From: Alphaproteobacteria bacterium | GTDB lineage: Bacteria; Pseudomonadota; Alphaproteobacteria; Micropepsales; Micropepsaceae | Assembly (NCBI GenBank): GCA_947467345.1 | Contig: CANIHD010000020.1 | Coordinates: 1 to 52,697, forward strand | Length of the DNA: 52,697 bases | Direction of reading: 5' to 3' | Shown here: piece by piece, positions 1-52,697 of the stretch | How positions within the stretch are numbered: the first letter of the stretch is position 1 | Layout: each line of letters starts with the position of its first letter | Translations under genes and position numbers: made by a program | Notes under the pieces: model-generated | The model's input: only the letters and a program-made list of their open reading frames with translations | The model's database searches: none | What the model was told of the DNA's origin: nothing

Positions 1-15
1 TAGGCGTCGCGCAGG

Positions 16-164
16 TTTTTGATCGGCTGCTTTCCAGACGGTTTTTCCATGCCGAAAACGTGACACGTTTCCGACCCGCTGAAAACTGCATTAACAGATT
101 GATTATAATGAAGTTCTATGTGGCGGGGCGGCTACATTTGTCCACCTTTTCCCGCGAAGAGCCT
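16..164. mobile_element. Insertion sequence end, left copy (partial)
   Basis: This 149-base stretch is the reverse complement of the last 149 bases of the window, with a single mismatch (C at 135 against T at 52578). The identity stops abruptly at 164/165, where a binding-protein gene is interrupted, so the junction is the element's outer end. Read outward-in, it begins GGCTCTTCGCGGG. From memory this resembles ISL3-family termini, but the family call is an inference. Positions 1-15 are further element sequence not present in the right copy because the window stops. No complete transposase is present. Confidence 0.75.
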
Positions 165-878
165 TATGTCTCCATTGCGTAGCCAGGCTTCGCGCGTAGA
201 CAGCACGCTGGACCACGACCAGCCACAACGCCCATCGACCTCACCGCGCTCCATCGCAAAATCCACGTCATTGCCGCCAGGATAGCCACTCACAAGGCGC
301 ATATGGGCGCCCAGAATGCCGCCAATGACTTTGGGAAATACATAATCATCGGCGCCCATGCCGGTGCCGCCCACGATCAGTTCCTTGCCGTAGAGTTCTT
401 CGAACTTGGTGATGCCCGTGCGTTTCCAGGTGGCGCAGATACTGGTTTCATCGGTGGTGCTGCCCAGCCAGGTGAATTTGCTGCCGTCGAAACGCGCCAT
501 CGCGGCATTGCCGACCAGAGGTTCGAACGGTACGCCGCGATTGACGATGCCGATGGCGGTGCCGTCCTTGGGCGCAACGTTGTAAAGCCAATTCGCCAGC
601 CTCACACTGCCGGCGCCCTCCATGTTGATGGGGACGACCGTTAGATGGCCGGGAATGTGCCTGCCAAGATGGCGCGCGACAAGCCGTCAGTATACGTCGC
701 ATCCACCGCCGACCGTAAAGCCGATATAGAGTGAGATAAGCTTACCGCGATAAAAATCGTCATGTTCGGAAGTATCAGGCGGTTGCGAGCGGCCGGGAAT
801 GGCGGCCGTCAACCCCATCCCAAGCGCAAGGCCAAGCGCGCCCAGGGCACGAAAAATCCTGCCCTTCGTCACTGACAT
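165..878 (-). pseudogene. TctC/Bug-like tripartite tricarboxylate transporter binding protein, nonsense mutation and truncated
   Basis: The product would be a periplasmic solute-binding protein of the TctC (Bug) family, which delivers carboxylates to a TctAB-type membrane carrier. It starts with a signal peptide (LGALGLALGMGLTAAIPG), then FYRGKLISLYIGFTVGGGCDVY. An in-frame TGA at 687-689 follows, and reading on in the same frame gives RLVARHLGRHIPGHLTVV and then GAGSVRLANWLYNVAPKDGT, so only one codon is lost. The 3' end is cut by the insertion sequence at 164/165, and the last residues before the new stop are element-encoded. No TctA or TctB gene is nearby. The start is taken at ATG 878; a GTG five codons upstream is possible. 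It is doubly broken and almost certainly non-functional. Confidence 0.8.
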
Positions 879-981
879 CTCCCGTGGCAGCACATCTGAC
901 GGTGCGGCTCTCTTGGCGCAGCTCTAGGCCGTGCTCGGACAGAAGCTTGCGCCAGACGCGGGCTCGCGACAAGAATGAACC

Positions 982-1811
982 ATGATCCAAGACGCAACTT
1001 TTCCCGCCGGCGAAACCATCCCTGCCCTCGGCCAGGGCACATGGAAAATGGAGAGCGACAAGCGGGCCGACGCCATCGCGGCTTTGCGCCTTGGCGTCGA
1101 GCTCGGCATGACTTTGATCGATATCGCCGAGATGTATGGCGACGGCAAGGTGGAAACGCTCGTCGGGGAAGCGTTTGCCGGCACGCGCGAACGCATCTTC
1201 CTGGTCAGCAAGGTCTATCCCCAGAACAGCAGCCGCAAAGGCGTGGCTCAGGCCTGCGAACGCAGTCTGAAGCGCCTCGGAACCGACCGGCTGGATATGT
1301 ATCTCTTGCACTGGCGCGGCAGCGTTCCCTGGCTGAGACCGTGGCGGGGTTTGAAGATTTGCGCCGCGCCGGGAAAATCCGCCATTGGGGCGTGAGCAAT
1401 TTCGACACCGACGACATGGAAGAGCTTTATGCGACGCCGGACGGCCGCAACTGCCAGACCAATCAGATCCTCTACAATTTAAGCCGACGCGGCCCTGAGT
1501 TCACGCTGTGTCCGTGGCATGAACGGCACAAGATGCCGATCATGGCCTATAGCCCGTTCGAACAGGAGCGCATGAAGGTGGCAGGCGTGCTTTCCGATTT
1601 AGCGTGCGCTCACAACGCATCGGGCTATCAGATTGCGCTGGCATGGCTGCTGCACCAGAAAAACATGATCGCGATTCCCAAATCCGCAAACCTCGCCCAT
1701 GTGCGCGATAACCGCGCCGCCGCCGATATCACCTTGACTAAAGCAGATCTCGTGGCTCTCGACGAAGCATTCAAACCGCCGCGGCGCAAACCCCCGCTCG
1801 ATTCGATTTGA
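982..1811 (+). pseudogene. Aldo/keto reductase, single-base frameshift
   Basis: This is an NAD(P)H-dependent aldo/keto reductase (AKR) of the 2,5-diketo-gluconate reductase type, about 276 residues once repaired. The first frame encodes the TIM-barrel start with three parts of the catalytic tetrad: Asp and Tyr in DIAEMYGDG, Lys in LVSKVYPQN and His in LLHWRG. The reading frame then shifts at the CCC run at 1327-1329. Adding one C joins HWRGSVP to LAETVAGFEDLRRAGKIRHW and the rest of the family sequence through IPKSANLAHVRDN (the cofactor-phosphate loop). Frames before and after are otherwise intact, so this is either a recent mutation or a base-calling/assembly error in a C run. It lies beside another broken gene and an IS end. 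Confidence 0.8.
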
Positions 1812-1822
1812 CGGCGAACATT

Positions 1823-1881
1823 CCCTCTCCCCTTGTGGGAGAGGGAGGCTAGCGACCGAAGGGAGCTAGCAGGGTGAGAGG
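1823..1881 (+). repeat. Dispersed hairpin repeat family 1, copy 1 (forward)
   Basis: The core is a hairpin of ccctctcc and ggagaggg around ttgtg, followed by a gap-specific arm and ending in gggtgag. It is paired with an inverted copy 38 bases downstream. It lies between two convergent genes and could serve as a terminator in both directions. Confidence 0.75.
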
Positions 1882-1919
1882 TGAAACACGGAAGACATTT
1901 GCGCGCGCGTTCCACTCGC

Positions 1920-1977
1920 CCCCTCACCCGCCTCGGAGCGAACGCTCCTCGGCACTCTCTCCCACAAGGGGAGAGGG
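1920..1977 (-). repeat. Dispersed hairpin repeat family 1, copy 2 (reverse)
   Basis: Reverse-oriented copy of the same unit: ccctcaccc, an arm with a cggagcg/cgctccg stem, then ctctcccacaaggggagag. It forms an inverted pair with the copy at 1823 and ends 10 bases from the PPK2 stop codon. Confidence 0.75.
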
Positions 1978-1987
1978 ATTCACGCGC

Positions 1988-2749
1988 TCATTTCGCTAAG
2001 CGCGCGTGGATTTTTTTCGACCAGGGAAAAACAAGCATACGATTGCGTTTCAAAACGCTTTCGTCTTTGTCCTTGTAGTCAAAACTGCCAATCAAATCAG
2101 CGAGCATCGCGAGACGCGCCGGCTTCTTCTGGTCGGCTTTGACGACACGCCACGGCGCTTCCTTGAATGAGGTGCGGCGGAACATGTCGTCGCGCGCTTT
2201 GGTGTAGACGTCCCATTTTTTGCTCGCGGACGCGTCAATCGGTGAATTTTTCCATTTCTTGAGCGGATCGTTTTGCCGTTCCTCGAGACGCTCTTTTTGC
2301 TCGTCGCGGTCGATGTCCAGATAATATTTCCGCAAGTGAAGACCGTCGCGCACTTGAAGCCGTTCAAAATCGTCGACGGTCCGGAAGAAAGACTCCACCT
2401 CATCCTCCGTCGCGAAGCCCATAACGCGCTCGACACCCGCGCGGTTGTACCAAGAGCGGTTGAAGATCACGAACTCGCCGCCTGACGGCAGATGCGGTGT
2501 AAAGCGCTGAAAATACCATTGCTTTGTTTCAGCATCGCTGGGCTTCGAGGGCGCAAACACACGCGTGTCGCGCGGACTCATATGTTCGGTCAGGCGTTTG
2601 ATTGTGCCGTCTTTTCCCGCCGCATCGCGGCCCTCGACGATGACAAGGACACGCGCTTCGGTGCGGATGAGATCAGCTTGGAGTTTCACCAGCTCGATCT
2701 GCAACGCGCGAAGGCTTTCCTCGTATTCTTTCGTGCCTTTCCCACCCAT
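1988..2749 (-). CDS. ppk2: Polyphosphate kinase 2 (PPK2 family)
   Basis: PPK2 enzymes transfer phosphate between polyphosphate and nucleoside di- or monophosphates in the cytoplasm. The 253-residue protein is the usual one-domain length. It has the P-loop-like motif EGRDAAGKDG (39-48), the lid/Walker B region FNRSWYNRAGVERV (96-109) and the conserved LRKYYLDIDRDEQKERLEER segment. Which nucleotide class (I, II or III) it prefers cannot be settled by eye. Its start codon lies one base after the stop of the upstream secreted hydrolase, so the two are probably cotranscribed. A pair of inverted hairpin repeats sits just past its stop. Confidence 0.93.
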   Translation of the reverse strand: MGGKGTKEYEESLRALQIELVKLQADLIRTEARVLVIVEGRDAAGKDGTIKRLTEHMSPRDTRVFAPSKPSDAETKQWYFQRFTPHLPSGGEFVIFNRSWYNRAGVERVMGFATEDEVESFFRTVDDFERLQVRDGLHLRKYYLDIDRDEQKERLEERQNDPLKKWKNSPIDASASKKWDVYTKARDDMFRRTSFKEAPWRVVKADQKKPARLAMLADLIGSFDYKDKDESVLKRNRMLVFPWSKKIHARLAK

Positions 2750-2750
2750 T

Positions 2751-3668
2751 CTATTGCGCGTATTTCTTGATGAACGCAGCCACTTGATCGGAAATAGCGG
2801 TCTCGGTCGTGTTCACCGAATAGACCTGCGACATGTGATTGTGGTTCTGGTTGCGAATGAAAACGGCGGGGCATTTGCCGGCATCGCACAGCGCCTTGTT
2901 GAGACGCTCGCCTGCTTCGGCGATGGCCGGCGGATCAAGCTCGGCGCGCGTGATGAATAACGGCACATTGGTTTTCAACAGCCCCGGCAGAGATTCCATT
3001 TCCTTGAGCTTGGTGGCATCGGCGTAATACTCATTCTTCTGCGGGATCTCGAAGCCGCCACCCGATGTCATGATGGCGCCCTTAAGTCCGGAGCCCGGCG
3101 CAATATGAAAGCGCTCGCCGCCGACATAGCCACCGACCAATGACGCGCCGGCCGAATGCCCCCATAGGAAAATCTTGTTGGGATCGCCGCCGAAGCGCGC
3201 GCCGTTCTCGCGCGCCCAGCGCACCGCGGAGGCGACATCGTTTGTTGCATTCGGCCAAGGGAATTCCGGCGCCAGGCGGTAATTGGTGTTCACACCCACA
3301 AAACCCTGATGCACGGCCCACACCATGACATTGTCATAGGAGAAGTCGCCGACACCGTGCTTGTCGCCGCCGGTAAAGCCTCCGCCATGCACGAACACGA
3401 GGATGGGCTTGCCCTGCCTCGGATTTTGCGCCGAGGTGAAAACATCGAGGCGCTGCAAATCATGCGGTCCGAAGGAAATGTCGCGTTGAGCCGCCACGTC
3501 GCGCGCCGGATCCTGCAGACCGTGCATTTTGCGCAACACGGTCGCTGTCTTCTGCGCGTCGTTCACATTCCCCATCGCACGCAGACCTGCAACGACTTTT
3601 TGCGGCAATTCAGCGGAAGCAATGGTAGGAATGGCCAATAGAGCCAAAACCAGCACATAGGATTTCAT
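2751..3668 (-). CDS. Secreted alpha/beta-hydrolase (HSL/carboxylesterase type)
   Basis: A 305-residue exported esterase or lipase. Residues 1-19 form a signal peptide (MKSYVLVLALLAIPTIASA). The oxyanion motif HGGGF is at 94-98 and the nucleophile elbow GHSAG at 170-174 (Ser172). An Asp in TRAELDPPA and a His in NQNHNHMSQ are the likely rest of the triad. The ATG at 3668 is chosen because GGAGG lies 8 bases upstream and the signal peptide starts there. It precedes the PPK2 gene with a one-base gap, so an operon is likely. The substrate is unknown; the hormone-sensitive-lipase fold is clear. Confidence 0.88.
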   Translation of the reverse strand: MKSYVLVLALLAIPTIASAELPQKVVAGLRAMGNVNDAQKTATVLRKMHGLQDPARDVAAQRDISFGPHDLQRLDVFTSAQNPRQGKPILVFVHGGGFTGGDKHGVGDFSYDNVMVWAVHQGFVGVNTNYRLAPEFPWPNATNDVASAVRWARENGARFGGDPNKIFLWGHSAGASLVGGYVGGERFHIAPGSGLKGAIMTSGGGFEIPQKNEYYADATKLKEMESLPGLLKTNVPLFITRAELDPPAIAEAGERLNKALCDAGKCPAVFIRNQNHNHMSQVYSVNTTETAISDQVAAFIKKYAQ

Positions 3669-3757
3669 AGGGCGATCCTCCAAACTTTTGTATTTCAGGC
3701 AAGCTTTGAGGAAATCGGTCGGGCTGGCAAGCGCTTCGCGCCAAGCGCTAAGCAGCG

Positions 3758-4693
3758 TTAACCGAGGCCCGTGCGCAACGCCGCCGCCGTGGCCGCGACC
3801 GCGCTGTCTGCCAACGGAATGAGTGCCGGCAGGCCGAAGAAGCCATGGATCATGGCGGGATAGTCGACAAGTTGAACCTTAACGCCAGAATCCTCCAGCG
3901 CACGCGCGTAGGCGATGCCCTCATCGCGCAAGGGATCGAGCCCGGCGGTGACTATATAGGCGGGCGGTAAGTTCGCATGATCCGTCGCTGACAATGGCGA
4001 CACTCGTATGTCGTGCATATCGGTTCCCTTCGGAAGGTAATGTCCGAAGAACCAATCCATGGTCGGCTGATTGAGCAGAAGCGCCGCCGCGAATTCCGTC
4101 TTGGAATGCGAGGCAGCCAAAGACGTCGTTGGATAGATCAATGCCTGAAAGGCAATATGCGGACCGCCGCGATCGCGCGCCAAAAGACATGTCACGGCAG
4201 CGAGATTACCACCGGCGGAATCGCCCGCCACGGCAATGCGCGCAGGATCGATGCCCAGGCGCGCGGCATTCTTGGCAATCCACGATACCGCATCATAGCA
4301 ATCGTCCACCGCCGCCGGGAATGGATGCTCAGGCGCAAGACGATAATCGACGGAAATCAAGCGACAGCCACTTTCGCTTGTCAGCGCGCGGCACAACGCA
4401 TCGTACGAATCGAGATCGCCCAGTACGAACCCGCCGCCATGCATGAACACGATGGCAGGCGTTGGGGTGGGGCCAGCGTTCAGCGGCGTGTAAAGGCGAA
4501 GTGGAATTTCGCGGCCCGGGAGGGACGCGGCGATGTTCTCAACCTTACCGACCACTTTCACATTTGGATTGGAGTACTGCATCAATTTGCGGAAATCGTC
4601 GCGCGCGTCGCTGGGTGTTTTGCGCCACATTTCATAGTGCGCCAGTTGCGGCAAGCGCTGGAGCAGAGACCGGACAAACGAATCTGTCGCCAT
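3758..4693 (-). CDS. Alpha/beta-hydrolase of the hormone-sensitive lipase family
   Basis: A 311-residue cytoplasmic esterase without signal peptide. It shows HGGGF (85-89) for the oxyanion hole, VDYRLAPEHPFPAA (115-128), GDSAGG (157-162, nucleophile Ser159), an Asp in GLDPLRDEG and a His in MIHGFFGL. These are the classic HSL-type (bacterial esterase family IV) landmarks. The start at 4693 is supported by AGGAG seven bases upstream. It follows a 68-codon unknown gene by 52 bases on the same strand. It is not a close duplicate of the secreted hydrolase just downstream, since the motifs and the N-terminus differ. Confidence 0.9.
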   Translation of the reverse strand: MATDSFVRSLLQRLPQLAHYEMWRKTPSDARDDFRKLMQYSNPNVKVVGKVENIAASLPGREIPLRLYTPLNAGPTPTPAIVFMHGGGFVLGDLDSYDALCRALTSESGCRLISVDYRLAPEHPFPAAVDDCYDAVSWIAKNAARLGIDPARIAVAGDSAGGNLAAVTCLLARDRGGPHIAFQALIYPTTSLAASHSKTEFAAALLLNQPTMDWFFGHYLPKGTDMHDIRVSPLSATDHANLPPAYIVTAGLDPLRDEGIAYARALEDSGVKVQLVDYPAMIHGFFGLPALIPLADSAVAATAAALRTGLG

Positions 4694-4745
4694 GAATTCT
4701 CCTGGGAGGCTTCTGGCCCTATCGCCACCTCGGAGCAATAACGAC

Positions 4746-4952
4746 TTAGTGGAGGCTTGTCGGCGATTGCGGATCGAGTCGGTTTGCCGCGATGTCGCCC
4801 AGCACGGCATGGAGTGCGCGCCACACGACCGCGCGTTCATCAAGCCCTTCGGCGACAAAATTGGCGATGGCGCGCCCGGCAACGCTCATCGCCAGCTCGC
4901 CATATTCTTCGGCCAACTCTGCGGCAAGCAGACATGTTTCTTGGGCGCCCAC
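4746..4952 (-). CDS. Small hypothetical protein
   Basis: A 68-residue acidic, alanine-rich, probably helical protein (AELAEEYGELAMSVAGRAIA, then VVWRALHAVLGDIAANR). I do not recognise a family. The start is GTG, with AGGA about eight bases upstream and a stop codon (TGA) in frame just before it, so no longer form exists. It is on the same strand as the HSL esterase 52 bases downstream and may be its operon partner. Coding status rests on composition, the ribosome binding site and position; it could be spurious. Confidence 0.5.
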   Translation of the reverse strand: MGAQETCLLAAELAEEYGELAMSVAGRAIANFVAEGLDERAVVWRALHAVLGDIAANRLDPQSPTSLH

Positions 4953-5006
4953 GGCGATTTTCCTGCAATTCCATCATGATTAAGGCGCGTTAGGGTAACT
5001 ATCGCG

Positions 5007-5555
5007 TTAAAATCCGCTTGGGACCGCCGCGAGAAAGGGGAGCTCTTCGTCTGTCGATTGACGCCCAAGAGCCTGATTGCGTGCAGGAAAACTGCCGAAC
5101 TTCAGAATCGCGTCGCGGTGGCGCAATGCATAGGGATAGGAAAAATGCGCCTCCCCCAAGCGCTCGCGCGTGAGCGCGACGCAACGCTCCTGAGTGGCGA
5201 TATCCTCGGCATGCATCAGCGGTAAATAGAAAAAATGTTGTGCTTCGGGAGATACTTGGCGATCAAAACCGCCCGTGATCGCGCGCTCCGCAATCCCGCG
5301 CGCAGCAGCATCAGACGAGAATGCTTCACCTTTCCCGCGAAACATATTGCGTGGGAATTGGTCCAGCAGCACGATTAAAGCCAGCGCGCCTTCGGCCTCC
5401 GCTTCCCATGTAGCCAACGCGCCGTTTCGGCCTTCGCGCCAAGCGTCTTCGAATCTGGTCTTGATGGTGGCGTCGAGTGCCGCGTCCTCCCGAAACCATT
5501 GTTCGGGCGAAATTTCCTTGAACCAGAAATCCAGAATATCGCGTGGGGTGATCAT
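5007..5555 (-). CDS. DUF924 family protein
   Basis: A 182-residue cytoplasmic protein matching the DUF924 family: ILDFWF near the N-terminus (7-12), LIVLLDQFPRNMFRG (about 60-74), FFYLPLMHAED (about 108-118), and a C-terminal FPARNQALGRQSTDEE. This family is widespread in proteobacteria and has a TPR-like all-helical fold; its biochemical role is unknown. The length is typical. It is divergent from coaBC, with the 107-base gap holding the coaBC promoter region and nested inverted repeats. Confidence 0.88.
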   Translation of the reverse strand: MITPRDILDFWFKEISPEQWFREDAALDATIKTRFEDAWREGRNGALATWEAEAEGALALIVLLDQFPRNMFRGKGEAFSSDAAARGIAERAITGGFDRQVSPEAQHFFYLPLMHAEDIATQERCVALTRERLGEAHFSYPYALRHRDAILKFGSFPARNQALGRQSTDEELPFLAAVPSGF

Positions 5556-5626
5556 GCGGGGGCCAACACCATCATTTTACACAATCTTTGCCGGAGCATG
5601 AGATGAACTACACTTTCTGGTCGTAA

Positions 5627-5654
5627 TTCGGTATAAAGAACCGAAATTTTTCGG
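5627..5654 (+). promoter_or_regulatory. Overlapping inverted repeats upstream of coaBC
   Basis: Two inverted repeats share an arm: TTCGGT (5627-5632) pairs with ACCGAA (5640-5645), and CCGAAA (5641-5646) pairs with TTTCGG (5649-5654). The middle arm can pair with only one partner at a time. A TATAAA (5632-5637), a possible -10 element, lies inside the first repeat. The end is nine bases from the coaBC start. It could be an operator, for example for the Rrf2 regulator of the same cluster, or a switch in the leader. Confidence 0.4.
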
Positions 5655-5662
5655 ACTTTAAT

Positions 5663-6874
5663 ATGGGCTCCTCCGGCAAGAGCGTCTTACTGATCATTGG
5701 CGGCGGGATTTCCGCTTACAAGAGCCTGGAGCTGATCCGGCGGTTGAAGGACCGTGGGCTAGGCGTTCGCGTGATTTTGACGTCCGCCGGCAGCCAATTC
5801 GTTACCGCGCTTTCGGCCGGCAGCCTTTCTGGCAACAAGGTCTATCAAGACCTGTTCGATCTGACCGACGAAAGCGAGATGGGCCACATCGTGCTTTCGC
5901 GCAGTGCCGATCTTATCGTAGTCGCGCCGGCAACCGCCGATCTGATGGCCAAGCTGGCCAATGGTATCGCCAATGATTTGGCATCCACGACGCTGTTGGC
6001 CACCGACAAACCCGTTCTCCTCGCACCCGCCATGAACGTGCGCATGTGGACGCACCCTGCTACGCGACGGAATGCGGCGACGCTGGCCGCCGACAACATT
6101 TATTTTGTCGGACCGAATGATGGCGACATGGCGTGCGGCGAATACGGGCCTGGCCGTATGGCGGAGCCGGATGAAATTGTCGTCGCTGTCGAGCGCGTGC
6201 TCGGCGCTGAGCGCGGCGTGCTTCATGGTTTGAAAGCGCTCGTTACCGCAGGGCCGACGCACGAGCCACTCGATCCTGTCCGCTATCTCGCAAACCGCTC
6301 ATCGGGCAAACAGGGCTATGCCATTGCTGGCGCGCTGCGCCAGGCCGGGGCGGAAACCATTCTGGTCTCGGGCCCTGTCGAGATCGCGCCACCGCCCGGC
6401 GTAAAATGGATCCGTGTCGAGACGGCGCGCCAAATGCTGGCGGCCTGCGAAGCAGCACTGCCTGCCGATATCGCGGTGTGCGCCGCCGCGGTCGCCGACT
6501 GGCGACCCGAGATGGCCGCCAATGCCAAGCTGAAAAAGCAGGGCGGCGCCGCAGCATCCATCGGCCTGACGGAAAATCCAGACATATTGGCGACCATCGC
6601 GCGTCATGCTTCGCGCCCGTCTCTGGTGATCGGTTTCGCCGCCGAAACCGACGATTTGATTTCAAACGCCACCGCCAAGCGCGTTCGCAAAGGGTGCGAC
6701 TGGATCGTCGCCAACACTGTTGGTGCCGGATATGAGGCCATGGGCGGCGACAATAATCGCGTACATCTGATCAAAGAGGGCGGCACCGAAGCCTGGCCCG
6801 AAATGTCTAAGGTCGATGTAGCGCGCCGCCTAGCCGTGCGTATCGGCGAAAAACTTAACGGACGCGCAGCATGA
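5663..6874 (+). CDS. coaBC: Bifunctional phosphopantothenoylcysteine decarboxylase / phosphopantothenate-cysteine ligase
   Basis: CoaBC makes 4'-phosphopantetheine for coenzyme A: CoaB joins cysteine to phosphopantothenate and CoaC decarboxylates the product using FMN. The 403-residue protein has the CoaC half first (about 1-185), with catalytic His75 in GHIVLSR, the PAMN motif (about 122-125) and the substrate-clamp Cys158 in [11 protein letters not shown]. The CoaB half follows, with [28 protein letters not shown] and a KLKK loop. Its stop overlaps the dut start (ATGA). The grouping coaBC-dut is common in alphaproteobacteria. The cysteine requirement gives a link to the downstream cysK. Confidence 0.97.
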
Positions 6875-7314
6875 AGATTCACGTTCAACGCCTTGGCCAC
6901 GCGCGCGATTTGGCTCTGCCCGCCTATGCCACTTCAGGATCCGCCGGTATGGATTTGCTCGCAGCCGTGGACACCGATCTGGTTCTCACGCCGGGCGACA
7001 TTGTTTCCGTCCCCACCGGCATCGCTTTGGCGGTGCCACAAGGTTTTGAAGCGCAGGTGCGGCCGCGTTCTGGACTGGCGCTGAAGAACGGAATCAGCGT
7101 TTTGAATGCACCCGGCACGGTCGATTCCGATTATCGCGGCGAAGTGAAAGCGATCCTGATCAATCTGGGGCGCGAAAATTTCACGATCACCCGCGGCATG
7201 AAAATCGCGCAGATGGTCGTGGCGGCGCATGCGCGCGTGGAGTGGCAGGAAACAGAAACGCTGGACAGCACGGCGCGCGGCGCGGGCGGCTTCGGCTCTA
7301 CCGGCACGGGTTGA
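6871..7314 (+). CDS. dut: Deoxyuridine 5'-triphosphate nucleotidohydrolase
   Basis: dUTPase hydrolyses dUTP to dUMP and pyrophosphate, keeping uracil out of DNA and supplying the thymidylate precursor. The 147-residue protein is the standard trimeric type, with SGSAGMDL-like motif 1 ([11 protein letters not shown]), RPRSGLA (motif 3), a [10 protein letters not shown] motif and the C-terminal glycine-rich arm [10 protein letters not shown] that closes the active site. It is translationally coupled to coaBC by a four-base overlap and followed seven bases later by an Rrf2 regulator gene. Confidence 0.97.
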
Positions 7315-7321
7315 GAGCGCC

Positions 7322-7783
7322 ATGCTGCGAATGTCCCGCAAAACAATGCTCGCGCTCGAGGCGGTGATCGACATCGCCTATAACGCCAGGCCCGAGCCGG
7401 TGCAGGCCAAGGAGATCACCGCGCGCCAGGGCGTGCCGCAGCGTTATTTGGAACAGGTGATGCAGCAATTGGTGCGCGCCGGAATTTTGAAAGGTGTGCG
7501 CGGCCCCCGTGGCGGCTATCGCCTGGCGCGCGAAAGGCGGCGCATCAGTGTGGGCGATGTCGTGCGCATCGCCATGGCACTGGATTCGGGTGAAGAAGAA
7601 TTCGAGGGCGGATCGGAGCTGGGCCAGCGCGTCGTTATGCCGATGATCGCCACGCTTCAGGAAGATTTGATGACCAAGCTCGATCAGATCACCATCGAGG
7701 ATATTTGCCGGCGGGCACGCACGGCGGGCGTCGAATGCGGCGCCCCGGACGATGCGCAAAGCGCAGACGATTTCATTATTTGA
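7322..7783 (+). CDS. Rrf2 family transcriptional regulator (CymR/IscR-like)
   Basis: A 153-residue winged-helix regulator of the Rrf2 family. The DNA-binding region is at 1-70: [20 protein letters not shown], then the wing [13 protein letters not shown] (58-70). The effector region has only Cys129 and Cys139, not the three-Cys cluster of IscR, so an Fe-S cluster of the usual kind is doubtful. That resembles CymR, whose activity in Bacillus depends on binding CysK. Here cysK starts 20 bases after the stop, which supports a role in cysteine regulation (inference). The start could also be the ATG three codons later. Confidence 0.9.
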
Positions 7784-7803
7784 ATTTGACAGGAGTATTG
7801 TTC

Positions 7804-8778
7804 ATGGCCGCTGACAAACAAGCCGCGCATCCGCCCGGCCGCGGACGCATCTTCAACTCGATCCAGGAAACGATCGGCGACACGCCGTTGGTGCGTATGG
7901 TGCGCATGTCCCAGGCCGCCGGTGTGAAGGCGGACCTCCTTTTCAAGCTCGAATTCTTCAATCCCATGGCCAGCGTGAAAGACCGCATCGGCGTGGCCAT
8001 GATTGATGCGCTGGAAAGTCAGGGTAAAATCTCGCCGGGCAATTCGGTTCTCGTGGAACCGACCAGCGGCAACACCGGCATTGCACTGGCGTTCGTGGCG
8101 GCCGTACGCGGCTATCGCCTCATTCTGGTGATGCCGGAATCGATGTCGTTGGAACGGCGCAAAATGCTGCTGCTGCTCGGCGCTCAGATCGAACTTACCG
8201 AAGCGGCCAAAGGCATGCGCGGCGCCATCGCACGCGCGCAAGAAATCGTCGATACGACGCCGGGCGCGATCATGCCGCAGCAATTCGAAAATCCCGCCAA
8301 TCCGGATGTTCACCGGCGCACCACAGCGGAGGAAATCTGGAACGACACCAACGGCGGAGTCGATGTTGTGATTGCCGGCGTGGGTACCGGTGGCACGATC
8401 ACCGGCGTCGGCCAGGTGCTGAAAGCGCGCAAACCAAGCGTAAAGATGATTGCTATAGAACCGGAAGGTAGCCCGGTGCTCTCCGGCGGCAGACCGGGGC
8501 CGCATAAGATTCAAGGCATTGGCGCAGGTTTTGTGCCCGGCATTCTCGACCGTTCGGTGATCGACGAGATTGTCACCATTTCCAATGAAACCGCGTTCAA
8601 GACCGCGCGCGATGCGGCGCGTCTCGAAGGCCTGCCCGGCGGCATCTCGTCCGGCGCGGCCATCGCTGCTGCGTTGGAAGTGGGCGCGCGTCCTGAAATG
8701 GCGGGCAAACAGATCGTGACGATCATTCCGTCATTCGCGGAGCGCTATCTCTCAACCGCGTTGTTCGAGGGGCTTTAG
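7804..8778 (+). CDS. cysK: Cysteine synthase (O-acetylserine sulfhydrylase)
   Basis: CysK makes L-cysteine from O-acetylserine and sulfide with pyridoxal phosphate. The 324-residue protein has the PLP lysine Lys59 in NPMASVKDR, the substrate loop EPTSGNTG (about 85-92), the phosphate loop [10 protein letters not shown] (about 194-203) and a C-terminal [11 protein letters not shown] segment. The start at 7804 has AGGAG eight bases upstream. It probably shares a transcript with the Rrf2 gene, and its product may act as that regulator's corepressor partner, as CysK does for CymR (inference). Its cysteine also feeds CoaB, encoded at the head of the cluster. Confidence 0.96.
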
Positions 8779-8802
8779 GCGCCGTCTAGCGAGTGATCGA
8801 TC

Positions 8803-9162
8803 ATGCCAAATCGTAACCTGACTACCGATGAATTAGTCAAGGCAAACGCATTGTTGGCAGAGATCCGGTCGCGAATGGAGGCGCTTGCCGGTGGTGATAA
8901 CGCCTTACTCTTCGCCTATCGGCGAAAAATACAAAAGGAATTGAGCTACGATGAGCGCGGGAAGCCGATGCTCCCAAGAACGCTTAAGGCACGAAAGATG
9001 GGCGAGCAAAAAGGCATCTGTCCGAGATGCCTAAAGCCCTTGCCAGAGAAATACGCAGTTCTGGATCGGCTAGACGGAATGGGCGGCTACACGTCCGAAA
9101 ATACACGCCTAATCCACCCCGACTGTGACACCGCAATTCAGGCGGAAAGAAAATATCGTTGA
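8803..9162 (+). CDS. Small HNH-like zinc protein, probably lacking nuclease residues
   Basis: A 119-residue basic protein. A helical N-terminal half (LTTDELVKANALLAEIRSRM) is followed by a zinc-knuckle layout: CPRC (73-76), VLDRLDGMGGYTSENTRLIH (86-105) and CD at 108. This matches the HNH order CxxC...DH...GG...N..L.H..C, but the catalytic His normally after Asp88 is Arg. The N (100) and H (105) are kept. It is therefore best described as an HNH-fold relative with doubtful nuclease activity. It begins 24 bases after cysK on the same strand and may be read through from it. No defined partner is adjacent. Confidence 0.65.
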   Translation: MPNRNLTTDELVKANALLAEIRSRMEALAGGDNALLFAYRRKIQKELSYDERGKPMLPRTLKARKMGEQKGICPRCLKPLPEKYAVLDRLDGMGGYTSENTRLIHPDCDTAIQAERKYR

Positions 9163-9225
9163 GCTGGCGACAATGCATACGGCGTTCGCAGAAACACCTA
9201 TTTATGAACTGCATTATTAGAGGTG

Positions 9226-9276
9226 CTAGCAGGTGAACCAAGCGCTCCACACGCTGGTATCGACGAGAATGCTCAA
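9226..9276 (-). pseudogene. VapC-type PIN toxin remnant (N-terminus only)
   Basis: From a TTG that overlaps the antitoxin stop (9274-9276) the frame reads LSILVDTSVWSAWF, then TC and a stop. ILVDTSVW is the PIN-domain opening with the first catalytic Asp of VapC ribonucleases. A complete toxin needs about 130 residues, so only about 12% is left and no later PIN motif follows before cysK-side sequence. Confidence 0.6.
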
Positions 9277-9452
9277 TCGCGGATGCGCTCCGCCTTGTAA
9301 TCAAAAGAATTGTCCCACTCCAATTTGCCCATGAGTTCAAGAAGGCGCTTCTGGCGCCTGCGCGCAAAAAGTTCCTGCAGAACGATCCTTCCCAGATGCA
9401 GTGAGATTCTCATCAGCATCGCAATCTTTTCATCATGTTTCCGGATTGAAAA
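9273..9452 (-). pseudogene. VapB-type antitoxin remnant
   Basis: The C-terminal part, LFARRRQKRLLELMGKLEWD followed by YKAERIRD, matches the toxin-wrapping tail of VapB (DUF2191-like) antitoxins. Upstream, HDEKIAMLMRISLHLG only loosely resembles the ribbon-helix-helix start (typically DDELL.KAMRISGLKTKRE), so the N-terminus is decayed. The open frame continues upstream to 9674, but that part is made of an intergenic palindromic repeat and is unlikely to be real coding sequence. The toxin remnant overlaps its stop, as in normal vapBC operons. Confidence 0.6.
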
Positions 9453-9475
9453 ATCCTTTCGAAGGGTACTTGGCT

Positions 9476-9594
9476 CGACCTCATCCTTCGAGACGCCCAG
9501 CCACCTCATCCTGAGGGCGACCTCGGACGAATTGTCCGAGGTCGCGTCTCGAAGGAGGGTGGCTAGGCTCCTCTGGAGGAGGTCGCAGGTGTAT
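9476..9594. repeat. Nested palindromic repeat element (family 3)
   Basis: A strong perfect hairpin, GCGACCTCGGAC (9517-9528) with GTCCGAGGTCGC (9534-9545) around GAATT, is flanked by a second pair, CCTTCGAGACG (9485-9495) and CGTCTCGAAGG (9545-9555), and by AGCCACC/GGTGGCT. The phrases cctcatcctgagg and cgtctcgaagg are common in dispersed alphaproteobacterial palindromes (from memory). It lies at the broken 5' side of the VapB remnant. Confidence 0.7.
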
Positions 9595-9681
9595 CTCGGC
9601 TTAGCGACTTCAATAAACGCGCCAGTCGCAAACATCTCAAGGGTTGAAGTAGGCGATGTGGGTTCGGCAGACAATCCGCCG

Positions 9682-10455
9682 TCAGCTTATATCGCCCAGC
9701 ACCGTCGCCAAGCGGTCGGGGTAATCGGTGCAGATCGCGTCAACGCCGTTTGTGGCGGCGGCGCGCATCGCCTGAATATCATTCACCGTCCACACGCCGA
9801 CTTTGAGTCCGAGCGCGCGAGCGCGTTCTATGCGCTCCGGCGTTGCAAGTACGGCTTCGGGAAACCAGCCTTCGGCGCCCATAGTTGCGATGCTGTCTGG
9901 GCGTGTGGCGGATTCGTCGTCCTTGCTGCTGCACCAAACCCGTAAATCCGGCGCAATGGTGCGAACATAATCCAAGGCACTCCAATTGAAGCCGATCAAA
10001 ATGGAATCATGAACACCGTCATGTTCTCGCAATGTCGCGACAACGGCTTCCGCCAAACGTCGCGGTGACGCCGAAAGGCCCGAGTTTCGAACCGACAATT
10101 TCAGTTCAATGAAAAGTTGAAAGCGCGGAGCAATGGCACGCGTTGCCTTGATCACATCAGCCAGTGTGGGAATGCGCTGCACCACGCTCTGACCAACGTT
10201 CAGATTTTGCAGTTCTTGGAATGTCCAGCTGCGTAGCAGCCGTTCCTCGCCGGAAAACAGCGAGCCATCAAAATTCGTGCAATTGCGCGAAGCTGGACAA
10301 AAATCATGAAACACCACCACTTCCCCGTCGGCGGTAAGCTGCACATCGAGTTCGGCGCCGTCATATCCGGCGCGCGCGGCGCTCTCGAATGCGAGCAGCG
10401 TGTTTTCGGGCCAAAGCCCGGCCCCACCACGATGAGCAATATTGAGGGGTTTCAT
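9682..10455 (-). CDS. Glycerophosphodiester phosphodiesterase
   Basis: A GDPD enzyme splits glycerophosphodiesters (from phospholipid turnover) into glycerol-3-phosphate and an alcohol. The 257-residue protein is a cytosolic UgpQ-like form without signal peptide. It has HRGG (8-11), PENT (16-19), ELDVQLTADGEVVVFHD with the metal-binding acids and second catalytic His, FIELKL, and a C-terminal GVWTVND and GVDAICTDYPD. The start at 10455 gives the family's standard N-terminus; a longer form starting nine codons earlier is less likely. No glp transport genes are nearby. Confidence 0.92.
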   Translation of the reverse strand: MKPLNIAHRGGAGLWPENTLLAFESAARAGYDGAELDVQLTADGEVVVFHDFCPASRNCTNFDGSLFSGEERLLRSWTFQELQNLNVGQSVVQRIPTLADVIKATRAIAPRFQLFIELKLSVRNSGLSASPRRLAEAVVATLREHDGVHDSILIGFNWSALDYVRTIAPDLRVWCSSKDDESATRPDSIATMGAEGWFPEAVLATPERIERARALGLKVGVWTVNDIQAMRAAATNGVDAICTDYPDRLATVLGDIS

Positions 10456-10694
10456 GTGGAACTCGCATAACAGGAAACCCATCCATACATCACAAAAAGC
10501 CCTCTACGCTTGACTTTCTGCGGCCCGAGGTTTAGCCACGGCGCCTCGCATCCAACCCGGTTTCCTTTAATGGCGCTCCGAATCACAAACGCAAAAACCG
10601 TCCCTTCGGGGATTGTTTCGCGCGCGCCTAAGGCTCGCCAGGGGATGCACGAGGTTTTCTAGACTTCATGCGCCGATCCTAGAAGGATCTTCCA
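10456..10694 (+). ncRNA. Possible small RNA locus between GDPD and MATE genes
   Basis: No convincing reading frame occupies this gap, yet a plus-strand Rho-independent terminator stands at its right part, before the MATE gene and after the start of a minus-strand gene. A transcript must therefore begin inside the gap. A TTGACT at about 10510 could be a -35 element but no good -10 follows. A further small hairpin, GATCC-TAGAA-GGATC (10675-10689), precedes the terminator. The limits are guesses and the family is unknown. Confidence 0.3.
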
Positions 10695-10728
10695 CCCTCC
10701 GAGCCCCAGATGCTGCGGAGGGTTTTTT
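10695..10728 (+). terminator. Rho-independent terminator
   Basis: A stem of CCCTCCG (10695-10701) and CGGAGGG (10716-10722) is followed at once by six T residues. The orientation is plus strand only. It ends 63 bases before the MATE start and would terminate an RNA from the preceding gap. Confidence 0.7.
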
Positions 10729-10791
10729 GTTTTGAACCTTTCGTGGCGTTTGCGGGTTCATCCGCCAAAATAGTCCATCAAAGTACTCGTC

Positions 10792-12219
10792 ATGAGCGAA
10801 GCATTGCCGTCTGAATATCCCAACACGCCGCGCCCCGCGCGCGCTGCGGTTTCGCTCGCGCCCTGGTTCGCGGAGGCACGCGCGCTGATCGCGCTCGGCG
10901 CGCCATTGGCGCTGACGCAATTGGCCCAGATGGCGATGCCGACCACCGACCTCTTGATGATCGGCACGCTCGGCGAAGAGCCGCTTGCAGTGATCGCGCT
11001 CGCCAATACGGTCTATGTTTTCATCTGGCTGCTCGGCCTTGGCCCCGCCGCCGCCATGTCGCCCGTCATCGCGCACATTGTCGGCGCGCATCCGAGCGAC
11101 CGCGCACGCACGCGCAACAGCCTGCGCATGGGCCTGTGGGCTGTCTTTCTTCTGACGCCGCTTCTCGGCGCCGTGCTGGTGTTCTCGGAAGCCATTCTTT
11201 TGGCGCTGGGGCAAAGCCCGGCGCTTGCGGCACAGGCGGCGCCTTACACGCAATTGTTGGCACTTAGCCTCCCCTTCTCGCTCGGTTTCAATGTGCTGCG
11301 CAATTTCGCGACAGCTTTAGGACATGCGCGCGCGCCGCTCTTCATCGTCGGCGCCGCCGCGTTTCTCAACGCTTTCCTGGCCTACACATTCATCTTCGGC
11401 CATTTCGGTGTGCCGCGACTGGAGCTTGTCGGTGCTGCACTCGCGACGACGCTGTCGCAGATATTCATGTTCGGGGTCATGGCCGCCATCGCAACGTTCG
11501 GACGCGACTTCCGCAGCTTTCGCATCTGGCGCCGCCTCTTCCGTCCGGATTGGCCGCGCCTGAACGAAATCCTGCGTCTTGGTCTCTCAATGGGACTAAC
11601 GCTGATTTTGGAAGTCGCGCTGTTTCTCAGCGCCACGCTGGTGATCGGATTTTTCGGCGCCAGCGCGGTGGCCGCGCATCAGATCGCGATGAACGTACCG
11701 TCGCTGACCTTCATGGTGCCGCTGGGTCTTGCGATGGCTGCAACCGTGCGCGTCGGGCGTGCGGCTGGCGCTGGCGATTCCGAAGGCGTTCGGCGCGCCG
11801 GCTTCACCGCAATTTTCGTGGCGATGGCATTCATGCTGGTCTCTTCGCTGCTCATCGCATCATTCCCGCGCGCCATCGCCGGGCTGTATATCGACGTTGA
11901 CGATCCCGCGAACGCGCGCGCTACCGAGCTGGCCGTGCAGTTCCTTTATGTCGCTGCGGCATTCCAGGTGTTTGACGGCATCCAGGTGATGGCTGCCTTT
12001 GCCCTGCGTGGCCTGAAGGACACGCATATCCCGATGTGGCTTGCCGGTATCAGCTATTGGTTGGTCGGATTTCCGCTGGCGGTTGCGTTCGCCTTCGTGT
12101 GGGGGTTGGAAGGTTTCGGCGTTTGGCTGGGGCTTGCAACGAGTCTAGCCGCAGCAGCTTTGCTGATGACGATTCGGTTTATCTATCTCAGCGCGCCGGG
12201 GCGGCCGCTCAGCGAATAA
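10792..12219 (+). CDS. MATE family multidrug efflux transporter (NorM-like)
   Basis: A 475-residue inner-membrane antiporter with about twelve hydrophobic segments, built as two six-helix halves. The first half opens with EARALIALGAPLALTQLAQM and contains TDLLMIGTLG, and the second half repeats the pattern with AAHQIAMNVPSLTFMVPLGLA. MATE proteins export cationic drugs and metabolites using Na+ or H+. The length is normal. It is convergent with ubiB, and the last eleven bases of both genes overlap. The substrate is not predictable from sequence. Confidence 0.93.
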   Translation: MSEALPSEYPNTPRPARAAVSLAPWFAEARALIALGAPLALTQLAQMAMPTTDLLMIGTLGEEPLAVIALANTVYVFIWLLGLGPAAAMSPVIAHIVGAHPSDRARTRNSLRMGLWAVFLLTPLLGAVLVFSEAILLALGQSPALAAQAAPYTQLLALSLPFSLGFNVLRNFATALGHARAPLFIVGAAAFLNAFLAYTFIFGHFGVPRLELVGAALATTLSQIFMFGVMAAIATFGRDFRSFRIWRRLFRPDWPRLNEILRLGLSMGLTLILEVALFLSATLVIGFFGASAVAAHQIAMNVPSLTFMVPLGLAMAATVRVGRAAGAGDSEGVRRAGFTAIFVAMAFMLVSSLLIASFPRAIAGLYIDVDDPANARATELAVQFLYVAAAFQVFDGIQVMAAFALRGLKDTHIPMWLAGISYWLVGFPLAVAFAFVWGLEGFGVWLGLATSLAAAALLMTIRFIYLSAPGRPLSE

Positions 12220-13777
12220 TGCCGTAAGCGAGAACGCCCAACGCGCCGGCGCCGATCCAGAGCGCCACGCGCACATGGCGTGTGCGCCGCGCATGCGTTG
12301 TCGCGATGGCGCGTACCGAATCGGGATGTAGGCGCAGACCGCCATCGGCAAGCTGGGCCGCGATCAATTCGGTGTCGCGCAAAAGCTGCGGAATGTTTTG
12401 CGCCAATTTGCCCATGGCGCCGAGGCCTTCAGCAGCGTCGCGAAAGCGCGCTTCGGGCCCGAGATTGTCCACCATCCAGCGCTCAATGACGGGTCGCGAG
12501 GTTTCCCAGATGTCGAATTCCGCATCGAGCTGCCGGCATACGCCTTCGACCACCATCATGGTCTTTTGCAGCAGGATGAGCTGCGGCTGCGCCTGCATGT
12601 CGAAACGCCGCGTTGTGGCGAAAAGCTGATCGAGCAGCCGCGCCATGGACATGTCGCGCAACGGCCGGCCGAAAATCGGTTCGCCCACCGCGCGCAGAGC
12701 TTGCGCAAATGTTTCCACATCGTGGTGTCGCGGCACGAAACCGGCGTCGAAATGCACGGCGGCGACGCGCATGTAATCGCGCGTCAGGAATCCGCCCAGC
12801 GTCTCGGCCATGAAGCGGCGCATGCCGGAATCCAGCCGTCCCATAATGCCGAAATCGACGGCGCACGCCCGCCCTTCAGCATCGGCAAACAGGTTTCCGG
12901 GATGAAGATCGGCGTGAAAGAAACCGTCACGCAAAGCCTGCGTGAGGAAGGTGCGCATGACAATCACGGCAAGATGCTTGGGATCATGTCCCGCGGCGCT
13001 GAGCGCCGCCGCATCGCGTAAAGGTGTGCCGTCGATCCACTCCGTCGTCAGAACCTTCGCCGATGTGCGTGACCAATCGAGGCGCGGCACGCGGAATTCG
13101 ACTTCGGCGCGCATATTCTCGGCGAGCTCGCAGGCGGCGGAGCCTTCCATGCGCAGATCAAGTTCCAGCGCGACCGAACGCGCCAGCGTTTCAACCAGTG
13201 TCACCGCGCGAAGGCGCCGTGCCTCGGCTGAGAAACGTTCGGCGGTGCGCGCCGCAAAGCGGAAGGCTTCGAAATCGCGCGCGAAATCATCGACAATGCC
13301 GGGCCGCAAGATTTTCACCGCCACACGCAACGGCGGATCGTCGGTCGTCACTGCCTCATGGACTTGCGCAATAGATGCCGCCGCGACCGGCGGACTAAAA
13401 GACGCGAACACGCTATCGAGAGAGCGTCCGAGCTCCACCTCTACGAGGGCGCGCGCTTCGGATTCTGGAAATGGCGGCAAGCGGTCCTGCAGGCTTTCAA
13501 GCCCGCGTGCGATTTCGGGATCAATGAAATCAGGCCGTGTAGCAAGCAACTGACCAAATTTGATCGCGCTGGGGCCGATGAGCTCCAGTGCCTTGGCGAG
13601 GCGCACACCCGGCGGCAATCCGGCATCGGCGGAATTTCTTTTGCTGAGAATCCGCGCCACCAAACGCAGCGATGCCGGCGCAGATTTCGCATATTCGTGC
13701 GGCACCAACGCGTCATGCGCCGCAAGCGTGCGCGCGACAAAAAGAAGCCGTTTGATGTTGCGGAATGTTTGAAACAC
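12209..13777 (-). CDS. ubiB: Ubiquinone biosynthesis atypical kinase UbiB
   Basis: UbiB is an ADCK/ABC1-type atypical kinase/ATPase needed for ubiquinone synthesis, thought to help lipid intermediates reach the Ubi enzymes at the inner membrane. The 522-residue protein has the family's KFGQ motif (73-76, in AIKFGQLLATRPD), an Ala-rich loop in VAAASIAQVHEA, VAVKILRPG, HADLHPGN and AVDFGIMGR. A hydrophobic C-terminus (VALWIGAGALGVLAYGIIR) is the membrane anchor. It begins four bases after the ubiE stop and is surely in the same operon. Confidence 0.95.
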   Translation of the reverse strand: MFQTFRNIKRLLFVARTLAAHDALVPHEYAKSAPASLRLVARILSKRNSADAGLPPGVRLAKALELIGPSAIKFGQLLATRPDFIDPEIARGLESLQDRLPPFPESEARALVEVELGRSLDSVFASFSPPVAAASIAQVHEAVTTDDPPLRVAVKILRPGIVDDFARDFEAFRFAARTAERFSAEARRLRAVTLVETLARSVALELDLRMEGSAACELAENMRAEVEFRVPRLDWSRTSAKVLTTEWIDGTPLRDAAALSAAGHDPKHLAVIVMRTFLTQALRDGFFHADLHPGNLFADAEGRACAVDFGIMGRLDSGMRRFMAETLGGFLTRDYMRVAAVHFDAGFVPRHHDVETFAQALRAVGEPIFGRPLRDMSMARLLDQLFATTRRFDMQAQPQLILLQKTMMVVEGVCRQLDAEFDIWETSRPVIERWMVDNLGPEARFRDAAEGLGAMGKLAQNIPQLLRDTELIAAQLADGGLRLHPDSVRAIATTHARRTRHVRVALWIGAGALGVLAYGIIR

Positions 13778-13781
13778 CGGC

Positions 13782-14537
13782 TTACACTTTCCAGCCCGAA
13801 TGCATCGCGGCGATGCCGCCGGAAAGATTGCGCAGTTTCACATTGGCAAAGCCAGCGCGGGCGATCATGCGCGCGAATGCGGTTTGAGATGGAAAGCGGC
13901 GGATACTTTCGGCGAGATAGCGATAGGCCTCGCCATCGCCGGCGATCGCCTGTCCAAGGCGCGGTAACACCGCGAAGGAATAGGCGTCGTAAAGACGGTC
14001 TAACCCAGGCACGACGACGCGTGAAAATTCCAAACAGAGAAAACGTCCACCGGGGCGAAGCACGCGATAGGCTTCAGCCAGCGCCTTGTCGATATGTGTG
14101 ACATTCCGAATACCGAACGCGATGGTGTAAGAATCTTGCGTGGCGTTCGGGATGGGAAGCTTCTCGGCGTCACCGCAAACCCAATGCAAGCCGGCACCGC
14201 CGTTCGCGCGTGCCACACCCTGCCCGAGCATCTTGGCATTGATGTCGCACACCGTTATGTCCGCGGACTTGCCGCGTGCGCGCACGCGCTCGGCGATCCG
14301 CATGGCAATGTCGCCGGTTCCGCCCGCAACATCGAGATAGGAATATCCGCCTTGCGGATTCAGCCAATCGACAAAGACATCCTTCCAGACGCGATGGACA
14401 CCCGCCGACATCAGATCGTTCATCACGTCGTAGCGCGAGGCGACCGATGAAAAGACTTGGCGCACCAAAGCCGGCTTCTCGTCTTCCGGCACGTCGCGGA
14501 ATCCGAATGAGGCTTTGGCGGTGGGCGTGTCTGTCAT
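13782..14537 (-). CDS. ubiE: Ubiquinone/menaquinone C-methyltransferase UbiE
   Basis: UbiE is the SAM-dependent C-methyltransferase that methylates the benzoquinol ring in ubiquinone synthesis. The 251-residue protein has [20 protein letters not shown], the SAM loop [35 protein letters not shown] and [13 protein letters not shown], all family signatures. The start at 14537 is preferred to an ATG twelve codons upstream because homologues begin close to [12 protein letters not shown]. It leads the ubiE-ubiB pair and is divergent from mutM, a conserved alphaproteobacterial arrangement. Confidence 0.96.
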
Positions 14538-14627
14538 AATGGTCCGACGAATGAGCGTCCGAAGATAAGGCAAAGAAGATAAGAGCCAAACGGTGCAAAG
14601 TCTCTTTATACCTGTTACCTACCCCCT

Positions 14628-15503
14628 ATGCCCGAATTGCCCGAAGTCGAGACCGTTTGCCGCGGGTTAAGACCTGCGCTAAAGGGGCGGATTCTGGCCA
14701 AAGTCCAGACACGCCGCGCCAATTTGCGGGTGCCGTTCCCGCACGATTTCGCCAAGCGCCTGACCGGGCGGCGGGTCGGAAAAATCACCCGCCGTGCCAA
14801 ATATATTCTGGCGGAAGTCGAGGGCGGCGAGACGCTCATCGTTCACCTAGGCATGTCGGGACGGTTTACGATTCACGGGGCGGGCGCGCCCAGCAAGCCT
14901 GGCCGCTTCACGCATAAGGTTGCCAGCGATGGCAGCGGCGACGGCACGCATGACCATGTCGTCTTCGAAACCGATGAAGGCACGCGGATTGTTTACACCG
15001 ATCATCGCCGCTTCGGCTTGATGCTGTTGGTGCCGACCGAAGAATTGGAGTCGCACAAATTGTTCGCGGAGCTTGGCCCCGAACCGCTCGGAAAAGCCTT
15101 CACTGCGAAATCTTTATCCGCGTCACTCAAAGGCAAGAAGACGCCGATCAAATCCGCCTTGCTCGACCAGACAGTGGTTGCCGGTCTCGGCAATATCTAT
15201 GTCTGCGAAGCTCTCTACCGCGCGCGGATCTCGCCAAAGCGCAACGCCGCGAGCGTTGCCGGCGAACGAAGCACGAAACTTGTGCCTGTCATAAAAGACG
15301 TATTGTCCGAAGCCATAGCCGCAGGCGGATCTTCTTTGCGCGACTATGCCCAGGCCGATGGCGAGCTCGGTTATTTTCAGCACACATTCACCGTCTATGA
15401 CCGCGAGGGCGAGCCCTGCCTGACGCCAGGCTGCGCGCACAAAATCAAGCGCCTGGTTCAAGCGGGCCGCTCCACCTTCTATTGCCCCAACTGCCAGCGC
15501 TAA
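14628..15503 (+). CDS. mutM: Formamidopyrimidine-DNA glycosylase
   Basis: MutM (Fpg) removes 8-oxoguanine and formamidopyrimidines from DNA and nicks the abasic site. The 291-residue protein starts [10 protein letters not shown], so the catalytic Pro2 and Glu3 are in place. It has the helix-two-turn-helix [19 protein letters not shown] and a C-terminal zinc finger, [13 protein letters not shown] through [10 protein letters not shown], with all four cysteines. It is somewhat longer than the E. coli enzyme (269). It stands divergent to ubiE and 62 bases before an enoyl-CoA hydratase gene. Confidence 0.97.
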
Positions 15504-15565
15504 GCAGCACTTGATTTGTGCACTGCAACATGCGGGGATGGCCCAAATTATTGGGGGAGTAAGCC

Positions 15566-16342
15566 GTGTCCTACACCAATATCATCGTCACTTCGGACGG
15601 ACCCGTAATCATCGTCACGCTGAACCGGCCGCAGGCGCTCAACGCATTAAATTCCGCGCTGATGGACGAGCTGACCGCCGCCATCGATGCCTATGAAGCG
15701 GACGCAGCCCTGCACTGCATGATCATTACCGGCTCTGAGAAGGCCTTCGCCGCCGGCGCCGATATCACCGAGATGGCGTCCAAAAGCTTTGCCGATGTTT
15801 ACGGCGAGGATTTCGTCACCCGCAATTGGGAGCGCGCCGCGCGCGCCCGCAAACCGATCATTGCTGCGGTGGCCGGTTTTGCCCTGGGGGGCGGCTGCGA
15901 ACTCGCCATGATGTGCGACCTGATTATCGCTGCAGACACCGCAAAATTTGGTCAGCCGGAAATCGGCCTTGGCATTATTCCGGGCGCCGGTGGCACGCAG
16001 CGCCTGACCCGCGCCATCGGCAAATCGAAAGCAATGGAAATGTGTCTTACGGGCCGCATGATGGATGCGGCCGAGGCCGAGCGCTCCGGCCTGGTTGCGC
16101 GCGTCGTTCCGGCGGCTGATTTGATGGCGGAGGTGATGAAAACCGCGAAAAAGATCGCTTCGGCGTCGCTGCCCTCCCTGATGATGGTGAAGGAAACGGT
16201 AAACCGCGCGTTCGAAACGGGCTTAAGCGACGGCATCAAGTTCGAGCGGCGCATGTTCCACGCGCTGTTCGCGACCGAGGATCAGAAGGAAGGCATGAAA
16301 GCCTTCGTGGAAAAGCGCAAACCCGCCTTCAAAAATCTCTAG
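15566..16342 (+). CDS. Enoyl-CoA hydratase
   Basis: A crotonase-fold hydratase of fatty-acid beta-oxidation, adding water to trans-2-enoyl-CoA. The 258-residue protein has the oxyanion-hole loops AFAAGADI and [16 protein letters not shown] (first catalytic Glu) and [21 protein letters not shown] (second catalytic Glu). The start is a GTG (giving MSYTNIIV) preceded by GGGGGAG. The mutM - hydratase - rpsT - dnaA order is typical of Rhizobiales and relatives. Substrate chain length is not evident. Confidence 0.94.
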
Positions 16343-16410
16343 ACCCATCTCAAAATTTGGCCGCACCTGATTTATATCGTCCCCCGACAAAGCAACCGGG
16401 AGAGTTTCAC

Positions 16411-16623
16411 GTGCCTAAATATCGCTTTTCGGTCATCGGCAAGAACGGCAGCGTCATCGACATTTACGAGCCCGACTGCGCCAGCGATGAAGACGCCTAT
16501 AACAAAGCCGACATGATGAAAGGCGCCAATGTGATCGACATTTGGCAGGGCGACCGCTGGGTTGGGATGGTGGACGGCGCCGACCCGCATCGCATGGCGC
16601 TCACCAAGCCTCGGTTCGCCTGA
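16411..16623 (+). CDS. Small DUF6894-like hypothetical protein
   Basis: A 70-residue protein beginning MPKYRFSVIGKNGSVIDIYE, followed by CASDEDAYNKADMMKGANVI and DIWQGDRWVGMVDG. The beta-strand-rich opening and the Asp-Glu-Ala segment recall DUF6894-type small proteins, but I am not certain of the family. GTG is chosen as start because GGGAGAG lies eight bases upstream; a longer frame from 16357 lacks such a site. It lies between the hydratase and the rpsT promoter on the same strand. Function unknown. Confidence 0.65.
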   Translation: MPKYRFSVIGKNGSVIDIYEPDCASDEDAYNKADMMKGANVIDIWQGDRWVGMVDGADPHRMALTKPRFA

Positions 16624-16684
16624 GAGCCGAGAAGCTGAAACTGGACTAAAATGGGCTTCGCGCCCAAGAATATTGCCGAAAAGA

Positions 16685-16713
16685 TTGACCATGACGCGGG
16701 GCCGGGGTATAGG
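16685..16713 (+). promoter_or_regulatory. rpsT promoter (sigma-70 type)
   Basis: TTGACC at 16685-16690 and TATAGG at 16708-16713 are separated by exactly 17 bases. The start of transcription would fall near 16720, about 25 bases before the rpsT ATG. This is one of the two best promoter matches in the window. Confidence 0.75.
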
Positions 16714-16744
16714 CCCGGCCCTCAACCCGGAATAGGCGAAGCCC

Positions 16745-17011
16745 ATGCCCAATACACGTTCGGCCGAGAAGCGCGTTCGCAAGACTGCGCGTCGTACTGC
16801 CGTCAATAAGAACCGGAAAAGCGAAATCCGGACGGCCGTGCGTAAGGTCGAAGAGGCAATCACCGGCGGCGACCAGAAGGCCGCCACGGCTGCGCTGAAG
16901 GCCGCTGAGCCCCAAATCATGAAGGGCGTGAGCCGCGGTGTTATCCACAAGAACACCGGCAGCCGCAAAGTTTCTCGCCTGGCCGCCCGGGTTAAGAAGC
17001 TCGGCGCTTAA
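16745..17011 (+). CDS. rpsT: 30S ribosomal protein S20
   Basis: S20 binds 16S rRNA early in small-subunit assembly. The 88-residue, strongly basic, helical protein begins [20 protein letters not shown] and contains [20 protein letters not shown] near the end, both diagnostic. The codons for VIHK create a perfect TTATCCACA, which looks like a DnaA box but is explained by coding. It has its own promoter just upstream and lies before the dnaA region, the usual alphaproteobacterial position. Confidence 0.98.
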
Positions 17012-17049
17012 TCCGGCCCTTAGGGGCTTGGATTCTTAGGCTTTTTTTT
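17010..17049 (+). terminator. Probable rpsT terminator
   Basis: AATCC (17010-17014) can pair with GGATT (17030-17034) around an inner GGCCC/GGGGC stem, and a run of eight T residues follows at 17042-17049. The stem is imperfect and a few bases separate it from the T run. Confidence 0.45.
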
Positions 17050-17503
17050 CTTTCCATCAAATATTCAGTACCCGAACGAAGTATCGGGGCAGTATTCGTC
17101 CGTGGACGGAGCGCTTCCGGACAGGGTTAACGAATCCATCACGGCAGCGTCATGCGGCGCCGCCTAAGCCTCTGAATCCGCTCCCATTTTCATCGTCCGT
17201 ACACGTCCAAAAGCCTTATTTCATGGGCTTTTTTCGTACTGTGACCGAACAAACATATTCGTTGAGCCGGGTCCGAATCACTCTTGCACCGGTTAACGGG
17301 CTCTGATTAAACTCCCCTTCAGTTGGGGAGTGGCGGGACATGAATTGGCAAGCTAAATACTTGAATTTAAGTCCAGTTCATATGCTGAGCCGTGATTGGC
17401 GAGAGCCCAGTAGTACTCTCTAAGTAAATCTTTCCATTTTTACTTCGTTTCATTGCGGGGCACCTTGTGCCCCGGCGCCGATCCTTTGCTTTGGGGCTTG
17501 CCA
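17050..17503 (+). other. Gap between rpsT and the rhodanese gene: hairpins and GANTC sites
   Basis: No gene is supported here. The gap holds a terminator-like hairpin at 17209-17234, a perfect hairpin CTCCCC-N7-GGGGAG (17312-17330) and another, GGGGCAC-CTT-GTGCCCC (17457-17473), in the likely leader of the rhodanese gene. Including the rpsT terminator there are four GANTC sites (17031, 17132, 17174, 17275), the target of CcrM methyltransferase in alphaproteobacteria. TTGCAC (17284) with TAAACT (17308) is a possible promoter with an 18-base spacer. I see no cluster of DnaA boxes. Confidence 0.45.
17209..17234 (+). terminator. Terminator-like hairpin with T run
   Basis: AAAAGCC (17209-17215) pairs with GGCTTTT (17226-17232) and the T run continues to 17234. 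It is about 160 bases past the rpsT terminator with no gene between, so it may end a short RNA or act as a second rpsT terminator. Confidence 0.55.
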
Positions 17504-17968
17504 ATGCCATCGTCAGACCTATCCCAGACGGGACAATCCGGCCCGTCATATGCAGGCGATATTAGCCCTTCCGAAACCTGGAAGCGCCTTGCCCAAGATC
17601 CTGCCGCGCGCCTCATTGACGTCCGCACGGAAGCCGAGTGGAACTTTGTCGGGCTCCCGGATCTCGTCTCTTTGTCGCGGCAACCGCTGCTCTGTGAATG
17701 GCAGCGTTTCCCCGGCGGGCAAAACCTCGATTTCGTCGCCCAAGCCAGCACAGCCTTAGCCCAAAGTGGCCACAGCAAGGGCGCACCGCTGTTTTTTCTC
17801 TGCCGGTCCGGTGCCCGTTCCAAAGCCGCCGCGATCGCCATGACCGCGCATGGCTACGGGCCCTGTTTCAACATCGCCCACGGTTTTGAAGGTGGGCTGG
17901 ACGCCAAATGCCATCGAGGACTTGCCGGTGGCTGGAAGGCCGAGGGCCTCCCTTGGATTCAAACGTAA
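17504..17968 (+). CDS. Rhodanese-like domain protein
   Basis: A 154-residue single-domain rhodanese, possibly a sulfurtransferase. It has the entry motif ARLIDVRTEAEWNFVGLPD and the active-site loop FFLCRSGARSKAAA with catalytic Cys, followed by GYGPCFNIAHGFEGGLDA, the usual C-terminal signature. The ATG at 17504 is chosen because the domain begins soon after; a TTG seventeen codons upstream would place coding over a perfect hairpin. The gene sits between rpsT and dnaA, two genes usually adjacent. Its sulfur acceptor is unknown. Confidence 0.88.
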   Translation: MPSSDLSQTGQSGPSYAGDISPSETWKRLAQDPAARLIDVRTEAEWNFVGLPDLVSLSRQPLLCEWQRFPGGQNLDFVAQASTALAQSGHSKGAPLFFLCRSGARSKAAAIAMTAHGYGPCFNIAHGFEGGLDAKCHRGLAGGWKAEGLPWIQT

Positions 17969-18119
17969 GGATTGTCTTGGCCAGAGGCCGTTCAGGACCA
18001 GCCTAAGACAAAGACCCAAATCAATAGTCAAACAACAATAGAAAGCAGTCCTTTTTCAGTCCAGACGACCCAAGCGACAGTCTTGAGCGTTCCGCGATTG
18101 TGAAGGACAGGGGGTTGTA

Positions 18120-19559
18120 ATGATGGGATTGCCGTTGCCGATTGCCCCAGAACCCGTGTGGCCAGAAATTTGGACGGCGGTATTAGACCGCCTCCGGATC
18201 GAATGCGGTCAGGGGATCTTCGATACCTGGATCGCGCCCTTGTCCCTCGCGCGCGTGGCTGAAGGCCACGTCATCCTGTCGGCGCCGCGCCGGCTGGTGC
18301 GGGACTATGTGGCGTCGCATTATGTCACCCGTATTGAGCGCTCTTTTACGGCTCTGGCGCCGGAATTCGTCAGCCTCGAAATCGTGGTTGCCGCCGAAGC
18401 GCCGCGCGCCACGACCCGTCCCACGAGCGCGAACAGCGTCCGTATGGCGATGCCCCTGCCTGCACCTGGCGATGCCGCCATGCGCGCACCCGGCGGCTCG
18501 CTTCAGGGCCTTTGGGACCGCCAGCCAGATCCGCAAATGTGCTTTGGCAGCTTCGTTGTCGGTTCCGGCAATGAGTTCGCTTTCAAGGCCGTGCAACGTT
18601 TTGCGGAGAGCGGCGAGAGCGAGATCGGCCTTCTCTTTATTCACGGCGGTTTCGGTTTCGGCAAAACCCATCTCTTGAACGCACTGGCGCTGGAAGGACG
18701 CAACCGCCACGCACGCGTGCTGTCTCTCCGGGCCGAAGATTTCATGCGCCGTTTTCTCGGCGCCTTACGCAGCCAAGAAACGCTCGCCTTCAAGGAAGAA
18801 TTGCGCGGCGCCGATATTCTGTTGATAGACGATTTGCAGCACATTTGCGGACGTACCGCGACGGTCAGCGAGTTCCTGCACACGGTGAATGCGTTCACCG
18901 ATCTTAAGCGCAAAGTGGTGATCGCGGCTGACCGCTCACCGGCAGCGCTTGAAGGGCTGACGCCCGACGTGCGTTCGCGTCTTCAGGGCGCTGTCGTCAT
19001 CGCCATCGAGAAGCCGGACGCAGCAACGCGGCTCGCCATTCTCAAAGCGCGCGCCATCGAGATCGAAAAGCGCCGCCCGCGCGCCTGCCTGCCGGAAGCG
19101 GTTCTGGCCTATGTCGCGCAGGAATTGGACGCTTCGCCGCGCGAGCTGCTCGGCGTACTCGTCAAATTGGCGACCTATGCCGACCTCACCGGCAAGCCGG
19201 TGACTGTCGAAGTCGCCGAAGAGGCCATCGGCAGCCGCACTGTCGGCACCGACCGCCGCGTCACCATCGAAGAGATCCAGAAAAAGACAGCAGAGTTCTA
19301 CAAGCTGGAATTGCGGGAATTGCATTCGCCGCGCCGGGCACGCCGCGTCGCGCGCCCACGCCAAGTGGCCATGTTCCTGTCCCGCGAGCTGACCAGCCGT
19401 TCGCTGCCCGATATTGGACGCCGTTTCGGCGGGCGCGACCACACGACAGTGCTGCACGCCTGCCGGCGGATCGAAGCTCTGTGCCGGACGGACCCTGTGT
19501 TCCAGCAGGAAGTCGATTTCCTGCGCAAAGTGCTGGGGCACGCACCGGCACGCCTGTAG
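18120..19559 (+). CDS. dnaA: Chromosomal replication initiator protein DnaA
   Basis: DnaA opens the origin and loads DnaB. The 479-residue protein has domain I (about 1-90), a short linker rich in Pro/Ala, the AAA+ domain from about 135, and domain IV with the DnaA-box-binding signature FGGRDHTTVLHACRRIE near the C-terminus. The P-loop is GGFGFGKTHL (176-185), with Phe where GLGKT is usual, and Walker B is ILLIDDLQHICGR (233-245), where IQFIAGK is usual. The gene follows GGGGG seven bases upstream of the first of two ATG codons. It looks intact but somewhat divergent. Confidence 0.97.
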   Translation: MMGLPLPIAPEPVWPEIWTAVLDRLRIECGQGIFDTWIAPLSLARVAEGHVILSAPRRLVRDYVASHYVTRIERSFTALAPEFVSLEIVVAAEAPRATTRPTSANSVRMAMPLPAPGDAAMRAPGGSLQGLWDRQPDPQMCFGSFVVGSGNEFAFKAVQRFAESGESEIGLLFIHGGFGFGKTHLLNALALEGRNRHARVLSLRAEDFMRRFLGALRSQETLAFKEELRGADILLIDDLQHICGRTATVSEFLHTVNAFTDLKRKVVIAADRSPAALEGLTPDVRSRLQGAVVIAIEKPDAATRLAILKARAIEIEKRRPRACLPEAVLAYVAQELDASPRELLGVLVKLATYADLTGKPVTVEVAEEAIGSRTVGTDRRVTIEEIQKKTAEFYKLELRELHSPRRARRVARPRQVAMFLSRELTSRSLPDIGRRFGGRDHTTVLHACRRIEALCRTDPVFQQEVDFLRKVLGHAPARL

Positions 19560-19717
19560 GCAAAGCGGCGGGGCGCGCAATAGGTCGCGCCCACGCTGCT
19601 TTTCCCGGCCCAAAGGCTTGTTATAGTGCCATAGCCCGAGTCACCCTAAGGGCGCGGGTTAGAGTATGCTTATTTCAATCGGGGGCTTCCGACTGGCCAT
19701 AAATCCCGTGCCTTAGA

Positions 19718-19735
19718 CTCAGCCTGACGGCTGAG
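19718..19735. repeat. Hairpin in the dnaA-dnaN gap
   Basis: CTCAGCC and GGCTGAG pair perfectly around TGAC. There is no T run, so it is not a simple terminator. It is about 55 bases before the dnaN start and may be part of its leader. A GANTC site (GACTC) overlaps its left edge. Confidence 0.5.
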
Positions 19736-19790
19736 CCCTGCGGCGCCCGAGTTTTCGTCACCTTGCGCAAATTGGAAATTATTGGCGGCC

Positions 19791-20909
19791 ATGAAAATAA
19801 ACGTCGAGCGCGGCACCTTCCTGAAAGCCCTGGGCCATGTGCAGAGCGTCGTGGAACGGCGCAACACCATCCCCATCCTTTCCAATGTGCTGATCCAGGC
19901 CGCGAAGGGCCGGCTGACGCTGACCGCGACCGATCTCGATATCGAGATCGTGGAGTCCCTGCCTTCGGATGTGCTGCGCAACGGCGCGGCCACGGCACCC
20001 GCGCATATGCTCTACGACATCGTGCGCAAAATGCCTGAGGGCTCGCAGGTTCAGGCGGAATTGATCGCCGGCGACTCAGGACGGCTGGCGATTTCCGCTG
20101 GCGCGATTCGCTTCGAATTGGCCTGCTTGCCGCAGGAAGATTTCCCGCAAGTGTCGGCCGGCACCCTGCCCCATCGTTTTCGCCTGAACGCTGAAGATCT
20201 GATCGCCATCATCGAAAAAACGCGCTTCGCCATTTCGACGGAAGAAACCCGCTTCTATCTGAACGGCATATATCTGCACGCGACCAAGGATAAGCCGCCA
20301 ATGCTGCGCGCCGTGGCCACCGACGGCCACCGGCTGGCGCGTTATGAATTGGAACTCCCTGACGGCGCCGGCGCCATTCCGGGCGTGATCATTCCGCGCA
20401 AGACGGTCGCCGAATTGCGCCGCCTCTTGGAAGACGCCGAAGGCGCCATCGAGATCGGCCTCTCGGATACCAAGGTTCAATTTACCTTCAACGGAATTGA
20501 GCTGACTTCAAAACTGATCGACGGCTCGTTCCCGGATTATCAGCGCGTCATTCCCACCGGTAACGACAAGGTTTTGATCCTCGACGCCAAGGAATTCAGC
20601 CAGGCGGTGGACCGGGTTTCCACCATTTCGGCCGACAAGACCCGCGCCGTGAAGCTGAATGTCGACAAGGACCGCGTGACGCTTTCCGTGGTGAATCCGG
20701 AGAGCGGAACCGCCACCGAAGAATTGGGCGCCAATTACCGCGCCGAGGGCCTGGAAATCGGTTTCAACGCTCGCTATCTCCTTGATATAACGGGACAGAT
20801 CGTGGGCAAAGAGGTATTGTTCCTACTCGCGGATTCGGGCTCACCCACGCTGATTGAAGATAAGGACGACAAGCGCACGCTTTACGTCCTGATGCCCATG
20901 CGGGTGTGA
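19791..20909 (+). CDS. dnaN: DNA polymerase III beta subunit (sliding clamp)
   Basis: The beta clamp encircles DNA and tethers polymerase III and repair proteins. The 372-residue protein begins MKINVERGTFLKALGHVQSV, has the three-fold repeat arrangement, LRAVATDGHRLA at the first/second domain boundary, and ends with TLYVLMPMRV, where the conserved PMR tail forms part of the hydrophobic binding pocket. The ATG at 19791 is chosen over a TTG three codons upstream from comparison with family N-termini. Order dnaA-dnaN-recF-gyrB is conserved. Confidence 0.98.
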   Translation: MKINVERGTFLKALGHVQSVVERRNTIPILSNVLIQAAKGRLTLTATDLDIEIVESLPSDVLRNGAATAPAHMLYDIVRKMPEGSQVQAELIAGDSGRLAISAGAIRFELACLPQEDFPQVSAGTLPHRFRLNAEDLIAIIEKTRFAISTEETRFYLNGIYLHATKDKPPMLRAVATDGHRLARYELELPDGAGAIPGVIIPRKTVAELRRLLEDAEGAIEIGLSDTKVQFTFNGIELTSKLIDGSFPDYQRVIPTGNDKVLILDAKEFSQAVDRVSTISADKTRAVKLNVDKDRVTLSVVNPESGTATEELGANYRAEGLEIGFNARYLLDITGQIVGKEVLFLLADSGSPTLIEDKDDKRTLYVLMPMRV

Positions 20910-21018
20910 GAATTTTCCGTCGAACCGCGGTCCCTTTGCCGCGAAAAGCGACCAAGTAGGAATTCGGTTGGAGTACGCAACGCAGCTTCACAGCGATGGA
21001 GGCCGGACTACGGAGACG

Positions 21019-27117
<6,099 letters not shown>

Positions 27118-27270
27118 GGGAGAATTCCTTTCGCTCGGAACTGAGCACGGATCAGGCGCACGCGGCCACAAGCAGCAAGGCGTAGGATGCTGCCAGGCCT
27201 GTTAAGGTCATCTTGCCGAATTGCAGAACAATCGAGGCAAAAGCGCCGGTAATTTGGCGCCCCGTGAAGA

Positions 27271-27288
27271 GGAGAATCAAAATTCTCC
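27271..27288. promoter_or_regulatory. 18-base palindrome upstream of the autotransporter gene
   Basis: GGAGAAT and ATTCTCC flank CAAA. It lies about 155 bases before the autotransporter start. The GAGAAT/ATTCTC arms resemble Fur-superfamily operators, but no promoter could be placed with confidence, so a regulatory role is speculative. Confidence 0.35.
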
Positions 27289-27447
27289 AGTCTTTCTAAT
27301 ACGCTGCTTGGTGTATGAATCCTTTAGCGCGCCAATGTCACAGAAATCATACAGGCTGCGTGGGTTTCTTGCGGCCTTCCGTGGAGATGCGCGTGACGAC
27401 AGTTTCGACCCGAGCGCGCGGCACGCATCTTCCACAACCCACTTCCA

Positions 27448-27506
27448 CCCTCACCCTGCTCACGTCCTTCGTACGCTCGCTCCCCTCTCCCACAAGGGGC
27501 GAGGGA
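27448..27506 (-). repeat. Dispersed hairpin repeat family 1, copy 3 (reverse)
   Basis: Starts ccctcaccctgctc and ends cccctctcccacaaggggcg agggа-type core, slightly degenerate (one C replacing A in the right arm). It is paired with a forward copy 81 bases downstream. Confidence 0.7.
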
Positions 27507-27587
27507 AAGTTGCAACGATCTCTTGGACGGTAATGGATGCGCTTTATCTCGCACGCGACAAATGAGCGATAATCGTGACGAATAATT

Positions 27588-27645
27588 CCTCTCCCCTTGT
27601 GGGAGAGGGTGCCGAGGAGCTTCAGCTCCGAGGCGGGTGAGGGGG
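27588..27645 (+). repeat. Dispersed hairpin repeat family 1, copy 4 (forward)
   Basis: Core hairpin cctctcccc-ttgt-gggagagg, then a second stem with gaggagc and gctccg, ending gcgggtgaggggg. Its second arm is the same type as the copies at 1920 and 31472. Confidence 0.75.
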
Positions 27646-27735
27646 ACATGCGGTGCGTCATTGGACCTATTCCAAGCTTTGGCATGCCGCCGCGGAATAG
27701 GTTAGCCTCGCTACCCCGACGCCCTAAGGCCTGTC

Positions 27736-30393
27736 ATGAAACCCTCTGAACCCCACGCCATACGCCTCAGCGACTACCGCCCGCCTGCCTACAATATCCC
27801 TGAAATTGCACTCGATCTGCGCCTGGACCCGGAAGCAACCCGGGTCATCGCCACCATGAAAGTCGTCCGCACGAGGGGCGAAGCCGCCTCCCCCCTGATT
27901 CTCGACGGGAAGCGGCTGAAGCTCATTTCCTTGCGCATCGACAGCGTAGATCCCGGCCCCGCGGCCTACACGATCGACGATGCCAGCCTGACGCTGCATG
28001 CCCCGCCCGCCGCTTTCACCCTGGAAATCGTGACCGAAATCGCGCCCGTGAAGAACACGGCGCTCGAGGGCCTCTATATGTCGAACGGCATATATTGCAC
28101 CCAATGCGAGCCGGAAGGCTTTCGCGCCATCACCTATTTCCTCGACCGGCCCGACAATCTCGCCCGCTATGAGACGCGCATCGAAGCGGTGCGCGCCGAA
28201 CATCCGGTGCTGCTGTCGAATGGCAATCTCATCGAATCGGGCGACCTAGAAGACGGCCGCCATTTCGCGCGCTGGCAGGATCCGTTCCCAAAACCCAGCT
28301 ATTTGTTTGCGCTCGTCGCCGGCGATCTCGGACAGATCCGCGATTCCTTCGTCACCATGTCCGGCCGCAATATCGATTTGCGCATCTATGTCGAGCACGG
28401 CAACGAGGCCAAAGCCTATTACGCGATGGACTCGCTCAAGCGGGCGATGCGTTGGGACGAGGAAGCCTATGGCCGCGAATATGATCTCGACATTTTCATG
28501 ATTGTCGCCGTGTCGGCGTTCAATTTCGGCGCCATGGAGAACAAGGGCCTCAACATCTTCAACGACAAGGTCCTGCTCGCCAGCCCGGAATCCGCCACCG
28601 ACGATGATTACGGCCGCATCGAAAGCGTCGTGGCGCACGAATATTTCCACAATTGGACCGGCGACCGCATCACCTGCCGCGATTGGTTTCAGCTCTCTCT
28701 GAAAGAGGGCCTGACGGTGTTTCGTGAATCTGGCTTTGTCGGCGATATGCGCTCGCATGCGGTGCGCCGTATTTCCGACGTCAAAGATCTGCGCGCGCGC
28801 CAGTTCCAGGAGGATTCCGGCCCCCTCGCCCACCCGGTGCAGCCACAAACCTATATCGCGATCGACAATTTCTACACGGCGACGGTTTACGAAAAGGGCT
28901 CCGAAGTCATCGGCATGCTCAAGACTATTGTCGGCGACGATCATTTCCGCAAAGGCATGGATCTCTATTTCATGCGGCACGACGGGCACGCTGCGACGGT
29001 GGAAGATTTCGTCCTCTGCTTTGAAGAGATCAGCGGTAAATCGCTGGCGCAGTTCCGTCTCTGGTATCGCCAGGCCGGCACGCCCGAGATCGACGTGCGC
29101 AGCACCTATGATTCAGCCAAGCGCATCTATCGTCTCTCACTGTCGCAGCGCACTCCGCCAACGCCGGGACAGCCGGAAAAACTGCCGCTGCACATTCCCA
29201 TGGTGCTTGGCCTTGTTGGGCGACGAACCGGGCGCGCATTGCCCATCACGTTGGAAGGCGAAAACGCCGTCGGCCCGGATGAGCGCGTGCTCGAACTGAC
29301 GGAAGACTCGCAGGAATTCGTTCTCACCGGCATCGACGAAGAGCCGCTGCTGTCACTTGCGCGCAATTTCTCCGCACCGGTACGCATTCGCAACGCCAAC
29401 AGCCGCAAAGCGCGCGCCATTTTGATGAGCCGCGACAGCGATGCGTTCAACCGTTGGGAAGCGGGCCAGCAATTGGCCACCGAAACGATGGTCGACATGA
29501 TTGCCGACGTTCGCGCCGGCAAACGCAATTTGCGCATCGATCCGCTTTATGTCGAATCCATCGGCGGCGTTCTCGCACGCGGCGATGAAAATCCGGCGCT
29601 CACCGCGCAAATGCTTCTGCTGCCGAGCGAAAGCGAATTGGCGTTTTCCGTTTCGCCGGTTGATCCGGAAGCGATCTTTGTGGCGCGCCGGGCATTGATC
29701 CGCCGCATCGCGGACAAGCACCGCCAAGCGATACTCGCGTTATACGAAGGCAACCGTCTGCCGGGGCCTTTCAGCCCCGATGCGCTTTCCGCTGGAAGGC
29801 GCGCATTGCGCAACGCGGCATTGCGCTATGTCACTGCAGCGGACGATGACAAAGCCGCCGCATTGGCGCATGCGCATTACCTGCACGCCACCAATATGAC
29901 CGATATGGTCGCCGGGCTTTCCGCGCTGTCGCGTATCGGCGGCTTGCGCGCCACCGACGCGTTCGCCCATTTCCATGACCGCTACCAGAACGATCCGCTG
30001 GTGCTCGACAAATGGATGAGCATCCAGGCCGTTTCGCCGCGCACCGACGCGGCGGAAGAGGTTCGCAGGCTTATGCGCGATTCCTCGTTCTCGTTGAAAA
30101 ATCCCAATCGTGTGCGCGCGCTTGTCGGCGCGTTCGTGACCGGGAACCCGCTCCGGTTCCATGACAAATCCGGCGCCGGTTACCAACTCCTTCGCGAAGT
30201 CGTTCAGATGCTTGATGCCATAAATCCACAGACGGCGGCACGCATGTTGACACCGCTCGAGACTTGGCGACGCTACGATCCGGAGCGCCAGGCCCTTATT
30301 CGGCGGGAACTCGAGACTATTGCGGCCCAAAAACCGATCTCGCCCAATCTGTTTGAAATTGTCGCAAAGATGTTGGGCACAAGTTCGACCTGA
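27736..30393 (+). CDS. pepN: Aminopeptidase N
   Basis: PepN is a cytoplasmic M1 zinc aminopeptidase that finishes protein breakdown by removing N-terminal residues. The 885-residue protein matches the length and layout of the E. coli enzyme. It has the exopeptidase motif GAMEN at 265-269 and the zinc motif HEYFHNWTG at 301-309, with the third zinc ligand Glu some nineteen residues on (LKEGLTVF). The N-terminal segment SDYRPPAYNIPEIALDLRLD is also characteristic. It is followed by an orphan sensor protein gene about 70 bases later. Confidence 0.97.
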   Translation: MKPSEPHAIRLSDYRPPAYNIPEIALDLRLDPEATRVIATMKVVRTRGEAASPLILDGKRLKLISLRIDSVDPGPAAYTIDDASLTLHAPPAAFTLEIVTEIAPVKNTALEGLYMSNGIYCTQCEPEGFRAITYFLDRPDNLARYETRIEAVRAEHPVLLSNGNLIESGDLEDGRHFARWQDPFPKPSYLFALVAGDLGQIRDSFVTMSGRNIDLRIYVEHGNEAKAYYAMDSLKRAMRWDEEAYGREYDLDIFMIVAVSAFNFGAMENKGLNIFNDKVLLASPESATDDDYGRIESVVAHEYFHNWTGDRITCRDWFQLSLKEGLTVFRESGFVGDMRSHAVRRISDVKDLRARQFQEDSGPLAHPVQPQTYIAIDNFYTATVYEKGSEVIGMLKTIVGDDHFRKGMDLYFMRHDGHAATVEDFVLCFEEISGKSLAQFRLWYRQAGTPEIDVRSTYDSAKRIYRLSLSQRTPPTPGQPEKLPLHIPMVLGLVGRRTGRALPITLEGENAVGPDERVLELTEDSQEFVLTGIDEEPLLSLARNFSAPVRIRNANSRKARAILMSRDSDAFNRWEAGQQLATETMVDMIADVRAGKRNLRIDPLYVESIGGVLARGDENPALTAQMLLLPSESELAFSVSPVDPEAIFVARRALIRRIADKHRQAILALYEGNRLPGPFSPDALSAGRRALRNAALRYVTAADDDKAAALAHAHYLHATNMTDMVAGLSALSRIGGLRATDAFAHFHDRYQNDPLVLDKWMSIQAVSPRTDAAEEVRRLMRDSSFSLKNPNRVRALVGAFVTGNPLRFHDKSGAGYQLLREVVQMLDAINPQTAARMLTPLETWRRYDPERQALIRRELETIAAQKPISPNLFEIVAKMLGTSST

Positions 30394-30465
30394 TCCACAC
30401 GGCGAGTGACTCATGCGTCCGGCGGGGCAATAATGCCTTCACGCTGCCCCCAAGCAAGTTGTGTT

Positions 30466-31458
30466 ATGGCAACACTCATTTTCCAGCGGAACGCCGAACC
30501 GCTTATTTCGCCGATGGCGGGGACGCGCGAAACCAAGACGCGCCGACGCTATATTCGGCTTGTCGCGACAGTCATTATTGCCGTGATGGTTGTGTCGATT
30601 GCGGCGGCCGCAGCACTGCAACTTGGGCGTGAATACGGCCATGCCATTGCAGTGGCGCAAGCTTACACGGGCGCCACTGCTCAAATTCTGGCGAGTGACA
30701 CCGCGCGCACCTTGGACCGCTTAAGACAGCTAGGCACAGCCTTCGTTGGCAGCAAGAATGCGGCGATTGCGCGAGAGATGGTCGAGTCCGGTGAATCCAC
30801 ACGCGTGCTGAATATCGCACTCGTCAATGAAAGCGGCGCGTTTCTGGCATCGATGCGCGGCGATCCTACCGCGGCGGCGCCGTTGTCGCAGGACGTTTTA
30901 CGATCCCTCGCGCGCGGACCCGTGATTCTGCCTTTTTCCGATCCGGCCATCGGCGCATCGCCAATGACCATTGTGTTCAAGTCGCATGATGCGCCCGCGC
31001 GCTTCGTCCTCATGCCGCTCGATCCGGCCGCGATCATGCCGTCCCGCGCGTTGGGACAATCCGCACTCTTCACGCCCGGCTGGCAGGTGTTGGCGCAAGG
31101 CGCCGGCATGAAGGTCGCGCCACCACCCGCTATACTCCGCCAGAGCATGGACGCAGGCGCGGCGCAGATTGTGGAATATGGCGGCGCCAATAGTATGATT
31201 GCGGTGGGACGCGTGCCGGGCTGGCCGCTCGCCGCAATCGCGTCGGTGCCCATCGCAACGGCGCTCGCCGCATGGCACGCAGCATTGCCGCTTTATCTAT
31301 TTCTGATATTCGGACCGGCGCTTCTCTGCGCTGTGCTCGCCCTTCTGTGGGGCCGCGCCTCCGATCGCGCCGAGCGCGCGCGCGTCGCGCTTCTTGCGGC
31401 CGAAACCGCGCGCGACGAAGCGGAATATCATTCCGTCTCGCTGCGGGCAGCGGAATAA
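30466..31458 (+). CDS. Membrane protein with Cache-like periplasmic sensor and no output domain
   Basis: A 330-residue protein with a basic start (TRETKTRRRYI), a transmembrane helix at about 30-52 and a periplasmic region of about 220 residues containing ATAQILASDTARTLDRLRQL and VNESGAFLASM. A second helix follows (LPLYLFLIFGPALLCAVLAL) and then a short helical tail, WGRASDRAERARVALLAAET. This is the layout of the double-Cache input half of a histidine kinase or diguanylate cyclase, but the stop comes where a PAS or catalytic domain would begin. A repeat pair starts 13 bases later. It could be a stand-alone sensor or a truncated receptor. The start codon is uncertain. Confidence 0.7.
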   Translation: MATLIFQRNAEPLISPMAGTRETKTRRRYIRLVATVIIAVMVVSIAAAAALQLGREYGHAIAVAQAYTGATAQILASDTARTLDRLRQLGTAFVGSKNAAIAREMVESGESTRVLNIALVNESGAFLASMRGDPTAAAPLSQDVLRSLARGPVILPFSDPAIGASPMTIVFKSHDAPARFVLMPLDPAAIMPSRALGQSALFTPGWQVLAQGAGMKVAPPPAILRQSMDAGAAQIVEYGGANSMIAVGRVPGWPLAAIASVPIATALAAWHAALPLYLFLIFGPALLCAVLALLWGRASDRAERARVALLAAETARDEAEYHSVSLRAAE

Positions 31459-31471
31459 CATGGCTTACAAA

Positions 31472-31529
31472 CCCCTCACCCGCCTCGGAGCTGAGGCTCC
31501 TCGGCACCCTCTCCCACAAGGGGAGAGGG
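31472..31529 (-). repeat. Dispersed hairpin repeat family 1, copy 5 (reverse)
   Basis: Runs from cccctcacccgcctcggagc through ctctcccacaaggggagaggg. It begins 13 bases after the orphan sensor stop codon and is paired with a forward copy 46 bases on. Confidence 0.78.
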
Positions 31530-31575
31530 ATTCCTGCCGCGCGTCATCGAATAGGCCAGCTCCGCATTTCTAATT

Positions 31576-31635
31576 CCCTCCCCCCTTGTGGGAGAGGGAA
31601 GCGAGCCTCCAAAGGGCGCGAGCAGGGTGAGGGGG
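31576..31635 (+). repeat. Dispersed hairpin repeat family 1, copy 6 (forward)
   Basis: Core ccctcccccc-ttgtgggagaggg with a third type of second arm (gcgagcc...gggcgcgagc) and the common tail agggtgaggggg. It ends 29 bases from the stop of the minus-strand glutamine-synthetase-like gene. Confidence 0.75.
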
Positions 31636-31664
31636 TGATCATTCCCGGAGCGCGCGCAAGCGCC

Positions 31665-33053
31665 TCATAAATACCAATCATATTCCGCGCGCGGGTTCAG
31701 CGGATCGACGCGGCCCATCTCCACGCGCTTGTTCTCGGCGTAGAGCTTCACGGCATCCGCGCCGAGATAGGTCGGCAACACACGCGCCGCGTCCATTTTC
31801 CCCAATGCGTCTTCCAGCGTTGCCGGCAGCGAAGAGTCGCGTTCGCGCGAAACATTGCCGACAGCAGGCGCGCCCGGATCGAGCCGCGCCGTGATCCCAT
31901 GATGCACACCGGAGAGCACCGCCGCCAACACAAGGTAGGGATTGGCATCGGCGCCGGCGCAACGATGCTCAATACGCCGCGCGGTGGCCGGACTGATAGG
32001 TACGCGCAAACCCGCCGAGCGATTGTTGAAACCGAGGCGGCGATTGACCGGCGCAAACATGTCGGGCGCGAAGCGGCGATAGTCGTTCACATTGGGCGCG
32101 AAGATCGCCATGGATTCGTCCATCAGCGCGGCCAATCCGCCGGCGGCGAAGCGCAAAGTTTCGCTTCCCTCCGCCGTCCCGTTGTCGAAAACATTGCGCC
32201 CGCTCGCATCCAGCAGGCTGACATGGACATGCTGGCCTGAGCCGACGAAGGCGGCATAGGGCTTGGCCATGAAGGTGACATGAAAGCCGGTGGCAAGCGC
32301 CGCGTTCTTGACGATCTGCCGCAGTAAAATCGCATCGTCCGCCGCGCGCAGCATGTCGGCGCCATGGCGCAAATTTGTCTCGAACTGTCCCGGACCATAT
32401 TCCGCACTGACACCGCTTACCGGCACGTTCTGCATTCGCGCCGCGGCGGTCAGCGCGGCTAGAAAATCGCCATAACGGTCGAGATCGTCGAGCCCATAAA
32501 CTGAAAGCGCGGATTCACGTCCCCCGCTGCGCGGATCGCGCGGTGGTTGCGGCGCGCCCGATTCATCGCGCGCAGGATCGATAAGATAAAATTCCAGTTC
32601 GAGCGCGGCGACCGGAAATAATCCGAGCATCGCGAATTTCGCCACGACGCCTTCCAGCATATTACGCGCGTCGTAGAGAATCGGCGCGCCGTCGTCGCGG
32701 CAGAACCGCATCAGCATTTGCGCGCGCGGCGGCGTTGTGCCCCACACAGGTGCCAGCGTGCCAGGCACCGGCCACGCCGTGCCATCGGGATCGCCGTCGC
32801 CAAAACCGTGGCCGCCGGCATTGGTCATCTCGCCGCGCGCATCCATCAACGGCAGCGAAGCGGGGATCTGCATGCCGTGGCGAAAGAGCGCAGGCACATC
32901 GGCCACCGCGATGCGCTTGCCGCGCAGCGTGCCGCAGGAATCGGCGATGGCCGCATCGACAAAACCGATGCCCGGGCGCTCGCGCAGCAGCGCCTCGAAT
33001 TCGGCCTCCGCCGTCTCGATCCCCTGCAAATTCGGCTCCGCCGGCTTGTTCAT
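31665..33053 (-). CDS. Glutamine synthetase family protein, gamma-glutamylputrescine synthetase-like
   Basis: A 462-residue member of the type-I glutamine synthetase fold, which joins glutamate to an amine using ATP. It has the beta-grasp N-domain (FVDAAIADSCGTLRGKRIAV), the metal-binding ALELEFYLIDP, VSAEYGPGQFETNL, HVHVSLLDASGRNVF and RIEHRCAGADANPYLVLAAV. VSAEYGPGQFE and the active-site pattern are as in PuuA-like enzymes rather than GlnA, and no adenylylation loop is evident. The neighbours (a PotF-like binding protein, speD, speE) favour polyamine glutamylation, though other amines are possible. The ATG at 33053 is preferred to an upstream start. Confidence 0.85.
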   Translation of the reverse strand: MNKPAEPNLQGIETAEAEFEALLRERPGIGFVDAAIADSCGTLRGKRIAVADVPALFRHGMQIPASLPLMDARGEMTNAGGHGFGDGDPDGTAWPVPGTLAPVWGTTPPRAQMLMRFCRDDGAPILYDARNMLEGVVAKFAMLGLFPVAALELEFYLIDPARDESGAPQPPRDPRSGGRESALSVYGLDDLDRYGDFLAALTAAARMQNVPVSGVSAEYGPGQFETNLRHGADMLRAADDAILLRQIVKNAALATGFHVTFMAKPYAAFVGSGQHVHVSLLDASGRNVFDNGTAEGSETLRFAAGGLAALMDESMAIFAPNVNDYRRFAPDMFAPVNRRLGFNNRSAGLRVPISPATARRIEHRCAGADANPYLVLAAVLSGVHHGITARLDPGAPAVGNVSRERDSSLPATLEDALGKMDAARVLPTYLGADAVKLYAENKRVEMGRVDPLNPRAEYDWYL

Positions 33054-33218
33054 GCGTCTCGCTAAACCCCTCAACCGCCCCACCCTTGCAGCGACATTAC
33101 GCTGCCCTACCCCAACGGGGAACAAGCCCCTCGATAGGGTTACCGCGCGACAAAACAATTGACGGACGGCCAAACGCGCCTTAGCGGAGGAGATCATTTG
33201 CTACTAAGGGAGTTCCCC

Positions 33219-33452
33219 ATGCGTCTCACGGGTATTGCGATCTTGACCCTCACCGCCGTCCTCGGCTTGGCCGGTTGCAACCAGAACGCTCCCGAAGCCG
33301 CTGCGCCGGCCGAAGAAGCACCTGCCGTCGGCGATACCGCCGCCCCGGTTGAAGCTGCTCCTGCTGAAGTCGCGCCAGAAGCGATGCCCGCGCCGGAAGG
33401 TGAAGCGCCGCCTGCCGATGCCGGCGCCCCGCTTATCCCGGACAACGAATAA
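33219..33452 (+). CDS. Small Ala/Pro/Glu-rich lipoprotein
   Basis: A 77-residue lipoprotein. The signal peptide MRLTGIAILTLTAVLGLAGC ends in the lipobox LAGC, so the mature protein starts at Cys20. The rest is low-complexity and acidic, made mostly of A, P and E (APAEEAPAVGDTAAPVEAAP), with no domain. The start is placed at the ATG with AAGGGAG eight bases upstream. It lies between the divergent glutamylputrescine synthetase-like gene and the PotF-like gene. Function unknown; such tails often span the periplasm or sit flexibly at the membrane surface. Confidence 0.75.
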   Translation: MRLTGIAILTLTAVLGLAGCNQNAPEAAAPAEEAPAVGDTAAPVEAAPAEVAPEAMPAPEGEAPPADAGAPLIPDNE

Positions 33453-33588
33453 GCCACTTCGTTCGAAGATGACGTGACAACGTGCGCCTCGCGCGCGCGA
33501 ACTATTTCGTTTGTCCCCTTGCAACCAGCGGCACTCCGCCTGATTGTTAAGACAGATTGCTCGGGGTTGTGATCTGGGGAGTGCTTCT

Positions 33589-34677
33589 ATGCGGAAAACG
33601 ATCGTCGTAGTGGCGGCATTGGTGGTTCTTGGCTTTGCCGGCTATGTCCTGCTCTCACAGCGCGGCGCCAATACCTTCGCGAAAAACGCTCCCTCCGGCC
33701 CGCCGACACTCTTCCAATGGGAAAGCTACATGGACCCGCCCTTCCTGGCGGAATATGTCGCAGCCCGCAAAGAAACTCCGGAAGTCGCGATCTTCGCCGA
33801 CGAGGACGAAGCCTTCGCCAAAATGCGCGCCGGCTACAAACCGGACGTGATGGGGCCCTGCTACTACGAATATCCGCGCTGGCAGGAAGCAGGACTTCTG
33901 CAGCCGATCGACACTAGCAAGATTCCGAACTGGAACAAGATTTCGCCCACCTTACGGAATCTTCCCGGAATTTCGGCGGGAGAGAATAAAGTTTGGTTCG
34001 TGCCGCATTATTGGGGCAACACCTCGATCACCTACCGCACCGATTTGGCGCCGGAATATAACGGCAAGGAAAGCTGGGACATTCTGTTCGACCCGAAATA
34101 CAAGGGCCGCGTCGCGGTGCTTGAAGGCGTCGACGATGTCGTTCCCTTCATCGCCCATATGATCGGCATAGACGCCTACAACATGGCGCCGGGCGATTGG
34201 GAAAAGGTGCAGGCGAAGCTGAAGGAACTGATTCCGCAATTGCGCTTCGTCTCCAGTGACGAGACGACATTGGCGCAGAGCCTTGCTTCGGGAGAAATCG
34301 TCGCAGCCATGAGCTGGCGCGTCACCTACTCCACTCTGCGCGCTGAAGGCCACCCTGTCGCCTATATGAATCCGCCGGGCGGCATCTTCACCTATGTCTG
34401 CGGTCTGGTGATCCACAAGGACGCGAAGGATGTCGACAAGGCGCTCGCGCTGATTGACAGCTCGCTCTCCGACGAAGCGGCGAAATACACCCTCACCGAA
34501 ATCGGCGATGGCCCGGCGAATACTAAGGGTATTGCGGATGTCGAGGACGAAGTGTTCGACGATCTGGGCGTGCCGCGCGATGCCGATGCGTTCCTGGCAA
34601 CCGGCCTCTTCCAGCAGCGCCTTCAGAACAAGGACGCGATCGTCAACGCGTGGACGGAAATCCGCGCCGGGCTTTAG
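33589..34677 (+). CDS. Polyamine-type periplasmic substrate-binding protein (PotF/PotD-like), orphan
   Basis: A 362-residue extracellular solute-binding protein of the spermidine/putrescine group. An N-terminal hydrophobic helix (IVVVAALVVLGFAGYVLLSQ) lacks a clear cleavage site or lipobox and may be an uncleaved anchor. Family features include FQWESYMDPPFLAEY, the early Asp/Glu-rich DEDEAFAKMRAGYKPDVMGP, VPHYWGNTSITYRTD, WDILFDPKYKGRVAVLEG and VAAMSWRVTYSTLR. No ATPase or permease gene is adjacent, so it is either an orphan, a partner for a distant transporter, or a sensor. The start has GGGGAG seven bases upstream. Confidence 0.88.
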   Translation: MRKTIVVVAALVVLGFAGYVLLSQRGANTFAKNAPSGPPTLFQWESYMDPPFLAEYVAARKETPEVAIFADEDEAFAKMRAGYKPDVMGPCYYEYPRWQEAGLLQPIDTSKIPNWNKISPTLRNLPGISAGENKVWFVPHYWGNTSITYRTDLAPEYNGKESWDILFDPKYKGRVAVLEGVDDVVPFIAHMIGIDAYNMAPGDWEKVQAKLKELIPQLRFVSSDETTLAQSLASGEIVAAMSWRVTYSTLRAEGHPVAYMNPPGGIFTYVCGLVIHKDAKDVDKALALIDSSLSDEAAKYTLTEIGDGPANTKGIADVEDEVFDDLGVPRDADAFLATGLFQQRLQNKDAIVNAWTEIRAGL

Positions 34678-34759
34678 CCGTTCAGCGTAAAAACGGCCTC
34701 GGGACGACGCGCACGGGAATATCGTGCACGCGTCCGGCTTCTACGCGCCGAAGCACCAG

Positions 34760-35767
34760 CTACATCTCCGGTTCGGCGTAGTTTCGTTCAAGGCGTGCAG
34801 TCGCAATCATGCGCGACAGGGCCGGCGAGAACGCCGATCTCAGAATTGCGCCGACAGGCTGCTCGACGCGGTATAGCAAACTCATTCCGGCATCTTCGCG
34901 CGGAACCGGCTTGTAGAGACCAGCGCCATCGGCCGGCGCCTCGCCATCCCATTCAATGCCTACGATCAAATGCTCCGCCTGCCCGCCTCCGAGACCGAGC
35001 ATGGCAGCCGATGGCTCTGTCGCGTCATCACTTCTTGCGGGCATAAAATAGGCGCCGGGAAGAAGTTTGCCGTTTTCAAGCGAAAGCAGATCGAGCGCCT
35101 CTTGGCCGGCCATGCGCAACGCGAAATTTCGCCCTGCATCGCGTAAGCGATCAAAGACGTGCAAGGCGTCTTTCGCTGAACATTCGATCCGATAAGTTTC
35201 CTTTTCGCGCCGGCGCGAAATCGTGACCAGAACGCCTTGCCACTCGAAAACTTCGTGGCGCAATTCATTTATGTCAATCGCAGCTTCCAGCCCTGCCGCG
35301 CGCAAAGTCTCGGCCGCATAGGGGCCGGTTAGTTGCAGCGTGGCTTGTGTCTCGTCGTGAAGTTCGGCGCCATACAGGGCACTTGCGCGCTCAAACCACG
35401 CAATGTCGGTGTCGGCGCTTGTGAGGACAAAATGATCGCGCGCGCGGCGAGCAAGAATTCCGATGCCACGCACGCCGCCACCATCGGCACGCCAAACCAC
35501 CGGCAACGCGCTTCCGGCACCAAGCTCTTTCAACGAGAGAGCACATGCCGCGGAGAGAAGCCGCTCAGCGCCCTCGCCTTGAATACGCAACTGCATCTGC
35601 GGGGTGATATCGGCTAGCACCACCGAATATCTCGCCGCCAAAGCTTCTTCAGCGGCGCTGCCATAATGGGCGGGAACCACGAAATGTCCGCGAGCAACCC
35701 AGGCATTGTTGCGGTTAAGCTCGACGGTGCGCGCATGAAACGGCATGGGTGAAGGATGCGCGCGCAT
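34760..35767 (-). CDS. GcvT-like folate-binding aminomethyltransferase family protein
   Basis: A 335-residue protein of the glycine-cleavage T-protein fold, which binds tetrahydrofolate and accepts one-carbon units from demethylation reactions. It shows YSVVLADITPQMQLRIQGEG (the family's DLS..G-like strand), VVWRADGGGVRGIGI, QEALDLLSLENGKLLPG (matching the LRLE.G segment), VGIEWDGEAPADGAG and YRVEQPVGAILRSAFSPAL. It is too divergent to be the glycine-cleavage enzyme itself, and no gcvH or gcvP is present. Its start overlaps the stop of the upstream flavoprotein by one base (TGATG), so the two are translationally coupled. A one-carbon acceptor role for those flavoproteins is inferred. Confidence 0.82.
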   Translation of the reverse strand: MRAHPSPMPFHARTVELNRNNAWVARGHFVVPAHYGSAAEEALAARYSVVLADITPQMQLRIQGEGAERLLSAACALSLKELGAGSALPVVWRADGGGVRGIGILARRARDHFVLTSADTDIAWFERASALYGAELHDETQATLQLTGPYAAETLRAAGLEAAIDINELRHEVFEWQGVLVTISRRREKETYRIECSAKDALHVFDRLRDAGRNFALRMAGQEALDLLSLENGKLLPGAYFMPARSDDATEPSAAMLGLGGGQAEHLIVGIEWDGEAPADGAGLYKPVPREDAGMSLLYRVEQPVGAILRSAFSPALSRMIATARLERNYAEPEM

Positions 35768-37320
35768 CACGACTCTCCCCACTCATAGGCATCCCGGCCC
35801 AGCACCATGCGCGCCGCTAGCCTGCCTGCGCGACCCGAAATGGAATCCATCGGCTCGGCGCTAGCGCCGCAAAAGAAAAGTCCCGGCAATGGCGCGCGAA
35901 TGCGATCCGCGTAGGGCGCCAGCAACCGCGCAATCGAGGCAACGCCATCGCCGCTGTTATAGCGGTTGTAAATATCGTCGGGAGTCATGACGACGGTATC
36001 GCTAACGCGATCGACAAAGCCGGGCGCATAGGTTTCCAATGTCATCAACACGCGCTTCCTCAGTTCATCGCGCAAAGACGCCCAGCCGCCTTGCGGCGTG
36101 CGCGGTAGGAACGGCACCTGCACCGAAACAATATGCCGGCTTTTGCTTGCAAGCTCCCTGTCGGCCACGCTTGGCACCGTGATCGACAGCGAAAGATCGT
36201 TCGGCATCCGGCCCAGAAGAGCTGCATTCTTAGATTCCGCCGGCGTTTCCGCACGCGGCGCGACGAACAGACGTCCGCGCAAACCCAATGCGTGCAGACC
36301 CGCGAATGGCGGCACCGCGTTCAGCACAAACAGCAATTTCGCAGTTGAAACCGCGGGCGCCTCGGCATGCAAACGCGTGGCAATGCCAAGCGGCAACGCA
36401 TCGGAGCGCACAAGCTTACGCAACGTCGTGCTGATATCCAATCCCGACAGCACCGCATTCGCGCGTAGTGTCGTTCCATCGTCGAGCCGCACGCCAGAGG
36501 CGCGACCGTGATCGACCAAAATCTCGGCCACATGCATGCCGGTCTTGAGAACCGCGCCAAAGCTGCGCGCTGCCTCCGCCACGGCATCTGAAAGCTGGCC
36601 CGCTGTTCCGGCAATCTGGCACACCGCGCCTTGCAGGCCGCAACCTTCTTGCGCGGCGCGCCACGCGAGCTGCAGCGCCGATCCGGATTCATGCGCCGCC
36701 AAACCGTCGATGCAGCTATCAAGCGCCAGCGCGTTTTTCAGACTCTCGCTTTCGAACCAAAGGTCAAGATAGGCGCTGGCAGAAACATGCGACAGCGTAT
36801 CGATGCGCGCCGCATCCCCTGCCGAGAACTTGATCGGCGCGTGGAAAGGCGACAGCGGCGCCCATAAGGAACGCATGCGGCGGGCGAGGCCGAACAGCTC
36901 GCGCCGGTAAAGCAGATAGGCATTGGCGTCTGCGGCAGTTTCGGTACGGATGGCACTGCGGGCGGCAAATATTTCGTGCGGCAGCAGCAGATGCCGCCCG
37001 TTTGAACGCAATGAGACAAGCGGCATTGCACGTTCAACAAAGCTGAGACCGAGGCTGTAAAGCCCGAGCTCCCGCACCACGACGGAATCCAGGGCGAAGA
37101 CGGTGTCCGCCATGGCGGGCGCGATCACACCTTCGCTGATTGTGACGGCTTCCGCCCATCCTCCCAAGCGCTCGCGTGCTTCGAGAACAAGAATGCGCCG
37201 TTTAGCGCGGGCGAGATAGGCCGCGGCCGTCAGCGAACCGACTCCGCCGCCGATGACAATGGCGTCCCACGGCTCTGCTTGTTGTCCGGGTTCCAGCTGT
37301 TTTGCGCCCGCTTCGCTCAT
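35767..37320 (-). CDS. FAD-dependent oxidoreductase, PYROXD2/phytoene-desaturase-like (second of tandem)
   Basis: A 517-residue flavoprotein. The dinucleotide-binding fold is at about 18-55: AIVIGGGVGSLTAAAYLARA then LVLEARERLGGWAEA. In the loop GGGVGS the third conserved Gly of GxGxxG is Ser, whereas the sister protein has a standard loop. The C-terminal FAD motif is LPGLFFCGASAEPMDSISGR with GRAGRLAA. This fold covers phytoene desaturases, amine oxidases and PYROXD2-like proteins; the substrate is unknown. The start overlaps the upstream gene's stop (ATGA) and the stop overlaps the GcvT-like start, giving a tightly coupled three-gene operon. Confidence 0.85.
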   Translation of the reverse strand: MSEAGAKQLEPGQQAEPWDAIVIGGGVGSLTAAAYLARAKRRILVLEARERLGGWAEAVTISEGVIAPAMADTVFALDSVVVRELGLYSLGLSFVERAMPLVSLRSNGRHLLLPHEIFAARSAIRTETAADANAYLLYRRELFGLARRMRSLWAPLSPFHAPIKFSAGDAARIDTLSHVSASAYLDLWFESESLKNALALDSCIDGLAAHESGSALQLAWRAAQEGCGLQGAVCQIAGTAGQLSDAVAEAARSFGAVLKTGMHVAEILVDHGRASGVRLDDGTTLRANAVLSGLDISTTLRKLVRSDALPLGIATRLHAEAPAVSTAKLLFVLNAVPPFAGLHALGLRGRLFVAPRAETPAESKNAALLGRMPNDLSLSITVPSVADRELASKSRHIVSVQVPFLPRTPQGGWASLRDELRKRVLMTLETYAPGFVDRVSDTVVMTPDDIYNRYNSGDGVASIARLLAPYADRIRAPLPGLFFCGASAEPMDSISGRAGRLAARMVLGRDAYEWGES

Positions 37321-38831
37321 AGGAAGAGCCCGGTTTTGCAGTCGGCGAGAAGCGCAAGCGCCGCCTGTTCGCCGGACGCCCCGGTGAGAAATGGCGACGC
37401 GCCCGAAGACGGGCCGCCGAGATAGAGCCCTCGTATCGGTGTGTGCCCATCCTGCCATTCCGCGAATGGCCGGAAACCGAGACATTGGTCTGGCGCGATC
37501 TCGCCGCCATCGAGATCGCCGTCGGTCAGCCCGAGCGCGGATTCGATCTCGGAAGGTAGTATGACGCGAAACCCGACAATGCTGTCGACGATCCCCGGCG
37601 CGAATTTCGCCGCTGCCGCAATCGCCTGAGCCATCAGGCGTGTGCGTTTTTCTGTGTCCCATGCGCCGTCAAGCATACGCGCAGGCACGCACGAAAGAGT
37701 TGCCGTCATCACGGCTTTTCCCATCGGCGCCAAACGCGGATCCGTCAGCGACGGGAAACGCAATGTGACGGGCAGCTTCGCGCCGACAATGCCGGCACTC
37801 CAACGCTCATGCGCTTCCACCAGGGCTGAGAGCGGTTCCGCGACATGCAAAGGTCCACGCACAGCGTCGTCCAAACCGGGCACGAATTCCGGAACGCGAT
37901 CGAGCGCAAACAGAATGCGCGCGCGCCCGCCACCCATGCGAAAGTGCGCAACGCGTCGCGCCCGGTCATCGGAATTTCGGCTCCACCCGGCGAGGACTGC
38001 AAAGGTGCGCTTGATATCCAGCGACGAAACAACCGCTCGCGCATCGATGACTTCACCGCTCTGCAGCACCACGCCGGTGACGCGGTTTCTCACCGTGCGC
38101 AACTCACGCACCTCGACGCCGCAGCGAATATGCACACCGGCCGCCCGGGCCGACAGCGCCAGTGCAGCGGTGAAACCGCCCATGCCACCCGCCGGCATGC
38201 CGGAGCCCGCGCCGCCAAGCTGATGCAAGGCGCTGCCGGGAAGAAACGGTGACACCGCGCGTCCCATGCAGAGATACGCGGCGAAATGCGCGCGCATGGC
38301 GGCGTCGGGAATATGTGTCGCGAGTACGGAGTCTAGGGATTGGCGGGCCAGCGCTTCTCCCGGCCATGGCAAACGACGTGGCGGGCGAGCCCAGGCCGCA
38401 AGGCGTGAAGCCCGCGCGGGCGCAATGGTGGCGCGTTCGGCGATGCCGGCGCGCAAAGCAACGCTCTCGCGTCGTAAGCCAGCGATGCCGGCGGCGGAGA
38501 AAGCCGAGCTTGCCCGTGCAAGGCAAGTTTCGCCTTTGTAGAGAACCGTCATCCGGCCGGAAGTGAAGCAAGCCGAGGCCGACGCCGGCATGAAGTAACC
38601 GCCATGCTGCGCCAAGTTCAGCGAGGCAAGCAGGCGGCGCGGTACCAAAGGCAATTCGTCCGCATAGGGAGAAGCACGAAATCCGGGATGAAACTCGTGT
38701 GTGACGGCGCGGCCACCGGGTTCCGGCGCGCGCTCGAGAACCACAACCCGAAGTCCGTCGCGCGCAAGCCGGTGTGCCGCGATGAGACCTTCCGGCCCCG
38801 CGCCGATCACCACGGCATCAAAGCGTTCCAT
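37317..38831 (-). CDS. FAD-dependent oxidoreductase, PYROXD2/phytoene-desaturase-like (first of tandem)
   Basis: A 504-residue flavoprotein, the promoter-proximal gene of the operon. It begins MERFDAVVIGAGPEGLIAAH with an intact GxGxxG loop (11-16), then VVVLERAPEPGGRAV. A central GGMGGFTAALALSARAAGVHIR and VVSSLDIKRTFAVL match the phytoene-dehydrogenase-like layout, and the C-terminal FAD motif is GLYLGGPSSGASPFLTGASG. The start has GGAG nine bases upstream. It is about the same length as the next gene but clearly different in sequence, so they may form a heterodimer or act in sequence (inference). Confidence 0.86.
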   Translation of the reverse strand: MERFDAVVIGAGPEGLIAAHRLARDGLRVVVLERAPEPGGRAVTHEFHPGFRASPYADELPLVPRRLLASLNLAQHGGYFMPASASACFTSGRMTVLYKGETCLARASSAFSAAGIAGLRRESVALRAGIAERATIAPARASRLAAWARPPRRLPWPGEALARQSLDSVLATHIPDAAMRAHFAAYLCMGRAVSPFLPGSALHQLGGAGSGMPAGGMGGFTAALALSARAAGVHIRCGVEVRELRTVRNRVTGVVLQSGEVIDARAVVSSLDIKRTFAVLAGWSRNSDDRARRVAHFRMGGGRARILFALDRVPEFVPGLDDAVRGPLHVAEPLSALVEAHERWSAGIVGAKLPVTLRFPSLTDPRLAPMGKAVMTATLSCVPARMLDGAWDTEKRTRLMAQAIAAAAKFAPGIVDSIVGFRVILPSEIESALGLTDGDLDGGEIAPDQCLGFRPFAEWQDGHTPIRGLYLGGPSSGASPFLTGASGEQAALALLADCKTGLFL

Positions 38832-38969
38832 TTCGGCACTCCGGCGCCGCACGCAAAGGTGCGAGCGAGCGTTCCAAGTAAAAACGCTGCAAAGACAATA
38901 CCGGAAGGGCCAATTTTCGTTAGATCATCCACGCGCGGAGCATTGGAAAAAAGCTCCTCACAAATGGGC

Positions 38970-39005
38970 AAAAAAAAGCGGGAACGGAGTGATCCGTTCC
39001 CGCTT
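38970..39005 (-). terminator. Rho-independent terminator of speD
   Basis: On the minus strand AGCGGGAACGGA pairs with TCCGTTCCCGCT around TCAC (38977-39004) and is followed by seven T residues. It is about 28 bases past the speD stop and shields the downstream flavoprotein operon from speD transcription. Confidence 0.85.
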
Positions 39006-39032
39006 CATGGTTAACGCACTTCAATCGATGCG

Positions 39033-39512
39033 CTAAAGCACTCCGCGCTTATGCTCACCAAGCACGACACGCTTTGGGTCAAAAGCCCGTTTTAGTACTG
39101 ACAAAGCCTTGCGGGGTTCGGCCTCGCCACACATGAAAATATCAAAAGCGGCATAACCGCGTTCGGGCCATGTGTGCACGCTGATGTGACTTTCGGCCAA
39201 AACTGCCACACCAGATATTCCCCCGCCGGGCTCAAAAACATGCAGATGAATGTGCAGCAACGTGGCACCCGCCGCGTTTACTGCATCAACAAGCGCCTGC
39301 TCAATGCGATCTCTATCGTTGAGGCCTTCGGCCTCCCAGAGATCGATGATCAGGTGACTGCCCGCATAGGTCACCCCGTTTTTGGTGATGAAGTGATCTT
39401 TGCTTTCCTCATCCCCTTCGGGAATAGGAACCGGGACGGTCCTCAGCGAAGCGCGGGCGTCAAACGCCTCTGCCCCACTGATCGCCGCCATTCCGAGTTC
39501 GAGTCGAGCCAT
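39033..39512 (-). CDS. speD: S-adenosylmethionine decarboxylase proenzyme
   Basis: SpeD makes decarboxylated SAM, the aminopropyl donor for spermidine. It is a pyruvoyl enzyme made by self-cleavage. The 159-residue proenzyme has LIIDLWEAEGL, ATLLHIHLHVFEPGGGISGV and the cleavage site LAE-SHISVHTWPE, between Glu107 and Ser108; His113 and Cys128 (FMCGEAEPRKAL) are the other catalytic residues. The N-terminus before DHFITKNGVTYAG is about forty residues longer than in short SpeD proteins and is of uncertain start (39512 or 39491). It is divergent from speE. Confidence 0.93.
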   Translation of the reverse strand: MARLELGMAAISGAEAFDARASLRTVPVPIPEGDEESKDHFITKNGVTYAGSHLIIDLWEAEGLNDRDRIEQALVDAVNAAGATLLHIHLHVFEPGGGISGVAVLAESHISVHTWPERGYAAFDIFMCGEAEPRKALSVLKRAFDPKRVVLGEHKRGVL

Positions 39513-39587
39513 CCTGGCACCTACCCTTCCAAAGGCGTTGACACCAAAACGCGTCAAGAAATCCTGCCGCGTTCAACCAAGAAGAAA

Positions 39588-39623
39588 GCGGCGGGCAGAA
39601 GGGTTACTTCTGCAGCACGCCGC
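39588..39623 (-). promoter_or_regulatory. Structured speD leader
   Basis: On the minus strand the leader can form a long two-part stem: GCGGCG with CGCCGC outside, and GCAGAAG with CTTCTGC inside around a TAACC-type loop. It lies about 75 bases before the speD start and after its predicted promoter. A GGAGG-preceded GTG-CTG-CAG-AAG-TAA (four codons) runs into the inner stem. It might control speD in response to polyamines; this is speculative. Confidence 0.4.
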
Positions 39624-39650
39624 CTTTGCCTCCCGAAAGAAGCGAGGCGG

Positions 39651-39678
39651 AATATAGGGCCGTGCCCCCCCCATGCAA
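39651..39678 (-). promoter_or_regulatory. Probable speD promoter
   Basis: On the minus strand TTGCAT (39673-39678) and TATATT (39651-39656) are spaced by 16 bases. Transcription would start near 39643, giving a leader of about 130 bases. The spacer contains a run of eight G residues. Confidence 0.5.
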
Positions 39679-39805
39679 GAAATTTTAGACCCCTCTGCCA
39701 AAAAAACTTCATCGGTCACTACGGCCCCTCAGCGGCCCCGTAGTGGACAGCAACACCAGCACGTCCTACACGACGCGCGCGCCGGATTTGCCATGAGGAG
39801 GCCGC

Positions 39806-40690
39806 ATGAAGTCCTTCAGAGAACGCCTACACAAGGGTTACGCCCAATCCATGGATGTGACAGCTCTCGTGGCTGATGAGCGCAGCACTTACCAACGAAT
39901 TAAAATCTTCGACTCTGCCAGTAACGGGCGAGTCATGGTGCTTGACGACATCGTTCAGATCACCACGCGCGACGAGTCTGCATACGCCGAGATGCTCACG
40001 CATCTGCCGCTGCTCGAGCACGGCAAGGCCAAGCGCGTCATGATTGTCGGCGGCGGAGATCTTTCCATTGCCGACGAGGCGCTGAAGCACAAGGGCCTCA
40101 CCGAGGTCGTGCTGGTCGATATCGACGACCGCGTTGTGGAGCTGTGCCGCCAGCATTTTGGCGTCATCAACGCCAAAGCGTTCAAAGACAAGCGGATGAA
40201 AATCGAGATCGCCGACGCCTTCGAATATCTCGGGCGCAAAGAGTCCAAAGGCCGCTTCGACCTGATTGTCGCCGATCGTCCCGATCCCGTGGGGCCGGGC
40301 AAAGCTTTGTTCGGCGAAACCTTTTACGACCGCGTGCGCGGCGCGCTTCGCCCCGGCGGCTTCGCTACGTTTCAAACCGGCGTGCCGTTCTACCAACCGG
40401 AGGAGATCACCGAAGCGTTGGAAGAGCTGGCGCATTTCTTCCCGCAGTCGGGACTCTATCTGACGGTCGTGCCGAGCTATGTCGGCGGCTTCATGGCGCT
40501 GTCATGGGCCGGCACCGGATCGAAGCGTTTGGGAACGCCCGCCGGCATTCGCGCCGCGACGAAGCGTTTCGTCAGCACCAAACTCAAAACCGATTATTAC
40601 AACCCTGCCATCCACGCCGGCGCTTTCGCGCTGCCGGAATGGATCGCTCGCCTGGTGCCGAAAGCGAGGCGCTCTAAGCGCAAAGCGTGA
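39806..40690 (+). CDS. speE: Polyamine aminopropyltransferase (spermidine synthase)
   Basis: SpeE transfers the aminopropyl group from decarboxylated SAM to putrescine. The 294-residue protein has the family fold: RIKIFDSASNGRVMVLDDIVQ, DESAYAEMLTHLPLLEHG, the nucleotide loop VMIVGGGDLSIADEALKH, VDIDDRVVEL and the catalytic-Asp motif VADRPDPVGPG. The loop is GGGDLSIADE where GGGDGGTLRE is usual, and DRPDP replaces DSTDP/DCTDP, so the amine or donor preference may differ. The start has GAGGAGG seven bases upstream. It is divergent from speD across about 290 bases. Confidence 0.93.
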   Translation: MKSFRERLHKGYAQSMDVTALVADERSTYQRIKIFDSASNGRVMVLDDIVQITTRDESAYAEMLTHLPLLEHGKAKRVMIVGGGDLSIADEALKHKGLTEVVLVDIDDRVVELCRQHFGVINAKAFKDKRMKIEIADAFEYLGRKESKGRFDLIVADRPDPVGPGKALFGETFYDRVRGALRPGGFATFQTGVPFYQPEEITEALEELAHFFPQSGLYLTVVPSYVGGFMALSWAGTGSKRLGTPAGIRAATKRFVSTKLKTDYYNPAIHAGAFALPEWIARLVPKARRSKRKA

Positions 40691-40704
40691 CACAAACTCG
40701 GTGG

Positions 40705-40731
40705 CTCGCGCGCTCATGATGAGCGCGCGAG
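40705..40731. terminator. Hairpin between convergent speE and ahpD
   Basis: A perfect 12-base stem, CTCGCGCGCTCA with TGAGCGCGCGAG around TGA, sits between the two stop codons. There is no T run on either side, so it may be a weak or Rho-assisted terminator for both genes. Confidence 0.5.
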
Positions 40732-40739
40732 GCCTGCCG

Positions 40740-41291
40740 TCAGGCGGCCTGCTGCACCGAAGGACGCACCGCGTCTTCCGCCGCCAGTGTCACAGATACC
40801 GAGAAAATAATTGCCGCGACGCGCACCGCATCTTGAATAGCTTCCTTTGCGACGCCCGCTTTGAGGAGAACATCCTCATGCGCTTCGATGCAGCGGCCGC
40901 ATCCATTCACGGCCGAAACCGCAAGCGACCAGAGCTCAAAATCCACCTTCTCGACGCCTGGATTGGCGATCACATTCATGCGCAGCCGCGCCGGTAGCGT
41001 GAGAAAATCCGGGTTCTTCGCCAGATGCGTGAAGCGGTAATAGATATTGTTCATCGCCATAATCGCCGCCGCCGAGCGCGCGGCAGTCATCGCCGCTTCA
41101 GTGAGATGCGCGGCAGCGGTCGCTTCCGCAGCGCGAATGACGTCAGCGTTGCGCGATGCGATGGAAGTCGCCACCACCGTGCCCCAAAGCTGCTGCGGCG
41201 TCAGCGTTGTGATGTTGCTGATTCCGCTCAGATTGAGACGAATATCTTTGGCGTAGTCGGGAATACGGTTTTTTAGATCATCGAGAGACAT
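40740..41291 (-). CDS. ahpD: AhpD-like alkylhydroperoxidase (carboxymuconolactone decarboxylase family)
   Basis: AhpD is a peroxidase and also the electron donor that re-reduces AhpC, where the flavoprotein AhpF is absent. The 183-residue all-helical protein has the redox motif [11 protein letters not shown] with Cys131 and Cys134 and the proton-relay His138, as in the Mycobacterium enzyme. The start at 41291 is chosen because AhpD proteins begin MSLDDLK-like. It lies 83 bases after ahpC on the same strand, and no ahpF is visible, which supports the pairing. Confidence 0.93.
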
Positions 41292-41373
41292 GGAAATTCC
41301 TCGTGTATTTGAGGGCAATCCTCACCCGCGCGAGTGCGACGGGTGAGGACGCCATTCTCGTTATGCGGCCCGC

Positions 41374-41919
41374 TTATGCAGCCGGGCGCAGGACGTCGTC
41401 GCCCTTCTTCCAATTGCACGGGCAGAGCTCACCGGTTTGAAACGCGTCGAGCAGACGCAGCGTTTCGTTCGGGTTGCGGCCGACATCCAAACCGTTGACC
41501 GAGACATGTTGAATGACTCCGTCCGGATCGACAATAAAGGTCGCGCGCAAGGCCACGCCCTCTTTCGGATCGAGAATGCCGAGCGCTTGAGAAAGCTCGC
41601 GCTTCACATCGGCCAGCATCGGGAACGGGAGATCATGCAGATGTTCGTGGTGCGTGCGCCACGCGTGATGCACGAACTCATTGTCGATTGAGACGCCAAG
41701 AACTTGCGCATCGCGGTCCGCGAATTCGCTGTTCAGCTTACCGAAGCCGGCGATTTCGGTCGGACATACAAAGGTGAAATCCTTCGGCCAAAAGAACACG
41801 ACCAGCCACTTACCTTTATATGTAGTGTTGGTGATGGTCGGGAACGGCTCTTTCGGATGCGCCAGCGTGGTGGCAGCGGCGAGCGAAAAGGCGGGAAATT
41901 GAGAACCTGGGGCTAACAT
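41374..41919 (-). CDS. ahpC: Peroxiredoxin AhpC
   Basis: AhpC reduces hydrogen peroxide, organic peroxides and peroxynitrite. The 181-residue typical 2-Cys peroxiredoxin has the peroxidatic Cys52 in FTFVCPTEI and the resolving cysteine in GELCPCNW (Cys166 or Cys168). The sequence resembles the Mycobacterium/alphaproteobacterial AhpC group that works with AhpD. An AAGGAG ribosome site overlaps an inverted repeat that covers the transcription start. Its promoter faces the iron-uptake receptor gene. Confidence 0.96.
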   Translation of the reverse strand: MLAPGSQFPAFSLAAATTLAHPKEPFPTITNTTYKGKWLVVFFWPKDFTFVCPTEIAGFGKLNSEFADRDAQVLGVSIDNEFVHHAWRTHHEHLHDLPFPMLADVKRELSQALGILDPKEGVALRATFIVDPDGVIQHVSVNGLDVGRNPNETLRLLDAFQTGELCPCNWKKGDDVLRPAA

Positions 41920-41930
41920 CGGGGCAACTC

Positions 41931-41947
41931 CTTAGAATGTTTCTAAG
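41931..41947. promoter_or_regulatory. Irr-type inverted repeat over the ahpC start site
   Basis: CTTAGAATGTTTCTAAG is a perfect 7-base inverted repeat with a 3-base centre. It matches the Irr iron-control element I know as TTTAGAA-N3-TTCTAAA at all inner positions. It begins at the last base of the ahpC -10 box and covers the start of transcription and part of the ribosome site, a repressor position. A PerR-like Fur-family protein is the alternative binder. Confidence 0.65.
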
Positions 41948-41975
41948 TTATGCCACTCCTCGACGGCCCCGTCAA
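41947..41975 (-). promoter_or_regulatory. ahpC promoter (sigma-70 type)
   Basis: On the minus strand TTGACG (41970-41975) and CATAAC (41947-41952) are exactly 17 bases apart. Transcription should start near 41940, inside the adjoining inverted repeat, about 20 bases before the ATG. Confidence 0.75.
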
Positions 41976-42075
41976 CCGACCTGCGACTTATTATCACTCC
42001 AATAAAGGAGTGGTGTGGGATTTCCAGTGATCTCCGGAAATAGGGTCATCCTTCCGTGACATTTCGATACATTTT

Positions 42076-42094
42076 GCGATTGATAATTACTCGC
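42076..42094 (+). promoter_or_regulatory. Fur-like box upstream of the TonB-dependent receptor
   Basis: GCGATTGATAATTACTCGC is an imperfect 19-base palindrome with seven of nine pairs. A TAATAT (42100-42105) follows as a likely -10 element, so a bound repressor would block the promoter. A related sequence occurs at 47805. Confidence 0.45.
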
Positions 42095-42138
42095 GTCTTT
42101 AATATGAGAATGCCTCTTAAGTTCAATCAGGGGTACAC

Positions 42139-44550
42139 ATGTTTGAAGTCCGCACGAGCCTTGCTGTCCGTAACCGCGCCGCCTTTAAGGCACGCCTGAC
42201 GATGGCGGCTTCCAGCGCCGCCCTCGCCGCCGCGCTCTTCCCGGTCCACGCTTTGGGTCAGGAACAAGCGGAAGCTGAAGCCAAAGCACCGACGCAAATC
42301 GCAGCCGCACAGCCCGCTCCGCAGCAGGCTGCGGCGCCGGCCAACGGACCGCTGCAGCTTGGCCCGCTCCGGCTTGAGGCCGACGAGGAACAGGAAGTCG
42401 AGTCGCCCAAATACACGGGTCCGCTTCTCGACACTCCGCAAACCATCACCGTGGTTCCAGCCGAGACGATCCGCCAACAGGGCCTTTTGAACCTGCGCGA
42501 TATTCTTGCAACCGCGGTTCCCGGCATCACCTTCACCGCCGGTGAAGGCGGCGGCGGCTACGGCGACGGCATCAATCTTCGCGGCTACAGCGCCAACAAC
42601 GACATCACCGTCGATGGCGTTCGTGACAGCGCGCAATACACGCGCTCAGACCCGTTCAATCTGGAACAGATCGAAATCACCAACGGTTCCAACTCGGTCT
42701 ATTCCGGTTCTGGCTCGGTCGCCGGCAACATCAACATTGTCTCCAAAGTGCCCGTCGGACAGGAATATATCCGTGGCACCATCGGCGGCGGTACCGACAA
42801 ATATGGCCGCGTCACGCTTGATGCCGAACAACAAGTCATGGACGACGTTTTTGTCCGCCTGAATGTGATGGGCCATCGGAATGACGTTCCCGGCCGCGAT
42901 GTCGAAAAAGCCGAACGCTGGGGCGTTGCGCCATCCGTCGCATTTGGTATCGACACCGATACGCGTGTCACGCTGGCTTACATTCATCAACATGATAAAA
43001 ACGTTCCGCAATATGGCGTGCCGTATTACGCGGTCGCTGGCGGCCTTATCGAAGGTGCAAAATCCAGCAATTATTATGGTTATGCCAATCTCGATAAGCA
43101 GCAGATCGATGTCGATTCTTTCACGCCGATCCTGAACCACGATTTCAATGATCGCTTCTCGGTGCGCAATCTCACCCGCTATCAGGAGGTGACGCAGCTC
43201 AGCATCGTCGATCCGCCGCAAGGCACGTGGTGTTTGGCGTCAACCAATTTGACGCCGCTTGGCGCTAGCTGCGCCGGCGTCGCACCAGGATTTTTCCTAC
43301 CGTCAGGCCCGCGTGGTACCACACGCGATACGAAAAACACGCTGCTCTCCAACCAGATGGATTTCCGCGGGCAATTCGCCACCGGTTCGCTGGCCCACAC
43401 CGCGGTATTGGGTTTCAGCTTCGGCAACGAAACCTACCATCTCGATACGGGTAACTCGCTTCGCAATCCGCGCGGCGTAACGCCCAACCCCGTGCTGCCG
43501 ACGATGAACATCGCAGACCCGAATAACGTTTACTCGGGGCAGGTGAACTTCATTCAGACAGGTTTCTCCGATGGCGAGCTGCGCAATCGCGCCGTCTATT
43601 TGTTCGACAATATCGCGCTTAGCGAGCAGTTCGAATTCAACGGCGGCATTCGCTTGGAACACAACGAGGGTAAATTCTCGACTGCGACAATCGCGGTTCC
43701 TTATCCAGCCCCACCTGCTTTGCCTGTTGTGACCGTTGCGGCGCCGGGCAGAAACGAAGAGACGCTGTTCTCCTACCGCGCAGGACTTGTCTACAAGACG
43801 ATCGAGGAAGCCAGCCTTTATGTCGCTTACGGCAATGCACAAACACCGTCGCAGGCATCGGTGAATGGCGGTTGTGCGCCCGTCAGCACCAGCGCCACCA
43901 ACCCTGCCACCTGTAACGTCAAACCGGAAAAAGCTCGGAACATTGAAATTGGCGGCAAGTGGGACTTCAACGGAACGATGGTGCTCACCGCGGCGCTCTT
44001 CCGCAACGAACGCACCAATTATCGCGTTCCGTCGGGCGACCCGCTTATTCCTGACGCTACGCTTGATGGACGAGCGCGCGTCGATGGTATCGCGCTAAGC
44101 GCGACGGGCCGCATCACCGACCAGTGGGAAGTGACTGCGAACTACACCTATCTGGACAGCGAAGTGCTTCAAAGCGTGTCGGATGCTGTTCGTGAATCAG
44201 GCGGTATCGACGCGTCGAAGGGCAATCCACTGACGGGCACGCCGGAGCATGCGTTCAGCCTATGGACGACCCACGACGTTTTGGAAAACCTGACGCTTGG
44301 TTTCGGAACGACCTACCAAGGCTCGTTCTATCTCAACAACGCAGCGCCGCCGCTCTTCCAGTCGGATGCCTACTGGCTGCTACGGGCTTCGGCTTCATAC
44401 CGGTTCAACGAGAATATCGAAGTGCAGCTCAACGTGAACAACATCACGGATGAGGTCTATTACAACCGCATCCGCAACAATGGTTGGGCCACGCCAGGCG
44501 ACGCTCGTTCTGCCATTCTGACGGTCAATTTCGCTTATCAATCTCCCTAA
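42139..44550 (+). CDS. TonB-dependent catecholate siderophore receptor (Fiu/PiuA-like)
   Basis: An 803-residue outer-membrane receptor for ferric siderophores or catechol-type iron. It has a signal peptide (to about residue 41), a Gln/Ala-rich stretch, the plug domain (LDTPQTITVVPAETIRQQGL, INLRGYSANNDITVDGVRD, NLEQIEITNGSNSVYSGSGS) and a 22-strand barrel ending VNFAYQSP-like rather than in Phe. Plug features are those of Fiu/CirA-like receptors. A PiuC-type hydroxylase gene follows at 90 bases, as in the piuA-piuC pairing of Pseudomonas and fiu-ybiX of E. coli. A Fur-like box is upstream. Confidence 0.92.
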   Translation: MFEVRTSLAVRNRAAFKARLTMAASSAALAAALFPVHALGQEQAEAEAKAPTQIAAAQPAPQQAAAPANGPLQLGPLRLEADEEQEVESPKYTGPLLDTPQTITVVPAETIRQQGLLNLRDILATAVPGITFTAGEGGGGYGDGINLRGYSANNDITVDGVRDSAQYTRSDPFNLEQIEITNGSNSVYSGSGSVAGNINIVSKVPVGQEYIRGTIGGGTDKYGRVTLDAEQQVMDDVFVRLNVMGHRNDVPGRDVEKAERWGVAPSVAFGIDTDTRVTLAYIHQHDKNVPQYGVPYYAVAGGLIEGAKSSNYYGYANLDKQQIDVDSFTPILNHDFNDRFSVRNLTRYQEVTQLSIVDPPQGTWCLASTNLTPLGASCAGVAPGFFLPSGPRGTTRDTKNTLLSNQMDFRGQFATGSLAHTAVLGFSFGNETYHLDTGNSLRNPRGVTPNPVLPTMNIADPNNVYSGQVNFIQTGFSDGELRNRAVYLFDNIALSEQFEFNGGIRLEHNEGKFSTATIAVPYPAPPALPVVTVAAPGRNEETLFSYRAGLVYKTIEEASLYVAYGNAQTPSQASVNGGCAPVSTSATNPATCNVKPEKARNIEIGGKWDFNGTMVLTAALFRNERTNYRVPSGDPLIPDATLDGRARVDGIALSATGRITDQWEVTANYTYLDSEVLQSVSDAVRESGGIDASKGNPLTGTPEHAFSLWTTHDVLENLTLGFGTTYQGSFYLNNAAPPLFQSDAYWLLRASASYRFNENIEVQLNVNNITDEVYYNRIRNNGWATPGDARSAILTVNFAYQSP

Positions 44551-44640
44551 GACTGTGTCGCTGCTCGGCCCCGCCCCTCAAAAGGGGGTGGGGCCGAACG
44601 CTTTTCAGTGGCATATAAAGGCACTCCGAGGGTCGCCATC

Positions 44641-45324
44641 ATGATGCTGAGAATCCCCAACGCGCTCACTAAGACGCAAGTTGCTGAATGCCGAGCGATC
44701 ATCGATGCCGCCGAATGGATCGACGGTAACGTCACGTCGGGTCATCAATCGCGCGAAGCAAAATCGAATATGCAATTGCCTGAGCGCTCGGAAGCCTCGC
44801 GCAAGGCTGGCGATCTCATTTTACGCGCGCTTGAGCACTCGGCTCTCTTCGTTGCGGGCGCGCTGCCGCTGAAAGTCTTTCCACCTTTGTTCAACCGCTA
44901 TGCCGGCGGGCAGCTGTTCGACACCCATGTCGACAACGCGATGCGCGAATTGAAAGGCACAAATTTCCGCATCCGCAGCGATCTTTCGGCCACGCTTTTT
45001 CTGACCGAGCCGGAGGCCTATGACGGCGGAGAACTTGTGGTGGAAGACACTTACGGCACGCACAGCGTGAAGCTGCCGGCGGGAGATCTGATCATCTATC
45101 CCGCTTCGAGCCTGCACCACGTTACGCCCGTCACGAAGGGCGCACGCGTGTCGTCGTTCTTCTGGCTTCAAAGCATGGTGCGCGAAGATGCGGCGCGCGG
45201 ATTGTTGTTCGATCTCGATATGGCGACCCGTCGAGTCGCGGCCGAAAAAGGCCATAAAGACCCAACCGTGATTCAGCTGACTGGCATCTATCACAATCTG
45301 CTGCGGCGCTGGGGCGACAGCTAG
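44641..45324 (+). CDS. piuC: PKHD-type 2-oxoglutarate/Fe(II) hydroxylase (PiuC/YbiX)
   Basis: A 227-residue dioxygenase of the PiuC/YbiX group, always found with TonB-dependent iron receptors; its substrate is still unclear. The iron ligands are His96 and Asp98 in FDTHVDNA and His159 in [12 protein letters not shown], and Arg169 binds 2-oxoglutarate. [15 protein letters not shown] near the start and [15 protein letters not shown] at the end are family signatures. The ATG at 44641 is preferred, with GAGGG nine bases upstream. It probably shares transcription with the receptor, unless the GC-rich hairpin between them stops it. Confidence 0.93.
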
Positions 45325-45380
45325 AGCCTCTTTCACCCTCATCCATAAAGGAAGAGGAATTCTCGGCACTCTTCATCTTC

Positions 45381-45409
45381 TGGATGGCCCGCTTTTGCGG
45401 GCCATGACA
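45381..45409 (+). repeat. Hairpin repeat family 2, copy 1
   Basis: Contains the perfect hairpin ATGGCCCGC-TTTT-GCGGGCCAT with short flanks. The full 29 bases recur exactly, in inverted orientation, 76 bases downstream. The same hairpin text is a common dispersed repeat in alphaproteobacteria (from memory). Confidence 0.75.
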
Positions 45410-45485
45410 CTAGTTAGCTAGTGGCGCGGGCGTTGGTGTGCGAGTGACGAAGTAAGCAGGCCGTTTACGATCCCGCTTTTAAATC

Positions 45486-45514
45486 TGTCATGGCCCGCAA
45501 AAGCGGGCCATCCA
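45486..45514 (-). repeat. Hairpin repeat family 2, copy 2 (inverted)
   Basis: Exact 29-base reverse complement of the copy at 45381, so the two can fold separately or pair with each other to form one long stem. Confidence 0.75.
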
Positions 45515-45598
45515 GGTGACGCGTCCAAAGCGCTGAAGTTAAAGCTTCGAGCCTCCTCCTATCAGGGAAGAAGGATGTACGAGCGCTAAGACGCGCAA

Positions 45599-46360
45599 TC
45601 AGCGCATATTGATTTCGAGGGGCAGTGAGAACTCAAGTTGATCGCCGAATTCGATCGGCAGAGACGGTAACGGCTGCGCCCGCATGACGATGGCGACGGC
45701 CTCTTCGTCCAATTCATCTGAACCGGAACTCTCAACAACTTTGCAATTCAACGCGTGACCTTGGCGATCCACCGCAAAGGACAACACGACAACCGCCATA
45801 TCCCCGCGCCCATGGCCACCACGCCCACCACGGGCGCGGCCACCGGGACCGCCACGCCGGACGGTGAAATTGCGCTTGCTGCGTTCCAGATGATCTTGGA
45901 CTTTCCGCCCAAAGGCGATGCGCATATCGGGACGAATGCTGGGACCTGCCGCGCGCGCCGGTTGCGGGTTGTTCACGACATTAGGCGGCGCCGGCGGTAT
46001 CGCAATCGCCGTTTCAGAAGGCGGTGGCGGTGTCGTCAGAACAATTTCCGGCATAACGGGAACAGGCACGAACGGCAGCGGGGGCGGTTCGAACTCCGGC
46101 GGCGGCGGCGGCTCGGGAATATCCTTCTCCGGCTCGGTGCTCATAGACACGGTGAGCGTTTGCGGCACCGGTTTGTGGAATACCGGCCCCGCGAACACAT
46201 AACCAACCACGAGCAATACGTGGATGCTGGCAACACCGATAATGCCCGCGGGACTGAACCTGCGCGTATGCGACGGCGGCTGATACGCGAACGCCGACAT
46301 CGGCGTCGCTACAGGCGGCGCTACGCTGCTCTCAGGTTCAAAGGGCGCGTACATATTCAT
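45599..46360 (-). CDS. tonB: Energy transducer TonB
   Basis: TonB passes proton-motive energy from ExbBD to outer-membrane receptors. The 253-residue protein has a cytoplasmic start of about forty residues, one transmembrane helix with the S-x3-H pattern (SIHVLLVVGYVFAG), a Pro/Glu-rich periplasmic spacer and a C-terminal TonB domain (VVLSFAVDRQGHALNCKVVESSG, RAQPLPSLP). Between the spacer and the domain is an unusual Arg/Gly-rich insert (RRGGPGGRARGGRGGHGRGD, about 168-187). It is translationally coupled to the upstream PepSY gene (ATGA overlap). No exbB or exbD is adjacent. Confidence 0.92.
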   Translation of the reverse strand: MNMYAPFEPESSVAPPVATPMSAFAYQPPSHTRRFSPAGIIGVASIHVLLVVGYVFAGPVFHKPVPQTLTVSMSTEPEKDIPEPPPPPEFEPPPLPFVPVPVMPEIVLTTPPPPSETAIAIPPAPPNVVNNPQPARAAGPSIRPDMRIAFGRKVQDHLERSKRNFTVRRGGPGGRARGGRGGHGRGDMAVVVLSFAVDRQGHALNCKVVESSGSDELDEEAVAIVMRAQPLPSLPIEFGDQLEFSLPLEINMR

Positions 46361-47577
46361 TCCGCCGGAGCACCCTCCAAGCCATCATCGCTGATGGGGG
46401 CGTTGGCGGCTTTGCGCTTGCGCTTGATCCACCACATGGCGGTGCCGGTGACCATGAAGAGCGGCGGCATCAGCCCCGACAAGAACACCAGTGCCTTATA
46501 AATAAAGCCCAGGCCTTGGCCATCATGCAGCGGACGCTGCCAGCCCATGAACATGCTGCCGGCGACTTCACGCGGATCGCGCACGGTGAGAATGCTGCCG
46601 CGATAAGGATCGATACTGACATTGACCTGCGGCACGCCGCGAAGACTCGACGAGGCAAAATTCGCGCGCATCGGTTGGTCGGCTTCCATAGGCAGGAACG
46701 CCGCCGTCAGCCGCAAATCGCCCACGCGTTCGCGCGCGACTTCGAGGCCTCTTTCCAGGCTGATGCGCTCCCCGCCCGGAATGGGCTCAAACTGCGCACC
46801 GCCGCCACCGAACGGTCCTCCTTGCGGTGCCGGCGCGCCGACCATTGCGGAAATGGTTTGCGGAAACGAGATCGCCACACCCGAAAAACACACAACGACA
46901 AAGATGGCCCAGCCCCAGATGCCGACCGCGCCGTGAAGCTGGCGATGTAGCGGATACCCACCTCGGCTTTTCACCGTAAATGCGGCTCCGAAGCGGCCGT
47001 TGCGCGGCCACCAGAGAACGATGCCGGTGATGCCGAGCAAGGTCATGCCGACGCCGAGCCAACCAACGACGCTGCGGCCTTCCCGCCCGCCGATCTGCAG
47101 GCTGCCGTGCAGCTGATGATTGAAATCGGAAAGTTCGGTGCGGTTGCGACCGCGCTCGCCTAGCACTTCGAGCGAAACCGGATCTACGTAGATTTGCGGC
47201 CCGCCAAACGCGCCGCCCGGGCCACCGGGACCGCCACGACCGCCGCCGCGCGCCTGCTCAGCACCGGGTTGCTGAGCGCGAGCGAGCCGCACGACGGCCG
47301 GAAGCCCTTCACGCGCAGGCATGGTGATGGAAGCGGGCACAAAACCGTCGCGCCCCGCGGCACCTGCCGCAAGGATAGCGGCCGGTGCGGCAAACGCGCC
47401 TTGCGCAGTTGCGGCCGGAACCGTTTCAAAATCTTGGTCGTAGACGAGATAGCTGCCGGTGATCCCAAGGATCGCGAAGGGGATACTCAGGATCAAACCA
47501 ATCCAAAGGTGAACCTGAAACAGCACGCGGCGAAGCGTGAGCGGATTGCGAATGCGCGGACGCGATTGAGAACTCAT
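46357..47577 (-). CDS. PepSY-associated membrane protein (PiuB-like, iron-regulated)
   Basis: A 406-residue inner-membrane protein of the PepSY_TM family, which includes PiuB and related iron-uptake proteins thought to reduce or release ferric iron in the periplasm. It has about four helices: VHLWIGLILSIPFAILGITG, the WLGVGMTLLGITGIVLWWPR pair, WGWAIFVVVCFSGVAIS and LPP-type end GLMPPLFMVTGTAMWWIKRK. Conserved histidines occur as RRVLFQVHLW, LHGSL and LHRQLHGAVG. Two periplasmic stretches are very Gly-rich (GGGRGGPGGPGGAFGG and GGPFGGGG), echoing the insert in the adjoining TonB. It is first in the operon with tonB. Confidence 0.88.
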   Translation of the reverse strand: MSSQSRPRIRNPLTLRRVLFQVHLWIGLILSIPFAILGITGSYLVYDQDFETVPAATAQGAFAAPAAILAAGAAGRDGFVPASITMPAREGLPAVVRLARAQQPGAEQARGGGRGGPGGPGGAFGGPQIYVDPVSLEVLGERGRNRTELSDFNHQLHGSLQIGGREGRSVVGWLGVGMTLLGITGIVLWWPRNGRFGAAFTVKSRGGYPLHRQLHGAVGIWGWAIFVVVCFSGVAISFPQTISAMVGAPAPQGGPFGGGGAQFEPIPGGERISLERGLEVARERVGDLRLTAAFLPMEADQPMRANFASSSLRGVPQVNVSIDPYRGSILTVRDPREVAGSMFMGWQRPLHDGQGLGFIYKALVFLSGLMPPLFMVTGTAMWWIKRKRKAANAPISDDGLEGAPAE

Positions 47578-47904
47578 GCTTCACTCCATTGGCACCGAGT
47601 AGCGAAAGGCGCGCCGACTATTTCACCAAAACCAATTTTTCGTCGCCGATGCCGAGCGTGTTTCGGGTGCCCTCACGCGTCGCGGCACTCGCAAAAAAGA
47701 GGCAAGACGGGGACGCGAGGCATCGCCGTCCTCGCATTGGTCTTACCGTCGGCCCCATCACACCAATGACCCGTTAACCGTCCGGACCATAGCGACGAGG
47801 GTTTGCGACTGCAACTGACTCTTAACTGCATGGGGTAAGGCAGACAAAATGCCGCAAATGCCTGGGCCATTGCGGCGCAGCATCGCCTCAGGCACACCGG
47901 CGCC
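47578..47904. other. Divergent promoter gap, PepSY/tonB operon and AEC transporter
   Basis: No gene is seen. The gap must carry promoters for both directions. It contains a Fur-like sequence at 47803-47821 (separate entry). No strong -35/-10 pair was found by eye for either gene. Confidence 0.45.
47803..47821. promoter_or_regulatory. Second Fur-like sequence
   Basis: TTGCGACTGCAACTGACTC shares 14 of 19 positions with the box upstream of the TonB-dependent receptor (TTGCGATTGATAATTACTC at 42074). It lies 226 bases before the PepSY/tonB operon and 84 bases before the AEC gene. Shared spelling with the receptor box is the only evidence. Confidence 0.3.
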
Positions 47905-48777
47905 ATGCAGGTCATTATCGCTGCCGTTCTACCCGTCCTGATCACCGTTCTGGTCGGCTTTGTGCTGGCGCGCACGGAGCGGCCTTTCGATGGCAAAACC
48001 ATCACGCTGCTGGTGGGGACCATCGGCACCCCGGCCCTCGTCTTCAGTCAGCTTGCCCGCATGCCCGCGCCGGAGCGGCTATTGCCTTTGGCGGGTGCCA
48101 CGACTCTTGCCTTGCTGCTTTTTACGTTCGCCGGGGCCGTGCTGCTGAAAGCGAGCGGCCTTAAGCTGAGAACCTATTTGCCGTCGCTGTCGTTTCCCAA
48201 TGCCGGCAATCTCGGCCTGCCTTTGGCGCTTTACGCCACCGGGCAACAAGGCCTGGACGACGCCGTGGTCATTTTTTCCGTCATGACCGTTTTCAGTTTC
48301 ACCATCGGCAACGCCATCGCGGCAGGGCGCGCGCGGGTTCGCGAAGTCCTCTCCAATCCAATCGTGCCCGCCGCGTTACTCGGCGTGATGTGGTCCGCCT
48401 TCCGGTTCCCGATTCCGACTTGGATGGACAATACGCTGACGCTGTTATCCGGCTTTGCCATTCCCTTGATGTTGCTGATGCTAGGAACGTCGCTGGCGCG
48501 CATCAAAGTGCGCATGCTGGGGCGCGCGTCCTATGTCGCCGCTTTGCGCCTCGGACTTGGAATTGTTGTCGGATTTGCAGTGGCGGCGTTGTTCGGCTTT
48601 GAGGGCGTGGAGGACGATGTCTTTGTGCTGCAATGCGCGATGCCGGTTGCGGTCTACAATTACTTCTTCGCGCAGACCTACAAAAACGATCCCGAAGAAA
48701 TCGCCAGCCTGATCGTTGTTTCCACCGTCATGTCGCTGTTCACCATCCCGCCTTTGCTTGCGGTGCTGGTGGGCTAG
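47905..48777 (+). CDS. AEC family transporter
   Basis: A 290-residue inner-membrane carrier of the auxin efflux carrier family, with about ten hydrophobic helices. It opens with MQVIIAAVLPVLITVLVGFV, has the conserved LSFPNAGNLGLPLALYA half-way, and a second half with LLSGFAIPLMLLMLGTSLA and AMPVAVYNYFFAQTYKNDPE, both typical. Members export organic acids or auxin-like compounds; nothing here defines the substrate. It is divergent from the iron operon and convergent with dnaB, with two bases between the stop codons. Confidence 0.9.
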   Translation: MQVIIAAVLPVLITVLVGFVLARTERPFDGKTITLLVGTIGTPALVFSQLARMPAPERLLPLAGATTLALLLFTFAGAVLLKASGLKLRTYLPSLSFPNAGNLGLPLALYATGQQGLDDAVVIFSVMTVFSFTIGNAIAAGRARVREVLSNPIVPAALLGVMWSAFRFPIPTWMDNTLTLLSGFAIPLMLLMLGTSLARIKVRMLGRASYVAALRLGLGIVVGFAVAALFGFEGVEDDVFVLQCAMPVAVYNYFFAQTYKNDPEEIASLIVVSTVMSLFTIPPLLAVLVG

Positions 48778-48779
48778 CA

Positions 48780-50228
48780 CTAATTGCGGGCGGGCAGTTT
48801 GTTGTCGTCTGGCGCGAGATCGGAAAAGCGCGTGAAGCGTGCATCGAAAAATAGCTCCACCTTGTTGGTTGCGCCGTGGCGGTGTTTTTCGACCATGACC
48901 TCTGCGCGGTTGTGTACGCGGTCCAGCTTCTCAACCCATTTGGCGTATTCCGCGGTACCGGCCTCAGGCTCGCGCGACTTCAGATAATATTCTTCGCGAT
49001 AGACGAACATCACCACGTCGGCGTCCTGCTCGATCGAGCCGGATTCACGCAAGTCTGAGAGCACGGGGCGCTTGTCGTCGCGGCTGTCGACGCCGCGCGA
49101 GAGCTGCGACAGCGCCATGACCGGAACCGATAATTCCTTGGCCAGCGCCTTCAGGCCTTTAGTGACTTCGGAAATTTCCTGAACACGGTTCTCGGCGCGG
49201 CGCGATGGCTCCACCAATTGCAGATAGTCGATCACGATCATGCCGATATTCTTTTCGCGCTTCATGCGGCGCGAGCGCGCCACGATCTGCGCAATTGAAA
49301 TGCCGCCGGTGTCGTCGATGTAGAGCGGCAAATCGCCGAGCACCTGTGCCGTGCGCACGAAGCGGTCCCACTCGGTGTCTGTGAAACGACCGGTGCGGAT
49401 CTTGCGCATCTCCACCTCGGTCTGTTCCGACAAAATACGCGCGGAAAGCTGAGACGCCGCCATTTCCAGCGAGAACAGCAACACCGCCGCACCGCGCGGC
49501 GGCGAGACATTATCTTTCTTGTCCTGTTGGTAAAGCCGGGCCGCGTGGAACGCCATGTTGGTGGCGAGTGCTGTTTTCCCCATGCCAGGGCGGCCGGCGA
49601 CGATGAGAAGATCCGACGGATGCAAACCGCCCAGCAATGAATCGAGATCCGTAAATCCCGAAGCGACGCCAGAAATGGCGCCGCCACGCGACAAAGCCTG
49701 TTCCGCTTGGCGCACGGCTTCGGCCAAAGCCGTGTCGAAGGATTGCGGCCCTTCGCCCGAGCGGCCGCTTTCGCCCAGCCGATACAGCGCTTTCTCGGCT
49801 TCTTCGATCTGCGCCTGTGGCCCGACATCCACCGGCGCTTCGAACGCCGTGTTGACGATGTCTTCGCCGATATGAATGAGGTCGCGGCGCAGCGACAGCT
49901 CGCGCAAAATGCGTGCGTAGTCTTTCACGTTGGGAAGCGCGGGCGCCGCGTGCGCGAGGCTGACAAGATAGGCTTGCCCGCCCACTTCGGCCAAGCCGGC
50001 ATCCTGCTCCATCTGCGCTTTCAGCGTCAGCGGCGTAACCGCGTGTCCGCGCGCCCACATGCGCTCGATTGCTTCGTAAAGGCGCCGGTGCAACGGATCG
50101 TAAAAATGCACGGCCTTCAGAATTGTCGAAGCACGCTCTAGCGAATAATTGTCCACCAGGATCGCGCCGAGCAGCGCTTGCTCGACATCCACATCGTAGG
50201 GAAGCTGGCGAACAAGTTCCTGCTCCAT
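48780..50228 (-). CDS. dnaB: Replicative DNA helicase DnaB
   Basis: DnaB is the hexameric 5'-3' helicase that unwinds the fork and recruits primase. The 482-residue protein has the N-terminal helical domain (ALLGAILVDNYSLERASTIL), a linker and the RecA-fold motor domain with Walker A GRPGMGKTALATNMA, VLLFSLEMAASQLSARIL, Walker B IGMIVIDYLQLVEP, SQLSRGVDSRDDKRPVLSDL and DADVVMFVYREEYY. Length and motifs are normal with no intein. It is about 27 kb from dnaA and appears monocistronic. Confidence 0.97.
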   Translation of the reverse strand: MEQELVRQLPYDVDVEQALLGAILVDNYSLERASTILKAVHFYDPLHRRLYEAIERMWARGHAVTPLTLKAQMEQDAGLAEVGGQAYLVSLAHAAPALPNVKDYARILRELSLRRDLIHIGEDIVNTAFEAPVDVGPQAQIEEAEKALYRLGESGRSGEGPQSFDTALAEAVRQAEQALSRGGAISGVASGFTDLDSLLGGLHPSDLLIVAGRPGMGKTALATNMAFHAARLYQQDKKDNVSPPRGAAVLLFSLEMAASQLSARILSEQTEVEMRKIRTGRFTDTEWDRFVRTAQVLGDLPLYIDDTGGISIAQIVARSRRMKREKNIGMIVIDYLQLVEPSRRAENRVQEISEVTKGLKALAKELSVPVMALSQLSRGVDSRDDKRPVLSDLRESGSIEQDADVVMFVYREEYYLKSREPEAGTAEYAKWVEKLDRVHNRAEVMVEKHRHGATNKVELFFDARFTRFSDLAPDDNKLPARN

Positions 50229-50488
50229 CGTGCGCTCGGTACCTTGGTATGGCGGGGCCGAATCATCATGGTCAACGCGCGCGGCAGCGCAAGACTCATT
50301 AATGATAGTCCACAGCTAAGAGATCGTCGACGAAACCTTACGCAGTTGCGAACTAAGCCGCCTCGTTGGCGCGCCGATGCGCTCAAGCTCGGCGAAATGC
50401 GTCGTCCGTTTCGTTTCCTACATGTTGTCGCGTATCATCGGAAGCGTTTTGGTGCGCGCGATTTTCCGTAAGCGCGCGCGTCAGGCCT

Positions 50489-51499
50489 TTAATCGCAATT
50501 CAGGTAGCGCGAGGCCTGGCATTCCTTCGCGATGCGCTGCGCTTCGACAATTTGCTCCCGCGTCATTCGGGTCGACAACGAGTCGCGCACCTGAATGGCC
50601 GTCTTTGCATCGTCACCCGTTAAGGCGACCGATGCGGCGCTGAACCAGATGAGCGCCTTCGGATATGAAACCGGCGTGCCGATTCCTTCCAGATGAAACG
50701 CACCCAGATTGAACTGGGCCTTGGCGTGCATTTGCTTCGCCGACATCCGGACCCAGCGAATGGCTTCCTTGGGGTCTTTGGCGACGCCGTCACCGGTTGA
50801 ATAGAGAATGCCGAGATTCAGCTGCGCGTCGGGGTTGCCCTGATCGGCCGATTGAAGAAACCGCCGCACCGCCTCGCGGGCATTCTTGGGTACGCCCTGC
50901 CCCTGATGCAGCATCAAAGCGAGATTGAGCTGCGCTACCGCATTGCCGTGATCGGCCGCCTTTCGATACCAGGCGGCGGCTTCCGTCAGGTTGGGGGCCA
51001 CGCCCTTTCCGGCATCGAACATGGCGCCGAGATTGAGCTCGGCCAAAGCCACGTTCTTTGCTGCGGCTTGCCGATAGAACTGCATTGCCTTGGCGTAGTC
51101 TCGCGGCACGCCGAAGCCGTTCTCATAGAGAATGCCAAGCTCGGCCTGCGCGTATTCATTGCCTTTCGCCGCCGCCAAGCCATACCACTTCGCTGCCTCC
51201 GCCCGGTTCTGCGGGATCCCCAGACCATTATTATGAAGCTCCGCAAGATTGAGTTGGGCACTTACATCGCCCTGCTCCGCGAGCGGCCGGAGCAGCCGTG
51301 CAGCCGCCGCGTATTCGCCGCGGCGATAGGCGGCAAAACCATCGCCCGCGCTTGCGTTTGCCGCTGGTGCCGGCACCGCAGCGGCATTGGCGGCAAAACT
51401 GCTCGATGTTGGAAATGCCAGTACAAGCGCCAACACCGCCGCGTAAGCCGTTAGACCACGCGCGCAGCGCTTAAAATCCCGGTGATGAAAACTGACCAT
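50489..51499 (-). CDS. Exported Sel1-repeat (TPR-like) protein
   Basis: A 336-residue periplasmic or secreted scaffold protein. A signal peptide lies at about 15-37 (LTAYAAVLALVLAFPTSSSFAA). Residues from about 54 hold seven tandem Sel1-like repeats of 36 residues with the usual pattern A...LG.LY..G.GVP.D...A..WY..AA..G (for example AELGILYENGFGVPRDYAKA and LNLGILYSTGDGVAKDPKEA). A C-terminal helical tail ends with Cys-containing KECQASRYLNCD. Such proteins mediate protein-protein contacts in envelope signalling; the partner is unknown. Confidence 0.88.
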   Translation of the reverse strand: MVSFHHRDFKRCARGLTAYAAVLALVLAFPTSSSFAANAAAVPAPAANASAGDGFAAYRRGEYAAAARLLRPLAEQGDVSAQLNLAELHNNGLGIPQNRAEAAKWYGLAAAKGNEYAQAELGILYENGFGVPRDYAKAMQFYRQAAAKNVALAELNLGAMFDAGKGVAPNLTEAAAWYRKAADHGNAVAQLNLALMLHQGQGVPKNAREAVRRFLQSADQGNPDAQLNLGILYSTGDGVAKDPKEAIRWVRMSAKQMHAKAQFNLGAFHLEGIGTPVSYPKALIWFSAASVALTGDDAKTAIQVRDSLSTRMTREQIVEAQRIAKECQASRYLNCD

Positions 51500-51944
51500 G
51501 CGGCAAGCCTAACCGGCAGAAGGCTTGAGCCGCAACTTCGTCAAATGCCGTATGGCAATTCGGCAGTCGGGCTCGCCGAATTCAACCGTGTACGGACAAT
51601 AGCCATTAGAAATGATCGCCGCGCTACTTCCGCAGCTTTGGACTGGTGAGGGGCCAGATCGTCGAAGTCGCTTTCTCCGAACGGCTGGCCTCTGAGCCAG
51701 CCAATATGCGCGAAATTTCGTCGCAGCAGGCCCAGCTACCTCTTCCCCATGGTAAAGCGGCAAGAGCGTCCAGGGTTTAGAAAACCACAGTATTTACCTA
51801 GGTTTGCGCCTCAGCAAGATCGCGCGAAGCGCTGTCGTAACCGCCCGGCGGCCGGTAACCACGTTCCAAAATTAACCTTTTCATTCCGTTACTTCTCGAC
51901 AAATTTACTGCCGGGCACTCGGGCGCGCTTGGGGATTGATCCAC
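51500..51944. other. Gap between Sel1-repeat and glycosyltransferase genes
   Basis: I find nothing convincing in these 445 bases. Short open frames on both strands have no recognisable family or ribosome site. The right half is more AT-rich (51870-51910), which fits a promoter for the glycosyltransferase, but no clear boxes were found. Confidence 0.4.
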
Positions 51945-52548
51945 GTGGATAAGGCAGACGTCACGATCGTCGTGGTTCCCCGCGACAATTTCAGCAGCGC
52001 TCGTGAGTCGCTGGAAAGTATCTACGCCAACACCGACACACGGTTCTCGCTCCTTTATATTGACGGCGGATCACCGCGTGATATCGCGCAATATTTGAAA
52101 GATGCCGCGAAGAAGCGGCAATTCCGGATCATTCGGACGGAAGAATATCTGTCGCCAAATCACGCACGAAACATTGCCGTCCGGCATATCGACACGCGCT
52201 ACGTCGTGTTTGTCGACAATGACGTCATCGTCGCGCCAGGTTGGCTAGACGCCTTAGTGCAATGCGCTGAGCGGACCGGTGCCGCGAGCGTCTGCCCACT
52301 TACCTACGAGGAGCGGCAGCACAACAGGGAAATGCTTCACTATGCCGGCGGCGACGCGCGGATTGTCGTTGTCGAAGAGAACAGCCGTATCGAGCGGCAC
52401 ATGGTCTACGGCATCAACACGCGGACAATCGCGCCATCCGCCCATAAAACCGAATTACTGGAGTTCCATGCCTGCCTTGTGTGCGCCGACGCCTATCGCG
52501 CGGTCGGCGGCATGGATGAGAAACTATTGAGCAGTCGTGACAATTTTG
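51945..52548 (+). pseudogene. Family 2 glycosyltransferase, 3' end cut by insertion sequence
   Basis: About 200 residues of a GT-A fold glycosyltransferase remain. It opens DVTIVVVPRDNFSSARESLESI, has LLYIDGGSPRDIAQYLKD, SPNHARNIAVRHIDTRYVVFVDNDV with the metal-binding DND, PGWLDALV, and a late FHACLVCADAYRAVGGMDE acceptor-side motif. The frame is intact until the junction at 52548/52549, just where EH.D-type residues would follow SSRDNFE, and then runs twenty codons into the element. At least a third of a normal GT2 is probably missing. The GTG at 51945 is the likeliest start; a TTG three codons upstream is possible. Confidence 0.78.
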
Positions 52549-52697
52549 AGGCTCTTCGCGGGAAAAGGTGGACAAATTTAGCCGCCCCGCCACATAGAAC
52601 TTCATTATAATCAATCTGTTAATGCAGTTTTCAGCGGGTCGGAAACGTGTCACGTTTTCGGCATGGAAAAACCGTCTGGAAAGCAGCCGATCAAAAA
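52549..52697. mobile_element. Insertion sequence end, right copy (partial)
   Basis: These 149 bases repeat the left-end sequence in inverted orientation with one difference. The junction begins GGCTCTTCGCGGG, directly after glycosyltransferase coding sequence. A frame running inward (from ATG at 52662) reads MEKPSGKQPIKN and continues LRDA if joined to the 15 extra bases of the left copy, so it may be the start of an element gene. The window stops inside the element. Confidence 0.75.

Follow-up and report, generated by a model that had tools for sequence, protein, structure and literature searches.

In this study, the palindrome at the start of the ahpC-type peroxiredoxin gene in a 52,697-nucleotide contig of an alphaproteobacterium of the family Micropepsaceae (hereafter, the window) was analyzed, and it is very probably an operator at which Irr represses ahpCD as part of a small, PerR-like Irr regulon of peroxide defence. 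The palindrome, its scarcity in the genome, its co-occurrence with Irr, the genes behind it and the conserved metal ligands are computed results; binding, repression and the signal are what we infer.

The predicted ahpC operator, its probable promoter and the ahpCD genes

The element CTTAGAATGTTTCTAAG is a 17-mer inverted repeat with 7-nt arms that are 100% complementary and a 3-nt spacer. Its core is an exact TTAGAA-N3-TTCTAA, which we take to be the Irr box consensus and which agrees with the spelling in the original prediction, and it lies near the promoter. When the window was scanned for CTTAGAATGTTTCTAAG with up to 3 mismatches, the sole match was the site itself, and shuffles predicted 0.04 matches (sd 0.20); together with the perfect arms, this indicated that the palindrome proposed at ahpC is real. 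On the minus strand, the order of elements is TTGACG, 17 nt, CATAAC, TTAGAAACATTCTAAGGAG, 8 nt and the ATG of ahpC (41919). The operator has one base in common with the -10 box and, at its other end, runs into the AAGGAG ribosome-binding site, which lies 8 nt from the ATG; the end of the box itself lies 12 nt from the ATG. The -35/-10 layout put forward earlier was therefore correct, and the interval given with it (41931-41975) did hold promoter plus operator, but the operator proper takes up only 17 nt of it. The promoter had also been called clear, which its agreement with the consensus does not bear out. A strict sigma-70 scan listed no promoter at ahpC, because CATAAC lacks the final T, and 9 of 12 consensus positions matched by our own scoring; the promoter is weak against the consensus, yet appears plausible.

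Table 1. Features of the ahpCD region and of the neighbouring receptor gene (positions in the window)
Feature	Position	Strand	Remarks
ahpD (alkylhydroperoxidase), second gene	40740..41291	-	NCBIfam ahpD 235.5 bits, cut-off 192
ahpC-type peroxiredoxin, 181 aa	41374..41919	-	Pfam AhpC-TSA 1.2e-38
ahpC ribosome-binding site AAGGAG	41928..41933	-	overlaps the operator
Irr box (iron control element), predicted operator, CTTAGAATGTTTCTAAG	41931..41947		core TTAGAA-N3-TTCTAA at 41932-41946
Probable ahpC promoter	41947..41975	-	-35 TTGACG (41975-41970), 17-nt spacer, -10 CATAAC (41952-41947)
Fur-like palindrome before the TonB receptor, GCGATTGATAATTACTCGC	42076..42094		not part of the Irr operator

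The ahpC product scored 150 bits with the NCBIfam AhpC equivalog, which is below the cut-off of 272, and the query that gave the NCBIfam score of ahpD began two codons inside the gene start. The gap of 82 nt between ahpC and ahpD contains a strong stem-loop with 10-nt perfect arms (41319-41349, minus strand), and its folding energy is -35.6 kcal/mol (z -3.5). As no T-run follows this stem-loop, it is perhaps an mRNA stabiliser or an attenuator that sets AhpC above AhpD.

Regulators and boxes in the genome and in relatives

The assembly searched comprises 2.49 Mb and is 96.3% complete, and exactly two Fur-family (FUR-domain) proteins were found in it. The original prediction had asked for an Irr or PerR protein in the genome, and the protein on contig 11 is an Irr that exceeds the cut-offs of both NCBIfam Irr models (IrrA NF045678, 209 bits against 150; Irr NF045677, 195 against 170). 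The protein on contig 19 matched Fur models best, under their cut-offs. No PerR gene was found, since the best NCBIfam PerR model gave 70 bits against a cut-off of 250 over both Fur-family proteins, and the PerR alternative in the original prediction falls away with this result.

The contig 11 Irr sequence has a single cysteine that stands outside any Cys-Pro motif, and it lacks the heme regulatory motif, which in B. japonicum Irr is a Cys-Pro motif; this absence is a point against the proposed reading. The HxH heme-binding motif is present, and its H100 and H102 do not vary among 26 sequences. Moreover, the five metal ligands of PerR (H37, D85, H91, H93 and D104, as listed in PMC4700492) align to H46, D94, H100, H102 and D113 of Irr, all of which are invariant among the 26 Irr sequences. 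This match does not make the contig 11 protein a PerR, as the ligands are common to Irr generally, and it is not new, having already been published for B. japonicum Irr, which keeps the PerR ligands and in which the matching histidine is oxidised (PMC4700492). Neither KatG nor a true rubrerythrin was found in the assembly, the single rubrerythrin-family Pfam match being a COQ7 protein. Among LysR proteins, one exceeded the cut-off, with two cysteines about 100 residues apart, and two were weak partial matches. OxyR carries a close redox cysteine pair, and no OxyR-like LysR was recognised by eye in the 96%-complete assembly through this general LysR search.

The exact TTAGAA-N3-TTCTAA occurs at two sites in the 2.49 Mb: one belongs to ahpC, and the other lies upstream of irr, 71 nt from its ATG; the genome scan for the motif that had been suggested as a check thus led to the genome's own irr gene. 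Two further boxes have one mismatch; one is 50 nt upstream of dps, and the other follows the 3' end of irr and precedes purU (contig 11, 56753-56767). At up to two mismatches, 24 sites were found in comparison to 53 in the reversed control, and for this reason the own-genome list was ended at one mismatch; within that limit, no further iron or heme gene has a box. Sites with two mismatches were rejected as regulon members on the same count. Of the 20 sites at exactly two mismatches, ten were read: six fell within ORFs of 140 codons or more, and the other four had no adjacent iron or peroxide gene by eye.

Across 61 genomes (own included), the exact box was present in 38, and the reversed control gave a match in only one of the 37 genomes of the window's family. 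The best 80 of 574 confirmed ahpC stretches were taken as named loci, for which a box was sought up to 250 nt upstream and Irr anywhere in the genome; Irr exceeded the cut-off in 41 of the 80. Among these best 80 of 574 loci, 20 of the 41 Irr-positive genomes had a box with at most one mismatch at ahpC, as against none of the 39 Irr-negative ones (Fisher 9.6e-8), a difference inflated by relatedness, as most of the genomes lacking Irr are not alphaproteobacteria and the loci are related, so that the counts are not independent. When the comparison was drawn with the 10 Irr-negative loci titled Alphaproteobacteria, Rhodospirillales or Roseomonas-type genera, the counts were 20/41 and 0/10 (p = 0.004). 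The ahpC box was seen solely in genomes with Irr among the best 80 of 574 loci, which upheld its earlier attribution to Irr. The remaining 21 of the 41 Irr-positive genomes of this set lacked any ahpC box within one mismatch, and the tie between ahpC box and Irr is common, not universal.

In relatives, boxes with at most one mismatch were found within 300 nt upstream of katG (15/26), irr (13/30), dps (9/25) and ahpC (8/22), and the expectation from 50 base shuffles per locus was about 0.04 for these sets taken together. Furthermore, the 3-nt spacer gave 20, 8, 13, 15 and 9 loci in five promoter sets; each of the remaining spacers between 0 and 10 gave 0-1, and the remaining 59 permuted half-sites gave 0-3 matches per promoter set. 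The genes that share the box, namely dps and irr in this genome together with the katG and rubrerythrin genes of relatives, suggest a peroxide regulon more than general iron control.

The surroundings of irr were also compared. A second box 3' of irr was present in 25 of 30 irr loci, and in 23 of the 30 a box separates irr from a neighbouring rubrerythrin (19) or katG (4) gene. As boxes in the same place precede these genes, the box before purU may have been left behind when a gene was lost; it may otherwise control purU. In nine irr promoters of relatives, a conserved GTTTTGAGYTATTCAAAA occupies a similar place in lieu of the Irr box, and it is perhaps a diverged Irr box or the site of another regulator.

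Proposed mode of action and other explanations

An Irr dimer on the palindrome would mask the start site together with the adjoining end of the -10 box and a portion of the ribosome-binding site, and repression is therefore the likely effect: Irr on the box would block RNA polymerase and ahpCD expression would be low. Irr would leave the DNA once it binds heme when iron is plentiful, or once peroxide oxidises its His/Asp metal cluster; repression would then end and AhpC and AhpD would be made. Peroxide could act on Irr either directly or via heme, and the ligand match together with the histidine oxidation in B. japonicum Irr makes direct action possible. According to a review, Irr occupies its boxes in the heme-free state and can act as repressor or activator depending on box position (PMC7762939). 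In R. sphaeroides, the putative start of mbfA lies inside the Irr box, mbfA expression is higher in the irr mutant, this mutant is more peroxide-resistant, and Irr boxes are known at the rubrerythrin-like mbfA and at the cytochrome c peroxidase gene (PMC3413700). The known peroxide resistance and these two boxes make the proposed peroxide regulon less surprising. The same source reports weak target binding by Irr, at about 800 nM, and judges an effect on katE to be indirect (PMC3413700), which counts against the proposed reading.

A bolder form of the proposal is that in this lineage, where no OxyR was recognised in the present genome, Irr has changed from an iron/heme regulator into the peroxide sensor of the cell, with a core regulon of ahpCD, katG, dps, rubrerythrin and irr, and that Fur keeps iron uptake and storage, which would amount to a convergent PerR system based on Irr. 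We hold this tentatively and lean somewhat against it. A true PerR at the ahpC site would also suit the gene set at the boxes, which includes peroxiredoxin, Dps and the regulator's own gene, with KatG and rubrerythrin in relatives; it is extremely improbable, as the two FUR-domain proteins of the 96%-complete assembly are the only ones and both fall far below the PerR cut-offs. Repression by Irr has a point against it in the katG boxes of several relatives, which sit directly upstream of a TTGAC sequence, where Irr may do something other than simply repress. Irr might bind and activate ahpC, or the real promoter might lie elsewhere and the box act otherwise. The dependence of the Irr effect on box position (PMC7762939), the 9/12 consensus match with no promoter in the strict scan, and the location of the ahpC box within the -35/-10 spacer in several relatives are in keeping with this. 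However, the box in the window lies over the -10 box, the start and the ribosome-binding site, and at 12 nt from the ATG it leaves no space for a downstream promoter, so that activation or another promoter seems very unlikely.

The contig 19 Fur might instead be the main regulator of ahpC, acting either on the palindrome itself or on a weak Fur-like element with 2 mismatches (41983-42001) directly upstream of the ahpC -35, and Irr would then be minor. This explanation gains from the TGCGAATGACTTGCA-like element (up to 2 mismatches) that precedes the Irr box by 21-22 nt in 11 named box-bearing ahpC loci; given this element beside the box, dual control may well operate in these 11 loci. Nevertheless, Fur-like matches as a class are at noise level in the genome (40 at up to 3 mismatches, 41 in the reversed control), the corresponding element of the window (41983-42001) among them, and the palindrome of the receptor and ferritin-family genes is unlike TTAGAA-N3-TTCTAA, which tracks Irr. 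Fur as the main regulator is thus considered quite unlikely, and Irr remains the preferred regulator of ahpC. An exact TGCGAATGACTTGCA is present in 7 ahpC loci, where it precedes the Irr box at that distance of 21-22 nt and overlaps the likely -35, and joint control by Fur/Mur and Irr is possible at these loci.

The original prediction had pointed to an iron receptor across the gap from ahpC. The TonB receptor gene (42139-44550) carries its own, different palindrome, the Fur-like GCGATTGATAATTACTCGC, and for that reason its nearness is no evidence. The next best copy of GCGATTGATAATTACTCGC in the genome has 1 mismatch and is found some 170 nt upstream of a ferritin-family gene; judged solely by resemblance, GCGATTGATAATTACTCGC is probably a site for the genome's Fur. 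The region from 42139 to 47577 encodes a Fiu-like TonB receptor, a PKHD-type hydroxylase, a TonB C-terminal protein and a PepSY_TM protein, and is a probable iron-uptake cluster.

Comparison with known systems

A genome-wide prediction of alphaproteobacterial iron regulons was reportedly made by Rodionov and others in 2006. No title or abstract retrieved by the literature searches reported Irr control of ahpC, katG, dps and rubrerythrin together, and the 2006 prediction or RegPrecise may list them. A target set with peroxide genes first appears to be a variant of the Irr regulon for which no earlier description was found, a 2006 listing being possible. The ahpCD peroxide-defence operon would be tied to an iron/heme regulator, and by comparative genomics this tie is found in many alphaproteobacteria and takes in katG, dps and rubrerythrin as well. 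The arrangement offers a direct test case of whether Irr can sense peroxide in bacteria without an evident OxyR.

In many proteobacteria, ahpC is under OxyR, and the present arrangement is similar in that a dedicated regulator would stand over a peroxide-defence operon; it differs in that the sole LysR over the cut-off in the general LysR search has distant cysteines and no close redox pair. The PerR regulon of B. subtilis contains a peroxiredoxin, Dps, catalase and its own gene. The likeness to PerR lies in this regulon content and in the five aligned metal ligands, whereas the regulator here is Irr by family models, has one cysteine only and no CxxC zinc motif, and its box is TTAGAA-N3-TTCTAA. 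The regulator family and the box type are those of Irr at B. japonicum blr7895/bfr and at R. sphaeroides mbfA and ccpA, both of the R. sphaeroides targets being linked to oxidative defence (PMC3413700), and an Irr box over the start site is shared with mbfA. Unlike in the known Irr systems, the box is predicted to serve ahpCD, dps and irr in this genome, with katG and rubrerythrin added in relatives, and the ferritin-family gene carries a Fur-like site.
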